Source: Thermoplasmata archaeon (lineage in GTDB: Archaea > Thermoplasmatota > E2 > JACPAO01 > JAHFTW01). Taken from it: a stretch of 64,000 bases of DNA. Numbering within the stretch: the stretch's first letter is position 1; every line of letters begins with the position of its first letter. The stretch spans positions 169,548 through 233,547 of the forward strand of contig JAHFTW010000001.1 in the NCBI GenBank assembly GCA_023269235.1. Direction: 5' to 3'. The translations under genes and the position numbers were made by a program. This document shows, piece after piece, positions 1 to 64,000 of the stretch. The notes beneath the pieces were generated by a model. The model saw only the letters and a program-made list of their open reading frames with translations, searched no databases and was not told where the DNA came from.

Positions 1-2001
1 CCCAAGGCCAACGTCAAGACGGTCTCGGACGACGAGCTGTTCGCTGAGATCGACGCCGCCGTCGCGGCCGAGGAGAAGAAGTCCGGCAAGACCGTCACCC
101 TCCCCTCCACGCCGGCCCCGGAGCCCGCCGCGCCCAAGCCCGCCACGGCCCCAAGTTTCTCGGCCAAGCGCCTCGCCGCCATGGCCAACTTCTCCATCGA
201 CAAGCCGGAATCCCGCCCCGCCACCTCCCCCGGCGAGGCGGCCGCCGCCCAGCTCAGTGACCTGGGCGAGGTCGAAGTCAGCAAGCCCGCCATCGGCAAG
301 GCCAAGCCGCTCGAGACCACGGAGGCGACCTTCGAGCTCAACGCCCCGACCCCGAAGCCCGCGCCTCGCATGGCCTCGGCCAAGGACGAGGAGTTTACCC
401 TCGAGGCCCGCAAGCCCTCCGCCCGCGCCTCGGCCATCGACGCCGAGGCCGGCGATGTCCAGGTCAACGCGCCCAAGCCGCACCACATCCCCGTCGGCCA
501 CGGCAAGTCCGGCGCCGGCGAGTTCTCCGTCCAGAAGGACGCCGCCCCCGCCTCCGCGCCGGCCAAGATTCGCAGCCCGTCCGAGGACGAGTTCACGGTC
601 AAGCTCGACGCCGAGGCCAAGGACGTCGAGGGCATTGTCGCCCCCGCCGACACGGAGTATGCCGTCAAGTCCGACGCCCAGAGCAAGGACCTCGCCGCCT
701 CCGCCGACCAGAAGGTGCAGGATGTCCTGGGCCAAACCCCCATCGAGCTGCCGCACAAGATGAGCAAGCCGGCGCCCGCCCCCCTCCCCAAGTCGCCCGC
801 CGAGATGCGCCGCGACGCCGAGCGCCGCACGGTCGCCCCGCTCCCCGACTTCGGCGCGCAGCGCCCCAACGTCCGCCGCGACGCGGAGCCCAAGCACCTC
901 CCCAAGATGCACAGCGCGGGGGACGATGCCGTGGACGCGCGCCGCGACGCGGCGCCAAAGGCCCTCCCCAAGATGCACAGCGCCGGCGACGATGCCGTCA
1001 ACGCCCGCCACGACGCGGCCCCGAAAGCCATGCCCCGTCTGCAGAACCCCGCCGACGCCAAGGTGGACGCGCGCCGCGACGCCAACGAGCCGAAGCACCT
1101 CCCCAAGATGGCGAACGCCGCCGATCGTGAGTCGTTCGTCGCCCGCCTGGACAAGGAGGCCCGTGAGGACCGCCCTCGGATGCTCAACCCCTCCGAGACT
1201 GGCACGCTCGATGCCCGCCAGGACCGCCAGCACGGCAAGCCCATCGGCGCCATCCGCAGCCCCGCCGACACGATGCGCCCGGACGTCCACATGGACCGCC
1301 AGGCCGCGCGCGAGTCGCCCCGCCTGCGCAGCCCCGGCGACGTCGGCGGCTTCGAGGCCAAGCTGGACAAAGAGTCCCGCGGCGGCATTGGCCGCATCCG
1401 TTCCCCTGCCGATTCGGCCTTCGAGACGAAGCAGGACGCACAGGCGAAGGCCTTGCCGCGCATGCGGAATGCCGCCGACGCAGACTCCTTCGAGACGCAC
1501 CAGGACGCGCAGGCGAAGGCCCTGCCGCGCATGCGGAATGCCGCCGACGCAGACTCCTTCGAGACCCACCGCGACGCGCAGGCCAAGGCCTTGCCGCGCA
1601 TGCGGAATGCCGCCGACGCGGACGCGTACGAGACGAAGCAGGACGCCCAGGCCAAGGTCCTTCCGCGCATGCGGAACGCCGCCGACGCGGACGCGTACGA
1701 GACGCATCAGGACGCCCAGGCGAAGCAGCTTCCCCGGATGCGCAACGCCGCGGACGCCGACACCTACGAGGCGAAGCTTGCCTGGCAGCAGAAGAAGGTC
1801 ACCGGCATCCGCAGCGCGGCCGACGCGGAAGCGTACGAGACCCAGCTGGATCGCGAGGACCGCGACGCGCCCGACTTGCACAACCCAGGCCAGACGGAGT
1901 TCGAGGTCAAGATGGAGCACGAGTCCGTCTGGACCACCCCGGTCCGCCGCGACATCGACGCCGAGTCCATCGCGGGCAAGAAGGGCAAGAGCGCCAAGTA
2001 A
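1..2001 (+). CDS. Large repeat protein (about 22-24 aa degenerate repeats), truncated at the left window edge
   Basis: Frame 1 is open from base 1 (PKANVKTVSDDELFAEIDAAV...) into the listed ORF at 181, so the true start is probably outside the window. Repeats of type DAQAKALPRMRNAADADSFETHQ. Confidence 0.85.
   Translation, partial: PKANVKTVSDDELFAEIDAAVAAEEKKSGKTVTLPSTPAPEPAAPKPATAPSFSAKRLAAMANFSIDKPESRPATSPGEAAAAQLSDLGEVEVSKPAIGKAKPLETTEATFELNAPTPKPAPRMASAKDEEFTLEARKPSARASAIDAEAGDVQVNAPKPHHIPVGHGKSGAGEFSVQKDAAPASAPAKIRSPSEDEFTVKLDAEAKDVEGIVAPADTEYAVKSDAQSKDLAASADQKVQDVLGQTPIELPHKMSKPAPAPLPKSPAEMRRDAERRTVAPLPDFGAQRPNVRRDAEPKHLPKMHSAGDDAVDARRDAAPKALPKMHSAGDDAVNARHDAAPKAMPRLQNPADAKVDARRDANEPKHLPKMANAADRESFVARLDKEAREDRPRMLNPSETGTLDARQDRQHGKPIGAIRSPADTMRPDVHMDRQAARESPRLRSPGDVGGFEAKLDKESRGGIGRIRSPADSAFETKQDAQAKALPRMRNAADADSFETHQDAQAKALPRMRNAADADSFETHRDAQAKALPRMRNAADADAYETKQDAQAKVLPRMRNAADADAYETHQDAQAKQLPRMRNAADADTYEAKLAWQQKKVTGIRSAADAEAYETQLDREDRDAPDLHNPGQTEFEVKMEHESVWTTPVRRDIDAESIAGKKGKSAK
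1435..1779 (+). repeat. Five near-identical tandem 69-bp repeats (23 aa each) inside the repeat protein
   Basis: gacgc(a/g/c)caggc(g/c)aagg... starts at 1435, 1504, 1573, 1642 and 1711, with constant 69-bp spacing. Confidence 0.95.
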
Positions 2002-2056
2002 GCCACCCCAGCGCGGCTTGCGCCAGACCCGTCTTCGCGTGCGCGCCACCCAAACC

Positions 2057-2064
2057 CCTTAAGC
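2057..2064 (+). promoter_or_regulatory. TATA-like box (ccttaagc) upstream of leuC
   Basis: YTTAA motif about 25-30 nt before the ATG at 2087. Confidence 0.45.
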
Positions 2065-2086
2065 GGGCTTTCCCCGTGGCAAACGC

Positions 2087-3412
2087 ATGGCAGGGATGAC
2101 GCTCCCGCAGAAGCTCCTGGCTCTCAAGTCGGGCCAGAAGCAGGTCTCCGTGGGCGAAGTGGTGGACTGCAAGGTGGACGTCGCGATGGCGCACGAGGCG
2201 CTGGCGCAGCTCGTCAAGCCGTTCAAGGAAATGGGGGCGACCAAGGTCTGGGACCCCAACCGCATCGTCGTCCCCATCGACCACTGGATTCCAGCCAGCT
2301 CCGAGTCCTCCGCGAAGATGCATGCGAGCATCCGCAAGTTCTGCGAGGAGTACAAGCTCCCGCACCTCTACGACATCGGGCGCCAGGGGATTTGCCACCA
2401 GATCCTCGCCGAGGAGGGCTTCTGCCTGCCCGGCGACCTCGTCGTCGGCACCGACAGCCATACCAACATGGCTGGCGCACTGGGCTGCTTTGCTTCCGGC
2501 ATCGGCCCCACCGAGATGGCCGCCGTCTTCGCCACGGGCGAGCTGTGGATGCGCGTCCCTCCAACCATCAAGGTCGAGCTGCAAGGCGAGCTCACCGAGC
2601 CCGTCGCCTCGAAGGATGTCGTCCTTTCGCTCATCGGCCAGATGGGCGACGACGGCGCGCGCTACCAGGCCGTCGAGTTCGGCGGTCCCGCCATCGACGC
2701 GCTGCCGATGTACCAGCGCCTCACTCTCACCAACATGACGACCGAGATGGGCGCCAAGGCCGGCGTCATCGCGTGCGACGACGAGACGCTGGACTACCTC
2801 GACGCCACCCCAATGGCCTCGGGGCGCCGCAAGGAGATTCGCACGCACGCGGGCCTGCGCTCCGACAAGGACGCAAAGTACGCCAAGACCTTCACCTTGG
2901 ACTGCTCCAAGCTGGAGCCCGTCGTCGCCTGCCCGCAGTCGCCGGAGAACGTCAAGCGCGTGAAGGACGTCAAGGTCGAGAAGGTGGACCAGGTGTTCAT
3001 CGGCTCCTGCACGAACGCGCGCTACGAGGACCTCGAGACCGTCGCGGCCATCCTGAAGGGCAACCACGTCAAGCGCGGCACCCGCCTCGTCGTCTTCCCG
3101 GCCTCCACAAGCATCTACCTCCGCGCCCTCGACTCCGGCATCATCAAGACCATCACCGAGGCGGGCGGCATCTTCAACCCCAGCTCGTGCGGCGCCTGCT
3201 TCGGCGGCATGGGCGGCGTCCTCGCCGAGAAAGAGGTCTGCGTCTCGACCTCCAACCGCAACTACAAGGGCCGCATGGGGCACCCTGAGAGCATGAGCTA
3301 CCTCGTGTCCCCCGCGACGGCGGCCGTGACGGCGCTCGAAGGCAAGCTCACCGACCCCCGCGAGTACTACTCCGAGGGCGAACTTCGCCCCCGCAAGGCG
3401 GTGGCTGCATGA
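2087..3412 (+). CDS. leuC: 3-isopropylmalate dehydratase / homoaconitase-type large subunit
   Basis: Motifs GTDSHTNMAGALGCFASGIGPTEMA, IGSCTNARYEDL, FNPSSCGACFGG; partner small subunit follows with ATGA overlap. Confidence 0.9.
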   Translation: MAGMTLPQKLLALKSGQKQVSVGEVVDCKVDVAMAHEALAQLVKPFKEMGATKVWDPNRIVVPIDHWIPASSESSAKMHASIRKFCEEYKLPHLYDIGRQGICHQILAEEGFCLPGDLVVGTDSHTNMAGALGCFASGIGPTEMAAVFATGELWMRVPPTIKVELQGELTEPVASKDVVLSLIGQMGDDGARYQAVEFGGPAIDALPMYQRLTLTNMTTEMGAKAGVIACDDETLDYLDATPMASGRRKEIRTHAGLRSDKDAKYAKTFTLDCSKLEPVVACPQSPENVKRVKDVKVEKVDQVFIGSCTNARYEDLETVAAILKGNHVKRGTRLVVFPASTSIYLRALDSGIIKTITEAGGIFNPSSCGACFGGMGGVLAEKEVCVSTSNRNYKGRMGHPESMSYLVSPATAAVTALEGKLTDPREYYSEGELRPRKAVAA

Positions 3413-3990
3413 GCCAGGCGCTCCACTTCAAGACCCAGTTCAATGGGCGTGCCTGGGCGCTCCCCGACTCGGTCGACACCGACATGATCACGCCGGGCAA
3501 GTACCTCACCATCATCGACCCCAAGGGCCTGAGCGAGCACATCCTCGAAGGCTGGCGGACTGACTTCCCCAAGCAGGTCAAGGCGGGCGACATCCTGGTC
3601 GCTGGCGACAACCTCGGTTGCGGCTCCTCCCGCGAGCACGCCCCGCTCTCCATGCTCGGTGCCGGCATTCCCGTCGTCATCGCGCGCAGCTTCGCCCGCA
3701 TCTTCTACCGCAACGCCATCAACGTCGGCCTCCCCGTCATGGAGTGCCCCGACATGCCCAAGGACTTCGTCAAGGACGGCGAGACCGTTTCGGTCGACCT
3801 CGAGAAAGGCATCGTGCGCAACGAGACCCGCAAGCTCGAAACCAAGGGCATCCCCCTCAGCGCCAAGGCCATCGAGATCCTCGACGCCGGCGGCCTCGTC
3901 AACATCGTGCGCAAGAAGCTCCACGCCCGGACCACGGGCGCCCACAAGGCCCCCGGCGCTCCGCCGGAAGCCGACTTCAAGCAGGACTGA
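3409..3990 (+). CDS. leuD: 3-isopropylmalate dehydratase / homoaconitase-type small subunit
   Basis: SVDTDMITPGKYL, GDNLGCGSSREHAP; overlaps leuC stop. Confidence 0.9.
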   Translation: MSQALHFKTQFNGRAWALPDSVDTDMITPGKYLTIIDPKGLSEHILEGWRTDFPKQVKAGDILVAGDNLGCGSSREHAPLSMLGAGIPVVIARSFARIFYRNAINVGLPVMECPDMPKDFVKDGETVSVDLEKGIVRNETRKLETKGIPLSAKAIEILDAGGLVNIVRKKLHARTTGAHKAPGAPPEADFKQD

Positions 3991-3997
3991 ACGACGC

Positions 3998-4402
3998 ATG
4001 GCGCCGTACGTCCAGCCCATCGCCATCCGGTTCCGCGACATCGACGCGCTCGACCACGTCAACCACGCGGTCACGCTGACCTACGCGGAGACGGTGCGCT
4101 GCGACTGGTTCGCCGCGCAAGGGTGGGGCTCGATGGCGAACTTGCCCTTCATCATCGCGTCGGCGCATGTCGAGTACAAGGCGCCCATCCTGAAGACCGA
4201 CCCCCTCGAGCTCGCCATGTGGACCTCGAAGATGGGCACGAAGTCGTGGACGTTCACGTACCACGTCCGCAACTCCAGCACGGGCCAGGTGTACGCCACC
4301 ATCGAGACCGTCCAGGTCGGCTTCGACTACAAGGCCAAGGCCACCATGGCCCTCGACGGCCCTCTGCGCGCCAAACTTGAGGCGTTGACGGCCCCGGCAT
4401 GA
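3998..4402 (+). CDS. Acyl-CoA thioesterase, 4HBT/hotdog fold
   Basis: RFRDIDALDHVNHAVTLTYAETVR hotdog signature; the ORF track begins upstream in the same frame, ATG at 3998 preferred. Confidence 0.8.
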   Translation: MAPYVQPIAIRFRDIDALDHVNHAVTLTYAETVRCDWFAAQGWGSMANLPFIIASAHVEYKAPILKTDPLELAMWTSKMGTKSWTFTYHVRNSSTGQVYATIETVQVGFDYKAKATMALDGPLRAKLEALTAPA

Positions 4403-4860
4403 GCACCATCGCCCCGGCCACGCCCGCGGACTTCCCACTTCTCCTGCGCCTCGTCGAGGAGATGCACCGCAACGACCCGCCACTCCCAATGGGGCCGCCC
4501 GAGGAGGCCGCCCTGCGCGCGCTCCTCGACGATCCGTCGCGCGGCACCGTCCTGGTGGCGCGCGGCCCCGGTGCCTTGCTCGGCTACCTCATCCTCGGCT
4601 TCGGGTACAGCATCGAGTTCCACGGCGTGGACGCCTTCGTGGACGAACTCTACGTCGCGGCCGCCCACCAGGGCAAGGGCCTGGGCACTCGCCTTTTGGA
4701 AGCCGCGGAGGAATCGGCGAAGGTGGCGGGCATCCGCGCCCTCCACCTCGAAGTGGACCATGCCAACCCGGACGCGGCCCGGCTCTACGAGCGCGTCGGC
4801 TACAAGGTGCACCCTCGGCACCTCATGACGAAGTGGCTCCGGGACGGGCCGGCGACGTAA
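4399..4860 (+). CDS. GNAT family N-acetyltransferase
   Basis: VDELYVAAAHQGKGLGTRLLEAAEESAK acetyl-CoA binding motif. Confidence 0.85.
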   Translation: MSTIAPATPADFPLLLRLVEEMHRNDPPLPMGPPEEAALRALLDDPSRGTVLVARGPGALLGYLILGFGYSIEFHGVDAFVDELYVAAAHQGKGLGTRLLEAAEESAKVAGIRALHLEVDHANPDAARLYERVGYKVHPRHLMTKWLRDGPAT

Positions 4861-4886
4861 GTCTCTCCTGAGGCCCGGGGCGTCGT

Positions 4887-4894
4887 CTTTAACT
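4887..4894 (+). promoter_or_regulatory. TATA-like box upstream of the lemA-type gene
   Basis: ctttaact about 27-34 nt before ATG 4921. Confidence 0.4.
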
Positions 4895-4920
4895 CCAGAA
4901 ACCGCAACACGGGCCCTAGC

Positions 4921-5472
4921 ATGGAACCGGTCTTCTGGATTCTCATCGCCCTCGTCGTCATCCTGCTGTTCTACGCCATCTCGAAACGCAACGGCATCGT
5001 GCGCTCCGAGAACCAGGTCGCCAACGCCTGGTCGCAAATCGACGTCCAGCTGCAGCGCCGCGGCGAATTGATCCCCAACCTGGTCGAGACCGTCAAGGGC
5101 TACGCGGCTCACGAGAAGGGCGTCTTCGCCGCCGTCTCGGACGCCCGCGCCGCCATGGTCTCCGCTAAGGGGCCCGCCGAGAAGATGAAGGCCTCCAACG
5201 CCCTCACCGCCACGCTCGGCCGCCTCTTCGCCATCGCCGAGGCCTACCCGGAGCTCAAGGCCAACACGAATTTCCTCCAGCTCCAGGACGAGCTGTCGCA
5301 CACCGAGAACAAAGTCGCCTTCGCCCGCCAGGCCTACAACGACGCCGTGACCTACTTCAACAACGCCATCACGGTCTTCCCGGGCAGCCTCTTCCGCGGC
5401 GGCCGCTCCAAGAAGGAGCAGCTCGCGGTCCCCGAGGCCTCGAAGGCCGTCCCCAAGGTCTCCTTCGCTTAG
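4921..5472 (+). CDS. LemA family protein
   Basis: N-terminal TM; RNGIVRSENQVANAWSQIDVQLQRRGELIPNLVETVKGY; adjacent to HtpX, a classic pairing. Confidence 0.9.
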   Translation: MEPVFWILIALVVILLFYAISKRNGIVRSENQVANAWSQIDVQLQRRGELIPNLVETVKGYAAHEKGVFAAVSDARAAMVSAKGPAEKMKASNALTATLGRLFAIAEAYPELKANTNFLQLQDELSHTENKVAFARQAYNDAVTYFNNAITVFPGSLFRGGRSKKEQLAVPEASKAVPKVSFA

Positions 5473-5483
5473 GGGCCTTCCTC

Positions 5484-6398
5484 GTGGCCCTCGCCCTCCC
5501 GCTCGCCGAGCAGGTGCGCCGCAACAAGTCGGCCACCGTCCGCCTCTTCGTCCTGGTCTTCCTCATCCTGGGCGGCCTCGTCTTCAGCGTCTCGCTCTAC
5601 CTGCAGGTTCCCCTGGTTCCCGCCCTGGTCCTGGCCCTGGTCATCGGTGCGATCTACCTGATGATCTCGTCCGCGTCGAGCGTCCCGGCCATCCTAGCCG
5701 CCGCCCGGGCGCGCCCGGCCAACCCGGAGGTGCGCGAGGAGAAGCTTCTCATGTACGCCGTCGAGGAGATGGCGGTCGCAGGCGGCATCACCCCGGTCCC
5801 GAAAGTGTACGTCCAGGAGGACGAGGACATCAACGCCTTCGCCACCGGCCGGAACTACAAGGAGGCCATCGTCTGCGTCACGACGGGCGCCCTCAAGTCC
5901 CTCAGCAACGAGGAGCTGCAGGGCGTCATCGGGCATGAGATGAGCCACATTCGCAACCAGGACATCAAGGTCACGACGTACGCCATCGCCCTCATCGGCC
6001 TCATCGCGCTCCTCGCCGAGATTGTCTTGCGCTCCATGTTCTTCGGCGGCGGGCGCCGCAGCAACAGCAAAGAGGGCGGCGGCAACGGCCTGCTCCTCAT
6101 CATCGCGCTCGCGTTCATCATCCTCGCGCCCATCATCAGCCGGCTCGTCTACTTCGCCATCAGCCGCAAGCGCGAGTATCTCGCCGACGCCTCCGGCGCC
6201 GAGCTGACGCGCAACCCCGAGGGCCTCGCCTCGGCGCTTGAGAAGATCGCGGCGACGCAGCCGACCCCGAACCGCGGCGACCGCACGGTGGCGGCGCTCT
6301 ACCTGGACAACCCGTTCCGCCGTGGCCACCGCGCCTCCGCCTTCAGCACCCACCCCCCGATCCAGGACCGCATCGCGCGCCTCCGGGGCAAGGCGTAA
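5484..6398 (+). CDS. htpX: HtpX-type M48 zinc metalloprotease (GTG start)
   Basis: GHEMSHIRNQD zinc motif, multiple TM segments, REYLADASGAELTRNPEGLASALEKI. Confidence 0.9.
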   Translation: MALALPLAEQVRRNKSATVRLFVLVFLILGGLVFSVSLYLQVPLVPALVLALVIGAIYLMISSASSVPAILAAARARPANPEVREEKLLMYAVEEMAVAGGITPVPKVYVQEDEDINAFATGRNYKEAIVCVTTGALKSLSNEELQGVIGHEMSHIRNQDIKVTTYAIALIGLIALLAEIVLRSMFFGGGRRSNSKEGGGNGLLLIIALAFIILAPIISRLVYFAISRKREYLADASGAELTRNPEGLASALEKIAATQPTPNRGDRTVAALYLDNPFRRGHRASAFSTHPPIQDRIARLRGKA

Positions 6399-6462
6399 GG
6401 CCGGCTTCGTCCCCGGGGGCGCCGCCACAACCCTTTTTCCACCACCCCTTCGTCGCCCAGCT

Positions 6463-8124
6463 ATGAAGGGGTCTGTCGCGTTCCTGATTCTCGTCCTCAC
6501 GGCGGCCACGTTGGCCGGCTGCGCCCAGCAGAACAACCCCGGGACGACGAGTGGCGCGCCCCCGGCTGGCTACACCACGGTCCCTGGCGGCACGTTCGCC
6601 GCGGACGCCCTCTCGCCCAAGATGTACGCCGTCCAGCCTGTCCAGGAGATGTGGACGACCGCCTCCGACGGCGTGCGCATCAACAGCGCCGTGTACCGCC
6701 CGGACACCACAGAGAAAGTCCCGGTGTACATCAATTTCAGCCCCTACTGGGCCGACACCGCGACGACGAAGGGCGACAACTTCGCATCTTACATGATCGA
6801 CGAGTACGTCCCCCGCGGCTTCGCCGTCGTGCTCACCGCCGTGCGTGGCACCGGCCACTCGGAGGGCTGCTTCGAGGTCGGCTCCGACCGTGAGCTCAAG
6901 GACCTCAACGAGGTCGTGGACTTCTTCAGCAAGCAGTCTTGGTCCACGGGGAGTATCGCGGCGGGCGCCAAGTCCTACGACGCGACAAGCCAGAACGGCA
7001 TGATCGCCAAGTTCCCCCACCCGGCCCTCAAGGGCATCTTCCATGTCGAGGGCATCACCGACATGTACAGCTACACCTTCCAGGAAGGCGTCCCTGCCCG
7101 CGTCGATGCCGCCGCCTTCAACGCGGACTATTCCGTCGGGCAAGGCTTGGCGGAGTACGGGTTCCCCGCCGCCGCCGTGGCGGGTTCGCCGACCGACGAG
7201 ACGCCCGAGTCCCTGGCGCGCCTGTCCGGTGACGCCGCGTGCCCCGAGCTGGCCATGCACGTCGCCAACCCAGCCGCTTCCATGGCGACGGGCGTCAAGA
7301 CGGCCTACTGGACCGAGCGCGACTGGACCACCTCCATCGCCAAGTCCGCCTGGCACGGCTCCATCTTCTTCGTGCACGGCCTGCAGGATTGGAACGTCCA
7401 GCCGAGCCACATCCTGCCCTGGCTCAGCGAGGTCCAGAAGAACGCCGGCATCAGCGTGTACGCCTGGATCCACCAGTGGACCGCGGACGACAAGGTCGGC
7501 GGCGACGGGCACGTCTACCCCAAGCGCACCGACTGGAACGTCACGATGCTCGCCTGGCTCGACACCATTCTGAAGAACAAGAACGTCGGATTCGAGCTCA
7601 ACGACTACCAGGTCCAGGCCGACGACGGCGTCTGGCGCGACAGCAAGGTCTGGCCGCCAACCAACTCTTGGATTGACGTCCAAGGCGCCTCCAACGGGGG
7701 CGAGGTGGTCGCGGCGAAAGACGCCCCGGTCCGCATCAGCGGAGAAGTTGTGGTGGACGTCCAGGCAACGAGCACCAACCCCGACCCCGTGATCGAGGTC
7801 TCGCTCGTGGACTTCGGCGGCTCTGCCCCCGTCGTCTTCGGCGAAGGCGTCCTGCGCGGCATCCTGCGCGACAGCCTGGAGACCCCCAGTCCAGTCGTCT
7901 ACGGGCAGTCGTACACGTACCACGTCAAGCTGTTTCCCTTGGACCACGTCGTTCTTGCGGGCCACCAAGTCAAGGTCGGCTTCGGCGCGGGCGTCTCGCA
8001 TGCCACGCCCCTGCCGCAACAGGAGCTGGGCATCACCTATGGTGCGGCGACTCTCCATTTCCCGACCGCGTCCCTGGACACCCTGCCGGTCCAGCCGACC
8101 CTGATGAAGTGCTTCACCTGCTGA
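6463..8124 (+). CDS. CocE/NonD (X-Pro dipeptidyl-peptidase-like) family hydrolase, putative lipoprotein
   Basis: Signal peptide with lipobox TLAGC; DGVRINSAVYRP...GFAVVLTAVRGTGHSEGCFEV; C-terminal galactose-binding-like region. Confidence 0.8.
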   Translation: MKGSVAFLILVLTAATLAGCAQQNNPGTTSGAPPAGYTTVPGGTFAADALSPKMYAVQPVQEMWTTASDGVRINSAVYRPDTTEKVPVYINFSPYWADTATTKGDNFASYMIDEYVPRGFAVVLTAVRGTGHSEGCFEVGSDRELKDLNEVVDFFSKQSWSTGSIAAGAKSYDATSQNGMIAKFPHPALKGIFHVEGITDMYSYTFQEGVPARVDAAAFNADYSVGQGLAEYGFPAAAVAGSPTDETPESLARLSGDAACPELAMHVANPAASMATGVKTAYWTERDWTTSIAKSAWHGSIFFVHGLQDWNVQPSHILPWLSEVQKNAGISVYAWIHQWTADDKVGGDGHVYPKRTDWNVTMLAWLDTILKNKNVGFELNDYQVQADDGVWRDSKVWPPTNSWIDVQGASNGGEVVAAKDAPVRISGEVVVDVQATSTNPDPVIEVSLVDFGGSAPVVFGEGVLRGILRDSLETPSPVVYGQSYTYHVKLFPLDHVVLAGHQVKVGFGAGVSHATPLPQQELGITYGAATLHFPTASLDTLPVQPTLMKCFTC

Positions 8125-8149
8125 AGCGCCCCAAAGCGCGGAATCTCTC

Positions 8150-8157
8150 CTTATATT
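8150..8157 (+). promoter_or_regulatory. TATA-like box upstream of the isocitrate/isopropylmalate dehydrogenase gene
   Basis: cttatatt about 25-30 nt before ATG 8181. Confidence 0.5.
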
Positions 8158-8180
8158 GAGGGTCCGCGTCGCGCCAAAAC

Positions 8181-9320
8181 ATGAGCAAGGCGAAGATCAT
8201 CAGCCTCCCCGGCGACGGCGTCGGAAAAGAGGTCGTCGCGGCCGCCCACACCGTCCTGGAGGCCGCGCAGGAGAAGCACGGCTTCGACCTTGACATCCGC
8301 CACGTCGACTGCGGCGCGCAGTACTATTCCAAGACCGGCCACGAGTGGGAGGAGGGCGGTCTCGCGGCCTGCTCCGAGGCGGACGCGGTCCTGCTCGGCG
8401 CCGTCGGCTGGCCCGGCGTCTCCTTGCCCGACGGCAACATCGCGGGCTGGAACGTCATCTTCGGCCTCCGCCTCGGCCTCGACCTGTACGCCAACGTGCG
8501 CCCCTGCAAGCTCTTCCCCGGCGTCCCGCACAAGGTCTCCGAGAAGTTCATGCAGATCTGGAGCCCCGAGAACGTGGACATGGTCATCTTCCGCGAGAAC
8601 ACGGAGGGCTCCTACACCCCGACGCGCGGTAGCCTGAAGCGCGCCGGCGTCGAGGAGGTCGCGGTGGACTCCCGCGTCATCACCCGCAAGGGTGCCCTGC
8701 GCATCAACGAGCGCGCCTTCGCGATGGCCGAGGCGCGCGCCAAGGCCCGCAAGGCCACGAAGGCCACGCACCCGTCGGGCGAGAAGCACGCCAAGGTCAC
8801 CTGCATCGACAAGTCGAACGTCCGCGCCGGCTGCCGCCTGTTCCGCGGCTGCTACGACGAGGTTGCCGGGGCCCACCTCAAGGTCACCCGCGACTACGCC
8901 TACGTGGACGCATTCACGCAGAGCCTCGTTCGCAACCCCGAGTGGTACGACGTCTGCGTCGCCCCGAACATGCTCGGGGACATCGTCACCGACCTCGCCG
9001 CCGTCCTTCAGGGAGGAATGGGCATGGCTGCCTCCGGCAACATCGGCGACAAGCACGCCATGTTCGAGCCCGTTCACGGCTCCGCCCCAAAACATGCGGG
9101 CAAGGACGTCATCAACCCGTACGCCGCCATCCTGACGGCGGGCATGATGCTCGAGCACGTCGGCCAGAAGAAGGCCGACAAGCGCCTCCTCGCAGGCGCC
9201 GCATCGATTGACGCCGCCGTCGCGAAGTCGCTCAAGGCGAAAGTGTTCACCTACGACCTCGGCGGCAAGCACAAGACGAGCCAGGTCGGCTCCGCGGTCG
9301 CGAAGGCGATCCTGGCCTGA
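8181..9320 (+). CDS. Isocitrate/isopropylmalate dehydrogenase family protein
   Basis: LPGDGVGKEVV, FRENTEGSYTPTRG, PNMLGDIVTDLAA, EPVHGSAPKHAGKDVINPYA. Confidence 0.88.
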   Translation: MSKAKIISLPGDGVGKEVVAAAHTVLEAAQEKHGFDLDIRHVDCGAQYYSKTGHEWEEGGLAACSEADAVLLGAVGWPGVSLPDGNIAGWNVIFGLRLGLDLYANVRPCKLFPGVPHKVSEKFMQIWSPENVDMVIFRENTEGSYTPTRGSLKRAGVEEVAVDSRVITRKGALRINERAFAMAEARAKARKATKATHPSGEKHAKVTCIDKSNVRAGCRLFRGCYDEVAGAHLKVTRDYAYVDAFTQSLVRNPEWYDVCVAPNMLGDIVTDLAAVLQGGMGMAASGNIGDKHAMFEPVHGSAPKHAGKDVINPYAAILTAGMMLEHVGQKKADKRLLAGAASIDAAVAKSLKAKVFTYDLGGKHKTSQVGSAVAKAILA

Positions 9321-9330
9321 CGGCACAACC

Positions 9331-10035
9331 TCAGGCGTGCGGCGTGAACGAGCTCATGCTGCGCAACCCGGCCTCGCGCAGGAGCATCCCGAGGCGCATC
9401 ACCAAATCGCCGGCGCGCACCGGCTTGACGAGGAAATCGTCGGCTCCGGCATCGTAGGACTCCCGCAGCGCCTCCGCGTCGGCGTCGCCGGTGAGGACGA
9501 GGACGGGCAGCTTGCGCGAGCGGGCGTCGCGGCGCACGGCGGCGCACACGAGCGCCCCGTTGCCGTCCGGGAGGCGAAGGTCCAGGAGCATGGCCTGGGG
9601 CAACTTGCGCAGCTGGGCGTGGGCCTCACGGGCGGTCGCGGCTTCGACAACATCGCAGCCGGCGCGCTCCAGCACGTGGCGGAGCACCTTGCGGGTCACC
9701 GCGTCATCGTCCACCACGAGGATGCGGGCGCCGAGGACGGGAAGCTCCATGGCGGGTGGCAGCGCGCCTTCCACGGCGCGGCGGATGCGGGCCAGGAGGG
9801 CGCGCACGTCGGTCGCGTGGCGGTCCGGACGACCAAGCAGGATGGGGAGCTCGGACGCGATGGCGGCGGCCTCCTCGAGGCCGATGGCCATGACGGACCC
9901 CTCCAAATCCCGCGCGAGGGCCAGGCCCGTCACCACATCACCGGCCTGCAAGGATGCGGGAAGGCTGGATTGCAACTCGCGCAGGTGATCGAGCACATGC
10001 TCCCGCAGGAGGGGCCATTCGCGTGAATCATCCAT
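9331..10035 (-). CDS. Response regulator: N-terminal degenerate HPt-like domain plus C-terminal REC domain
   Basis: REC: ARILVVDDDAVTRKVLRHVLE...AMLLDLRLPDGNG...VLVLTGDAD...FLVKPVRAGDL. N-terminus LARDLEGSVMAIGLEEAAAIASELP resembles HPt without the histidine. Confidence 0.8.
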   Translation of the reverse strand: MDDSREWPLLREHVLDHLRELQSSLPASLQAGDVVTGLALARDLEGSVMAIGLEEAAAIASELPILLGRPDRHATDVRALLARIRRAVEGALPPAMELPVLGARILVVDDDAVTRKVLRHVLERAGCDVVEAATAREAHAQLRKLPQAMLLDLRLPDGNGALVCAAVRRDARSRKLPVLVLTGDADAEALRESYDAGADDFLVKPVRAGDLVMRLGMLLREAGLRSMSSFTPHA

Positions 10036-10083
10036 GGCCCCCTGTTGGCCGCCTGGGGCTACTTAGCCGCGGTGGGGAAGAGG

Positions 10084-11520
10084 TTAAGGCTGGGGTTTCG
10101 GGGCAGCGGCGGGCGCGAGGACTTTCTTCAGGATGGCGAGCAGGAACGCGCTGTCGTCCTCGCCGCGCCCGTCCACGACGCCCTGGATGTCGGCCCACTT
10201 GGCCTCGAGGACGTCCATCATCACGCGATCGAGCGTGTTCGTGGCGACGAAGTACCAGGAGTTCACGTGCTCCGTCTGGCCGATGCGGTGGAGACGGCCC
10301 TCGCACTGTTCGTGCTTGGTCGGGGTCCAGTCGAGCTCGACGAAGGCGACGTGGCTCGCGTGCAGCTGGATGCCGTCCACGCCGTAGCCCGTGGAGTCCA
10401 TCGTCGCGACAAGGAAGTCGTACTGGTCGAGGGCGTCGAGGACCGAGCGACGCTGCTTGTGGGGCAGGTCCCCGGTCAGAACGGCGACGCGGCCGGGCAG
10501 CGCAGCCGCGAGCTGGTTGGCGACGTCCTTGTGGTACACGAAGAAGACGACGCGCTCGCCGGACTCGACCAGCGGCTCCACCCAGTCCTTGACGAAGGCA
10601 AGCTTGGCGAGGGCGGCCTCGCGACGGAGGGCGGTGAGGTGGGCGCGGAACTCCAGCGTCATGGCGGGGGCGAGCGCCTCCGCCTTCGCGGCCGTCTCGC
10701 CGAATTTCTCCTGCCACTTGCGCGCCCACGCCATCATCGCCTGCTCCTTCTGGTGGTACGCCTTGAGGTGGCCGGCGACGACCTCGACGCGGGTGCGCTC
10801 CAGCGGCGGCAGGTCGGGTGCCACTTCTTCCTTCGTGCGGCGCACCATGCAGACCGCGCGCAGGCGGTCGTTGAGCGTCTTGCGGTCGAGCGCCGTGAGG
10901 ACGCGCAGGACGTGCGCCTCCGCGAGCGGGCCCATGCTCGGCTTCCACCAGTGCGGCAGGAGCCCCTTGAAGACGCTGAGGACCGGCTCGAGCTGGTCGA
11001 GGATGCGCAGTTGGTGGACGAGGTCCTCGCGGCGGTTCTTGATGGGCGTCCCGGTCAAGGCGAGCCGGAGCGGGACGCCGCGCGACAGGGCGAGCGCGTT
11101 CTCGCTGCGCTGCGAGTTCGGGTTCTTGAAGAAGTGCGCCTCGTCGAGGATGAGCGACCGGGGCGGCGGAGCGCGCAGGTCGTCGAGATGCGCAGGCAAC
11201 AGCTCCGGGTTCAGCACTGTGATGTCCGCGCGCTTGAGCTTGTCGCGGCCGGCGTCGAGGACCTGGACAGTGCGCCAGGGAACCCATTTCCCGACCTCGC
11301 GCTGCCAGCCGAGCTTGACGGCGGCGGGGCAGACGACGACGCAAGGGTAGGCTCCGGCGGTCTCGACGGCGACGAGGGCTTGGAGCGTCTTGCCGAGGCC
11401 CATCGCGTCGGCGAGCAGGATGCGCTGGTTGGCGAGGGCGTACGCGACGCCTTCCTGCTGGTAGGGGCGAAGGCTGGACTCAAGGTGGGCGAACCGTGCG
11501 GCCGGCGTCGCGCCCGTCAT
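10084..11520 (-). CDS. Compact SNF2-family DEAH helicase
   Basis: LLADAMGLGKTLQALVAV (Walker A), LILDEAHFFKNP, LTGTPIKN, EGRLHRIGQ. Confidence 0.9.
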   Translation of the reverse strand: MTGATPAARFAHLESSLRPYQQEGVAYALANQRILLADAMGLGKTLQALVAVETAGAYPCVVVCPAAVKLGWQREVGKWVPWRTVQVLDAGRDKLKRADITVLNPELLPAHLDDLRAPPPRSLILDEAHFFKNPNSQRSENALALSRGVPLRLALTGTPIKNRREDLVHQLRILDQLEPVLSVFKGLLPHWWKPSMGPLAEAHVLRVLTALDRKTLNDRLRAVCMVRRTKEEVAPDLPPLERTRVEVVAGHLKAYHQKEQAMMAWARKWQEKFGETAAKAEALAPAMTLEFRAHLTALRREAALAKLAFVKDWVEPLVESGERVVFFVYHKDVANQLAAALPGRVAVLTGDLPHKQRRSVLDALDQYDFLVATMDSTGYGVDGIQLHASHVAFVELDWTPTKHEQCEGRLHRIGQTEHVNSWYFVATNTLDRVMMDVLEAKWADIQGVVDGRGEDDSAFLLAILKKVLAPAAAPKPQP

Positions 11521-11527
11521 TGCAGGC

Positions 11528-12670
11528 TTAGTGCCCCTTCGGCGGCCACTCGTACTGCGCGTTGGCGAGGGCGGCGCCGAGGACCTTGGCCTGGTCCTTC
11601 AGCAGCTCGGGGACGGTCTCGTACACGTCGTAGAACATCGTTTCCGGCGTGGGGAGGGTGCCGGCCTCGGCCTCCTTGACGGCGACCTCGACCTCGGCGT
11701 CGAGCTCCTCCTGGAGGGTGGTCTCCCATTTCTCGCTCCAGATCTTGCGGGCCTTGAGGTGGCGGCGGAAGATCTCGACGGGGTCGCGCTTGAGCCATTT
11801 CTGGTACTCGTCCTCGTCGCGGTAGCGGCTAGGGTCGTCGGAGGTGCTGTGTGGGACGATGCGGTAGGTGAGCGCCTCGATGAGGGTGGGGCCCTTGCCG
11901 GCGCGGGCGCGGGCGACGGCCTCCTCGACGGCCTGGTGGACGGCCAGGATGTCGTTGCCGTCCACGCGGATGCCGGGCATGCCGTAGGCCAGCGCCTTCT
12001 CCGCGTACGTCTTCGTGGCGGTCTGATGCTCGTGCTGGACCGAGATGGCGAACTGGTTGTTCTGGCAGATGAAGATGCAGGGCGACTTCGTGACGGCGGC
12101 CATGTTGAGGGCGCTGTGGAAGTCGTTCTCGCTCGTGGCGCCGTCGCCAAGGAACCCGATGGCGACCTGGCGCGTGCCGTTGAGCTTCATGCCGTAGGCG
12201 GCGCCGGCGGCGTGGACAAGCTGCGTCGCGATGACGGAGGACCACGAGACGTGGTTGATGGAGCGGTCCGCGTAATGGCACGGCATCTGGCGCCCTTTCT
12301 GGACGTCGTGGTCATTGCCGAGGCACTGCGCCGCGTAGTGGCTGAGCTTGAGGCCGCGAAACAGCGCCGCGGAGCCTTCGCGCAGGGCCGGGAAGACCCA
12401 GTCGTCCGCCTCGAGCGCCATCGCGGTCCCGATGGGGGTCGCCTCCTGCCCGGTGCAGGCGCCGTAGAATCCGATGCGGCCCTGGCGCTGCAGGTTCGTC
12501 ATCTTGGCGTCGAGCGTGCGCACAAGGAGCATCGTGCGGAACGCCTTCTTGAGCAGTTCCGGGGCGAGCTTGGGCGCCTCCACGCCCGGCTTGCCCTCGC
12601 CGTCGCCGAGGATTTGGCGCAGTGGGAACGCGGGCTCGGGCGGGGTGACCTGCCCCAGGACTCCAGGCAC
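11528..12670 (-). CDS. Pyruvate / 2-oxoacid dehydrogenase E1 component, alpha subunit
   Basis: RQGRIGFYGACTGQEATPIG, GFLGDGATSENDFHSALNMAAV (TPP motif), RIVPHSTSDDPSRYR. GTG start at 12670 proposed; the listed ORF extends too far upstream. Confidence 0.85.
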   Translation of the reverse strand: MPGVLGQVTPPEPAFPLRQILGDGEGKPGVEAPKLAPELLKKAFRTMLLVRTLDAKMTNLQRQGRIGFYGACTGQEATPIGTAMALEADDWVFPALREGSAALFRGLKLSHYAAQCLGNDHDVQKGRQMPCHYADRSINHVSWSSVIATQLVHAAGAAYGMKLNGTRQVAIGFLGDGATSENDFHSALNMAAVTKSPCIFICQNNQFAISVQHEHQTATKTYAEKALAYGMPGIRVDGNDILAVHQAVEEAVARARAGKGPTLIEALTYRIVPHSTSDDPSRYRDEDEYQKWLKRDPVEIFRRHLKARKIWSEKWETTLQEELDAEVEVAVKEAEAGTLPTPETMFYDVYETVPELLKDQAKVLGAALANAQYEWPPKGH

Positions 12671-12692
12671 GCCGCTGCCAACCGGGAAGGCC

Positions 12693-12700
12693 GATAAAAG
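12693..12700 (-). promoter_or_regulatory. TATA-like box for the E1-alpha gene
   Basis: cttttatc on the minus strand, 23-30 nt upstream of GTG 12670. Confidence 0.4.
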
Positions 12701-12723
12701 GGGGAGCTTGGGCCAGGAGGCGC

Positions 12724-12987
12724 CTAGGAGGCGCGCCGGGCCTTGCCGCCGGGGCGGACGCGCATCTCGAGCGACTCCAGTTCCTCGGCGAGCGTGCCGT
12801 GGAAGCGCTGCGCGAGCGCCTTCGCGTCGCGGACGCCGGCGTTGTAGAACAGCGGCGCCAGCTCGCGCTCGATGAAGTCGAGCTGGATGCCGGCCGCGAG
12901 GTCGCCCATGTCCTCGCCGCGCTCGTCGCGGGCGAACTGCTGGATGCGGAGGATGGCGTCGGTCCGCTCGTCCTTCGTGAGGGCCAT
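12724..12987 (-). CDS. DUF2164-like small protein (87 aa)
   Basis: MALTKDERTDAILRIQQFARDERGEDMGDLAAGIQLDFIERELAPLFYNAGVRDAKA resembles the DUF2164 consensus. Confidence 0.7.
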   Translation of the reverse strand: MALTKDERTDAILRIQQFARDERGEDMGDLAAGIQLDFIERELAPLFYNAGVRDAKALAQRFHGTLAEELESLEMRVRPGGKARRAS

Positions 12988-12998
12988 CGTCGCGCCTC

Positions 12999-14885
12999 CT
13001 ACCGGCCCTGGAACTGAGCGGCGCGCTTCTGCAGGAAGGCGTCCATTCCCTCGTCCTTGTCCTTCGTCGCGAACAGCAACGCGACGGACTCCTGCTCGAT
13101 GCGCAATCCGGCGGCGAGGCCGGTCTCGGTGCCGTGGTCCATGCTGGTCTTCGCCCCGGCCACGGCGAGCGGGGCCTTCGACGCGATGGCGCGCGCGACG
13201 GCGAGGCAGTGGTCCATGAGCGCGTCGGGCGCGACGACGCCGTCCACGAGGCCGATGGCGAGCGCCTCCTTGGCGCCGACCGTCTTGCCGGCGTACACGA
13301 TCTCCTTCGCCTTGCCGATGCCGATGCGGCGCGGCAGGCGCTGCGTGCCGCCGAACCCGGGGTGGATGCCGAGGCCGACCTCGGGAAGGCCAAGCTGGGC
13401 TTTCTCGGAGGCGTATAGCAGGTCGCCGGCAAGGGCGAGTTCGAGGCCGCCGCCGAGAGCGAAGCCGTTGATGGCCATCAGCACCGGGCACGGGAGCGCC
13501 GCGATGCGGTCGAGGACGCGGTTGCCAAGCGCGGTGTAGGCGCGGGCGCCGGCGACGTCGTGGGCGCGCATCGTCGGGATGTCGGCTCCGGCGATGAACG
13601 CCTTGCCCTCGCCCGTGAGGATGACGGCGCGCGGCTTGGCCTTCTCCACGTTGGCGAGCACGGCGTCGAGGTCGTGCAGGACCGTCTCGTTGAGGGCGTT
13701 GAGCGCCTCGGGCCGGTCGAAGGTGACGAGGGCCAAGTGGCCGCCGTCGAGCATCTCAAGGGTGACGGTCGGGAGGTGCCACGCCTTGTTGGCGGCGGCG
13801 TGCTCGGCTAGCGTCATGGGCATCGCGAACGCCTTGCCCCATTTGTCGGAGAGTGCCTTCACCTCGGCGAGCGCCTGCTTGGCGCCGAGCTTGTTCATCA
13901 TCGCGAACGGGCCAGCGGCCCAGCGCAGGCCGATGGTGGCGCCGCGGTCGGTGTCGCGCAGGGTGCAGACCTTCTCCTCGACGAGGTGGCAGGCGATGCC
14001 GAAGACGACGCCACGCAGGCGGGCCGCGACGAGGGGCTTCTTGGCGTCCTCGACGGGGCCGGCGAGGTCCCAGTTCGCCTTCTTGTCCACTTGGGCCTTG
14101 AGCCCCTTCGCGGGCTCGTAGAATGCGCCAAGCTGCTTGTGCAACGTGGACTGCGCGTGAAGGCTGATGGGGACGCCGGTGACGTTCATCAGCTCGAAGG
14201 GGCCCATCGTGATGCCGAACGCCTCCTTCGCGGCGGCCTCGATGGTCGGGAGGGTGGCGGCGCCCTCGTCGAGGAGGCGGCACGCCTCGTTGATCCAGGG
14301 AACGAAGAACCGGTTGACCGCGAAACCAGGCGCGTCAGCGGTCGCGACGCAGGACTTGCCCGCCTTCTTGCCGGCGGCGTAGGCGGCGTCGGCGCTGGCC
14401 TGGCTCGTGGCGGGGCCCTTGACGACCTCGAGGAGCTTGTTGACGGCGGCAGGGAAGAAGAAGTGCAGGCCCACCACGCGGTCGGCGCGCTTCGTCACGG
14501 CGGCGAGGTCCTTGACGTAGAAGCTCGACGTGTTCGTGGCGAGGAGGGTCTTGGCGGGCGCGAGGCCGTCGAGCTTGGCGAACAGCTCCTGCTTGACCTT
14601 GAGGTCCTCGAAGACCGCCTCGATGACCAGGTCGGCGTCGGCGACGGCCGCCTTGAGGTCGGGCTGCGGCGTGAGGCGGGACAGCAGGGCGTCGAGGTCG
14701 GCCTGCGGCATCTTGCCCTCGGCGACGCGCTTCTCGAGCGGCTTGCGGATGCGCTCGAGGCCCTTGGCGACCGCCTCGGCGGAGACGTCGTTGAGGGTCA
14801 CCTTGAACCCTCCCGAGGCGAACGCCTGCGCGATGCCGGAGCCCATGTTGCCGGCGCCCACGACGGTGACGGTCTGGATGGCCAC
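12999..14885 (-). CDS. Fused 3-hydroxyacyl-CoA dehydrogenase / enoyl-CoA hydratase (archaeal domain order)
   Basis: N-terminal VTVVGAGNMGSGIAQAFASGG; C-terminal crotonase GEGKAFIAGADI, GFALGGGLELALAGDLLYAS, GLGIHPGFGGTQRLPRRIG. GTG start at 14885 proposed. Confidence 0.9.
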   Translation of the reverse strand: MAIQTVTVVGAGNMGSGIAQAFASGGFKVTLNDVSAEAVAKGLERIRKPLEKRVAEGKMPQADLDALLSRLTPQPDLKAAVADADLVIEAVFEDLKVKQELFAKLDGLAPAKTLLATNTSSFYVKDLAAVTKRADRVVGLHFFFPAAVNKLLEVVKGPATSQASADAAYAAGKKAGKSCVATADAPGFAVNRFFVPWINEACRLLDEGAATLPTIEAAAKEAFGITMGPFELMNVTGVPISLHAQSTLHKQLGAFYEPAKGLKAQVDKKANWDLAGPVEDAKKPLVAARLRGVVFGIACHLVEEKVCTLRDTDRGATIGLRWAAGPFAMMNKLGAKQALAEVKALSDKWGKAFAMPMTLAEHAAANKAWHLPTVTLEMLDGGHLALVTFDRPEALNALNETVLHDLDAVLANVEKAKPRAVILTGEGKAFIAGADIPTMRAHDVAGARAYTALGNRVLDRIAALPCPVLMAINGFALGGGLELALAGDLLYASEKAQLGLPEVGLGIHPGFGGTQRLPRRIGIGKAKEIVYAGKTVGAKEALAIGLVDGVVAPDALMDHCLAVARAIASKAPLAVAGAKTSMDHGTETGLAAGLRIEQESVALLFATKDKDEGMDAFLQKRAAQFQGR

Positions 14886-14948
14886 GCGGCGGGGACGAGC
14901 AAGAGGGTCAAAGCCTTGGCGCGGTCGTCTCGGGCTCTCGATGCGCCC

Positions 14949-15128
14949 CGAACACAGATTCAGCAGATTCACTCTTGACGCTTGGATGGCGTGGATGCAA
15001 TCGGCCACCGACCGCTGAAAATTCAGCAGAACCAAGATCCGTGTTCTGCTAAATTGTTGACGGCCGGGTCAGAGCGGACGACTCCTTCGATGGAAAGGTC
15101 TGAGAGCCCATCTGAAAAATCTGTGCTT
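14949..15128. mobile_element. Gene-less short element related to the GxxExxY element at 61691-62240
   Basis: 14949-14970 is a 22-nt exact match to 61691-61712; right end ctgaaaaatctgtgc at 15112-15126 is a degenerate inverted copy. Confidence 0.55.
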
Positions 15129-15149
15129 CCGGCGTAGGCGAGCAGAATA

Positions 15150-16661
15150 CTACGGCCCGGTGTACCGCAGGATGTAGAGCCCGGTCGCCTTGTCGCTCAC
15201 GTAGAGAAGACCGTTCGACTGCACGACGCCCCAGACGTCCGGCTGCATGACGGGCGAGTTGGGGCGCTCCTTGTTGGGCATGTACACCGCGACCGGCTTG
15301 GGCTCCTTCAGGTTCTCCTCGTCGTGGACGTCGAGGACCCAGACGCCGGCGTGGTAGTGGCCGAGCGCGATCTTGCCGTCCCACAGGTCGAAGTTGTGCG
15401 GGCTGAAGTCGAGGTTGCGCACGCCCAGGTCGGGTGCGATCGAGTTGAGGCTCCAGTGCCCGATGATCTGCGGGTTCGCGGGGTCGCTCGTGTCGAGGAT
15501 GCTGACCTGCCCGGTCTCGTCGGGGGCGTCGATGATCTCGGGCTGGGCGACGGTGATGGCGCGGCCCGCGATCTTCTCGGGGAAGGCCATCGCCAGGTGG
15601 ATGTTGTTGTAGGCGCTCGGGTAGAAGTTGTCGAACGTGCCGACCTCCTTCAGGACCGGTGACTCCGCCTGGTCGGTGGGCGGGACGGCGGACGACGGGG
15701 GGTGCGTGAAGTCGAGGATGCGCACGCCGGCGTCCCAGTAGGCGACGGTGATGAGGAAGCGCGAGGGGTCGGTCGGGTCCGGGCCGGCGCGGGCGTCGTG
15801 CGGGAAGACGAGCGGCTGTCCGGCGCCCGGGGGCGACGGGGCGATGTACTGGTACTGCGCGACAGGGAGCAGGCCGACGCCGGGACCCTGGCCGGTCGGG
15901 TTGGGCTCGACGAGGAAGACCAGGAGGCGCTGCGTGACGGGGACCACGCCGGCGATGGTGTTCGTCTGGGGGTCCGTGACCAAGTCGTAGGTGCAGACAA
16001 GCAGGTAGTCGTCGCCGTTCGGGTGGCGCACGTAGGTCAGGGTGTGCGGGCCGTTCACGGGCAGGGGCACGAAGGAGACGAGCGCGGGGTGGCGCTTGTC
16101 GGAGACGTCGAGGATATCGATGCCGCGCGGCAGGGCGTTGAGCGGGTTCTGAGTGCGCTGCAGGACGTTGAGGCTGTCCGCGGTCGTGCGTTGCGTGGCA
16201 AGGTAGGCGTAGTGGCCCTCGGGGTCCACTTCGACGTCCACGGCGGGCAGGCCGTCGTAGTGGCCCGCGATGACGGGGGCGGCGGGGTTGCTCACGTCAA
16301 TGATGCTGAGGCCACCGAACGAGCCGCCGTCCGTGCTCGTAGGGGAGCTCGCCTTGCTGGTGCGGGCGAGGTAGGCGAAGCCGTCGTGGCCGACCGCCAG
16401 CTCGGTGTAGGAACCGAGCGTCGGGATCGCGGCGGGGGTGCCCTGGTCAATGCCGTTGCTGTAGCCGACCAACGCGAGGTTGAAGGCGGCCTGATGGTCG
16501 CGCGCCAGGTAGTGGCCGTTGGCCTCGGCGTGCTCCAGCTCAAGGGAGGGCAGGGCGGCGGCGGCCACCTCCGTCTGGACTTTGGCGTAGTCGGGGCGGG
16601 ACGGGCCGGACAGGCAACCGGCGGCCATCAGGGCGATGAGGACAAGGGCGACCCACTTCAT
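15150..16661 (-). CDS. LVIVD-repeat beta-propeller lipoprotein
   Basis: Lipobox LMAAGC; repeats LSIIDVSNPAAPVIAGHY, IDILDVSDKRHPALVSF, VSILDTSDPANPQIIGHW. Confidence 0.8.
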   Translation of the reverse strand: MKWVALVLIALMAAGCLSGPSRPDYAKVQTEVAAAALPSLELEHAEANGHYLARDHQAAFNLALVGYSNGIDQGTPAAIPTLGSYTELAVGHDGFAYLARTSKASSPTSTDGGSFGGLSIIDVSNPAAPVIAGHYDGLPAVDVEVDPEGHYAYLATQRTTADSLNVLQRTQNPLNALPRGIDILDVSDKRHPALVSFVPLPVNGPHTLTYVRHPNGDDYLLVCTYDLVTDPQTNTIAGVVPVTQRLLVFLVEPNPTGQGPGVGLLPVAQYQYIAPSPPGAGQPLVFPHDARAGPDPTDPSRFLITVAYWDAGVRILDFTHPPSSAVPPTDQAESPVLKEVGTFDNFYPSAYNNIHLAMAFPEKIAGRAITVAQPEIIDAPDETGQVSILDTSDPANPQIIGHWSLNSIAPDLGVRNLDFSPHNFDLWDGKIALGHYHAGVWVLDVHDEENLKEPKPVAVYMPNKERPNSPVMQPDVWGVVQSNGLLYVSDKATGLYILRYTGP

Positions 16662-17302
16662 GCGACGGGCTCCGACCGGGCGGGCGCGTCAAAGGGGTTG
16701 TGGTCCCGCAGCCAGGACTCCTCAGGGGGGTCGCGGGTGGGGATGCGGTTGCGGCGCAGCAGGTCGCGCGTCACGGCGAGCGGCAGCCCGACCACGTTGC
16801 TCCAGGGGCCGGCCTGGAGGCGGACCCAGGGGGAGAGCATGGTGTCCTGGATGCCGTAGCCGCCCGCCTTGCCCTGCCACAGGTTCGAGGCCACGTAGCG
16901 GTCCACGACCTCGGCGGGGAGACGGTCCATCAGGACGGCGGTGACGGCGTGCGCCTGGTCCACGGCCTGGCCGTTCCAGCACAGCGCCAGCCCGGTCCAG
17001 ACCTGGTGCGTCGAGCCCGAGAGCAGCGCCAGCCGGGACCGCTCCTCCTCCGGAGTCGCCGCCTTGTCCACGAGATGCTCGCCGACGGCGACCACCGTGT
17101 CCGCGCCAAGGACGTAGTCGCCGGGCCGCGCGCGGCTCGCCGCGAGCGCCTTCTTGCGCGCAATGACCTCGACGGCTTCGCCGATGGAGAGGGCGCGGGG
17201 GGCGACCTCCTCGATGTCCACGCCCTGCACCGCGATGTCGTCGGTGAGGTAGCGCAGCAGCACGGCGCGGCGCGGCGACTTGGAGGCGAGGACGACGGTC
17301 AT
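16658..17302 (-). CDS. Maf-like nucleotide pyrophosphatase
   Basis: VVLASKSPRRAVLLRYL; DYVLGADTVVAVGEHLVDKAATPEE. Confidence 0.9.
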   Translation of the reverse strand: MTVVLASKSPRRAVLLRYLTDDIAVQGVDIEEVAPRALSIGEAVEVIARKKALAASRARPGDYVLGADTVVAVGEHLVDKAATPEEERSRLALLSGSTHQVWTGLALCWNGQAVDQAHAVTAVLMDRLPAEVVDRYVASNLWQGKAGGYGIQDTMLSPWVRLQAGPWSNVVGLPLAVTRDLLRRNRIPTRDPPEESWLRDHNPFDAPARSEPVA

Positions 17303-19242
17303 GCCATCGCCTTCTCGATGGCGGCGCGCAGCCGCTCGGCAATCAGGGACCCGTCCGCCTTGCCCCGCAGCTCCGCCATGACGGGGCCCATGAGCGGGCC
17401 CTGCGCGGCGAGGCCTTTCTCGCGCACGAAGGAGAGACGGCCGGCGACGACGCGGGCGCAGACGGCGTCCACGGCGGCGGCGTCGGATGAGCCGGCGCCG
17501 GCCTTCGCCGTGGCGGCATCGAGGGAGAGGACAGGCTCGGCGTCGAGGACGACAAGAATCGCCTCAACCGCCTCCTTCGCGAAGCGGCCGGCCTTCACGG
17601 CGGCGGCGACCTCCGGGAGGCGCGGCTCGACGCGGTCCGGATGCTTCAGCGCCGGGAGGAGCTGCAGCAGCATGCGCGCGGCGAGGCTGGCGTCGGCCCC
17701 GGCGGAGACCAGCCCGGTGAACGCGTGGTCGAGGCCGTCGCCGACGAGCTGCTTGGCGATGTCTTGGCTGACCTTGTGCCGGGCGACCAACTGGGCCATT
17801 TTCTCCTCCGGCTTGGCCGGGAGCGACTGGAGCACATGACGCCAGCGTTCGCCCGTCACCCGGATGGGCGGGACGTCGGTCTCCGGGTACATGCGGGCAG
17901 CGCCGGGCATCGGGCGCGTGAAGCGCGTGGAGTCGTCGGGCTGCGCGGCGCGGACCTCCTTGAGGGCGGGGCCGACGGCCTGCTTGGCGCGCGCGGCAAC
18001 GGCGGCGAGGGCGCGGCGGGCCGTGGCTGGCACCTCGACGCAGAGCGCGAAGGCATCATCCTGGCCGCAGGCGAGCGCCTTCCGGACGGCGGTGACCTCG
18101 GCGTCGGTGATGCCGTAGGCCGGCAGTTCGTCGCTGTGGAGGATGCCCTTGACGCCGGCGGCGGTCTTGGCGTGGTCCGCGAGCTCGCGGCCAAGGCGCG
18201 GGGCGTCCTTGCTGGCGCCCTTCAGGAGGCCGGCGAACTTGGGAAGCTTGACGCCCAGGACGACGGTGCCCTTCGGCGCCGCCTGGATGGACTTGGCCTG
18301 CGTGTGCGCGAACGCGGCGGTGACGTCCGTGGAGGGGCCGGCGACGCCGTCGGCGCCGCGGGCGACGAGCGTGGTGCGGACGTGGTGCATCCAGAGCTGG
18401 CGGCGGCACTCGGCCTCGATGACGCGGGCGACGGCGCGCAGGTCTTGGCAGCCCTTGATCTCGACGCGCTCCCCGACGGCGACGCTGACGTTGAGGTCCT
18501 GCCGGATGGTGCCGAGGCCGCGCTTGACGCGCCCCGTCGCGCGCAGAAGGGCGCCGATGCGGGCGGCCGTGCGCTGCGCGTGGGCCGGGTCCCGAATGTC
18601 GGGCGCGGTCGCCACCTCGATGAGAGGGATGCCGAGCCGGTCGAGCGTGTAGGTGACGACGCCGTCCTTCGACTGCTCATCGAGCTTGCGCGCGGAGTCC
18701 TCTTCGACGGCGATGGTCCACACGCCGACGTCCCCGCCCTCGACCTCGAAGGCGCCGCCGGTGGCGACGAGGGCGGTGCGCTGGAAGCCGCCCGTGTTGC
18801 TGCCGTCGATGACGGTCTTGCGCATGACGTGGACCTCCTCGACAGGGCGCGCCTTGGCCAGCCCCGCGAGCGTGAGCGTGACGTCGAGGGCGTCCTGGCT
18901 CATCGCGAGCGGCGGCTCCTCGTCGAGCTCCACGAGGCTGGTCAGCCCCGCGATGGCGAGGTAGCGAAAGCGCAGGCCTTTCGCGGCCTCGGCGCGGGCG
19001 GCGTCGTCCACCTCGCCGCTCTCGCCTCCGGTGGCGCGCAGGCGGCGCTCGACCGCGCCGATGGTCAGCGGGCCGACCTCGTCGGGCTCCACGACGCGGC
19101 TCGGGACGAGCGAGAAGAGCTTCCGGGTGTCGAGCTGCTGGTGGATCTCCAGGCCGCAGCGGAACCCGATCGCGGCCCAGTCGAGCTTGGGCTCGTTGAA
19201 CCAGCGCAGGGCGTCCGGGCCGGTCAGGGGCGCCGTGCTCAC
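17299..19242 (-). CDS. gatE: Glutamyl-tRNA(Gln) amidotransferase subunit E (GTG start)
   Basis: RCGLEIHQQLDTRKLFSLVPS, HVMRKTVIDGSNTGGFQRTALVATGG, MYPETDVPPIRV; GTGA overlap with gatD. Confidence 0.93.
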   Translation of the reverse strand: MSTAPLTGPDALRWFNEPKLDWAAIGFRCGLEIHQQLDTRKLFSLVPSRVVEPDEVGPLTIGAVERRLRATGGESGEVDDAARAEAAKGLRFRYLAIAGLTSLVELDEEPPLAMSQDALDVTLTLAGLAKARPVEEVHVMRKTVIDGSNTGGFQRTALVATGGAFEVEGGDVGVWTIAVEEDSARKLDEQSKDGVVTYTLDRLGIPLIEVATAPDIRDPAHAQRTAARIGALLRATGRVKRGLGTIRQDLNVSVAVGERVEIKGCQDLRAVARVIEAECRRQLWMHHVRTTLVARGADGVAGPSTDVTAAFAHTQAKSIQAAPKGTVVLGVKLPKFAGLLKGASKDAPRLGRELADHAKTAAGVKGILHSDELPAYGITDAEVTAVRKALACGQDDAFALCVEVPATARRALAAVAARAKQAVGPALKEVRAAQPDDSTRFTRPMPGAARMYPETDVPPIRVTGERWRHVLQSLPAKPEEKMAQLVARHKVSQDIAKQLVGDGLDHAFTGLVSAGADASLAARMLLQLLPALKHPDRVEPRLPEVAAAVKAGRFAKEAVEAILVVLDAEPVLSLDAATAKAGAGSSDAAAVDAVCARVVAGRLSFVREKGLAAQGPLMGPVMAELRGKADGSLIAERLRAAIEKAMA

Positions 19243-20516
19243 GCCTTGGCCTCCAGGACGCCGAAGGCGCGCAGGTCGGTGGGCGCGTCCATCTCCCCGG
19301 CGAGCGGGGTGAGGAAGAGGCGGCGCACTTCGTCGCGGTCCGAGGTGTGGCCCAGGATCCACATGAGCTTGATGTAGGCGACCTCGGGCAGCATGTCGAA
19401 GGCGGGCAGGACGCCCATCTGCAGCAGGTCGCGGCCTGTCGAGTAGACGTTCATGTTGACGGCGCCGTTGATGCACTGGCTCGCCATAACGACGTGCGCG
19501 CCCCGTGCGATGACCTTCTGGACGCCGGGGAGGACGCGATGGGCGACGTGGCCAAGGCCGGTGCCGACGAGGACCGTGGCCTTGCGCACGACGTCCTCGA
19601 CGTGGTCCGGCCACAGGCCGGGGTAGGAGAGAATCATGCTGACCTCCTCGTCCCAGACGGCGTCGCAGCGCGTCTTGCCCTTCGTCGCCGCGCGGTGCGG
19701 CTGGTCCCACACGACCTGGTCGCCGCGCACGTGGCCGAGGGGCGGGACGTTGACGGACTGGAAGGCGTCGCGGCGGCTCGTGTGCATCTTGCGGACGCGG
19801 GTGGCACGGTGGATGGCGCAGGCGTCGTCCGACGAGCTCGCGTGCATGACGACGACCACCTCGCCGCAGTCGCTGGTGGCGGCCACACGGGCGGCGGCGA
19901 GCAGGTTCTGGCTGGCGTCCGAGCTGGGGCGGTCGCTGCTGCGCTGGCTGCCGACGAGGACGACGGGGCCGGAGAGATCCTGGAGGGCGAAGGCGAGCGC
20001 TGCCGCCGTGTAGCTGAGCGTGTCGGTGCCGTGCGGGATGACGACGCCCTTGGCGCCGTTGTTGAGGTGCCACGCGGCGCGCTCGGCGATCTTGGTCCAA
20101 TGCTCGGGCTGCATGTCCTCGCTGAACATGTTGAGCAGGACCTCGGCGCGGATGTTGCAGAACCCGAACAAATCCGGCGCGGCGGCGGCGAGCTCCTCGG
20201 GGCGCGTCGCGGGGGTGACGCCGCCGGTGCGGTAGTCCACGAAGCTCGCGATGGTGCCGCCGGTGCCGAGGATGGCGATGGTGGGCTTTCTGGGGTCCGT
20301 CGGCGGTTGCGGGAGTCGGCGCTCGACGGGCTTGGCCGTCTCCACCACCTCGACCTTGGCGCCGCCGGCGGCGAGGCCGACGTTGTAGCCGTTGTCGAGC
20401 TTGAGGGTGAGGATGTCGGCGCCGCTGAACGAGTGGCGCGGCATGAGGACGCCCTCGAAGCGGGCGCCGTCGTGCGTCGTCAGTCGGATGCGGTCGCCGG
20501 GCGCGGCCTCGCTCAC
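19239..20516 (-). CDS. gatD: Glutamyl-tRNA(Gln) amidotransferase subunit D (asparaginase-like)
   Basis: PTIAILGTGGTIASFVDYRTGGVTPA; VIPHGTDTLSYTAAAL. Confidence 0.93.
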   Translation of the reverse strand: MSEAAPGDRIRLTTHDGARFEGVLMPRHSFSGADILTLKLDNGYNVGLAAGGAKVEVVETAKPVERRLPQPPTDPRKPTIAILGTGGTIASFVDYRTGGVTPATRPEELAAAAPDLFGFCNIRAEVLLNMFSEDMQPEHWTKIAERAAWHLNNGAKGVVIPHGTDTLSYTAAALAFALQDLSGPVVLVGSQRSSDRPSSDASQNLLAAARVAATSDCGEVVVVMHASSSDDACAIHRATRVRKMHTSRRDAFQSVNVPPLGHVRGDQVVWDQPHRAATKGKTRCDAVWDEEVSMILSYPGLWPDHVEDVVRKATVLVGTGLGHVAHRVLPGVQKVIARGAHVVMASQCINGAVNMNVYSTGRDLLQMGVLPAFDMLPEVAYIKLMWILGHTSDRDEVRRLFLTPLAGEMDAPTDLRAFGVLEAKA

Positions 20517-20562
20517 AGGAAGGGGGACGGTTTGGGAGCCTTAAAGGGGGCGGCGGGCGGCC

Positions 20563-20964
20563 TTACGGCTTCAGGCCCTTCACGAGGTTGAGGAGGCTGC
20601 CGTCGAGCTGGTCGGATTTCTCGATCTTGTAGTCGTACGCGACCTGCACCGTCTTGGCGGTGGCGTACACGACGGCGGTCTTGGCGTCCTTGATCTCGTA
20701 GTCGAAGTCCCACGACTTGCCGCCGATGCGGGCGGTCCACATCTTGACGACCGGCTTCGAGCCCATCTTGATGGGCGCCTTGTAATCAATGGCGGCCATG
20801 GCGAGGATGAAGGGGAAGTCGCGCTCCGACTTGCTGCCGGCGACCTCGGTGAAGAAGCGCATGCGGCAGTGCTCGAGGTAGGTGAGGTAGAGGGCGTTGT
20901 TGACGTGGCCGAGGCCGTCCACGTCGTTGAAGCGCACCTCCATCGCGACCGAGTAGGCGGGCAC
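20563..20964 (-). CDS. Acyl-CoA thioesterase, 4HBT family (GTG start)
   Basis: MEVRFNDVDGLGHVNNALYLTYLEHCRMRFF; paralogous to the product of 3998-4402. Confidence 0.8.
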   Translation of the reverse strand: MPAYSVAMEVRFNDVDGLGHVNNALYLTYLEHCRMRFFTEVAGSKSERDFPFILAMAAIDYKAPIKMGSKPVVKMWTARIGGKSWDFDYEIKDAKTAVVYATAKTVQVAYDYKIEKSDQLDGSLLNLVKGLKP

Positions 20965-21449
20965 TAACGGGCCCCCTTGGCGGCTGGCGCGGCGGCGGGG
21001 CGAGGCGGCGCGGCGAGGGCGGTCTGGACCTGCATGGCGAGCTCGTTGAGGTCCTCGGACGACGGCCGGGGCCGGGTCGCGAAGAGGGCGTGGATGGGCC
21101 CGCCTCCGTCGGAGGGCATGCGGGGCACGAGGTGGAGGTGAAGGTGCGGGACCTCCTGGCCGGCGTCGGGACCGTTGTGGATGGCGAGGAGGGCGTCGTC
21201 GGAGTTGACGAGGCCGCACAGGACGGGCCCGAGCTTGCGGGCGGCCAGCATCAGGGCAGCTGCGTCCTCGGGGGAGGCGTCCTCCAGTTTCGCGGCGTGG
21301 CGCTTCGGGACGACCAGGGCGTGGCCCGGCCTCAGCGGGTTGATGTCTAGGAACGCGAAGACCCGCTCGTCCTCGTACAGCTCGGCGCTCGGGAGCTCCC
21401 GCGCCGCGATGCGGCAGAACAGGCAGGCCACGCCGTCCAACTGGGGCAC
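20964..21449 (-). CDS. HIT family protein
   Basis: CLFCRIAARELPSAELYED...HALVVPKRH...PHLHLHLVPR (HxHxH motif). Confidence 0.9.
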   Translation of the reverse strand: MPQLDGVACLFCRIAARELPSAELYEDERVFAFLDINPLRPGHALVVPKRHAAKLEDASPEDAAALMLAARKLGPVLCGLVNSDDALLAIHNGPDAGQEVPHLHLHLVPRMPSDGGGPIHALFATRPRPSSEDLNELAMQVQTALAAPPRPAAAPAAKGAR

Positions 21450-21455
21450 CGGTTC

Positions 21456-23180
21456 TTAGCGATGCCCGTTGGGTACCGGCCCCGGTGCCCGCCCCTTGGC
21501 GACGTAGGGTCCGAGGTCCGAGTAGCCCCGGGCGCGGTAGTAGGGTTTCACGCCAGGACCCGCGATGACCAGGAGGCGCCCCAGGCCCCATTCCACGAAC
21601 GCGATGCGCTCGGCCTCGGCGAGCAGGCGCGAGCCGAACCCTTGGTGTTGGAAGGAGCCGGCCGCCTCGGGGTCGTCCGAAATGGCGCGGGCGGTGCCGA
21701 AGACCTTCAGTTCGCGGACGAAGGCCGCCCCGTCCGGGTCCTGGGCCTCCGGGCGGTGGGCGAGCGGGCTGACGCGGCGCAGGCGCAGGAACCCCAGCAT
21801 GGCGTCGGCGACGGGGTCCTCGAACGCCAGGAAGCATTCGGTCCCGCCGCCCGCCTCGTAGTCGCGACGGACGAGGATGGCCCGCGTGGGGTCCACGGCC
21901 ACGCCGGCCGCCTCGCGGTGGCCGGCTTCGCGGCAGCGCACGCAGCGGCACGGGGGAAGGCCCAGGCGGGCCATCTCGGCCTGCGCGAACTGGCGCAGGT
22001 TGCTGTTCTGCACGCCCGCCTCGACGTGCGTGGTCGGGATGTCGCGGTCCACGCGCTGGATGCGGCACCACTCCGGGACCTGGGCCTTGATGCGCGCGAC
22101 AACAGACGCCGCGGCGGCTGTGTCGTAGGGGTGGTACTCGCCGCGCTCCCACTGCCGCTTCAGCAACGTCTCGCCTTCTTGGACGACGAGCGTCGGGTAG
22201 ATCTTCAGCATGTCCGGCCGGTAGGCTGCGTCCGAGAACAGGCCGGCTCCGTCGGCAACGTCGGCGGCGGGGTCAGGGTCGAGATGGCCGGGTCCGGTAG
22301 GTCCAGCGCGCGGCCGGGGAAGCCCGGGCATGAGGTGCGCACAGACCTTGAAGCCGGCGTCACGGGCGACCTGGAGCGAACGACGGGACTCCGCAAGCGT
22401 GTGGCCGCGGTGCGTCGCCAGGAGGACGGACTCGTCGAGGGTTTGCAGCCCGACCTCGACGCGGGTCGCGCCGAGGCGGAGCATCTGGTCGATGTGGGGC
22501 TCAAGGCACCAGTCCGGCTTCGTCTCGATGGTGAGCCCGACCAGGCGGCAGGCGGCGGTCTCGTTGGCGCGTTGGAGCTCGGCAAGGCGGCGCGAACGTT
22601 TCGCCGCAGGGAGGAGGGCCCACGAGGCCTCGCGGTCCCACGACCCGTCGCCGGGCCCCGCGTTCAGGCCCGCCGTGATGCCGGCGATGAACCAGTCCTG
22701 GTACGCCAATTCGCGCGCCGGGAACGTGCCGCCTTGGACGACGACATCCACCTTCTCGATGCTGTGGCCGTTGCGGGCAAGCTGCGTCAAACGGCTGCGG
22801 ACGATGCGGTACGGGTCGTAGGCGAACTCGATGGCGCGCATCGTGCTCGGCTCGAACCCCGTGTAGCTCTGCGGCACGCCCACGTCCGGGCCGCCGGGGC
22901 AGAACGTGCACTTGCCGTGCGGGCACGCCGCCGGGCTCGACATCACCGCGACGACGGCGACGCCGCTGCGGCTCCGGACCGGTTTCGTGCGCCACAGCGG
23001 CAACAACCGCCGGCTCTCCTCGGGCCCCATCGCCTCCGCCAGGTCCGCGTCCGAGGGCAGCGCGATGCCCAGCTCCCGGGCGACGCGGTGCTTGAGCTGC
23101 TGCCACGCCTCCTTCGTCGTCGCCCCCTCGGCGGCCACCAGCTCGCGCAGGCGCGCGGCCGCAGGCTGGAGGGGCTCCAT
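21456..23180 (-). CDS. elp3: Archaeal Elp3 (radical SAM plus GNAT, tRNA U34 modification)
   Basis: CPHGKCTFCPGGPDVGVPQSYTG, VVQGGTFPA, ETKPDWC, RVEVGLQTLDESVL, C-terminal acetyltransferase; ATG at 23180 preferred. Confidence 0.9.
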   Translation of the reverse strand: MEPLQPAAARLRELVAAEGATTKEAWQQLKHRVARELGIALPSDADLAEAMGPEESRRLLPLWRTKPVRSRSGVAVVAVMSSPAACPHGKCTFCPGGPDVGVPQSYTGFEPSTMRAIEFAYDPYRIVRSRLTQLARNGHSIEKVDVVVQGGTFPARELAYQDWFIAGITAGLNAGPGDGSWDREASWALLPAAKRSRRLAELQRANETAACRLVGLTIETKPDWCLEPHIDQMLRLGATRVEVGLQTLDESVLLATHRGHTLAESRRSLQVARDAGFKVCAHLMPGLPRPRAGPTGPGHLDPDPAADVADGAGLFSDAAYRPDMLKIYPTLVVQEGETLLKRQWERGEYHPYDTAAAASVVARIKAQVPEWCRIQRVDRDIPTTHVEAGVQNSNLRQFAQAEMARLGLPPCRCVRCREAGHREAAGVAVDPTRAILVRRDYEAGGGTECFLAFEDPVADAMLGFLRLRRVSPLAHRPEAQDPDGAAFVRELKVFGTARAISDDPEAAGSFQHQGFGSRLLAEAERIAFVEWGLGRLLVIAGPGVKPYYRARGYSDLGPYVAKGRAPGPVPNGHR

Positions 23181-23206
23181 GCGGCGTCCACCGGGTCCCG
23201 GGACTT

Positions 23207-24673
23207 CTAGTTGCGCCAGGTGCTGGGCAGGAACACCAGCAGGCCCGCGAAGATCTCGAGACGCCCGAGCCACATGAGCGCCGTCAGGACGCTCTGCGCG
23301 GGAAGATGGAGGTGGGCATAGCCGTCCACGGCCGCGAGAGGCCCGAACCCGAACGCGACGTTGCCGAGCGCCGCGACGGCGCCCGAGGCGGCGTCGGCGA
23401 GCGACAGCGTCGGCTCTAGCACCGCGAGCAGGCCCGTGCCAAGAATCCACGCGGTGACGAACGTGAAGAAGAACGCGATGATGGCGAGGACCGACTCTTC
23501 GGGGACGACGCGGCCGCCGATGCGCAGCGGGATGACGGCCTTCGGATGGAGGAGGCGGCGCAGCTCCCGCCCGATGCTCTTGAGGAGCGCCAGGGCGCGG
23601 TAGGAGGTGAGGCCGCCCGAGGGGGAGGCGACCATGCCGCCGGTGACGGCGCTGAGGACAAGCACGAGGCCCGCCGCCGCGGGGAGCGCGGGCGTCGAGG
23701 GCCCGCCAGCGCCGGTCGCCACGCCCACCGCGGCCGCGATGGCGCGCATCGGGTCGTCGTTCCACGTGAGGGCGCCGACCGCGACGACTGCGGCCACCAG
23801 GGTCGCGACGAAGAAGCGCACCTCCGGGTTGGCGCCGAGGGTCTTGAGGGCGTGGCGGCGCGCGAGCAGGATGGCCACGGGCAGGTTGAGGGCGCCTGCG
23901 ATCATCATCGCGGCGCGCAGGCCGGCGAGGACCGGGTCGTCGGGGAAGAGGACCGCGCCGTGCAGGGTGAAGGCGCCGTTGCCGTACGCCGCGAAGGTCT
24001 GCGTCAGCGACTCCAGCAGCCCCTCAACTCCGTTGAGGCCGTGGCGCCACGACAAGGCGAGGTCGAGCAAGGTCGCGAAGGCGAGCGTGACGACGATGTA
24101 CACGCCGCCCACCGACTGGGCCACCTCGGCGAGGCGCCACCGGGCGCGGGCGGGGCCCATCCACTGCAGGCCGCCGTGCGTGAGGCGCGCCAGGAGCGAG
24201 ATGGAGAGGACCGTGACCGCGAGGCCGCCTAGCCATTGCAGGAGCGAGCGCCAGAGTAGGGCCGAGCGGGGCACCGCGTCCACATGGGCGAGGGCCGTGA
24301 TGCCGGTCCCCGTGAGGCCGCTCATCGCCTCGAAGAGGGAGGGCACGGGGCCGAGAAGGCGCAGGAGAAGGAACGGGGTCGCGGCGATGATGGCGGCGGC
24401 GAGCCATCCGAGGGCGACGCCGATGTAGCCTTCGCGGTCCGAAAACTCCGCGCTGACGCCGCCCGCGACGACGCGCAGCGGGAGCCAAAGGGCCGCGGCG
24501 AGGGCCGCGCACAGGCCGAAGGCGAGGAAGGTGGAGGGCAGGTCGAAGGCGCCCAGGACGTGGCGGTTCCACGGGTCGAGCGCGAGGCTGGCCGCCATGG
24601 GCACGAGAAGCGCGAGCCCGGTGAGGCGCACGGCGGTGCCGACGGCGTGGGCGACGCGCACGACGCGGATCAC
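23207..24673 (-). CDS. trkH: TrkH family potassium transporter
   Basis: Polytopic; FEAMSGLTGTGIT pore motif; FAAYGNGAFT; adjacent TrkA. Confidence 0.88.
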   Translation of the reverse strand: MIRVVRVAHAVGTAVRLTGLALLVPMAASLALDPWNRHVLGAFDLPSTFLAFGLCAALAAALWLPLRVVAGGVSAEFSDREGYIGVALGWLAAAIIAATPFLLLRLLGPVPSLFEAMSGLTGTGITALAHVDAVPRSALLWRSLLQWLGGLAVTVLSISLLARLTHGGLQWMGPARARWRLAEVAQSVGGVYIVVTLAFATLLDLALSWRHGLNGVEGLLESLTQTFAAYGNGAFTLHGAVLFPDDPVLAGLRAAMMIAGALNLPVAILLARRHALKTLGANPEVRFFVATLVAAVVAVGALTWNDDPMRAIAAAVGVATGAGGPSTPALPAAAGLVLVLSAVTGGMVASPSGGLTSYRALALLKSIGRELRRLLHPKAVIPLRIGGRVVPEESVLAIIAFFFTFVTAWILGTGLLAVLEPTLSLADAASGAVAALGNVAFGFGPLAAVDGYAHLHLPAQSVLTALMWLGRLEIFAGLLVFLPSTWRN

Positions 24674-26016
24674 GCGAAGAGGGCCTCCAAGGCCTCGGCG
24701 GACTCGTGCAGGCTGAAGGCGATCACGGTGTCGCCGGCCTCGACCGCGTCCTCGCCGCGCGGCAGGACGACCTGCTCGCCGCGCACGATGGCGGCCAGCA
24801 TCGAGGTGTCGGGGAGGTCGAGGGCGCGCACTTTCTGGCCGACGGCCTTGGCGCCGTCGCGCACGGTGAGGACCATGAGGCGCTCGCCGCCCGTGTTCTG
24901 CAGGGCGACCTCCTCGGCGCCGCCATGCACCTGCTTGAGGACCGCGCCCACGGTGGTAAGGCGGGGGGCCACGACGAGGTCGATGCCGAGGTTCTCGAGG
25001 ATGGGCTTCAGTTCGGGCTGGTTAATCATCGCGGCGGTGAGGTTGACGCCGAGTTCGCGCGCGATGAGGGCGCCAAGCACGTTGTACTCCTCGACCTTGG
25101 TGCACCCGACGAAGGCGTCGAAGGTGTCCACGTTCTCCTGGATGAGGACCTTGCGGTCGGTGACGTCGCCGGTGACGACGAGGGTGCGCTGCAGGTGCTC
25201 GCCGGCCTCGCGCGCCTTCACGGGATCCTTCTCCACCAGCACGACGTCGCGCTTCGACTGCTCAAGGAGGCGGGCGAGCTGGACGCCGATGCGGGTGGCG
25301 CCCGCGATCATGACGCGCCGGATCTCGCCCCGCGGGCGGACTTGGCGCGCCTTGCCGATGTAGGCCTCCACGTCCTTGAGGACGTCGAGCGAGGTGAGCG
25401 CCATGAGCATCCGGTCGCCGGCCTGCATGCGCAGGTGCGGGCGGGGGAGGAGAACCTCCTCGCCGCGGTAGATCGCGAAGAGGTGGAAGCCGGGCGGGGG
25501 CTCGACCTCGTCCAGGCGCTTGCCGACGACGAAGGCGGCCTCCGCGACGCGGCCCTCCGCGACGAAGACCTTGCCCTGCGCGAAGACGTCCGCCGCGACC
25601 AGGCTGGGTTGGTTCAAGATGCGCTTGATGCGGATGGCGGCCACCAGTTCGGGGCAGACCGCCGCGTCGATGCCGATGGACTTGTACTCGTCCGAGTCGG
25701 GGACGTTGAGGTAGTCGCTGGAGTGGATGCGGGCGACCGTGCGGGCGACGCCGCGGCTCTTGGCGATGGAGGCCGCGAGCATGTTCACCTCGTCGTCGCC
25801 GGTGAGGGCGAGGAAGAGCTGCGCCTCGCCGACGCGGGCCTCCTCCAGGACGCCGCGCGCGGCCAGGTTGCCCTGGATGGCGGTGACGTCAAGGTCCTGC
25901 AGCCGCTCGACGCGGTCGGTGCGGGGGTCCACGACCGTGACGGTGTGCCCCTCCTCGCGCAAGGCCCGGGCGACGTAATAGCCCACCTCGCCGGCACCTC
26001 CGACGATGACGTACAC
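24670..26016 (-). CDS. trkA: TrkA family potassium regulator (two RCK halves)
   Basis: MYVIVGGAGEVGYYVARALREEGHTVTVVD and IAGATRIGVQLARLLE...VVLVEKD. Confidence 0.92.
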   Translation of the reverse strand: MYVIVGGAGEVGYYVARALREEGHTVTVVDPRTDRVERLQDLDVTAIQGNLAARGVLEEARVGEAQLFLALTGDDEVNMLAASIAKSRGVARTVARIHSSDYLNVPDSDEYKSIGIDAAVCPELVAAIRIKRILNQPSLVAADVFAQGKVFVAEGRVAEAAFVVGKRLDEVEPPPGFHLFAIYRGEEVLLPRPHLRMQAGDRMLMALTSLDVLKDVEAYIGKARQVRPRGEIRRVMIAGATRIGVQLARLLEQSKRDVVLVEKDPVKAREAGEHLQRTLVVTGDVTDRKVLIQENVDTFDAFVGCTKVEEYNVLGALIARELGVNLTAAMINQPELKPILENLGIDLVVAPRLTTVGAVLKQVHGGAEEVALQNTGGERLMVLTVRDGAKAVGQKVRALDLPDTSMLAAIVRGEQVVLPRGEDAVEAGDTVIAFSLHESAEALEALFA

Positions 26017-26093
26017 GGGAGAAGCGACGAAGGGGCTCAGGTTAAGGAAATCGGTGGCGACCTCTACTTAAGCCAACGGGAGGAAGGGCGCCC

Positions 26094-27143
26094 CTACACG
26101 AAGGGGGTCTTGACGACCGTCGCAGGCTGGGGTTTGCCGCGCACCTCGACCTCGACGGCGTCCCCGACCGCAGCGCCACGAACGTAGCCCAGCGCGATGC
26201 TCTTGCCCGTCGTCGGGCTCTGGGTGCCGCTCGTGACCTGACCGATGCGCGCGCCGGAGCGCTGGATGGGATAGCCGTGGCGGGGGATGCCGGACTCCTG
26301 GACGAGGCCGACGAGCTTGTCGTGGTCGCCGGACTCCATCTGCTCGCGCAGACGGGACTTGCCGTGGAAGTCGCCGTTCCAGTCCATGACCCAGGCCAGG
26401 CCGGCCTCGATGGGCGTGCGGCCGCCCTCGAACTCGTTGCCGGCGAGGCAGTAGCCCTTCTCGAGCCGGAGGGTGTCGCGCGCGCCCAGGCCGATGGGCT
26501 GGAGGTTGGCGCTGGCGCCGACCTTCATGAGGTGCTCCCACACCGCTTTCGACTGCGCGGCCGGGAGGTACAGCTCGACGCCCTTCTCTCCCGTGTAGCC
26601 GGTGCCGGAGACCATGCACTCGACCCCCGCGATGCGCATCGTGACAAGATGGTGGAACTTGGGTGCTGCGTCCGGCGTCGCGGCGGCTAGGATCTCCTTC
26701 GCCTTGGGGCCCTGGAGGGCGAAGATGCTGGTGGAGCTGCTGACGTCCTCGACCTTGGCGCCTTCGCCGCGCAGGGCATCCCCGACGGCGACGTTGCGGC
26801 CCGCGTTCGGAATGACGTAGAAGCGGTCGTCGGCCACTTTGAAGTAGAACGCGTCGTCAAGGATGGTGCCGTCCGGGTTGAGGACGACGGTGTATTTGCC
26901 CTTCCCGAGCGGCACGACGTTCGGGTCCGACGGCGTGCGGCGGGCGAGCGCGGCGGCCGCGTTCGGGCCGGTGACCCAGAGGTTGGACATATGGCTGACA
27001 TCGAACAGGCCAGCGCCGGTGCGGACCGCGTGGTGCTCCGCCTTGATGCTGCCGTAGTGCACCGGCATGTCGTAGCCCGCGAACGGAACGAACGTCGCGC
27101 CGTGGGCGGCGTGCCAGTCGTAGAGGGCGGTGCGGAGGGACAT
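26094..27143 (-). CDS. gcvT: Glycine cleavage system T protein / aminomethyltransferase
   Basis: MSLRTALYDWHAAHGATFVPFAGYDMPVHY, GLFDVSHMSNLWVTG, GYTGEKGVELYLPA. Confidence 0.93.
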   Translation of the reverse strand: MSLRTALYDWHAAHGATFVPFAGYDMPVHYGSIKAEHHAVRTGAGLFDVSHMSNLWVTGPNAAAALARRTPSDPNVVPLGKGKYTVVLNPDGTILDDAFYFKVADDRFYVIPNAGRNVAVGDALRGEGAKVEDVSSSTSIFALQGPKAKEILAAATPDAAPKFHHLVTMRIAGVECMVSGTGYTGEKGVELYLPAAQSKAVWEHLMKVGASANLQPIGLGARDTLRLEKGYCLAGNEFEGGRTPIEAGLAWVMDWNGDFHGKSRLREQMESGDHDKLVGLVQESGIPRHGYPIQRSGARIGQVTSGTQSPTTGKSIALGYVRGAAVGDAVEVEVRGKPQPATVVKTPFV

Positions 27144-27181
27144 GGACGCGGCGACGCGAAGTCTCCTGATAATGGGCGCGG

Positions 27182-27637
27182 CTAGATGGAGCCGAAGAAC
27201 GGGACGTTGGGGTCGTACTCACGAAGCTCCGGCGGGAAATTGTCGCCGTATTTTTCTCCGTAGGCGCGCCGCTTTTGTGCCCACATTTCTCGCGTCCAGG
27301 GGCTTGTCCGAGTTGCGGTGCTTGGCGGGGGCGCGCGGGAGGCGGGTTTCGGAGCACTTGCCGAAATGGCGCTCCCAAGGCTGTCTTGAGCAATTGCCAT
27401 GCGGGCTAGCGCCTCGGCGATGGACCGCGTTCCGACGTTGGCTCCGCCACCGACCTCCATGATGGCCCGGGATACCATGGCAAGACCGGTTCCAATCCGC
27501 CAGATGCCAACCAGGAAAATGATGAGCGGCAAGAGAACAACAGCGAAAACGACAATTCCAGCTCCGGCGATTAGGTCGCTGACAGCATCTGCCAGTATCA
27601 TGGGCGGCACCATGACCATCCATCGCCAGTTGGGCAT
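27182..27637 (-). CDS. Hypothetical membrane protein, locally AT-richer
   Basis: ORF with a hydrophobic segment IVVFAVVLLPLIIFLVGIW; no recognised family; codon usage looks less GC3-biased than neighbours. Confidence 0.5.
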   Translation of the reverse strand: MPNWRWMVMVPPMILADAVSDLIAGAGIVVFAVVLLPLIIFLVGIWRIGTGLAMVSRAIMEVGGGANVGTRSIAEALARMAIAQDSLGSAISASAPKPASRAPPPSTATRTSPWTREMWAQKRRAYGEKYGDNFPPELREYDPNVPFFGSI

Positions 27638-27721
27638 TAGATTGTTGCTGACTAGTGCCTAGGGCGTTGGAATCCGGGATGGAGCAAAAAAACCGGTGCC
27701 TTTCCCCAAGGAATGGATGAA

Positions 27722-27740
27722 AGCGGGCCCGGGGGGATTT
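27722..27740 (-). repeat. Duplicate of the tRNA-Arg 3' tail
   Basis: agcgggcccggggggattt exactly repeats 27836-27854, 114 bp away. Confidence 0.9.
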
Positions 27741-27837
27741 CAGCCTCCGTCCGTCTTTGACGGCCGGAGGCATTCCTCGGCGCTTCGCGCCTCGGCAAAC
27801 CCCCCGCGCCGTTCTCACTCACTTCGTATCGTTCGAG

Positions 27838-27911
27838 CGGGCCCGGGGGGATTTGAACCCCCGTCGCAGGCTCCGCAAGCCTAAAGGATATCCAAACTAC
27901 CCCACGGGCCC
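27838..27911 (-). tRNA. tRNA-Arg (anticodon GCG)
   Basis: Reverse complement GGGCCCGTGGGGTAGTTTGGATATCCTTTAGGCTTGCGGAGCCTGCGACGGGGGTTCAAATCCCCCCGGGCCCG; anticodon loop TTGCGGA; acceptor and T stems pair. Confidence 0.92.
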
Positions 27912-27977
27912 TTTGCGCGTTGATGGGATGCGGTGCGGAGTCCGCCTGTCCCGCGCAAGCGCCGCGACTTGGGGGTT

Positions 27978-28487
27978 CTACTTAAGGTCCACGCTGGCGA
28001 CCGCCTCGAGGACGAGGTCGAGGCGACGCGCGGGGGTCGTGGCGGCGAGCTGCGCGGCGGTCACGCCGAAGTCGAGGAGCTTCGACTCGCTCGGCGCGAG
28101 GAGCGCGTCGTCCTCGATGAGCCCCAAGGTGTGCACGAAGTGCTCCACCGCGTCCTTGCCTTTCGTGCCGAGGCCGATGACGACGGCGCCGAGAGCGACC
28201 TCGGGGAGCCCCATCTTCGTGATGGCGTCGGCGATCTGCCGTTCGCCGGCGAGGTAGCGCAAGAACTCCACTTCCGGCTTGTCGGCCTGGGCGCGGCCTT
28301 CGGCGGCGGCGCGGGCGGCGAGGCGGGCGGCGTGGCGGACGTGGTCAGTGCCAAGCACGCGGTCGCTGCGCACCAGCTGGAGCGGCGCGATGCGGTTCGA
28401 CTTCTTGCTGACGAAGAGCGCGTCCTCGAGCTTGAGCGGGCCGCGCACGGCCGCGAGCGACACCTGGCCGTCGTCGAAGGTCATCAT
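27978..28487 (-). CDS. cgi121: KEOPS complex subunit Cgi121
   Basis: VLGTDHVRHAARLAARAAAEG...EFLRYLAGERQIADAITKMGL...AVVIGLG; adjacent to Hel308. Confidence 0.82.
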   Translation of the reverse strand: MMTFDDGQVSLAAVRGPLKLEDALFVSKKSNRIAPLQLVRSDRVLGTDHVRHAARLAARAAAEGRAQADKPEVEFLRYLAGERQIADAITKMGLPEVALGAVVIGLGTKGKDAVEHFVHTLGLIEDDALLAPSESKLLDFGVTAAQLAATTPARRLDLVLEAVASVDLK

Positions 28488-30685
28488 GCTGGATCCCCGA
28501 AGCTCTGGATGGTGGCTTGGCCCTTGCCCTTCTGCGGCGGCGTCGCGGCGGCGTCGGGGGCCTGCTGGTCCGGGTCGCCGCCCACCTGATTGAGGAGGTC
28601 GGCCGCAAGGCGGGGGCCGAACCCGGGGAGTCCTGCAAGGCGAGAGGCGGGCGCGTCACGCAGGAGGACGGGCGTGCGGAAACCGGCGGCGTGGAGCGTG
28701 CGGGCGCGCACGCGGCCGATGCCGCGCAGGGCGATGAGCGGGAGAAGCTCCGCCTTGATGCCGTGCTCGAGCCGGAGGCCGAGGTCCTGGATGGGCTTCT
28801 GCCAGGACGGTTGGAGGGCGCGCGCCAATTCGCCGAACGCGTGGAGCATCCAGGCGCCGTTGTCGAGACGCATGCGCAAGTCGCCCGGGCCGATGCCGTA
28901 GCGCTCCTCGATGGTGTCGAGGCTCAATTCCGCCATCCAGTCCTCGAGAAGGAACGCGGTCTTCGCGTAGCTGAGGGCGTCCTCCAGGTCGCGTCCGTCG
29001 GCCTCGACGAGCATCTCCTCGTGGTGCTCCCAGAAGCGCTGCTGGACCCAGGCGTCCTCCTTGCGCAAGTAGAGCGGGTAGAGGTTGGGGCATCCGGACA
29101 CGGCCTCGAGGAGGGCGAACGGCGTCGGCTCCTTGCCGGACTCCAGCGCCTCGCGCAGGCGGAGGGCGGAGAGCGGGTCGATATAGAGGTCGCTCGCGCG
29201 CTTGCCGAACGCCGTGGCCGCGAGGGCTTTGCCGCGCGGGGCGACGAAGTCGTTCTCGACGAGGAAGGCAAGCACGTCCTCGACGCGGTCGCGCACAATC
29301 CAGTCCGAGACCTCGGTGGCCCAGAACGTCTTGGCGAAGAAGCGGTGGAGCGTCTCCTCGGAGTCGGCGTAGCCGCCTGCGATCGTGGCGAGGACGTGCG
29401 TGCGGAGGGCGCCCTCGGCGGCGAGCTTGCTGGCGACTGGCTCGACCTCGCCCCGCAGGTAGGACTCCTCGACCTGCTCCTTCTGCTCCAGCGTCTTGAC
29501 GAGGAGGACGGCCTCGCCGTAGGGGTCGAAGCGCGGGCGGCCGGCGCGGCCCATCATCTGCTTGATCTCCATCACGGGGAGCGGCCGCGAGCCTTCGCCC
29601 ATCTCAAAACGGGTGAGGTCGCGAATGATGACGCGGCGTGCCGGGGTGTTGACGCCGGCGGCGAGCGTCGGCGTGGCGCACAGGACCTTGATGAGGCCGG
29701 AGCGGAACGATTGCTCCAGGAAGCGACGCTGCTTGGAGTCGAGGCCCGCCGTGTGGAACGCGACGCCCGCCTCGGCGAACTTGCGCAGCTTGCGCCCGGT
29801 TGCGCTGGCCTCTTCGTCCTCCAGGACGGCGCAGGCCTCCCGTAGCTTCTCCAGGTGCTCCGGCGACAAGAGGGCACGCACGGGGCCGGCGAGGCGCTGG
29901 GCGGCGGTCTCCGCGGACTTGCGCGTCGAGACGAAGACGAGGCACTGCCCGCCGGCCTGGATGGTCTCCTCGCAGAGCGACGCGACGGGGTCGCCGCCGG
30001 CGGGGAGGCGGCGCGGGCCTTGGCCAAGGAACTCCAGGTTGTCGCCGAAGTAGGTCCCGGTGTGCAGCTTCGTCGGGCGCCACTCGGACGTGACGAGGGC
30101 AGCGTCGAGCCATTTGGCGACTTGCTTGGCGTTCTGGATGGTGGCGGAGAGGGCGACAATCTGCGCCTGTGGAAGGATGGCGCGAAAGCGCGTTAGGATG
30201 ACCTCGAGGGTGGGGCCGCGGCCGGGGTCGTTGAGGAGGTGCGCCTCGTCGGCGACGATGCAGCCGATGTCGTCAATCCAACTGCCCGCGTTGCGGTGGC
30301 GCAGCAGGGCGTCGGCCTTCTCCGAGGTGCAGACGATGACGTCGAAGCGGCCGAGGCGCGGGTCGCGTTCGTCGAGGTCGCCGGTGGCAATGCCGACCGT
30401 GAGGCCGAGCGAGCGGAACTGCTGCAGTTCCTCGTGCTTCTCCGACGCGAGGGCACGCAGCGGGACGATGTAGAGCGACTTCTTGCCGGTCGCAAGCCAG
30501 CGGTGCAGGATGGCCAGGTAGGCCACGAGCGACTTGCCGGACGCGGTCGGGATGGCGACGAGGGCGTTCTTGCGGTCCTTGATGACGGCCCACGCCTCCT
30601 TCTGGGGAGGGTAGAGGTCCTGGATGCCGGAGGCCTCCAGCACGGCGGCGACACGGGGGTCGATGCCGAGCTCCTGGAGCGCCAC
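28484..30685 (-). CDS. hel308: Hel308-type ski2-like DNA helicase
   Basis: LVAIPTASGKSLVAYLA, IVADEAHLLNDP, CATPTLAAGVNTPARRVIIRD, QMMGRAGRP. Confidence 0.93.
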   Translation of the reverse strand: MALQELGIDPRVAAVLEASGIQDLYPPQKEAWAVIKDRKNALVAIPTASGKSLVAYLAILHRWLATGKKSLYIVPLRALASEKHEELQQFRSLGLTVGIATGDLDERDPRLGRFDVIVCTSEKADALLRHRNAGSWIDDIGCIVADEAHLLNDPGRGPTLEVILTRFRAILPQAQIVALSATIQNAKQVAKWLDAALVTSEWRPTKLHTGTYFGDNLEFLGQGPRRLPAGGDPVASLCEETIQAGGQCLVFVSTRKSAETAAQRLAGPVRALLSPEHLEKLREACAVLEDEEASATGRKLRKFAEAGVAFHTAGLDSKQRRFLEQSFRSGLIKVLCATPTLAAGVNTPARRVIIRDLTRFEMGEGSRPLPVMEIKQMMGRAGRPRFDPYGEAVLLVKTLEQKEQVEESYLRGEVEPVASKLAAEGALRTHVLATIAGGYADSEETLHRFFAKTFWATEVSDWIVRDRVEDVLAFLVENDFVAPRGKALAATAFGKRASDLYIDPLSALRLREALESGKEPTPFALLEAVSGCPNLYPLYLRKEDAWVQQRFWEHHEEMLVEADGRDLEDALSYAKTAFLLEDWMAELSLDTIEERYGIGPGDLRMRLDNGAWMLHAFGELARALQPSWQKPIQDLGLRLEHGIKAELLPLIALRGIGRVRARTLHAAGFRTPVLLRDAPASRLAGLPGFGPRLAADLLNQVGGDPDQQAPDAAATPPQKGKGQATIQSFGDPA

Positions 30686-30762
30686 GACGCGGCGCAGGGG
30701 CTCCCCAGGTTAAGCGGTTAGGAGGGGGAAGAGAAAGTCGGGCAGGCCAAGGCACAGCCTAC

Positions 30763-30774
30763 AATATTTTTATA
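30763..30774 (+). promoter_or_regulatory. AT-rich TATA box upstream of hsp20
   Basis: aatatttttata, 25-36 nt before ATG 30799. Confidence 0.55.
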
Positions 30775-30798
30775 GAAGTCCTGGCAATAGAACGGCCG

Positions 30799-31470
30799 AT
30801 GACGACTCCGAAGAGTCCCCCGACGCCCGACCCGTGGGCCAACTTCCCCGGCGGCAACCCGTTCGGGCCCAACGGCCCCTTCGGTCCTGGCGGACCCTTT
30901 GCGGGCGGCGGCTTCCCCGGCGGAGCACCGCTTGGCGGCGACATGGACGCCTGGTTCCGCACCATGGGCATCGACCCCAGCGAGTTCCGACGCATGGTCG
31001 AGGAGATGCAGCGCGGTCTCGCGGACGCCTTCAAGAACCTCGGCGCCGACCCATCCAAGTCGTTCGTGTCCGGCTTCTCCGTGAAGGTCGGCCCCGACGG
31101 CAAGCCCACGTTCTCCAGCTTTGGCAACAAGCCGCAGGTCAAGGCCAACCCGCAGAACCCGGCGGGCATCCCCCAGGTCATCGCGGACGAGCGCGAGCCG
31201 CTCACCGACGTCATCGACGACGGCGCCCGCATCGCCATCACGATGGAGCTCCCCGGCGTCACCCGCGAGGACATCAACCTCAACATGACCGAGGGCGAGC
31301 TGGAGATCGGCGTGGACACGGAGCGCCGCAAGTACCACAAGCGCGTCAAGCTCCCCGCCAAGGTGGACCCCAAGACCACGAAGGCCACCTACACGAACGG
31401 CATCCTCGACGTCACCGTCGCCAAAGTCGGCGGACCCGGGGCCTCCGGCCTGAAGATCCAGGTCGAGTAG
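30799..31470 (+). CDS. Hsp20/alpha-crystallin small heat shock protein with Gly/Pro-rich N-terminus
   Basis: ITMELPGVTREDINLNMTEGELEIGVDT...RVKLPAKVDPKTTKATYTNGILDVTV. Confidence 0.9.
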   Translation: MTTPKSPPTPDPWANFPGGNPFGPNGPFGPGGPFAGGGFPGGAPLGGDMDAWFRTMGIDPSEFRRMVEEMQRGLADAFKNLGADPSKSFVSGFSVKVGPDGKPTFSSFGNKPQVKANPQNPAGIPQVIADEREPLTDVIDDGARIAITMELPGVTREDINLNMTEGELEIGVDTERRKYHKRVKLPAKVDPKTTKATYTNGILDVTVAKVGGPGASGLKIQVE

Positions 31471-31525
31471 GGGGACCCAAATGGTCATGAACACGGCCGG
31501 AAGTGCGGTGCCGACCTGGTGAACC

Positions 31526-31723
31526 ATGGGTGAAGAATTCGAGGACGCGGACGACGACGGCGAGGAACTGTTCAACTCCGACCCGGACGACACGGCGACG
31601 ACGCTGCGCCCCGGCGTGAAGAAGCATGTCTGCCCGAAGGACAACATCAGCCTCGAGTACCGCGTCGAGGGGCGCTTCGTCATCCGCTACTGCAAGAAGT
31701 GCAACTACACGGAAGAGGACTGA
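31526..31723 (+). CDS. Small acidic protein with C-terminal Cys cluster (possible zinc ribbon)
   Basis: HVCPKDNISLEYRVEGRFVIRYCKKCNYTEED. Confidence 0.6.
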   Translation: MGEEFEDADDDGEELFNSDPDDTATTLRPGVKKHVCPKDNISLEYRVEGRFVIRYCKKCNYTEED

Positions 31724-32166
31724 GTCATCGCACGGCCGGTGCGGCGCAGCAACACCGCGAGGAGGACGATGACCGCCGCCTCAAGAACCTTCGAGACCAC
31801 GTCGATTGGGGCCACCGCTTCAATCCGCCCAGCCGCCGCGCCAACGGGGATGCCAACGGTCCGCGTCACGGCATAGAGGCCCAGGATGGCGAGATTCCCG
31901 GCGATGCCGGTGCCGTACATCCCGCGCTTGAGGCGAGCCCAGGCGGGCCCGCTGTCAATCGCGTTCACGGCGTTCGTCAACAGCGCCAGTCCGAGGACGA
32001 GCTGCGCGGCCGCCGCGAACAAGAAGAACAGGCCATAGCCCCACCATTCCTGCAGATGCTCGGAGGCTAGGCCGCCATGTAGCCCGCCTGCCGCGATGGA
32101 GAGTCCGCCCGCCCACGTCTCTAGGCCACGACGGGCGTCGCCCCCCTTGCGGCTGGAGAGAGGCAT
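31705..32166 (-). CDS. Hypothetical membrane protein (4 TM)
   Basis: Four hydrophobic segments; ATG at 32166 preferred; overlaps 31526-31723 tail-to-tail by 19 nt. Confidence 0.6.
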   Translation of the reverse strand: MPLSSRKGGDARRGLETWAGGLSIAAGGLHGGLASEHLQEWWGYGLFFLFAAAAQLVLGLALLTNAVNAIDSGPAWARLKRGMYGTGIAGNLAILGLYAVTRTVGIPVGAAAGRIEAVAPIDVVSKVLEAAVIVLLAVLLRRTGRAMTQSSSV

Positions 32167-32207
32167 AAAGCCTTCACGGCGCAAACGGATATAATGGTCC
32201 AGGGCAG

Positions 32208-34718
32208 ATGGCGGATATCTTGAGCTTGGACGACGGTGCCGCGGTTCCGGACGTCGCGCGAGGCACGCCCCTCCAGTCATTCTGGGCCTGGCTGCGTGCC
32301 TTGCTGCCCGAGGGCTTGCAGCTCCCGAAACCCACGTGGGAGGCACGCCACCGGACCGTCCTGTGGGTCATGGCCCTCCACGCGGTCGGCCTGGCCGGCT
32401 TCGGCCTGTACGAGGGGTGGCCTCCTGCGACCAGCCTCGGGGAAGGCGCCCTCATCGGAGCGCTCACCGCCGTCGCCGCCTATCCGCGGCTAGGGCGTCG
32501 TTTCCGCAGCGCGACCGCCGCGCTTGCCGCGGTGTCGTCCTCTGCGATCCTGGTCCAGTTCTCCGGCGGCTACATCGAGGCGCACTTCCACTTCTTCGTC
32601 ATGGTCGCGCTCATCGCCCTGTACCAAGACTGGGTCCCGTTCCTTCTCTGCATTCTCTACGTTGCCGCCGACCACGGCGTCGTCGGGACGTTGCTCCCGC
32701 AATGGGTCTACAATCACCCAGATGCCGTCGCCCACCCCTGGAAATGGGCGGTCATCCACGCGTCGCTCGTGCTCGCCGAGTGCGCGGCGCTGCTCGCGAT
32801 GTGGGCTGGTGCGGAGCAGGCCAAAGCCCGTAGCGACTTGGTCCTCGACTCGGCGGGTGAAGGCATCATCGGCATCGGCCTCGATGGCCGCATCGCCTTC
32901 GCGAACCCGGCCGCCGGGGCACTGCTTGGCGAAATCGTGGAGCGCCTGGAGGGCCAACCGTTGGCGCCGCACCTGCTCGGATGGGAGGCAAGCCGCGCCA
33001 TGAACTCGGCCCGACGCGCGGTCGCCGGCCAGGTCGCGCGCGCCGATGGGAGCAAAGTCGAGGTCGAGTGGATCGCCACGCCGACCTTGAAGGCCGGCGC
33101 GACGGTGGGCCAGGTCATCAGCCTGCGCGACGTCACGGAACGCAAGGCCGCGGAGCGGGCGGCCGACGAGGCGCGCAAGGAAGCGGAAGCGTCCGCCCGC
33201 GCAAAATCCGAGTTCCTCGCCAACATGAGCCACGAGATCCGCACGCCGATGAATGCTGTCATCGGGATGTCGAACCTTCTCATGGACACGAAGCTGGACG
33301 CCGAGCAGCGCGAGTTCACCTCCACGCTGCGGTCGAGCGGCGAGCACCTCCTCACGGTCGTCAACGACATCCTCGATTTCTCGAAGATCGAGTCAGGGAA
33401 ACTCACCCTGGAATCCGTGCCATTCGCTCTGCTGGGCGTGGTGGAAGAGGCACTCGACCTTGTGACCACAACGGCGCAACAGAAAGGACTCGAGATTGGC
33501 TACATCGTGGAGGGACCTCTCCCGGCCGCCATCCAAGGAGATCCGGGACGCCTTCGCCAGATTCTGCTGAACTTCCTGTCCAACGCGGTCAAGTTCACGC
33601 CGCGCGGCGAGGTCTTCATCCACCTCTCAAGCCGCGCCCTTGAGAAACCGGGCACGTTCGAAATCCAGGCCGCCGTGAAGGACACCGGCGTGGGCATCCC
33701 GAAGGAGGCCTACGATCGGCTCTTCAAGTCCTTCAGCCAGGTTGATGCCTCCACGACCCGTTCCTACGGCGGCACGGGACTGGGGCTCGCCATCTCGAAG
33801 CGCTTGGCGGAGGCCATGGGTGGAAATGCCTGGTTCGAATCCGAGGTTGGGAAGGGCTCCACGTTCTACTTCACGCTGCGTGCGCCCGAGGTCTTGGTGG
33901 CCGAGCAGCCCGTCACCCACGGCCGGCTGAAAGCCCTGCAAGGCCGGTCGGTCCTCGTCGTCGACGACAACCCCACCAACCGTCGCATTTTCCGGCTCCA
34001 ATGCGAGCACTGGGGGATGCGGGTTCGGGAAGCCGACTCCGGCCTGCGCGCGATGGAGGAGCTGAACGCGGCACCCGTGGACGTAGCCATCCTGGATTAC
34101 CAGATGCCCGTGATGGATGGAGTGCAGTTGGCCCGGGAGATTCGGCACGCCTGGTCCCCCGACCGCCTTCCTATCATCATGGCCAGTTCATTGGGCTCCC
34201 ATGCCCCGGATCGCGTCGCGGAACTGGGCCTTCACGCTTACCTGTCCAAACCGGTCAAGCAGTCGCAATTGATGGAGACGCTGATCGCGGTCTTCCATGG
34301 CGCCGGCCTGCCTGAACCGCCTGCCGTTCCTGTGGCGGCGCGGCGAAACCTCCGCATCCTGGTCGCCGAGGACAACCTCGTCAACCAGCGCGTGGCGGTC
34401 CTCATCCTGCGCCGCCTTGGCTGCGAGGCCGACATCGTCCCCAACGGCAAGGAGGCCGTGGTGGCGGCCACGACAGGAATGCCCTACGATCTGATCTTCA
34501 TGGACGTCCAAATGCCGGTCATGGACGGCTTGGAGGCGACTCGCCTCATCCGCGCGTCGAAGATGAAACGCCAGCCGCGCATCGTCGCGATGACGGCGCA
34601 CGTCCTGCAGGCGGACCGCGACGCGTGCATTGCCGCGGGAATGGACGCCTACATCGGCAAACCAATCCAGCGCGAAGAACTCGTTGCCGTTCTGGCACGG
34701 GTGCCCGATGCGGTGTGA
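32208..34718 (+). CDS. Hybrid sensor histidine kinase (membrane sensor, PAS, HisKA, HATPase_c, REC, REC)
   Basis: [23 protein letters not shown] membrane sensor; [39 protein letters not shown]; two REC domains ([25 protein letters not shown]). Confidence 0.93.
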
Positions 34719-34724
34719 ACTGGC

Positions 34725-35669
34725 TCAACGAGTCGGGACGGTCGTCACGGCGCACCCGGTCTCGGTGATGACGAGCGTCGCCTCGGTCTGCGCGACCATG
34801 CCACCCGACGCCTCCGACAACGCGGGGTAGTGCTTCAGCACGCCTTCCTTCTGCAGTTGTTGGAGGTTGAAGCCGAGCTTGCTGGGCTCCAGAAGGTCGG
34901 AGAGCCAGCGGCCCGCGAACGGGAGCTTGGGGTAGCGCTTCTCGATGGCGGCGGCGAGCATGCGCTGGCTCGGCAGCCGCAGCGGGCGGCCTTTCTGGAA
35001 ATGGTAGATGTTGCCGGGCCCCGAGTTCTCGACGCGGCCCGCGGCACCATCGGTGACGAACGGCTCGCACGCGAGCACGTCGCCGACGCGCGGGCGGCGG
35101 CCGACCTTCATCGAGCAGTTCGGGACGGTGAGGCCGGCGTGGAGGTTGAAGCGCTCCAGGCTGTGCCCGGTGAGGTTCTGGAGCGTCTTGAAGCCGAAAT
35201 CCTTCGCGGTCATCTCGATGGCGGAGCCGACCGTGCCGAGGTCCACGTTCGGGCCGAGGATGCTGATGGCCTCCTTGACGCACGCCTCGGAGGCTGCGAT
35301 GAGCCGGGCGCGCGGGCCGTCGTTCTTCGGGAACCCGACCTCGATGGTGAGGGCGTTGTCGGAGAGCGCGCCGTCCAGCTCGGCACCGCAGTCCACCTTG
35401 ACCAGGTCGCCCTCCTTGAGCACGGTGGCGTCACCGGCGGGCGACGTGACGTGGGCGGCCACTGCGTTGAGGGAGAGCGTGCAGGGGAACGCGAAGCCGA
35501 GGCCCGCGTCGCGGATCTTCTGCTCGACGCTGGCGGCGACGTCGAGGACGCGGGCGCCGGGCACGCAGAGCGTGCGGCCGAACTGGAGCGCGTCCGCGGC
35601 GACCTGGCCGGCCTGCATCCACTTCGCCAGGTCCTGCTTGTCCTGGACGGCGACGGAGCGGGACTCCAC
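34725..35669 (-). CDS. map: Methionine aminopeptidase, type II
   Basis: FPCTLSLNAVAAHVTSPAGD, VKVDCGAELDGALSDNALTIEVG, LTGHSLERFNLHAG. Confidence 0.92.
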   Translation of the reverse strand: MESRSVAVQDKQDLAKWMQAGQVAADALQFGRTLCVPGARVLDVAASVEQKIRDAGLGFAFPCTLSLNAVAAHVTSPAGDATVLKEGDLVKVDCGAELDGALSDNALTIEVGFPKNDGPRARLIAASEACVKEAISILGPNVDLGTVGSAIEMTAKDFGFKTLQNLTGHSLERFNLHAGLTVPNCSMKVGRRPRVGDVLACEPFVTDGAAGRVENSGPGNIYHFQKGRPLRLPSQRMLAAAIEKRYPKLPFAGRWLSDLLEPSKLGFNLQQLQKEGVLKHYPALSEASGGMVAQTEATLVITETGCAVTTVPTR

Positions 35670-35672
35670 GGG

Positions 35673-36179
35673 TCACTTCTTCTTGGCGAGGGCATCCTTG
35701 AGGATGTCGCCGATTGTGAGCGAACCGGAGCCGGGCTTCTTGGTGCCGGAGACGACCGGGGCGGGGCCCTCGACGGCCTCCAGGAGCGTGATGCCGAGCT
35801 CCTTCTCGAGCTTCTTGGAGAGGTCGTCGGAGGGGCGCAGCTTGCCGGCCTCGATGTGCTTGAGCTCGGGGACGCGGGCGCTGACCTTGTTGCCGAGCTG
35901 CTCGTGGCTGAGGCCCTTCGCCTCGCGTGCCTTGTGGATGCGGGCACCGTAGCCCTCGACGAGGACTTTGGTCTCCTGCGCGTCGAAGACGTTGCGGCTT
36001 GTCATGCGGGTGGCGCGGCGCTCCAGGTTCTGCGCGATGGCGCCCTGCGAGCCGGCGGGCGCGGGGGCATCAAGCGGCGAGCCGTACTTGCTGCACTCCA
36101 GCCCGAGGTTCATGACGGTGCCCTCGACCATGTAGCGCCGGGTCCCGACCTTCTTGCCGCACATCTCGCATTCAGCCAT
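35673..36179 (-). CDS. Archaeal MBF1-type transcription factor (Zn ribbon plus HTH)
   Basis: MAECEMCGKKVGTRRYMVEGTVMNLGLECSKYG; GARIHKAREAKGLSHEQLGNKV; ATG at 36179 preferred. Confidence 0.92.
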   Translation of the reverse strand: MAECEMCGKKVGTRRYMVEGTVMNLGLECSKYGSPLDAPAPAGSQGAIAQNLERRATRMTSRNVFDAQETKVLVEGYGARIHKAREAKGLSHEQLGNKVSARVPELKHIEAGKLRPSDDLSKKLEKELGITLLEAVEGPAPVVSGTKKPGSGSLTIGDILKDALAKKK

Positions 36180-36255
36180 GACGATCCCTGGGCGGCATGC
36201 GCCGTCCTGACGGCAAGCCCTAAAGGTCCGCTCCTTATGAACCCAAACGCAGGAG

Positions 36256-37482
36256 ATGGCGATTCGCGACCCCCCCGCAGACGAGACCGAGTCGGCCCCC
36301 GACGCCGCTCCGGACGCCGTCGCCGGGCTGGCGGAGCGCAACGCGGAGCTGCGTGACGATAAGCGCAAGTCCGCCGCCGAGGTGAAGGCGCTGCGCGAGG
36401 AGGTGCGCTCGATGACGAAGGAGATCCAGCGCCTCACCGTGGAGCTCGAGAAGGTCAAGCACCCGCCCCTCATCGTCGGCTCCGTCCTCGACCTTCTCGT
36501 GGACGGTCGCGCCGTCATCAAGAGCACGACGGGGCCGAACTTCGTCGTCCCCGTCGCCGACTTCGTCAACCGCGACAAGCTTGTCCCGGGCACGCGCGTC
36601 AGCCTGAGCCAGAGCAACCTCACCGTCGTCGGCATCCTTCCCCCGAGCCGCGACCCGCACGTCTCCGGCATGGAGGTCATCAAGAAGCCGGACGTCACCT
36701 ACGCCCAGGTCGGCGGCCTCGAGCGCGCCATCCAGGAGCTGCGCGAGACCGTCGAGTACCCGCTCACCAAGCCCGAGGTGTTCACCAAGCTTGGCATCAA
36801 CCCCCCAAAGGGCGTCCTCCTGCGCGGCCTCCCGGGCACCGGCAAGACCATGCTCGCCAAGGCGGTCGCCAACGCCACGAACGCGACCTTCATCCGACTG
36901 GTCGCGAGCGAACTGGTGCAGAAGTTCATCGGCGAGGGCTCGCGCAAGGTGCACGACCTCTTCCAGTTGGCCCGCGACAAGGCGCCGAGCATCATCTTCA
37001 TCGACGAGATTGACGCCGTGGGCGCGCGCCGCACCGACGACGGCACGACCAGCAACCGCGAGGTCGAGCGCACCCTCATGCAGCTTCTGGCCGAGCTCGA
37101 CGGATTCGAGTCCCGCGGCGACGTCCGCATCATGGCCGCCACGAACCGCGCCGACATCCTCGACCCGGCCCTGCTCCGCCCCGGCCGCTTCGACCGCATC
37201 GTGGACGTCCCGCTCCCCAGCCCGGAGGGCGTCGCCGAGATCTTCCGCATCCACACCAAAGGCATGACCCTCGACAAGGACGTCGAGCTCGCGAGCCTCA
37301 CGGGGAAGCTCAAGGCCGTGAGCGGCGCCGACGTGGCCGCCATCTGCACCGAGGCCGGCATGCGCGCCGTCCGCGCCGAGCGGGCGACCATTACACAAGC
37401 CGACCTGGCCGCGGGCATCCAGAAGTACCAGAAAGGCGAGCTGCACACGGGGCACGGCTCCCCGGCGGGCATCTACGCGTAA
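36256..37482 (+). CDS. pan: Proteasome-activating nucleotidase (AAA ATPase)
   Basis: GLPGTGKTMLAKAVANATNATFIRLVASELVQKFIGEGSRKVHDLF; FIDEIDAVGARRTDDGT; N-terminal coiled coil and OB domain. Confidence 0.93.
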   Translation: MAIRDPPADETESAPDAAPDAVAGLAERNAELRDDKRKSAAEVKALREEVRSMTKEIQRLTVELEKVKHPPLIVGSVLDLLVDGRAVIKSTTGPNFVVPVADFVNRDKLVPGTRVSLSQSNLTVVGILPPSRDPHVSGMEVIKKPDVTYAQVGGLERAIQELRETVEYPLTKPEVFTKLGINPPKGVLLRGLPGTGKTMLAKAVANATNATFIRLVASELVQKFIGEGSRKVHDLFQLARDKAPSIIFIDEIDAVGARRTDDGTTSNREVERTLMQLLAELDGFESRGDVRIMAATNRADILDPALLRPGRFDRIVDVPLPSPEGVAEIFRIHTKGMTLDKDVELASLTGKLKAVSGADVAAICTEAGMRAVRAERATITQADLAAGIQKYQKGELHTGHGSPAGIYA

Positions 37483-37514
37483 GGGACGCTGAGCGTTCGC
37501 TTCCCGTTCCCTTT

Positions 37515-38129
37515 ATGGGCAGAACCTCGGTCCAACCTGCGATGATGCAGCTCCAAGACGCCCTGGCCCAGGCCGAGGCGCACCTCCGGAACGCCACCGA
37601 GCTCGCTGGGCGCCCCGTCGGCAAGGAGGAGCTGCTGTACATGTGGGACAACCAGATCACGGCGCTCGACAACTTCCTCGCCGACTCCGAGTCCGTCCAG
37701 GACGACAAGCTCAAGGGACTGCGCGCCCAGCTGCGCGAGACCAAGAAGAAGCTCACCGACTCCGTCGTCGCCTTCGAGGCCCAGGCCTCCGGCGAGACCG
37801 CCGAGGGCGGGGAGCCGAGCGAGGCCGAGTGGGTCGAGTCCTACATGGAGCAGGCGAAGGAGATGATCGCCCTCGTCAAGGAGTCGCTTGGCCAGAAGAT
37901 CAAGTCGGTGCAAGACCTCGTCCAGTGGGAGGAGCCCCTCGCCGTCGTCAACGGCTTCCTCGCCGACTCGGAGCCGTTCCAGGAGAAGTCCCGTGATTTG
38001 CGCAAGGCCCGCAGCATCGTCCGCCTCGCACGCAAGGACCTCAAGGCGTCCATTGAGGATGTCTTCACGAAGTGGAAGGCCGCCGACCGCGCCTCCGGCG
38101 CCGACGGGGACGACGAAGACGAGGACTAG
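37515..38129 (+). CDS. Hypothetical coiled-coil protein with internal duplication
   Basis: LDNFLADSESVQDDKLKGLRAQLRETKKKL repeated as VNGFLADSEPFQEKSRDLRKARSIVRLARKDL; acidic tail. True start may be 37542 because ctttatgg at 37510 looks like the TATA box. Confidence 0.75.
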   Translation: MGRTSVQPAMMQLQDALAQAEAHLRNATELAGRPVGKEELLYMWDNQITALDNFLADSESVQDDKLKGLRAQLRETKKKLTDSVVAFEAQASGETAEGGEPSEAEWVESYMEQAKEMIALVKESLGQKIKSVQDLVQWEEPLAVVNGFLADSEPFQEKSRDLRKARSIVRLARKDLKASIEDVFTKWKAADRASGADGDDEDED

Positions 38130-38184
38130 TTGTCCTCGGCTTGCTCCGGCCCGCAAGGGCCGGACCCTGGCGACGAGTGAGGCA

Positions 38185-38295
38185 ATGCCCATGATGGCGT
38201 GCCCCTTGTGCGGCGCGGAGATGGCGTGGGTCAAGGCCCACTACGACTGCCCGCGCTGCCATTTCATCAAGCCCTGCTGCGAGCAGGACCAGTGA
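38185..38295 (+). CDS. 36-aa zinc-finger-like microprotein
   Basis: MPMMACPLCGAEMAWVKAHYDCPRCHFIKPCCEQDQ with two CxxC and a terminal CC. Confidence 0.55.
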   Translation: MPMMACPLCGAEMAWVKAHYDCPRCHFIKPCCEQDQ

Positions 38296-38365
38296 GGCCG
38301 CTAGGTAGCCCTTAAATGGGTCGCCTAAGTCGGCCGTTTCGCCGGAGCAGTCCGGCACCGCATCC

Positions 38366-38438
38366 GGGCTCGTGGTCTAGCGGTTATGACGTCACCTTGA
38401 CATGGTGAATATCACCAGTTCAAATCTGGTCGAGCCCA
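38366..38438 (+). tRNA. tRNA-Val (anticodon GAC)
   Basis: GGGCTCGTGGTCTAGCGGTTATGACGTCACCTTGACATGGTGAATATCACCAGTTCAAATCTGGTCGAGCCCA; anticodon loop TTGACAT; stems pair. Confidence 0.93.
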
Positions 38439-38530
38439 CTCTCACTCGCTTCGCTCGTTCGAGAGGAGCTCGACCCGATTGTGGTGCTCGCTTCGCTTGC
38501 TCGCGACGGAGCCTTGCTAGGCTCCGTCGC
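38421..38530 (+). repeat. tRNA-tail module copy 1 (starts inside the tRNA-Val T-arm, ends in a 28-nt hairpin)
   Basis: 110-bp unit; hairpin GCGACGGAGCCTTGCTAGGCTCCGTCGC at 38503-38530. Confidence 0.95.
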
Positions 38531-38640
38531 CAAATCTGGTCAAGCCCACTCTCACTCGCTTCGCTCGTTCGAGAGGAGCTCGACCCGATTGTGGTGCTCG
38601 CTTCGCTTGCTCGCGTCAGGCCGCGGCTGCGCCCTGCCGC
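38531..38640 (+). repeat. tRNA-tail module copy 2
   Basis: One mismatch to copy 1 across the first 84 nt (38544 a vs 38434 g), then a different 28-nt hairpin (38613-38640). Confidence 0.95.
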
Positions 38641-38660
38641 CAAATCTGGTGGAGCCCACT
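38641..38660 (+). repeat. Third tRNA-Val tail copy (partial module)
   Basis: caaatctggtggagcccact at exactly +110 from copy 2. Confidence 0.9.
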
Positions 38661-38665
38661 TCCAG

Positions 38666-39712
38666 TCAAGCCCGCTCCATCCGGAGCCGGCGCGCCGCCC
38701 AGCCCATCCCCACTGCCGTCGTGACGACGCCGAGCGCGGCGAGGATTCCCAACGTCGTCCAGACGCGAGCATCCGCGGCGCCGGTCGCGAGGAGGGCCGC
38801 GAGGTTGAGCGGGTTCGCGGGGAGTAGGAGGCTGCCGAGCGCGAGGAGGATGGCGACGAGCGCGTAGGCGGCCTGGACGGTGTTGCTGCGGCCGAAGCCG
38901 GCGGCGATGGCGACGCCAGCACCTGCGAGGATGAGCGTCGTGGAGAGGCTGAGCGCGATGAGGCCGGGCAGGTTCGCCACGGGCAGATGGTTGAGGGTGA
39001 GCAGGGCGATCCAGAGGAGCATCTGCGCCGGGGCGAGCAGGAGCGGGACGAGGAGCTTGCCGGCGAGGATGCGCGGGACGCCCAGCGGCGCGCTCCGGAG
39101 GAGGACGAGCGTGCGGGTCTGGACCTCCTGCGTCACCGTGTCGCCTGCGACGGCGCCGGAGAGGAAGACCGGGGTGAAGACCAGCAGCGGGAGCAAGGTC
39201 GCGTACACGAACGCGTACGGTGCGTCGGCCTTCGCGGGCACGGGTACGGTGAGGACTTGCTGCTGCAGGCGGCCTTGCTCTGCGGTGCGCAGGTGCTCCT
39301 CGTAGCGTTCTAGCAGGCCCTTCATCTGCGTGAGCAGGAGTGTTGCGGGGATGCCGCCGTCCTCCAGCAGGAGATTCACCGTATGCAGGCCGTCTGCCCC
39401 GATTTCCTCCTGCACGACGGCGTCCACGCGGCGTGCCTGGAACGCGGCCACCGCGGCGCTCGCCTCTAGTGGCTGGACGTGGAGGTTCCGCGCGTCCTTG
39501 AGGAGCCCATCGAAGCCGCCCGGCCCCACGTAGGCGATGTCTGCGCGCGTGCGGGCCGAGGTCGAGGACGGGTCGTAGAGGCCGGTGAGGCCCACCGCGA
39601 GGAAGGTGCTGAAGCCGGCGATGAAGAGCTGCACGACGAGGGCGACGACGATGGTCTTCTCGCGCAGGATGTCCCGGAGCTCCTTGCGCGCGAGGGCGCC
39701 AAGCTGGCTCAT
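38666..39712 (-). CDS. ABC-2 type transporter permease
   Basis: MSQLGALARKELRDILREKTIVVALVVQLF...; six hydrophobic segments; start at 39712 preferred. Confidence 0.8.
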   Translation of the reverse strand: MSQLGALARKELRDILREKTIVVALVVQLFIAGFSTFLAVGLTGLYDPSSTSARTRADIAYVGPGGFDGLLKDARNLHVQPLEASAAVAAFQARRVDAVVQEEIGADGLHTVNLLLEDGGIPATLLLTQMKGLLERYEEHLRTAEQGRLQQQVLTVPVPAKADAPYAFVYATLLPLLVFTPVFLSGAVAGDTVTQEVQTRTLVLLRSAPLGVPRILAGKLLVPLLLAPAQMLLWIALLTLNHLPVANLPGLIALSLSTTLILAGAGVAIAAGFGRSNTVQAAYALVAILLALGSLLLPANPLNLAALLATGAADARVWTTLGILAALGVVTTAVGMGWAARRLRMERA

Positions 39713-41394
39713 GCGAGGGCCCCCGCGAGGATGGCGAGGTTGTAGGCGCAGTGGAGCGCCCACGCGCCCGCCAAGGCGGTGAGGGTCCAGCCGCGGCCCC
39801 GCCCCGTCCCGGAGGCGCCGACCATGGCGGCGACGACGTGCAGGGCTAGGGGGGCGATCAGCAGGAGGCCGGTGCCGCCGCCAAGGACCGCGAGCGCGGA
39901 CTGGCCGCTGGGCAGCAGCCCGAACCCGACGAGGCCGACGATGAGGGCCAGCTTCTCGCCCAGGAAGAAACCCGAGCCGACCAGGACGCCGGAGAGCCAC
40001 GCCGGGCGTGGGCGGCCGGCCGTGCGATGCGCGGAGACGGCGGCTTGCTTGAGCCCCTCCTCGACGAGCGCGGCGCCAAGCACGACGGCGGGGATGGCGG
40101 CGTAGAGGGTGAGCGGGATGACGAGGGCCAGGAGGAACAGCTGGAGCGCCAGCGCGAAGGGGACCGCGAGGATGCCCGCCACCAGGAGGCCGCGCCGGGT
40201 GGCGGCGAGGCGGCGCAAGGAGGCCATCAGGCGCGACGAGAGGCTCGCTTGCCCGTGCAGGGTCTCGTCGCGGGTGAGGCCGAGCGAGAGGAGGACGAGC
40301 GAGACCGCGACCAAGGCGAGGGGGAGGGTAGCGCAGAGGAACGGCCCCCAGCCGACGGAGTCGCCTTCGATGGAGGCCGAGATGACCGCGACGGGGCTGA
40401 GGAACGCGACCTGCGGGATGGCGGTGAAGATGGCGGGCAGGAACAGGAACGTGCTGAGCATCGTCGTCGCGCCGGTGAGGAGGAACGTCAGCTCGCGGGG
40501 CGAGCGCGCCAGCAGGCCAAGGAGGAGGCTGGTGGCGAGGACGAACACGATGACGAGAAGGGCCGCGATGGCGCCGAGCCAGCCGACTCCGACGGCCACG
40601 CCGGCGACGAGCCAGACGAAGAGGCCGATGCCGAGGTAGGGCAGGGTGCGGCCGGCGAGGATCTGCCACGGCGCGAGCGGGGAGGCGAGGAGAAGGACGG
40701 TGCGGTGGCGGGTCCGCTCGGCGAGCAGGGAGCCGGCGTGGAGTTGTGCGACCAGGTTCATCGGGATGAGGAACGCGAAGGTCAGCAGGAGGCTGCGGAC
40801 CGGGAAAGGCGGGTTGACGTCGCGCGGCTTGACGGCGAGCGTGCGCGCCTCCGGCGGGGCGGCGTCGAGGACCGGGTTCGCCGTCGGGGTCGCGGTGGGC
40901 CCGGCGGACGATGACGCCGGAGTGGTGGCGGTCGAGGGAATCGCCGACGATGCCGCGGCGGTCACGGGGGCCTGCGGGGCGTTTAGGATGTTAACGAGGA
41001 CCGGGAACGCGGCCGCCTGGTCGGCCTCCGCGGAAAGGCGCTCGTCAAGCCAACGCTGGGTCGCCTGCCGGAGCGCTTGGAGGGCGGCGGTGCCCCGGGC
41101 GCTGGTTTCCGCGTGTGGCGCCGTGTCCACCCAGAGGGCGATGCGACCACCCAGGTCGGCCTGGGTCGCGGGCAGGGCGGCGAAGCGCGCGTCCGAGGCG
41201 ACGACGGGGGCGAACGGGGAGTCCGCCGCGACGCCGACGGGGTACAGGCCACGCTGGGCGTCCAGGCGCGACACGACAAAGGGTCCGAGGAGCAGGATGC
41301 CGACGAACACCAGCGCGAGGAGCGGCGCGGTGCGACGGTTGAGGAACGCCGTGCTGCGGCGCACCTCATGCCAGGCGACGGCCCACGTGCCCAT
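39709..41394 (-). CDS. ABC-2 permease fused to a C-terminal PrsW-like intramembrane protease domain
   Basis: N-terminal MGTWAVAWHEVRRSTAFLNRRTAPLLALVFVG; C-terminal VLGAALVEEGLKQAAV, LHVVAAMVGASG, LHCAYNLAI. Confidence 0.75.
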   Translation of the reverse strand: MGTWAVAWHEVRRSTAFLNRRTAPLLALVFVGILLLGPFVVSRLDAQRGLYPVGVAADSPFAPVVASDARFAALPATQADLGGRIALWVDTAPHAETSARGTAALQALRQATQRWLDERLSAEADQAAAFPVLVNILNAPQAPVTAAASSAIPSTATTPASSSAGPTATPTANPVLDAAPPEARTLAVKPRDVNPPFPVRSLLLTFAFLIPMNLVAQLHAGSLLAERTRHRTVLLLASPLAPWQILAGRTLPYLGIGLFVWLVAGVAVGVGWLGAIAALLVIVFVLATSLLLGLLARSPRELTFLLTGATTMLSTFLFLPAIFTAIPQVAFLSPVAVISASIEGDSVGWGPFLCATLPLALVAVSLVLLSLGLTRDETLHGQASLSSRLMASLRRLAATRRGLLVAGILAVPFALALQLFLLALVIPLTLYAAIPAVVLGAALVEEGLKQAAVSAHRTAGRPRPAWLSGVLVGSGFFLGEKLALIVGLVGFGLLPSGQSALAVLGGGTGLLLIAPLALHVVAAMVGASGTGRGRGWTLTALAGAWALHCAYNLAILAGALA

Positions 41395-41395
41395 C

Positions 41396-42265
41396 TCAGG
41401 CCCCCGCGACGCGGCGCAGGATGTCGTCGAGGCTGGGCGGGAGCGATTCCACCTCGACCGGAGTGCCGCCGGCGGCGCGGACTCGGGCGAGCGCCTCCTC
41501 CAGGAGGACGGGGCTGGCGACCTCGCCCACGTGGAGCGGCCCCTGAGGCGCGGAGCCAGGGAAAGGCCGGTCGGCGTGGAGGCGGTAGCGCGGCGTCCCG
41601 AAGGCGTGGCGCAGCTCGGAGAGCGAGCCGCGCGCGGCAATCTGGCCCTGGTGCAGGAGGACGATGGTGTCGCACAGGTCCTCGACCTGGCGCAGGTTGT
41701 GCGCGGAGAGCAGGATGGCCTTGCCTTCGGCGCGCAGCTCGAGGAGGAACGCGTCGAGCTCGCGGCGCGTCGCTGGGTCGAGGCCGCTGGCCGGCTCGTC
41801 GAGGATGAGGACCCCAGGGTCGTGCAGGAGGGCGCGCGCGATGGCGACCTTGCGCGCGGAGCCCTTGGAGAGCTCGCCGATGGGCTTCTTCCAGAACGGC
41901 TCGTCGAGCCGGAGGCGGCGTAGCAGGGTCTCGGCGCGGGCCTTGCTTTCCTTGCGCCTGAGGCCGTACAAGCTCCCGAAGAAGGCGAGGCAGGCGAGGG
42001 GCGTCTGCTCGTCGTAGAGCGGCGAATCCTCGGGAAGGTAGCCGATGCCCTTGCGGGCGGCGGGGCGGAGCGTCGCCTGGCCGTCGACGGTGGCGGTGCC
42101 GGTGGTGGGCTCGACGAGGCCGCACAGCATCTTCAGCGTCGTGGACTTGCCGGCGCCGTTGTTGCCCACGAGACCGACGATCGTCCCGGGGCGAACCTCC
42201 AGCGTGACCTCGGCCACGGCGGCGACGGGGCCGTAGTGCTTGCCCAGCCCGGAGGCGACCAGCAT
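41396..42265 (-). CDS. ABC transporter ATP-binding protein
   Basis: GLVGNNGAGKSTTLKMLCGLV, LSKGSARKVAIARALLHDPGVLILDEPASGLDP; alternative upstream start at 42298. Confidence 0.92.
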   Translation of the reverse strand: MLVASGLGKHYGPVAAVAEVTLEVRPGTIVGLVGNNGAGKSTTLKMLCGLVEPTTGTATVDGQATLRPAARKGIGYLPEDSPLYDEQTPLACLAFFGSLYGLRRKESKARAETLLRRLRLDEPFWKKPIGELSKGSARKVAIARALLHDPGVLILDEPASGLDPATRRELDAFLLELRAEGKAILLSAHNLRQVEDLCDTIVLLHQGQIAARGSLSELRHAFGTPRYRLHADRPFPGSAPQGPLHVGEVASPVLLEEALARVRAAGGTPVEVESLPPSLDDILRRVAGA

Positions 42266-42315
42266 TGCCCGCGCCACGGCCCTCGGCCACTTCACCATGC
42301 CGCTGGGAGCCCGGC

Positions 42316-42771
42316 TCAGCCGACGACCTGCTCGAACACCTTGTAGGGCGTCTCCTTCATGCCGTGGCCGCGGTAGGCGCGCAGCCCAAGTTCGTTGTTG
42401 CTTTCGACGTAGAGGCGGATGGAGCGCACGTTGCCCTCACGCTTGGCGGCGGCCTGGATGGCCTTGTAGAGGGCGGTCCAGACGCCGGTGCCGCGCCGCT
42501 CGGGGACGACGAAGGCGCTCTGGATCCACCAGTACCATGCCTCGTGCCAGTCGGACCACTCGAACGTGACGTACGTGGAGCCCAGCACTTTGCCGTCCTC
42601 CTCCGCGACGAAGAGGCGGCCTTTGCGGGGATCGTCGAGGACGGCCTTGACACCACGGCGGACGACGGCCTCGTCGAGGCGGATGCCCTCGGAGTCGAAG
42701 GCGTTGCCGAGCGTCGAGCGCACAAGGGAGTCGAGGTCGGAGGCGCGGCCGGCGCGCACAAGAATGCTCAC
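42316..42771 (-). CDS. GNAT family N-acetyltransferase
   Basis: WWIQSAFVVPERRGTGVWTALYKAIQAAAKREG. Confidence 0.85.
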   Translation of the reverse strand: MSILVRAGRASDLDSLVRSTLGNAFDSEGIRLDEAVVRRGVKAVLDDPRKGRLFVAEEDGKVLGSTYVTFEWSDWHEAWYWWIQSAFVVPERRGTGVWTALYKAIQAAAKREGNVRSIRLYVESNNELGLRAYRGHGMKETPYKVFEQVVG

Positions 42772-42855
42772 GCAGGTCGCAAGAAGAGGGTCATCAAAAG
42801 GGAAGGGGGAAGGAGGGGGGAAAGGAAAGTCGATTCTGCGACCGGTTAGAGGATT

Positions 42856-43173
42856 CTAACGGGGGTTCGCGCTGCGGAAGCAGTCGCGGCAGAAGACGTC
42901 GCGGCCCGCGGTGGGCTTGAACGGCACCTGGGTGGCCTGACCGCAGCGGGTGCAGGTGGTGTCGAACATCGGGCGGTCGGCGCCCATGCCCGGGCCGTCG
43001 CGGCGGGGCGGGCGGTCGCCGAACGAGCGGGGACCAGCGGGGCGGTTCTTTGCGAAGCAGTCGCGGCAGAGCACGGGGCGGGTGCCGGAGGGCTTGAAGG
43101 GGACGGTCGTCTGTTTGCCGCACTCGCCGCAAACAACATCGAAGTCTTGGCGGGGGGGCCTGTCGTTGTACAT
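42856..43173 (-). CDS. Protein with two tandem CxxC-x17-CxxC zinc-ribbon domains
   Basis: CGECGKQTTVPFKPSGTRPVLCRDC and CTRCGQATQVPFKPTAGRDVFCRDC, both with exactly 17 residues between CxxC pairs. Confidence 0.82.
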   Translation of the reverse strand: MYNDRPPRQDFDVVCGECGKQTTVPFKPSGTRPVLCRDCFAKNRPAGPRSFGDRPPRRDGPGMGADRPMFDTTCTRCGQATQVPFKPTAGRDVFCRDCFRSANPR

Positions 43174-43399
43174 TTCTACTACCTACTTGGGGAGACCCTA
43201 CGGCCTCCCACGATTTCTTCTGACTTCCATCCCCTATATGAATGGGTTGGATGGGGTGTTCCCAAGGGGAGGCCCAGGAGCGGCGTCTGCAAGTTGGCGG
43301 GGCGGCCTACAGTTTGAGGTCGGCCTTGACGAAGCCGGCAGCATCCGGGCCTGCAAGCAGGCCCGGAGCAAACGCAGTTCCTGACTCCGGCCCTGCGGC

Positions 43400-44284
43400 C
43401 TAAAGGCGCAGGTCCGTCTTCACGAACTGCGCGATGTCCGTGGGGAACACGGCGACTTTGACGCCGGCCGCCTTGAACGCCGCGAGCTTGCTAGCCGCGG
43501 TGCCCTTGCCCTTCTCGACGAGGGCGCCGGCGTGGCCCATCTTCTTGCCCTCGGGCGCGGTCTGGCCGGCGACGTAGGCGTAGATGGGCTTGCGCTTGGC
43601 GAGGCCGGTGCGCTGGATGTATTCGGCCGCCTCCTCCTCGTGGCCGCCGCCAATCTCGCCAACAAGCACGATGGCCTTGGTGTCGGCGTCGTGCTCGAAG
43701 AGCTTCACCGCGTCCAGCAGCGTGGTGCCGGGGATGGGGTCGCCGCCGAGGCCGAGCACGGAGGACTGGCCGATGCCGGCCTCCGACAGCGCGCCGACGA
43801 TCTCGTAGGTGAGGGTGCCGGATTTGCTCGCCACCGCGACGGGGCCTGGCTTGAAGATGACGCCGGGCAGGATGCCGACCTTCGACTTCGGGCCGGGGCT
43901 GCAGGCGCCGGGGCAGTTGGGGCCAATCAGGGTGACGCCCTTCGCCTTGGCGTAGTTGACGAAGACGGCGGAGTCGTGGACCGGGATGTGCTCGGTGATG
44001 ACGATGACGACCTTGCAGCCGGCGTCCACGGCCTCGATGACGGCGTCCTTGGCGTAGGGCGCGGGCACGAAGATGAGGCTGGTGTTGGCCTTCGCGACCT
44101 GGACGGCCTCGGCGACGGTGTCGAAGACGGGGACGTCGTGGACCTTCTCGCCGCCCTTGCCGGGCGTGACGCCGGCGACGACGTTGGTTCCGAACTGCTT
44201 CATCTGGCCGATGTGGAACTGGCCTTGGTAGCCGGTGGCGCCTTGGACGACGATGCGGGAGTCCGATGTGAGGACGACGACCAT
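43400..44284 (-). CDS. sucD: Succinyl-CoA synthetase alpha subunit
   Basis: RIVVQGATGYQGQFHIGQMKQFGTNVVAGVTPGKGG; NCPGACSPGPKSKVGILPG; GHAGALVEKGKGTAASK. Confidence 0.95.
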   Translation of the reverse strand: MVVVLTSDSRIVVQGATGYQGQFHIGQMKQFGTNVVAGVTPGKGGEKVHDVPVFDTVAEAVQVAKANTSLIFVPAPYAKDAVIEAVDAGCKVVIVITEHIPVHDSAVFVNYAKAKGVTLIGPNCPGACSPGPKSKVGILPGVIFKPGPVAVASKSGTLTYEIVGALSEAGIGQSSVLGLGGDPIPGTTLLDAVKLFEHDADTKAIVLVGEIGGGHEEEAAEYIQRTGLAKRKPIYAYVAGQTAPEGKKMGHAGALVEKGKGTAASKLAAFKAAGVKVAVFPTDIAQFVKTDLRL

Positions 44285-44285
44285 G

Positions 44286-45443
44286 TTAGATGCCTCCGGG
44301 GGTGGCCCTGACGATCTTGTACGCGGACGGGTTCTTGGCCATCTCGCTGGCCTTCTTGGCGGCGGCGTCGAGGGTCGGGGCGGTCTCCAAGCCGAAGGAG
44401 TGCAGAATCTCGTTGGCCTCCTTCGCGTTCGTGCCCTTGATGCGGGTGATGATGGGGAACTCGACGCCCTCTTTGCGCAGGACGGTGACGAGGCCGTTGG
44501 CGACGGTGTCGCACTTCGTGATGCCGCCAAAGAGGTTCAGGAACATGACGGCGGGCTTGGCCTTCTTCATGAGGCGGACGGCCTCGGCGACCTTCTCGGG
44601 GTTGTCGGTGCCGGAGAGGTCGAGGAAGACGCCGGCTTTGCCGCCGAACTGGGTCAGGGCGTCGAGCGTGCCCATGGTGAGCCCAGCACCGTTGGCCATG
44701 ACGCCGATGTTGCCGTCAAGCTGGACGAGGGCGACGCCGCGCTCCTTGGCCTCCTGCTCGAGGTCGGTCATGTTCTCGTCCTTCTGCTTGAACTCGGGGT
44801 GGCGGAAGACCGCGGAGTCGTTGAGGACGACCTTGGCGTCGCCGGCGACGACCTTGCCGTCGCGTTGGATCGCAAGCGGGTTGATCTCGGCGAGCTCGGC
44901 GTCCTCTTTGACGAAGAGCGTGTAGAGCTTGGCCATGACGCCGGCGAGCTGTTTCTGCACATCGGCGTCGAGGCCGGACTTGAGCAGGACGGCGCGGGCG
45001 TGGAAGGGCTGGAACCCGGTGAGGGGGTCAATCGTGGTCTTGAAGATGCGCTCCTCGGGGACCGACTCGATCTCGACGCCGCCGTCGGCGCTGAAGAGCA
45101 TGAGGAACTTGCGGGTGGCGCGGTCCACCATGATGCCGAGGTAGAACTCCTTCGCGAAGTCGAGCTTCTGCGCGACCATGACCTTCTTGGTGACGTGGCC
45201 CTTGATGTTGAGGCCGAGGATGCCCTTCGTGACCTCGCGCAGCTGCGCGGCGTTGTCGGCGAACTTGACGCCGCCCGCCTTGCCGCGGCCCCCGACCAGG
45301 ACCTGCGCCTTGACGACGACGGGGTAGTGCGCTTGGGCCATCTTGGCCTCGAGATCCTGCATGGACTCGACGACGAAGCCCTTGGCGCAGGGGATGGCGT
45401 GCTTCTCGTACAGCTCGCGACCTTGGTACTCGAAGAGATTCAC
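44286..45443 (-). CDS. sucC: Succinyl-CoA synthetase beta subunit
   Basis: MNLFEYQGRELYEKHAIP; VLVGGRGKAGGVKFA; MFLNLFGGITKCDTVANGLV. Confidence 0.95.
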   Translation of the reverse strand: MNLFEYQGRELYEKHAIPCAKGFVVESMQDLEAKMAQAHYPVVVKAQVLVGGRGKAGGVKFADNAAQLREVTKGILGLNIKGHVTKKVMVAQKLDFAKEFYLGIMVDRATRKFLMLFSADGGVEIESVPEERIFKTTIDPLTGFQPFHARAVLLKSGLDADVQKQLAGVMAKLYTLFVKEDAELAEINPLAIQRDGKVVAGDAKVVLNDSAVFRHPEFKQKDENMTDLEQEAKERGVALVQLDGNIGVMANGAGLTMGTLDALTQFGGKAGVFLDLSGTDNPEKVAEAVRLMKKAKPAVMFLNLFGGITKCDTVANGLVTVLRKEGVEFPIITRIKGTNAKEANEILHSFGLETAPTLDAAAKKASEMAKNPSAYKIVRATPGGI

Positions 45444-45571
45444 GATGGCGCCTCAGGCGCGCGACTTGGGAAGCCCATAAGAGGGTTGGGGGTTCCCTTC
45501 CTCGGCTTCGCGCTCGTTTGCCCATTCCGAACGTTTATGCGTCAACGCCAGCGTGGCGGCTCCGGTCCCTT

Positions 45572-45808
45572 ATGGGCTTCTTCGACCTCCCGACCGTCAA
45601 GCGCAACCCGACCGGCATCCTGGCCCTCGTCCTCTGCATCCTCCTCGGAGGCATTGGCACCATCATCATCGGCGTCATGGAGAAAAAGCAGAACGTCTGG
45701 ATCCTCGGCATCATCCAGATCGTCGTGACCATCGTCACGTTCGGCATCGGCGGCCTCTGGGCCTTGATCTGGGGCATCATGGTCTTCGTCCGCTCGACGA
45801 ACGCCTAG
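45572..45808 (+). CDS. Small membrane protein (2 TM)
   Basis: MGFFDLPTVKRNPTGILALVLCILLGGIGTIIIGVMEKKQNVWILGIIQIVVTIVTFGIGGLWALIWGIMVF. Confidence 0.65.
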   Translation: MGFFDLPTVKRNPTGILALVLCILLGGIGTIIIGVMEKKQNVWILGIIQIVVTIVTFGIGGLWALIWGIMVFVRSTNA

Positions 45809-45915
45809 CCCCCGGAGTGAATCGCTTCGTCCTTCCTCCTTCCTTCTTTCCTTCTTCTCCCCCCATTCCGTCCAGATTCCCCAACCTTTTCTCTGCGGCC
45901 GACTCTCGAAGGCCC

Positions 45916-46203
45916 GTGCAGCGCCTGCGACTCCAGCTCCGGCCGGGCGCCCGCACCGCAGGGGCGCTCCTCAACGTCCTCCCTTTGCCGGGGCTGGGCG
46001 CGCTCTGGGTCGGCTGGCGCAATCCCCACTCCCGCCTGCTGCGTCGCGGTTGGCTCCAGATGGTCCTCGTGCTCTTCGGCTCCTGGCCCCTCATCGTCCC
46101 CGGTGCGGTCGGCCTCGCGTGGGCCATCATGGACGCGGTCCGCATCGGCCAGGCTGAACTGTCTCCGCTGCCTCCCGCGGGGCCATCTGTAAAAGAGGGC
46201 TGA
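45916..46203 (+). CDS. Hypothetical small membrane protein (GTG start)
   Basis: Open frame with two hydrophobic segments, upstream of 46306. Confidence 0.45.
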   Translation: MQRLRLQLRPGARTAGALLNVLPLPGLGALWVGWRNPHSRLLRRGWLQMVLVLFGSWPLIVPGAVGLAWAIMDAVRIGQAELSPLPPAGPSVKEG

Positions 46204-46305
46204 CGAGGACCATCGCTCCCGTTTGCACTTCGCGCAGTCTTTAAGTCCGGCTCAGGCTGGGCGAAACAACCGCGACCCTCCGTCCGCGGATGGTGGAGAC
46301 CCCCC

Positions 46306-47304
46306 ATGTCAGCCAAGCCTGAGCCCAAATCCACGCCTGAGAAGACCGTGAAGGCCGCCGCGGCCGCGCCCGGAGTCTCGCCCGCGACCATCTCGCCCGG
46401 CGCCGACGCCAAGGACTCGGTCTACGACTCCGTCGCCAAGGAGCTCGCCACCCTCGCCACGAGCGACGCGCAGGTCAAGAAGATCGGCAGCAGCCCGCTC
46501 GGCGAGACCCGCGGCCAGGACGTCCTGCGCCTGCACGCGACCCTCAAGGGCATCGACCTCCTCAACGGCAAGGTCAACCGCGTCTTCGCGAGCCTGCAGA
46601 CCGCGCTCGCCGACCTGGACAGCCACCTCCACACGGACGCCACCTCGCTCACCGGCCAGGGCGACCGCCAGTCCTCGTCCATCCTGAAGGCCGTCGCCGC
46701 CGCCCAGGCGGACCTCAACGACGCCGTCAGCACCGCGCAGTCCACCCTGACCGCCGCCGTGAGCAAGGCCCAGTCGAGCTTGTCCGACCAGCTCACCAAG
46801 AGCACGGCCAGCCTCACCAAGACCGTGGACAGCGCCCAGTCGGCCCTGTCCGAGCAGCTCTCGAAGAGCACCTCCAGCATCACCAAGACGGTCAAGGACG
46901 CCCAGGCCGCGCTCTCCGAGCAGGTCGCTGAGGCCCAGACCGCCCTCTCCGGCGAGGTCGCCGAGAGCCTATCCGACCTGTCCGGCCGTAGCGACAACCT
47001 GCTCAACACGATGAAGGACTCCTTCTCGAAGGTCCTCAAGGCGACCGCCGGCAGCGAGGAGAACCTCAAGTCCCAGACGAGCTCGTTCAGCTCCGCCGTC
47101 GAGGAGCTGCTCTCCAACGTGCAGAACACCCTGCAGAAGCAGATCTTCGAGTTCCGCGAGGAGACCACCCGCCAGGTGGACAAGCGCATGAACCAGGCCG
47201 ACGTCGCCTTCGCGGCCGTCCGCGCCGACCAGGAGGTCATCAAGGCCCTCCTGACCGACATCATCAAGGACCGCATGGGCCGCGCCGAGCCGAAGTACCG
47301 CTAG
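46306..47304 (+). CDS. Long coiled-coil / apolipoprotein- or LEA-like repeat protein
   Basis: Low-complexity amphipathic repeats: TVDSAQSALSEQLSKSTSSITKTVKDAQAALSEQVAEAQTALSGEV. Confidence 0.75.
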   Translation: MSAKPEPKSTPEKTVKAAAAAPGVSPATISPGADAKDSVYDSVAKELATLATSDAQVKKIGSSPLGETRGQDVLRLHATLKGIDLLNGKVNRVFASLQTALADLDSHLHTDATSLTGQGDRQSSSILKAVAAAQADLNDAVSTAQSTLTAAVSKAQSSLSDQLTKSTASLTKTVDSAQSALSEQLSKSTSSITKTVKDAQAALSEQVAEAQTALSGEVAESLSDLSGRSDNLLNTMKDSFSKVLKATAGSEENLKSQTSSFSSAVEELLSNVQNTLQKQIFEFREETTRQVDKRMNQADVAFAAVRADQEVIKALLTDIIKDRMGRAEPKYR

Positions 47305-47328
47305 GCGTCCCCTCAGGTTGGTTCCCCC

Positions 47329-48201
47329 GTGACCTCCAGCGTCCAGCTTCGCCTGCTCGCGCTCGCCCTGGTCGTGGCCTTCGCGGCCGCGGCGCCGGTG
47401 GCGGCGCAGGGCCAGGTCGGCCCCGCCATCTCCATCACGCCTGCGACCGGCGCGCTCGCCCTCAAGGACGGGCAGAGCCAGACGGTGTCGTGGACGATCG
47501 CGAACAGCGGCCCAACGAGCGGCTCCGTCACGGTGACGCTGACGCTCCCGACGGGCTGGACCGGCTCGCTCGCGGCCTCGGATGCCTCCTTTTCGCTTGG
47601 CGGCAGCGTGCCGCCGGCGATGACGGGCGGCAGCCACGCGGTGAACGTCATCGTAGCCCCCGTCGCCGGCAAGGCGCAGAACGGCACGCTGCGCCTGGAC
47701 GCGGTCGGGACCAACTCGGCCGGCCAGGCGAGCTCGGCCTCGGCCACGGTGGTCCTCACCTACATCCCCCCTCCCCCCCTCCCCCCCATCCCCTACGACC
47801 CGTGGCCGGCCCTGACGGTGTTCCTGGTCGCGTTGGCCCTTCTCGTCGGGTTCGGAGTCTACCTCTACAGCGGCAGCCGGGTCCAGCTTCGCCTCAACAC
47901 CCTCGAAGTGGCTGAGCGCCCTGGCGACCGGGCCACGTACAGCCTGCTCATCCAGAACACGTCGCGCCGCGTCCGCAAGATCGAGCTTCGCCTGAACGGG
48001 CTGGAGTCCCCCTGGACGGGCGCGCTCATGGTGCCGCACGTCCTCCTGGACGGCGAGGCCTCCACGGACATCCCGTTCTCCATCAGCATCCCCCGGGACG
48101 CGGCGCCCGGAGAGGTGCAGGGCTTCAAGGTCCAGGCGCGCCCGGCGGGCCCGTTCCTCTGGCTGGTCTCGCGCCGCGTCGTGACGCGCGTCCTCCAGTA
48201 G
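47329..48201 (+). CDS. Secreted/membrane-anchored NEW3-like domain protein (COG1470-like)
   Basis: Signal peptide; DGQSQTVSWTIANSGPTSGSVTVTLTLPTGWTGSLAAS; TM; second domain RATYSLLIQNTSRRVRKIELRLNGLESPW. Confidence 0.65.
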   Translation: MTSSVQLRLLALALVVAFAAAAPVAAQGQVGPAISITPATGALALKDGQSQTVSWTIANSGPTSGSVTVTLTLPTGWTGSLAASDASFSLGGSVPPAMTGGSHAVNVIVAPVAGKAQNGTLRLDAVGTNSAGQASSASATVVLTYIPPPPLPPIPYDPWPALTVFLVALALLVGFGVYLYSGSRVQLRLNTLEVAERPGDRATYSLLIQNTSRRVRKIELRLNGLESPWTGALMVPHVLLDGEASTDIPFSISIPRDAAPGEVQGFKVQARPAGPFLWLVSRRVVTRVLQ

Positions 48202-48363
48202 CGGACCGCGTCGAGGCGGGTCGGCTCCAGGCGCAACAGGTGGGTCGGTTCTCGAGGCGAATCCTTAGGCAACCAGAGTCCGCGTAGAATGCTACTCTTC
48301 GAGTGCAACCTGTGATTCAAATGCGCGGGGTTTAAGTTTTCGCCCCGGGTCTTCCAGCCCGGG

Positions 48364-48882
48364 ATGCACATGGTTAGCCAACCCAAGGTTTTGGTGTTCT
48401 CGAGCACGCCTGCGATCGGTGACGTTGCACTGGCAACTGTCGGCCGCATCCGCGGTGAAATTCTTTCAAACGAAGCGAACGTTCCGATGGAGGGCATTGC
48501 TGTCCGCCTTTGGGATGCCGCATGGAAGCTGGCAGGCACCGTCAAGGCCGACAGCGCCGGCACCTTCCGCTTCGAGGGCATCTCGCCCGGCCACTACACG
48601 GTCTCGCTTGAGGTCCCCGCCGGCTACACCGCCGAGCGCACCGACAGCACCCTGAAGGTCGGCGCCAAGGGCGACCACGTCGTGCGCTTCCAGATGCGCG
48701 GCGCGAGCGCCCTCTCCGGCCGTGTCGTTGACGGCCCCATGGGCGCCCCCGCCGCCGGCGTCTTCGTGGACCTGGTGGACGCCGCGGGCAAGTTCGTTGC
48801 CCAGGGCACCACCGCAGCCAACGGCGACTACGCCTTCAGCGGCCTCAACCCCGGCCGCTACACGGTCCGCCTGCACAAGTAA
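48364..48882 (+). CDS. Two carboxypeptidase-regulatory/Cna-B-like domains
   Basis: GRIRGEILSNEANVPMEGIAVRLWD...GTFRFEGISPGHYTVSLEVPAGY and SGRVVDGPMGAPAAGVFVDLVD...GDYAFSGLNPGRYTVRL. Confidence 0.75.
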   Translation: MHMVSQPKVLVFSSTPAIGDVALATVGRIRGEILSNEANVPMEGIAVRLWDAAWKLAGTVKADSAGTFRFEGISPGHYTVSLEVPAGYTAERTDSTLKVGAKGDHVVRFQMRGASALSGRVVDGPMGAPAAGVFVDLVDAAGKFVAQGTTAANGDYAFSGLNPGRYTVRLHK

Positions 48883-48976
48883 GGCGCCCGGATCTCCTTC
48901 CTCCTTCCCCCCTTTCTTTTCGTCCTCGTTCCTCTCGGACCGGCACTCCCTTGAGCCTGCGGCAGCTCGGCCCCTT

Positions 48977-49798
48977 GTGAAGCCCGTCGTCCTCGTCACC
49001 GGGACCTCCAGCGGCATCGGCCGCGAGGCCGTCGCCCACCTCCGGAAGGCCGGTGCCCTCGTCGTCGCCACCGCGCGCAAGGCCGAGTCCATCGCCGACC
49101 TGGCCGCCCCCGGCGAGGTGGAGTGCCTCGCCCTCGACGTGACGGACGACGCCCAGCGCAAGGCCGTCGTCGCGGAGGTCTTGGCCCGCCACGGCCGCCT
49201 CGACGCGCTCGTCAACAACGCTGGCTACGGCGCGATGCTCGCCGTCGAGGAGACGCCCGGTGACGCGATGCGCCGCATGTACGAGACGAACGTCTTCGGC
49301 CCGCACGAGCTCGCCCGCCTCGTCCTGCCCACGATGCGTCGTCAGGGCCACGGCCGCGTCGTCAACGTCGCCAGCATCGCCGGCCACGTCTCCGTTCCAC
49401 TCCTGGGCGCCTACTGCTCGACGAAGTTCGCCCTGCGCGCCCTGACGCAGGCGATGAACAACGAGGTCCGCCCCCTTGGCCTGCGCGCCTGCCTCATCGA
49501 GCCCGGCGTCATCAAGACCAACTTCGGCACGCACAGCCTCGTGGAGGCCAAGGCCGCCGGCGCCGACCTGGAGGGCCCGTACGGCCCCTACTATCGGCGC
49601 TGGGGCGAGATGCGGATGCTGGGCGGCGGCGCCCATCCTCGCGTCATCGCGCGCCGCATCGTGCACGCCTGCCTGGCCCAGTCGCCGCGTTTGCACTATT
49701 TTGGCCCGGTCCAAGCGAAGGCCGCCAACGTCGCCAAGCGTCTCCTCCCGGACTCCCTCATCGATTTCGGGATGCGGTTCTGGTTACGCGGGAAGTAA
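48977..49798 (+). CDS. Short-chain dehydrogenase/reductase (GTG start)
   Basis: VLVTGTSSGIGREAVAHL; NNAGYGA; YCSTKFALRAL. Confidence 0.92.
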   Translation: MKPVVLVTGTSSGIGREAVAHLRKAGALVVATARKAESIADLAAPGEVECLALDVTDDAQRKAVVAEVLARHGRLDALVNNAGYGAMLAVEETPGDAMRRMYETNVFGPHELARLVLPTMRRQGHGRVVNVASIAGHVSVPLLGAYCSTKFALRALTQAMNNEVRPLGLRACLIEPGVIKTNFGTHSLVEAKAAGADLEGPYGPYYRRWGEMRMLGGGAHPRVIARRIVHACLAQSPRLHYFGPVQAKAANVAKRLLPDSLIDFGMRFWLRGK

Positions 49799-49801
49799 CC
49801 A

Positions 49802-50791
49802 TCAGCGGGAAGCGACGCCGCCCACGAAGACGGCGACCAGGTAGGCCGCCGCCCGCGCGGTGTTGCCCGTCGGGTCCAGCTCGGGGGCGCACTCGACGAG
49901 GTCCATGCCGGCACAGCGCGGGTCGGCCGCGACCCGGTGGACGAACTCGGCCGCCTCCGAGAGCGCCATGCCGCCGATGCCGGGCGCGCTGACGCCGGGC
50001 GCGATGGACTGGTCGAGAACGTCGAGGTCCAGGCTGAGCCAGAGGGTCTTCGTTCCCTTGCCGGCCTGGGCGAGGGCCGCCTGCGCTGCGGCCACGGCGC
50101 CTTTGGAACGGACCTGCTGCAGGGTGACGGGCTTGAGACCCAACTGCGCGGCCCGGTCGGCGAGCGCCTTCGTGTTGGCGAAGGGCCGGATGCCCGCCTC
50201 CGCCAGGTTGGCGGGCTGGACGGGATGGCCGTCGAGCTCGGTGAGGATGCGGCCGTAGGGGGTGCCGCTGGAAGGTTGGCCATCAACGGGGCGGACGTCG
50301 TAGTGGGCGTCGAGGACGATGAGGCCGACCGTGCCCCACTTGGCGGCGCGGGCCTGGCAGAGCGCCTGGACGACGGGAAAGCTCAGGCTGTTGTCGCCGC
50401 CCAGGACCACGAGGGGCTTGCCCTTCGCGAACACCTTCTGGAGCGCCGCACGCACCGTCTCGTGGGTGGCGAGGGTGTCGTCGGCGTCGAGGCCGTCCAG
50501 GTCGCCGAGGTCGTGCCAGCGCAGGCTGGCCAGGTCCACGCCGCGGTCCGGGTCGTGGCTCGCGAGGAAGCGGAACGCCTCCCGGATGCCGGTCGGGCCT
50601 CCGGAGGCGCCCTTGCGCCCCAGGACGGCGCCGTCGAAGGGGAGGCCGCACACGAGGACGTCGGCGCGGGCCGCGGCGGACTGGAGCTCCAGGAAGCGCG
50701 GGTCCTTCGGCCGCGTGCGGAGGGCGGGCCGCGAGGCGGGGCTGGGCGTGAAGGCCACGAGGAGCTTATCCGGCCGGCCGATTTGAGACAA
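49802..50791 (-). CDS. hutG: Formimidoylglutamase / arginase-agmatinase family
   Basis: VVLGGDNSLSFPV; IVLDAHYDVR; LSLDLDVLDQSIAPGVSAPGIGG; hut neighbourhood. Confidence 0.85.
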   Translation of the reverse strand: MSQIGRPDKLLVAFTPSPASRPALRTRPKDPRFLELQSAAARADVLVCGLPFDGAVLGRKGASGGPTGIREAFRFLASHDPDRGVDLASLRWHDLGDLDGLDADDTLATHETVRAALQKVFAKGKPLVVLGGDNSLSFPVVQALCQARAAKWGTVGLIVLDAHYDVRPVDGQPSSGTPYGRILTELDGHPVQPANLAEAGIRPFANTKALADRAAQLGLKPVTLQQVRSKGAVAAAQAALAQAGKGTKTLWLSLDLDVLDQSIAPGVSAPGIGGMALSEAAEFVHRVAADPRCAGMDLVECAPELDPTGNTARAAAYLVAVFVGGVASR

Positions 50792-50793
50792 TC

Positions 50794-52038
50794 GTGAGCG
50801 ACGCCGACCTCCTCATCCGCCACTGCACGGTGGCCACGATGGAAGGCCCCAACAAGCCCCGCGACAAGCATGAGGCCGACGATTGTGGCATGGAGGCGGG
50901 CTGGAGCATCGCCGTCAAGAACGGTCGCATCACTTTCGTCGGCCCGGACCCCGACTGGAAGGGCAAGGCGACGCGCGTCATCGACGCCCATCGCAAACTG
51001 GTCACCCCAGGCTACGTGGATTCCCACACGCACCTCGTCTACGCTGGCGACCGGTCGAACGAGCTCAAGCAGAAGCTCCAGGGCAAGTCGTACATGGACA
51101 TCCTCGCCGCCGGCGGGGGCATCATGAGCACGGTCCGCGCCACCCGCGCCGCGACCACGAACGAGCTCGAGGAGGCCGCCGTCGTGCGCGCCAAGCGCAT
51201 GCTGCAGTGCGGCACCACGACGCTGGAGGCGAAGTCCGGCTACGGGCTCACCACGAAGGACGAACTGCGCATCCTGGAGGCGCAGCCGAAGGTCAGCAAG
51301 CGCACCGGCGTCCCCATCGTCAGCACGTTCCTCGGCGCCCACGCCGTCCCGGACGAGTTCAAGGGCCGCACCGATGCCTACGTGGACCTCGTCATCGACA
51401 AGATGCTCCCTGACGTCGAGCAGCAGCACATCGCGCGCTTCTGCGACGTCTTCGTGGAAAAGGACGTCTTCACCGCCGAGCAAGGCGAGCGTATCCTCCT
51501 GGCCGCCAAGAAGCGCGGCTTCCAGCTCCGCATGCACGCCGACGAGATTGTCAACACGGCGGGCGCCGAGCTGGCCGCCAAGGTCGGCTGTGTGGCCGCC
51601 GAGCATCTCCTCAAAGTGAGCGACGCCGGCATCCAGGCCATGGCCGACGCCGGCACCATTGCGACGCTGCTGCCCACCGTCCCCATCACGATGATGAAGC
51701 CCGAGTGGGCGCCCGCCGCGAAACTCATGGAGGCGCTCGTCCCGGTCGCGGTCGCCACCGACCACAACCCGAACAACCCGGTCGTGGACCTCCAGTTCGC
51801 CGCGCAGATGGCGTGCTATACGATGGGCCTGACGCCCTACCAGGCCTTGACTGCAGTCACCTGGAACGCGGCGTGCGCGCTCGGCGTCGAGGACCAGGTC
51901 GGCTCCCTTGAGGTCGGCAAGATTGCCAACCTCGTCATCCACGACGTCTCGATGGTGCAGAACTGGGTCCACGAGCTGGGCCGCAACACCGCGAAGGCGG
52001 TCATCCTGAACGGCAAGCTCGTGCCGCCGCAGATCTGA
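50794..52038 (+). CDS. hutI: Imidazolonepropionase (GTG start)
   Basis: VTPGYVDSHTHLVYAGDRSNELKQKLQGKSYMDILAAGGGIMSTVRATR; TTLEAKSGYGLT. Confidence 0.93.
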   Translation: MSDADLLIRHCTVATMEGPNKPRDKHEADDCGMEAGWSIAVKNGRITFVGPDPDWKGKATRVIDAHRKLVTPGYVDSHTHLVYAGDRSNELKQKLQGKSYMDILAAGGGIMSTVRATRAATTNELEEAAVVRAKRMLQCGTTTLEAKSGYGLTTKDELRILEAQPKVSKRTGVPIVSTFLGAHAVPDEFKGRTDAYVDLVIDKMLPDVEQQHIARFCDVFVEKDVFTAEQGERILLAAKKRGFQLRMHADEIVNTAGAELAAKVGCVAAEHLLKVSDAGIQAMADAGTIATLLPTVPITMMKPEWAPAAKLMEALVPVAVATDHNPNNPVVDLQFAAQMACYTMGLTPYQALTAVTWNAACALGVEDQVGSLEVGKIANLVIHDVSMVQNWVHELGRNTAKAVILNGKLVPPQI

Positions 52039-52042
52039 GACC

Positions 52043-52291
52043 CTACATCATCGACGGCGCGGGCGCGGCCGGCATTGCGTTGACATCCTCGCCTTTCAGG
52101 GTGCTGCGCTTGGACGCCCCGGCGGCGGCCGCGGAGGAGGCCCCCAACGCGCGCAGGTACTCCTCGGCCTTCGCCTTGGCGGCCTCGACGGCCTCGGGCG
52201 AGACGCGCCACTCGGCGCCGCTGGGCGGGTTGCCGGCGCGGGTGGTTCCATCCTTCAGCAGGGCCTTGACGTGCGAGTCCGCGAGCGCCAT
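52043..52291 (-). CDS. Divergent archaeal histone-fold-like protein (82 aa)
   Basis: HVKALLKDG...RVSPEAVEAAKAKAEEYLRALGASSAAAAGASKRSTLKGEDVNAM aligns to HMfB-type RVSDDA...EE...GRKTIKAEDIELA. Confidence 0.6.
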   Translation of the reverse strand: MALADSHVKALLKDGTTRAGNPPSGAEWRVSPEAVEAAKAKAEEYLRALGASSAAAAGASKRSTLKGEDVNAMPAAPAPSMM

Positions 52292-52340
52292 GACGGCCGC
52301 ACCGGGGTCCCTGTTGATGAGGGCTCCGGCAGGGGGCCGG

Positions 52341-53888
52341 TTAGACGAGCCGGACGCCGGCGTCGGCGACGGCCTGGCGCAGGGCGCCCTCGGACAGGAG
52401 GCGCGCCATCGTCTTGACGTCGGTGCTGAGGACACGGTCCTTCGCGAGCGTGGGGATGGTGGCCCGCACGCGCAGGTGGGCGGCGCGCGAGCCGGTGCCG
52501 GCCTTGAGCGGCGTCTTGAAGTCGAGCGCCTGGGCGGCGCAGAGCGCCTCGATGGCGACGACGTTGCGGGCGTTCTCCAGGACGCGGCCGAGCTTGAGCG
52601 CCGAGATGGAGCCCATGCTGACGTGGTCCTCCTGGTTCGCGGAGGTGGGGATGGAGTCCACGCTCGCGGGGTGGCACTGCACCTTGTTCTCGGACACGAG
52701 TGCCGCGGCGACGTACTGCGCGATCATGAAGCCCGAGTTGAGGCCCCCGGAGTCCACGAGGAACGGCTTGAGGCCCTCGGAGAGGTCGGGGTTCACGAGG
52801 CGCTCGATGCGGCGCTCGCTGATGCTCGCGACCTCGGCGAGCGCGATGGCGAGGAAGTCGAGCTGGAAGGCCAGGGGCTCGCCGTGGAAGTTGCCTTGGC
52901 TCACGATGTGGCCGTCGCCGAAGACGAGTGGGTTGTCGGTGGCGGAGTTGACTTCGATGGCGAGCACGGAGGCGGCCTGCTCGATGACGTCACGGCAGGC
53001 GCCAAGGACCTGCGGGATGCAGCGCAGCGAGTAGGCGTCCTGGACGCGCTCGCAGCCTTCGTGCGACTTCACGATGCCCGAGGCGGCGGTGAGGCGGCGC
53101 ATGTTCGCGGCGACCGCGCCCTGGCCGGGATGGGGGCGGGCCTTGTGGACGCGCTCTTCGAGCGGCGCGGTGGAGCCCATGAGGGCCTCCAGGCTCATTC
53201 CAGCGGCGATCTGGGCGTCGCGCAGAAGGCCCTGCGCGTCGGAGATGGCAAGGCACCCGATGGCGGACATCATCTGCGTCCCGTTGATGAGCGCCAGTCC
53301 TTCCTTGGCCTCAAGCACGAGCGGGGCGAGGCCGGCCAGCCGGAGCGCCTCCGGAGCCTCCATGCGGCGACCGTCCAGGTCCACCTCGCCGAGGCCGATG
53401 ACGGGGAGCGCCATGTGGGCGAGCGGGCAGAGGTCGCCGGAGGCGCCGACGGAGCCGCGGGACGGGACGACGGGGACGAGGCCGCGGTTCAGCATCGCGA
53501 CCAGGAACTCGATGAGGGCGCGCCGCACGCCGGAACAGCCCTTCACGAGCGTGTTGACGCGGATGAGGAGCATGGCGCGCACGACGTCGTGGGCGAGCGG
53601 GTGGCCGACGCCGACGGCGTGGCTCATGAGGAGATTGCGCTGCAGGTCGCGCACCTGGTCGCGGCTGATGCGGACGTGCGCGAACTCGCCGAAGCCGGTC
53701 GTGATGCCGTACGCGACCTCGCCCTTCTCGACGAGGCGGTCCACGACCTTGCGGCTGCGCTCGACGCCGGGCCAGGCGGCCGCGTCCACGGTGACCTTGG
53801 CGCCGCCGCGCGCGACGGCGACGACCTGGGCGAGGCTCAGCGAGTTGCCGTCAAGGGGGACGGTGCGGGACACAGGCCTGGGACCCAA
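52341..53888 (-). CDS. hutH: Histidine ammonia-lyase
   Basis: GSVGASGDLCPLAHMAL (MIO ASG), ITTGFGEFAHVRI, NQEDHVSMGS; start may be slightly internal. Confidence 0.93.
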   Translation of the reverse strand: MGPRPVSRTVPLDGNSLSLAQVVAVARGGAKVTVDAAAWPGVERSRKVVDRLVEKGEVAYGITTGFGEFAHVRISRDQVRDLQRNLLMSHAVGVGHPLAHDVVRAMLLIRVNTLVKGCSGVRRALIEFLVAMLNRGLVPVVPSRGSVGASGDLCPLAHMALPVIGLGEVDLDGRRMEAPEALRLAGLAPLVLEAKEGLALINGTQMMSAIGCLAISDAQGLLRDAQIAAGMSLEALMGSTAPLEERVHKARPHPGQGAVAANMRRLTAASGIVKSHEGCERVQDAYSLRCIPQVLGACRDVIEQAASVLAIEVNSATDNPLVFGDGHIVSQGNFHGEPLAFQLDFLAIALAEVASISERRIERLVNPDLSEGLKPFLVDSGGLNSGFMIAQYVAAALVSENKVQCHPASVDSIPTSANQEDHVSMGSISALKLGRVLENARNVVAIEALCAAQALDFKTPLKAGTGSRAAHLRVRATIPTLAKDRVLSTDVKTMARLLSEGALRQAVADAGVRLV

Positions 53889-53897
53889 GTCCGCGAG

Positions 53898-54431
53898 TTA
53901 AGCCTTCGAGGAGGGCTTCCGTCGCTTCGGCTGGAGCGGCAACTCCCAAACTTGTTCGTGGCTCCACGGCGCCCACGGGCAGGGCTCGGGGTCCTGCCAG
54001 GCCATTGAGAATCCGGTGCGCTCGTAGAGACGGCGCGCGTCCACAAGGTCGTCCACGGTCAGGAAATGGATGCCCTTGTAGCCGGCCTTGCGGGCGAAAC
54101 GGAGCAGGCGGTCCATCAGCTTGCGTCCCAGCCCGAGGCCGCGGGCCTCTTTCTCAAGCAGGAACCAACGCAGCTTGGCCCAGCCGCGTCGCTTCGGGTC
54201 GTGCTGGAGCGCGACGCAGCCGACGGGGGCGCCGTCGAGTTCGGCAATCCACAGGCGGTCGCGGGCCGCGTCGAAGTTCTCCAAGAACGGGATGAGACTC
54301 TGCGCGACGAAGGTCTCGAAGACCGGCAGGTAGCCGAACTCACGCGCGTACACGATGGCGTGGCGAGACAGGAGCCAGCCGACGTCGCCGGCGCGGTGGG
54401 TGCGGATGCGGACGGCGCCGCGCGGGGGCAT
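53898..54431 (-). CDS. GNAT family N-acetyltransferase
   Basis: IRTHRAGDVGWLLSRHAIVYAREFGY; LRWFLLEKEARGLGLGRKLMDRLLRFARKAGY. Confidence 0.88.
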   Translation of the reverse strand: MPPRGAVRIRTHRAGDVGWLLSRHAIVYAREFGYLPVFETFVAQSLIPFLENFDAARDRLWIAELDGAPVGCVALQHDPKRRGWAKLRWFLLEKEARGLGLGRKLMDRLLRFARKAGYKGIHFLTVDDLVDARRLYERTGFSMAWQDPEPCPWAPWSHEQVWELPLQPKRRKPSSKA

Positions 54432-54433
54432 CG

Positions 54434-56122
54434 TTACACCAGGGGCGTGCGGACCTTCTCGCGCTTCGCGGTCTCCTTGGCCTTCTCGTAGCCGGCGTCG
54501 ACGTGGCGCACGATGCCCATGCCGGGGTCGGCGCGGAAGACGCGCTCCGCCTTCTGCTTGGCGAGCTCGGAGCCGTCGAGGACGACGACGACGCCGGCGT
54601 GGGTGCTGTAGCCGATGCCGACGCCGCCGCCGTTGTGGAGGTGGACGGAGTCCGCGCCGGCCGCGATGTTGAGCATGGCGTTGAGGATGGGCCAGTCCGC
54701 GATGGCGTCGGAGCCGTCCTTCATGCCCTCCGTCTCGCGGTACGGGCTGGCGACGCTGCCGCAGTCGAGATGGTCACGGGTGACGGCGATGGGGCCAATC
54801 TCGCCTTTGCGCACCATCTCGTTCATGGCGAGGGCGAAGCGGTCGCGCTCGCCCATGCCGAGCCAGCAGACGCGCGCCGGGAGCCCCTCGACGGGGAGGT
54901 TGGCGTCGGCGAGGTCGATCCACGCGGTGAGCGCGGTGTTGGAGGCGAACATGCGCTTGACCAGTGCGCCCGTCTTGCGGATGTCCTCGACGTCGCCGCG
55001 CAAACTGATCCAGCGGAACGGTCCACGGCCCTCGCAGAAGAGGGGACGGATGTAGGCGGGCACGAAGCCGGGGAAGCTGTACGCCGTGGCGCGGTCGAGG
55101 CCGCCCTGGACGGCGCCCTCGCGCAGGTTGTTGCCGTAGTCGAAGACGTAGGCGCCTTTCTGGGCGAAGCCGACCATCGCCTCGACGTGCGCGGCCATGG
55201 CCGCCTTCGCGGCCTTCGTGTAGGCCGCGGGCTCCTTCTTGCGCAGCGCAAGCGCGGCCGTGAGCGTCATGCCGGCGGGGATGTAGCCGTTGAGCGGGTC
55301 GTGCGCGCTGGTCTGGTCGGTGACGAGGTCGGGCTTGAAGCCGGCCTGGAGAAGCGCGGGGAACGCCTCGGCCGCGTTGGCGAGCACGCCCACGGAGAGC
55401 GGACGCTTGGCCTTCGCGGCCTCCTCGACCAGCTTGCGCCCTTCCGTGAGGCTTCCCGCCATCTGGTTGATGAACCCGGAGTCAAGCCGGCGCTGGGCGC
55501 GCGCCGGGTCCACCTCGATGGCGAGGCAGGCGCCGCCGTTCATGGTGACCGCGAGGGGCTGGGCGCCGCCCATGCCCCCCAGACCGCCGGTGAGAACAAT
55601 GCGGCCCGACAGGGTGGCCGCGGGCCCGAAGTGCGTGCGCGCGGCGGCGGCGAATGTCTCGTAGGTGCCTTGGATGATGCCCTGGGTGCCGATGTAGCAC
55701 CAGGAGCCCGCCGTCATCTGGCCGTACATGGTGAGGCCCTTCGCCTCGAGCTTGTTGAACTCCTCCCAGGTGCTCCAGTGCGGGACGAGGTGGCTGTTGG
55801 CGATGAGGACGCGGGGCGCCTGGGGCCAGGTCGGGAAGACCGCGACCGGCTTGCCGGACTGGATGAGCAGGGTCTCGTCGTCCCCGAGCGTCTTGAGCGC
55901 GGACTGGATGGCGGCAAGCGCCTTCGGGTTGCGGGCGGCCTTGCCGGTGCCGCCGTACACGATGAGCTTGTCCGGCTCCTCGGCGTTGTGGAGGTTGTTC
56001 TCCAGCATGCGCAGAATGGCCTCGGTGCGCCACGACTTGCAGCGCAGCTTGGGCCCGGACGTCACGGGCGGCCGCTTGTCCGTCTTGCTCGTCGAGGGCG
56101 TCTTGGGGGACCGCAGGGCCAC
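54434..56122 (-). CDS. hutU: Urocanate hydratase (GTG start proposed at 56122)
   Basis: ILRMLENNLHNAEEPDKLIVYGGTGKAARN; GLGGMGGAQPLAVTMNGG; DHLDCGSVASPYRETEGM. Confidence 0.93.
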   Translation of the reverse strand: MALRSPKTPSTSKTDKRPPVTSGPKLRCKSWRTEAILRMLENNLHNAEEPDKLIVYGGTGKAARNPKALAAIQSALKTLGDDETLLIQSGKPVAVFPTWPQAPRVLIANSHLVPHWSTWEEFNKLEAKGLTMYGQMTAGSWCYIGTQGIIQGTYETFAAAARTHFGPAATLSGRIVLTGGLGGMGGAQPLAVTMNGGACLAIEVDPARAQRRLDSGFINQMAGSLTEGRKLVEEAAKAKRPLSVGVLANAAEAFPALLQAGFKPDLVTDQTSAHDPLNGYIPAGMTLTAALALRKKEPAAYTKAAKAAMAAHVEAMVGFAQKGAYVFDYGNNLREGAVQGGLDRATAYSFPGFVPAYIRPLFCEGRGPFRWISLRGDVEDIRKTGALVKRMFASNTALTAWIDLADANLPVEGLPARVCWLGMGERDRFALAMNEMVRKGEIGPIAVTRDHLDCGSVASPYRETEGMKDGSDAIADWPILNAMLNIAAGADSVHLHNGGGVGIGYSTHAGVVVVLDGSELAKQKAERVFRADPGMGIVRHVDAGYEKAKETAKREKVRTPLV

Positions 56123-56247
56123 GGCGTCGCCACCAACGGGGTCGCCATAGCGGTTCCGGCCGGCCCGTCCACGGCAGCCGCCGACGCGCGCCCGCCAGGT
56201 CCGTCGGCATCGTTCCAACCGGGTCTCCACATTCTTATAATCGGTTC

Positions 56248-57378
56248 ATGGCCTCCTTCTGTTGCCCGATGAAGACCCTCATCCTCTGCGTGGACCGGGA
56301 CGACGACGTCGGGACGAAGGGCGGCGTCGCGACCCCCGTCATCGGTCGGCGCCGCAACCTGGAGGCCGCCATGGCGCTCGGCCTCGCGGACCCGGAGGAC
56401 TCGGACACCAACGCGCTGCTCGCCGCGGTCAAGATGTACGACGACGAGCTCAAGGCCGGCGTCGGCGCGGAGCAGGTCGAGGTCGCCACCGTCACGGGCC
56501 ACCCCAAGCTCGGGTTGCAGGCCGACCGCAAGCTCGCCGCCGAGATTGAGCAGGTCCTCGCCGCCGTCCACCCTGACGAGGTCATCCTGGTCTCGGACGG
56601 CGCCGAGGACGAGCAGGTCCTGCCGCTCCTCACCTCGCGCGCCAAGCTCGGACACGTCCACCGCTCCATCGTCAAGCAGGCGCCCCGCCTCGAGGGCGCC
56701 TACTACGTCATCACCCGCCTCCTCGACGACGAGAAACAGGCAAAGCGCTTCGTCCTCCCCGTCGCCATCGTGCTGCTGCTGTGGGGCGTCGCCTACCTCC
56801 TCAACCTCGCCTCCTATGCGGCGGGCGCGACGCTCGCCATCCTCGGAGGCTGGCTTTTGGTCCACGCGATGAAGTGGGAGGACCGCGTCGGCGGCTTCTT
56901 CCGCGACTTGGGCAAAGGAGTGCGGGCCGGCAAGCTCGGCCTGCTGGCCAACGTCCTCATGCTCGGGCTCCTCGTTGCCGGCGTCCTCATCGGCCTGCGC
57001 GTCGTGAACGACCACGTCCCGCCCCCGGCCGTCCTCATCACGTACCCCACACTCCTCGTGACGGCCATCTTCCTGCAAGCCTTCCTGCCCTACCTGGTGG
57101 GCGCCCTCCTGGTCCGGACCGCGGGCGGCCTGCTCGACAGCTGGGCCCGCGAGGGGCGCGCCGGCGTCGGCCACTGGACCGCTGCGTTCCTCACCATTGC
57201 GCTCGGCTTCATCGGCTCCGTCCTCCTCGATGCCTCCGTCGAGCGCCTCGAAGGCGTCAAGCTGCTCTCCGTCGTGACGCTCCCCCGCATCGTGCAGTTC
57301 GCCGGCGGCCTGGCCGTGTTGCTGGCCGGCATCGTCATCGCCCGCTACGTGCGGTCGAGCTCCAAGGTCCGGGCGTAG
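56248..57378 (+). CDS. DUF373 family membrane protein
   Basis: KTLILCVDRDDDVGTKGGVATPVIGRRRNLEAAMALGLADPEDSDTNALLAAVKMYDDE; multiple TM; ATG at 56248 or 56269. Confidence 0.85.
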   Translation: MASFCCPMKTLILCVDRDDDVGTKGGVATPVIGRRRNLEAAMALGLADPEDSDTNALLAAVKMYDDELKAGVGAEQVEVATVTGHPKLGLQADRKLAAEIEQVLAAVHPDEVILVSDGAEDEQVLPLLTSRAKLGHVHRSIVKQAPRLEGAYYVITRLLDDEKQAKRFVLPVAIVLLLWGVAYLLNLASYAAGATLAILGGWLLVHAMKWEDRVGGFFRDLGKGVRAGKLGLLANVLMLGLLVAGVLIGLRVVNDHVPPPAVLITYPTLLVTAIFLQAFLPYLVGALLVRTAGGLLDSWAREGRAGVGHWTAAFLTIALGFIGSVLLDASVERLEGVKLLSVVTLPRIVQFAGGLAVLLAGIVIARYVRSSSKVRA

Positions 57379-57380
57379 CG

Positions 57381-58073
57381 ATGGACTGGGCCGCGTGGGA
57401 GCCCAACGACCGGGCCATCCGGGCCCAGTTCGGCTACGACGCCGCCACCGACCGCGCCGCCGCCCTCCTCCTCAAGGGCCTCCTTCCCCGCCCCCCGTCC
57501 TCCTGGCGCAACCTCGGCGTCCAGGTGCGCAACCGCCGCAACCTGGCTATCCTTGGATGCGGCCCGAGCTTGGAGCGCACGCCGCCCGCCCTGCTCGCGG
57601 GCAAGGTCCTCGTCGCCGCCGACGGCGCCACCACCTGGCTGCGCGAGCAGGGCCTCGTCCCGCACGTCGTCGTCACCGACCTCGACGGCGCGGAGGACGA
57701 CCTGGTCTGGGCCGCGAGGCAAGGAGCGTCCATGGTCGTCCACGCGCATGGGGACAACCAGGACGCCCTGCGCAGGCTGGTCCCGCGCCTCGGGCCGCTC
57801 GTCTGGGGCACGTACCAGACGCGGCCCGAGCCGGACCTGGAGCCGCTGCGCAGTCTCGGCGGATTCACCGACGGCGATCGGGCCGTCGTCCTCGCCGAGG
57901 CGCTCGGCGGCCTCGCGGCGACGCTGTTCGGCTTCGACGTGGACGCGCCACCGAGCCGTTACTCGGGCCGCTTCGACCCGGCGACGAAGCCCGCGAAGCT
58001 CGCCTGGGCCGGGCGCATCGTGGCGGAGTGCCACGCCCGCGGCGCGCTGCGCGTCACGCAGTGGCGGCCGTGA
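57381..58073 (+). CDS. MptE-like 6-hydroxymethyl-7,8-dihydropterin pyrophosphokinase (DUF115/COG1634)
   Basis: LAILGCGPSLERTPPALLAGKVLVAADGATTWLREQGLVPHVVVTDLDG. Confidence 0.82.
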   Translation: MDWAAWEPNDRAIRAQFGYDAATDRAAALLLKGLLPRPPSSWRNLGVQVRNRRNLAILGCGPSLERTPPALLAGKVLVAADGATTWLREQGLVPHVVVTDLDGAEDDLVWAARQGASMVVHAHGDNQDALRRLVPRLGPLVWGTYQTRPEPDLEPLRSLGGFTDGDRAVVLAEALGGLAATLFGFDVDAPPSRYSGRFDPATKPAKLAWAGRIVAECHARGALRVTQWRP

Positions 58074-58082
58074 GCAACGCCT

Positions 58083-58418
58083 TCAGCCCCGCTTCATCCA
58101 CGCGCGGTAGGCATGGGTCACGGTCGTCCCGACCATCTCCACCATCGGCAGTTCGTAGGGGTGTCCGGCCAGCATCGCCTTCTTGACCCGGTGCCGCCGA
58201 AGCCAGGTCGGAACGCGCGCCTCCACGACCCATTCCGGCTCGTCCTTGCTGGCACCTTGCCAGGAATAGAACGACCGGACCGGGTAGATGTGGACGCAGG
58301 CGGCGAGCTTGGGGCCAACGAGGGACTTGGCGAGCAGGCGGGCGCGGTCCTCGTCGCCGACCGTGGTGCGAAGCAGGCAGGCGTTGCCCGCGTCGGCCGC
58401 GTACGGATACGACACCAT
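58083..58418 (-). CDS. cutA: CutA1 divalent cation tolerance family protein
   Basis: GDEDRARLLAKSLVGPKLAACVHIYPVRSFYSWQG...EWVVEARVPTWLRRHRVKKAMLAGHPYELP. Confidence 0.85.
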   Translation of the reverse strand: MVSYPYAADAGNACLLRTTVGDEDRARLLAKSLVGPKLAACVHIYPVRSFYSWQGASKDEPEWVVEARVPTWLRRHRVKKAMLAGHPYELPMVEMVGTTVTHAYRAWMKRG

Positions 58419-58483
58419 GCGAACGGAAAGGGCGGGGCCCTCACAAGAACCCTTATGCCGCGCACGCCGGTCGAAAAGTGCGC

Positions 58484-59896
58484 ATGGACACTCTCTGGAT
58501 CGTGCTGGGGCTCCTGGCCGCCTGGGTCGTCGTGCTGTTCCTGCTCGCCACCACGGGCCGTCTGGCGAAGTGGAACCTGAGCCTCATGCTCGGCATCGTC
58601 CTGATGGTGCGCACGCAGAAGGGGAAGGGCATCATCGAGTGGGTGAGCAAGCCGCGCCGTTTTTGGAACCTCGTCGCCGACGCCGGCCTCGTGGTGACCT
58701 TGCTCGGCATGGTCGGCATGACCGCCCTGTTCCTGTGGAGCGCCACCCTGGCGTTGCGCCCTGACTCCGGCCTACAGCCACTTGGGGTCAGCGAGATCCT
58801 CGTCATCCCCGGCGTCAACCCGTTCGTGCCGCTCTGGTACGGCCTCGTCGCGCTCATCGTCACGCTCGTCGTCCACGAGGGCGGCCACGGCGTCCTCGCG
58901 CGCGCCAACGACATGCGCCTCAAGTCCCTCGGCCTCCTCGTCGCCGTCGTCCCCGTCGGCGCCTTCGTCGAGCCCGACGAAGACGACCTGAAGGCCGCCT
59001 CGCGCCGCAAGCGTCTGCGGGTCTTCGCCGCCGGCCCAGCCGTCAACCTCGGCGTCGCGGCGCTCTGCCTTCTTGCCTTCAGCGGCCTCGTCGGCGCGGC
59101 GAGCTTCACTCCGGGCGTTCCTCTCGCAGGCGTGGTCGCCGGGGCTCCTGCCGCGAAGGCGGGCCTCGTCGGAGGCGATCTCCTCGTCGGCGTGGACAAT
59201 CGCACCCTCGACGACTGGGGCCAGTTCCGCGCGTACCTCAACACGACGCATCCCGGTCAGCTCGTCCTGCTTTCCACCTCCAAGGGGGCGATGGTCCACG
59301 TCGCCCTCGAGAGCCGCTGGGACTCGTTCTCGCCGGCCGAGCAGCAGGCCATCTTCGCCTACAACAAGACCGCGCAGCGGTACTGCTCCGCGAGCGTCCC
59401 CGCGGCCGCAGCATCCGGTGGCGCGTGCGCCGAGGCCCTTCAGGCGCTGCCGTTCCTCGGCGTCCGCCCGCTCCTGCCGTCGGACGTCAGTTTCTTGTCG
59501 CACCCGTTCGAGCAGGGCGGCGTCGGGTTCCTGCGCCTCATCAGCCTCCCCATCGGCGAGGTCCGGGGCAGCCCCATCCTCAGCACGTACCTGCCCGCCT
59601 TCCACACGGCCCCGGGCGCGCCGACGGCGTACTGGATTGCCACGACGATGGCGTTCTGGCTCTTCTGGATCAACCTCATGGTGGGCCTCACCAACATCCT
59701 GCCGATGCTGCCGCTCGACGGTGGACACATCTTCCGCGACGTCGCGGGCGGCGTGGTGCAAAGGCTCCGGCCCGGGCTCCCCGAGGCGCGGCGCGAGCAG
59801 GTCGTGAAGCGGACCGCGACCGGCGTGAGCCTGTTCATCCTCGGCGCCTTCCTGCTACAGGTCGCCGGGCCTTACCTGGTGCGCGCGTTCGCCTGA
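58484..59896 (+). CDS. Site-2 protease family (M50) with PDZ-like domain
   Basis: LVVHEGGHGVLARANDMRLKSLGLL; AGPAVNLGVAALCL; NLMVGLTNILPMLPLDGGHIFRD. Confidence 0.9.
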   Translation: MDTLWIVLGLLAAWVVVLFLLATTGRLAKWNLSLMLGIVLMVRTQKGKGIIEWVSKPRRFWNLVADAGLVVTLLGMVGMTALFLWSATLALRPDSGLQPLGVSEILVIPGVNPFVPLWYGLVALIVTLVVHEGGHGVLARANDMRLKSLGLLVAVVPVGAFVEPDEDDLKAASRRKRLRVFAAGPAVNLGVAALCLLAFSGLVGAASFTPGVPLAGVVAGAPAAKAGLVGGDLLVGVDNRTLDDWGQFRAYLNTTHPGQLVLLSTSKGAMVHVALESRWDSFSPAEQQAIFAYNKTAQRYCSASVPAAAASGGACAEALQALPFLGVRPLLPSDVSFLSHPFEQGGVGFLRLISLPIGEVRGSPILSTYLPAFHTAPGAPTAYWIATTMAFWLFWINLMVGLTNILPMLPLDGGHIFRDVAGGVVQRLRPGLPEARREQVVKRTATGVSLFILGAFLLQVAGPYLVRAFA

Positions 59897-59930
59897 GCCC
59901 CTTCTCTCCTGAGGCTCCCTGCGACACCCT

Positions 59931-59936
59931 CTTATG
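59931..59936 (+). promoter_or_regulatory. TATA-like box upstream of the gltD-like gene
   Basis: tcttat about 27-32 nt before ATG 59963. Confidence 0.4.
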
Positions 59937-59962
59937 AGCGGGGGCCTGAAGCAGAGACGAAG

Positions 59963-61324
59963 ATGGCCGTCAGCCTCGAGCGCGTCAACATCCCGGAGCG
60001 CATGCCGGAGGACCGCGTCAAGACGTACGACGAGGCCGTGCTCGGGTACACGCGCAAGCTCGCCATCGCCGAGGCCCAGCGCTGCATTGACTGCAAGACG
60101 AAGCCCTGCACGTACGCCTGCCCGGCCCTGACGAAGGCGCCTGAGTACATCCAGGCCATCGCGGCCGGCGACTTCGACAAGTCGCTTGGCATCTGCCTGG
60201 AGACCTACCCCATCCCCGGCACGCTCGGCCGCACCTGCTTCCACCCGTGCGAGGACTCCTGCGTCGTCGGCTTCAAGGGCGAGCCCGTCGCCATCTGCAC
60301 CCTCAAGCGCGCGGCCTTTGACTACGGTCAGTGGCCCGAGATCGTCCGCCCTGCGGCGACGGGGAAGACGGTTGCCGTCGTCGGCTCGGGTCCCGCCGGC
60401 CTCCAGGTCGCCTACGACCTCGCACGCAAGGGCCACGCCGTCACCGTGTTCGAGGCGTTGCCCGTCCTCGGCGGCATGCTCACCGTCGGCATCCCGGAGT
60501 ACCGCCTCCCCCGCGACGTCCTCGGGCATGAGCTCGACAAGCTGCGCGAGTGGGGCGTCACCTTCGAGGTCGGCTGGCGCCTCGGCGAGGCGGGCCGCAC
60601 CCTGGAGTCCGTCGCGGCGTCCCACGACCTGGTTTTCCTCGGCGTCGGCTGCCACAGCCCCAAGGAGATCCGCGTCCCCGGCGAGAAGTCCAAGGGCGTC
60701 GCGCACGCCGTGGACTGGCTTCGCGAGCTGGAGCTCGGCGCCGCCTTCGACCTGAAGGACCGGAAGGTGGTCATCATCGGCGGCGGCTCCACCGCCATGG
60801 ACGTCGCCCGCAACTCCGTCCGCCTCGGCGCCAAATCGGTCCACATCGTCTACCGCCGCGGACGCGGCGAGATGACCGCGAGCCCGGAAGAGGTCGTGCA
60901 GGCGCGCGACGAGCGCGTCAAGTTCCTCATGCTCGCCAACCCGCTGCAGATCCTCACCAAGGACGACGGCTCCGTGAAGGCCGTCGAGTGCGTCCAGATG
61001 GAGCTCGGCGCCCCCGACAAGTCCGGCCGCCGCGCCCCCGAGCCCGTCGAAGGCTCCGAGTTCCTGCTCGCCGCCGACCAGGTCGTCCTCGCCGTCGGCC
61101 AGAGCCCCAGCCCGCTCCATGAGGCCGTCAAGGGCCAGGTCGCCCTCAGCAAGTGGGGCGACATCGTCGTGGACGCCGACTGCCGCACCAGCCACCCCAA
61201 GGTGTTCGCCGCCGGCGACATCGCGCTCGGCCCCAGCAGCATCATCGAGGCGGTCGCCCAAGCCCGCAAGGCCGCGCAGGCGATGGACCGCGCCCTCGGC
61301 GGCACCGGGAGCGTGCCCTTGTGA
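59963..61324 (+). CDS. NAD(P)-dependent glutamate synthase small-subunit-like oxidoreductase
   Basis: EAQRCIDCKTKPCTYACPAL Fe-S motif; VVGSGPAGLQVAYDLARKGHAVTVFEALPVLGGML; AAGDIALGPSSIIEAVAQARKAA. Confidence 0.92.
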   Translation: MAVSLERVNIPERMPEDRVKTYDEAVLGYTRKLAIAEAQRCIDCKTKPCTYACPALTKAPEYIQAIAAGDFDKSLGICLETYPIPGTLGRTCFHPCEDSCVVGFKGEPVAICTLKRAAFDYGQWPEIVRPAATGKTVAVVGSGPAGLQVAYDLARKGHAVTVFEALPVLGGMLTVGIPEYRLPRDVLGHELDKLREWGVTFEVGWRLGEAGRTLESVAASHDLVFLGVGCHSPKEIRVPGEKSKGVAHAVDWLRELELGAAFDLKDRKVVIIGGGSTAMDVARNSVRLGAKSVHIVYRRGRGEMTASPEEVVQARDERVKFLMLANPLQILTKDDGSVKAVECVQMELGAPDKSGRRAPEPVEGSEFLLAADQVVLAVGQSPSPLHEAVKGQVALSKWGDIVVDADCRTSHPKVFAAGDIALGPSSIIEAVAQARKAAQAMDRALGGTGSVPL

Positions 61325-61680
61325 TGCCCGACGTCACCGACGTCGTCCCCGTGCGCCGCATGACGGTCGCGAAGGGCTCCGTCCACCTTGACCACGTCCC
61401 CTCCGAGCGCAAGATGGGCGCCGCCGCCGCGGCCGGGAGTCTCGCCGCCAAGCAGGCCGCCCACAACGTCGCGCACACGGTGCCGGCGCAGCTCACGCAC
61501 ATCGAGTGCGACCTCGACGTGGACGGCCACATCGTGACCGCGACGGTCACCGTGCAGGCCATCGCCCGCACGACGCTCTCGGCCTACGCGCTCGCCGGCG
61601 CCTCGGCCGCCCTCGTGGCGCTCGCCGGCGACGCCGGCCGAATCACCGACTTGCACGTCGTGCAGAACGTCGAAGGCTAG
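61324..61680 (+). CDS. MoaC-like protein with apparently degenerate active site
   Basis: DVTDVVPVRRMTVAKGSVHL, AGSLAAKQAAHNVAHTVPAQLTHIECDLDVDG, GRITDLHVVQNVEG follow the MoaC layout but lack the ExE pair. Confidence 0.55.
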   Translation: MPDVTDVVPVRRMTVAKGSVHLDHVPSERKMGAAAAAGSLAAKQAAHNVAHTVPAQLTHIECDLDVDGHIVTATVTVQAIARTTLSAYALAGASAALVALAGDAGRITDLHVVQNVEG

Positions 61681-61690
61681 CACTCCCAAC

Positions 61691-62240
61691 CGAACACAGA
61701 TTCAGCAGATTCTTTTGATGCTGGGCGGGCGGGCCTCGACGGAACAATGCTGCACCGCCAAAATGCAGCAGATTGCTTTCACTCCTCTGAGCGGCCACCT
61801 TTCGTTGGGCCAGGGAATCCCGGGCCATGAATCTTGAACGTGATCCGCGGACGTTCGCGGTGATTGGCGCCGCCATGCGGGTTCACTCCGAGCTCGGCCC
61901 TGGGTTCATCGAACGCATCTATCAAGAGGCGCTCCACATCGAATTTGGCATGCGCGCCATTCCATCCCAACGGGAAGTTCCGATTCAGGTCGTCTACCGG
62001 GGCCAACCGCTTGGGGGCCCATTTCGGGCGGACTTCGTCTGCTTCGGCGAACTTCTCGTCGAGCTGAAGGCGATTCCATTCATCAGTCGGATGGAAATTG
62101 GGCAGTTGGCAAACTATCTTTCGGCCACGGGAAAACCACTAGGGCTTCTGCTGAATTTTGGCGGGCCTTCGCTGGAATTCCAGCGAGTCATCCCCAAACG
62201 CTTGGCGCCAACGGAATCTGCTGAATCTGTGTCCAGCTAG
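61691..62240 (+). mobile_element. Putative mobile element with 19-bp perfect inverted repeats carrying a GxxExxY gene
   Basis: acacagattcagcagattc (61694-61712) and its exact reverse complement gaatctgctgaatctgtgt (62214-62232) flank the ORF 61827-62240. Confidence 0.75.
61827..62240 (+). CDS. GxxExxY family protein (PD-(D/E)XK nuclease-like)
   Basis: [69 protein letters not shown]; GxxExxY variant GPGFIERIY. Confidence 0.88.
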
Positions 62241-63154
62241 GCTTTCCCGGAGCCCGTCTCAAGAGCCCGCATCACGGTGACGGCCTGTTTCTTGAGGTCG
62301 GCCTTGACAACGTCGTAGACCTCGACGGGCATCTCGTTGGCCTGGCGGGCCAACTCGACTTCCTTGAGGGCGGCGAGGAGAGCGCGCTTCTTGCCCTCCA
62401 GTACCGGGGCCGAGTCCGTCGCGGCGGCCTCGACGTGGGCGGCGACGGAGGCTTCCTGCTTGCGCGTCTTCTTCTGGACGAGTCCGCGGGCGACGAGGAA
62501 GGCCCAGAGGACGGCGCCGGCCAGGAAGGCGACGCCGACGAGGATGTAGTTGGGGCCGGTGGCCGGGGCGGCCTGGATTTGGGTGGTGAGGACGAACCAG
62601 GCCTCACCGTGGTCGGGCTGCTGGAACTGCCAAATGCGGTAGCCCGGGTTCTCGGCGGTGGACTCGAGGTCCTTCACGAGAGGCTGGACGTTGGAGAGCA
62701 CCGTGTAGCCGCCCGCGAGGTAGAAGTTGACCTTCGTGGCGCCGTCGCCGTTGGCGTAGCGGACGTTGAAGGCGTAGTCGGTGAGGGGGTGGTGGTGGCG
62801 GAAGGCGATGACGTAGTCGCCGGCCGGGACGCTGGCAGGGTAGTCCACTTGGTACTGGCCGCTCGGCGAGCGGCTGACCGTGACGTTGCCGCAGGTGCAG
62901 TCGGCGCCGTCGAACGTGTTGCCGGCGGGCAGGGCGAAGACGCCGGGCGCCCAGGATGTCGTGCCCGCGTCGTGGACGCGTTGGTACTCGACGACGTTCC
63001 ACTGCCCCGCCGGCTCGGTGGCCGTGGTGCGAGGGATGTCGCCGACCGCGACGCGCATCATGCTGGTCTCCGGGAAGGTCTGGTCGTCGGTGAGGGCGGC
63101 GTGGGCGGCGGGCAGGGCCAACAGCAGGGCGGCGACCCCGATGAGGAGCTTCAT
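62237..63154 (-). CDS. Secreted/membrane protein with CcmI-like C-terminal segment; probable cytochrome c maturation neighbour
   Basis: Signal peptide; C-terminal TM followed by [45 protein letters not shown]. Confidence 0.5.
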
Positions 63155-63199
63155 GGGCGTCGCCAGGGGGTGGCCGACTTAAGCGGTGGCCTCGGGGGT

Positions 63200-63880
63200 T
63201 CAGGTCGTGACGTTGTACTTCGCGGCTGCCTCGGGCGGGAGGAACTTGCTAGAGCAGCCGGCCGTGTACGAGTCGACCTTCCAGACCAAGGTGCCGGCGG
63301 GGAGGGGCGTGCCGTCGGGGAGCGCCGTGAGGAGGTGGCCGGTGAACTGGCTCGGTTTGGGTTGCAGCGGATTCTCCGGGGCGCGGTCGTAATAGGCCCA
63401 CACGACGGGGGCGGGCCCCGCGTCCTGCGCGAAGCCGACGACGGGGAATGCCTGGCCGGCGGTGCCGAGCCGGAACACGCTCGTGCGCGGCGCGACGACG
63501 GGGTCGGGGTCGCTGGGGAGGCGGCGCGTCTCGTTGCGCACGGTCCACACCAACCCGGAGGCATCCGACGCCACCGTCACGGTGGTCGTGGAGTAGAACG
63601 TCGTCACGCCGTCGGGGCTCCAGCGCACCGTCGTCCGCGTCGCTTCCACGCGGTCTGGATTGGCCGCGAGGAAGGTCCCGTTCGGGCCCGTGAGTGGGAT
63701 GCGTTCGGGCTCGGGGACGCCGATGAGGGTGAAGGAGCCGGCGCGGTGTGCGGCGGGGTCGTCCAGAACAGCCTGGACCTGGCGGACCCCCGCCTCGCCC
63801 GTCGTCGCGGCGAGCCAGAACGTGGCCGCGCCAATCGCGATGAGCGCGACGGCGGCGAGCAGGGTGGTGCGGGTCCTCAT
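63200..63880 (-). CDS. Membrane-anchored protein, possibly CcmE-like
   Basis: N-terminal TM anchor then VRQVQAVLDDPAAHRAGSFTLIGV; ATGA overlap with a CcmD-like ORF. Confidence 0.4.
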   Translation of the reverse strand: MRTRTTLLAAVALIAIGAATFWLAATTGEAGVRQVQAVLDDPAAHRAGSFTLIGVPEPERIPLTGPNGTFLAANPDRVEATRTTVRWSPDGVTTFYSTTTVTVASDASGLVWTVRNETRRLPSDPDPVVAPRTSVFRLGTAGQAFPVVGFAQDAGPAPVVWAYYDRAPENPLQPKPSQFTGHLLTALPDGTPLPAGTLVWKVDSYTAGCSSKFLPPEAAAKYNVTT

Positions 63881-64000
63881 GCCTGGTTCCCGCTGGGCGC
63901 GTCCTGGTTGTTGGCCTTTGCGGCGAGGGTGCGAAGGCGGGCCTCCAGGGCCTTGGCCTTGCGTTCCATCCAGACCATGTAGTACGCGATGCCGGCGAAG
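63877..64000 (-). CDS. CcmD-family-like protein, truncated at right window edge
   Basis: Reverse-strand translation FAGIAYYMVWMERKAKALEARLRTLAAKANNQDAPSGNQA* has the CcmD aromatic-TM-RLxxLE layout. Confidence 0.5.
   Translation of the reverse strand, partial: FAGIAYYMVWMERKAKALEARLRTLAAKANNQDAPSGNQA

Follow-up and report, generated by a model that had tools for sequence, protein, structure and literature searches.

The window, that is, the whole 64-kb stretch of DNA analysed here, harbours two tRNA genes that are directly followed by copies of their own 3′ ends. Two tandem units lie downstream of tRNA-Val(GAC) and a single unit lies downstream of tRNA-Arg(GCG), and direct repeats of such spacing at the ends of RNA genes were restricted to these two loci in the window. 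Each unit ends in a copy of the last 18 nt of the host tRNA, called here the tail, and carries an imperfect reverse complement of it, called here the antitail. The features are as follows.

38366..38438, + strand: tRNA-Val(GAC), host gene (ARAGORN span 38366-38439; discriminator A at 38438)
38421..38438, + strand: tail of tRNA-Val, comprising the 3′ part of the T-loop, the 3′ strand of the T-stem, the 3′ strand of the acceptor and the discriminator
38439..38548, + strand: Val unit 1, 110 nt, with spacer/hairpin A, antitail, hairpins and tail copy
38440..38463, + strand: hairpin A of Val unit 1, spacer TCTCACTCGCTTCGCTCGTTCGAG
38465..38482, + strand: antitail of Val unit 1, an imperfect reverse complement of the tail that pairs at 13/18 positions with the tRNA tail and at 12/18 with the copy
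38503..38530, + strand: terminal hairpin of Val unit 1, 12/12 pairs
38531..38548, + strand: terminal tail copy of Val unit 1, 17/18 identical to tRNA-Val
38549..38658, + strand: Val unit 2, 110 nt, with 1 difference from unit 1 over 84 nt
38575..38592, + strand: antitail of Val unit 2
38613..38640, + strand: terminal hairpin of Val unit 2, 10/12 pairs, with four two-sided changes relative to unit 1
38641..38658, + strand: terminal tail copy of Val unit 2, 17/18 identical to tRNA-Val
about 27838..27911, − strand: tRNA-Arg(GCG), the second host gene in the window
27724..27837, − strand: single 114-nt unit after tRNA-Arg(GCG)
27795..27812, − strand: antitail of the tRNA-Arg(GCG) unit
27724..27741, − strand: terminal tail copy of the tRNA-Arg(GCG) unit, 17/18 identical to its own tRNA

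The tail of tRNA-Val, CAAATCTGGTCGAGCCCACT, was seen again at 38531 and 38641 with a spacing of exactly 110 bp, as the original prediction from the sequence had stated, and the tRNA-Val gene named there is genuine with the small correction that the tRNA proper stops at the discriminator A (38438). The two modules described as nearly identical differ at 1 of their first 84 positions and at 12 of their last 26, and the inverted tail fragment attributed to them is 92% complementary to the tRNA-Val tail over 13 nt. Their 28-nt hairpins form 12/12 and 10/12 pairs with four two-sided changes that retain pairing, also as predicted, but as 0.9% of shuffles of the second hairpin's own letters reach at least 10/12 pairs, covariation at this one locus is only moderate evidence. 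The like architecture claimed for tRNA-Arg follows the same plan with different sequence, including the copy of its own tail.

Elsewhere in the window, tandem arrays with periods of 66-69 bp (and 33 bp), multiples of three, occupy positions 867-1841 and 46757-46965 and apparently lie in coding sequence for repetitive proteins. The window also encodes a Hel308 helicase whose nearest named relatives are from Thermoplasmata MAGs at no more than 48% identity.

Survey of tRNA genes in related genomes

The survey covered the surroundings of the tRNA genes in G000, the genome to which the window belongs (45 tRNAs), and in three further members of its order (G001-G003); the genomes are incomplete MAGs (74-93%), so absences in them are not absolute. 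The 18-nt tail of each tRNA was matched against the 330 nt downstream of it, and the tails of the remaining tRNAs in that genome served as control. In G000, the own tail was found downstream at 15/18 or better for 8 of the 45 tRNAs against 0.6% of foreign tails, while G002 had it at 13/18 or better for roughly 20 of 42 tRNAs, about half, against 4% of foreign tails, with matches often limited to 12-13 stem positions. The observed sum was reached by none of 20,000 permutations in G000 and G002, for tail or antitail. The own-tail signal was weaker in G001 (p about 0.002) and no excess was detected in G003 (p 0.23), which has the same GC content (0.65), therefore composition is not the cause. Chance and composition as sources of the tail copies were thus ruled out by these permutations together with G003, and the check suggested originally, that the tails should match the adjacent tRNA, gave a positive answer, the units copying the tail of their host.

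The hosts in G000 were Val-GAC, Pro-GGG, Leu-TAA, Phe-GAA, Arg-CCG, Arg-GCG, Pro-CGG and Leu-CAG, with a tail copy matching at 17-18/18 in seven of these eight and at 15/18 in Pro-CGG. Units were present at 28 tRNA genes across three genomes with one to three units per tRNA, which rules out an assembly artefact confined to a single array. Exact copy numbers are uncertain: the tRNA-Glu(CTC) array of G002 is broken by a run of N within the downstream 330 nt, and its true copy number may exceed that of the assembly. Besides, direct repeats were in excess near tRNAs in the sampled DNA, and no tail repeat was seen after 5S rRNA in G000-G002. The units are a real, genome-wide feature limited to tRNA 3′ ends.

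Some neighbourhoods depart from this arrangement. In G001, tRNA-Lys(TTT) and tRNA-Gly(CCC) are directly followed by an antitail with the tail copy mostly gone, which would leave this antitail no partner but the tRNA itself. The pattern of the group was not found in two AT-rich relatives at class level, one a one-contig genome with 37 tRNAs and one tail copy lacking an antitail, the other with 16 tRNAs. The tRNA-Leu(CAA) of a distant AT-rich relative of the class (G028) has a 17/18 copy of its own tail about 54 bp downstream, without an antitail and followed by a T-run.

Anatomy and folding of the units

The 41 units at the 28 tRNA genes share the order tail, (hairpin), antitail, hairpins and tail, and are mostly 60-130 nt long. 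They fold strongly, with median z-scores against dinucleotide shuffles of -3.5 in G000 and -2.8 in G002, whereas DNA at a distance of 650 nt gave 0.3 and -0.2 (p 6e-7 and 2e-9, respectively). In the minimum-energy folds of most units, the hairpins are enclosed by a helix of antitail and 3′ tail, and the pairing is imperfect in all units. This strong folding across units, along with hairpins that continue to pair, bears out the earlier claim that structure is kept despite changes in sequence. Tail copies equal the host at 95% over the 12 T-stem and acceptor positions, a figure biased upward because the units were recognised by that identity, and at 65% over the T-loop positions (two doubtful hosts left out). 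With the same two hosts left out, antitail pairing extends over about 76% of the 12 helical positions and reaches 12/12 in no unit; the three terminal acceptor positions are paired less well than the others. Preferential covariation between antitail and tail copy was not found, as at differing sites the antitail fits only the copy 34 times and only the tRNA tail 38 times; given this and the lack of any fully paired unit, pairing of antitail and copy is not proven as the target of selection.

The three units of tRNA-Arg(CCG) are 0-1/105 bases apart, which indicates recent tandem duplication at some loci. Hairpins of the G000 and G002 units use GCGAAGC/GCTTCGC loops throughout, and a GAGCGCTGCTGCGCTC-like hairpin is common to several loci.

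Possible roles and origins

The reading that we favour, with confidence somewhat above even, is that these are archaeal trailer units resembling the tRNA-linked repeats (TLRs) of E. coli, which are transcribed together with the tRNA, cleaved at every tail copy and spread by tandem duplication. The unit would be transcribed within the pre-tRNA and would fold into hairpins and an imperfect helix of antitail and tail copy mimicking the acceptor/T-stem end of the host. RNase Z, the archaeal tRNA 3′-end machinery, which was found in all four genomes, in G000 at C3:365335-366225, may then cut behind each tail and so release the tRNA along with a small RNA from every unit, and tandem duplication between the repeated tails would increase the number of units. 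At equilibrium, capture of the tRNA's own tail is close in energy, especially in G000, and folding often favours a tail swap, with the copy completing the tRNA; the imperfection of the antitail may serve to avoid such capture. For the archaeon, we infer transcription and cutting, and likewise any job of the released RNAs beyond trailer removal. By analogy with E. coli, a processed structured trailer appears to be the best of the three hypotheses put forward originally.

The units may otherwise be a functionless mutational by-product of template switching or slippage at hairpin-rich tRNA ends followed by tandem duplication, though this reading is unlikely. A template switch that copied backwards and then re-entered further upstream would be expected to yield the succession of tail, antitail and tail, the copy number of units varies with some of them nearly identical, and some antitails lack a good tail copy (Lys and Gly of G001). 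However, the units are confined to tRNA 3′ ends, and in the sampled DNA far from tRNAs the direct repeats with an inverted copy between them have spacings mostly divisible by three, as in coding DNA. Their absence from G003 at the same GC content, the pairing of hairpins kept as the sequence changes and the recurrence of the same plan in a bacterium (E. coli) also speak against a mere by-product.

It is also conceivable, but improbable, that the first tail, the antitail and the second tail form two mutually exclusive folds and that the units thereby serve tRNA maturation as a switch or as a check on folding, the antitail taking the tRNA tail in the second fold while the tail copy completes the acceptor and T stems. 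Partition functions for the 28 transcripts of tRNA plus unit are consistent with such bistability, as the mean pairing of the first tail is 0.41 with the tRNA 5′ strands and 0.37 with the unit, and that of the second tail 0.47 and 0.30, respectively. The tail copies also stay close to identity with the tRNA in the stems alone, which is what pairing with its 5′ strands requires. Yet only 7 of the 23 stem deviations in the tail copies retain pairing with the tRNA 5′ strand, the T-loop part required for a working tRNA is often lost from the copies, and the tRNA is transcribed and probably folded before the antitail exists; moreover, the energy model disregards tertiary contacts and base modification. 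The wider proposal, of a general archaeal pre-tRNA device independent of the enterobacterial TLRs, in which antitail and tail copy would be set against the own tail so that maturation is switched or checked, and in which both the invariance of the tail and the imperfection of the antitail would be selected, we likewise regard as doubtful.

That the units are transcription terminators or hairpins protecting the 3′ end, built from tails by happenstance, is quite improbable. The transcription unit does finish in strong hairpins, and 7 bp separate the Val array from a convergent open reading frame. A terminator, however, needs neither a host-specific tail copy nor tandem repetition, and TTTT within 40 nt of the last tail was found for 2/7 (G000) and 6/19 (G002) of the arrays against 8/38 and 4/23 of tRNAs without units; with no clear enrichment of T-runs after the units, the termination device first suggested is left unsupported.

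Site-specific integration at tRNA 3′ ends, with the units as remnants of it or as small non-autonomous elements that regenerate the tail, is very improbable: integration at archaeal tRNA 3′ ends does leave partial tRNA copies (PMC9897764) and own-tail copies occur 715-765 bp away in G003, but the units measure 60-130 bp against 9-23 kb in the known cases (PMC9897764), and each host tRNA has its own specific antitail, so a transposed element could not carry it. Proteins of the RVT_1 and Y1_Tnp families were absent from all four genomes, integrase matches numbered one in the genome with most units and nine in the one without units (G003), no recombinase lay within or tracked with the units, and no viral contig held the two unit sequences tested. 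The repeated insertion proposed originally was therefore not supported. The nine tyrosine-recombinase matches of G003 (C83, C93, C137, C41, C52) include several that lie a few kb or less from tRNA genes; together with its distant own-tail copies they probably represent ordinary integration at tRNA ends.

Comparison with known systems

Archaeal integrated elements resemble the units in having a second copy of the tRNA 3′ part near the gene, and differ in the 9-23 kb of element DNA between the copies and in having neither an antitail nor short tandem units (PMC9897764). In Methanopyrus kandleri, about half of the tRNA genes are followed, at a distance of 10 bp, by a palindrome for which a role in 3′ maturation has been proposed (PMC5217627). 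This palindrome is likewise an archaeal motif just after tRNA genes, but consists of one short conserved palindrome with no copy of the tRNA tail.

The closest likeness is to the TLRs of E. coli, of which there are 22 at ten loci (Egan & Landy 1978, Rudd 1999; PMC8144298) and whose last 18-19 bp are identical to the 3′ end of the tRNA or 5S gene that precedes them (PMC8144298). They have had no known function since 1978, and for the 5S-linked repeat the authors of PMC8144298 proposed the repeated tail as a processing signal. In K-12, the tyrV units hold GGGGAAGGAT, which pairs with the tail-copy ATCCTTCCCC at a probability of 0.91-1.00 and whose match was reached in 0/2,000 shuffles, and the repeats of the argQ region and proK show the like pairing between an antitail and the tail copy. 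The consensus of the Rfam family RtT (RF00391), which includes the tyrTV and proK repeats, is an antitail/tail helix around hairpins with the three terminal acceptor positions unpaired here too. The annotated end of the 171-nt rttR RNA (record positions 1287066-1287236) is the last base of the tail's CCA, the end that would be expected from tRNA-like 3′ maturation.

The archaeal units share with the TLRs a location directly after the tRNA gene (at all 28 genes), the occurrence in tandem, a copy of the upstream gene's 3′ end at the unit end (17-18/18 at most G000 hosts), several different host tRNAs and an antitail paired with the tail copy; as in RtT RNA, this pairing encloses hairpins. The TLR members described so far are, to our knowledge, all enterobacterial, whereas the host here is an uncultured Thermoplasmatota archaeon. 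Moreover, the archaeal units are mostly 60-130 nt as against about 130-180 for TLRs, do not encode CCA, have no shared core sequence, are found at as many as about half of the tRNA genes and, unlike TLRs, were not seen after 5S rRNA. No match to RF00391 above the 45-bit gathering threshold was obtained in the four genomes or the Val region; the units are thus unrelated to RtT in sequence, membership of the RtT family is not claimed and the relation is one of architecture. The best score in G000, 17.4 bits over the tRNA-Arg unit, was taken as chance (E 0.86, out of register).

The element was thus not undescribed, as first thought, since the E. coli TLRs and RtT have the same plan. No TLR-like cases in archaea were found in the literature searched, subscription papers being mostly outside its coverage, and as far as we could find within it the arrangement had so far been reported only in the E. 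coli family. The likeness between the two is probably convergent. As archaeal and E. coli units share their anatomy, with a host-specific antitail in both domains, the tail copy and the antitail stand out as the essential parts, and old questions on TLRs become testable, namely whether the copied tail is a 3′-processing signal and what role the released RNAs have. The archaeal units are a new archaeal variant of a known, unexplained E. coli kind.
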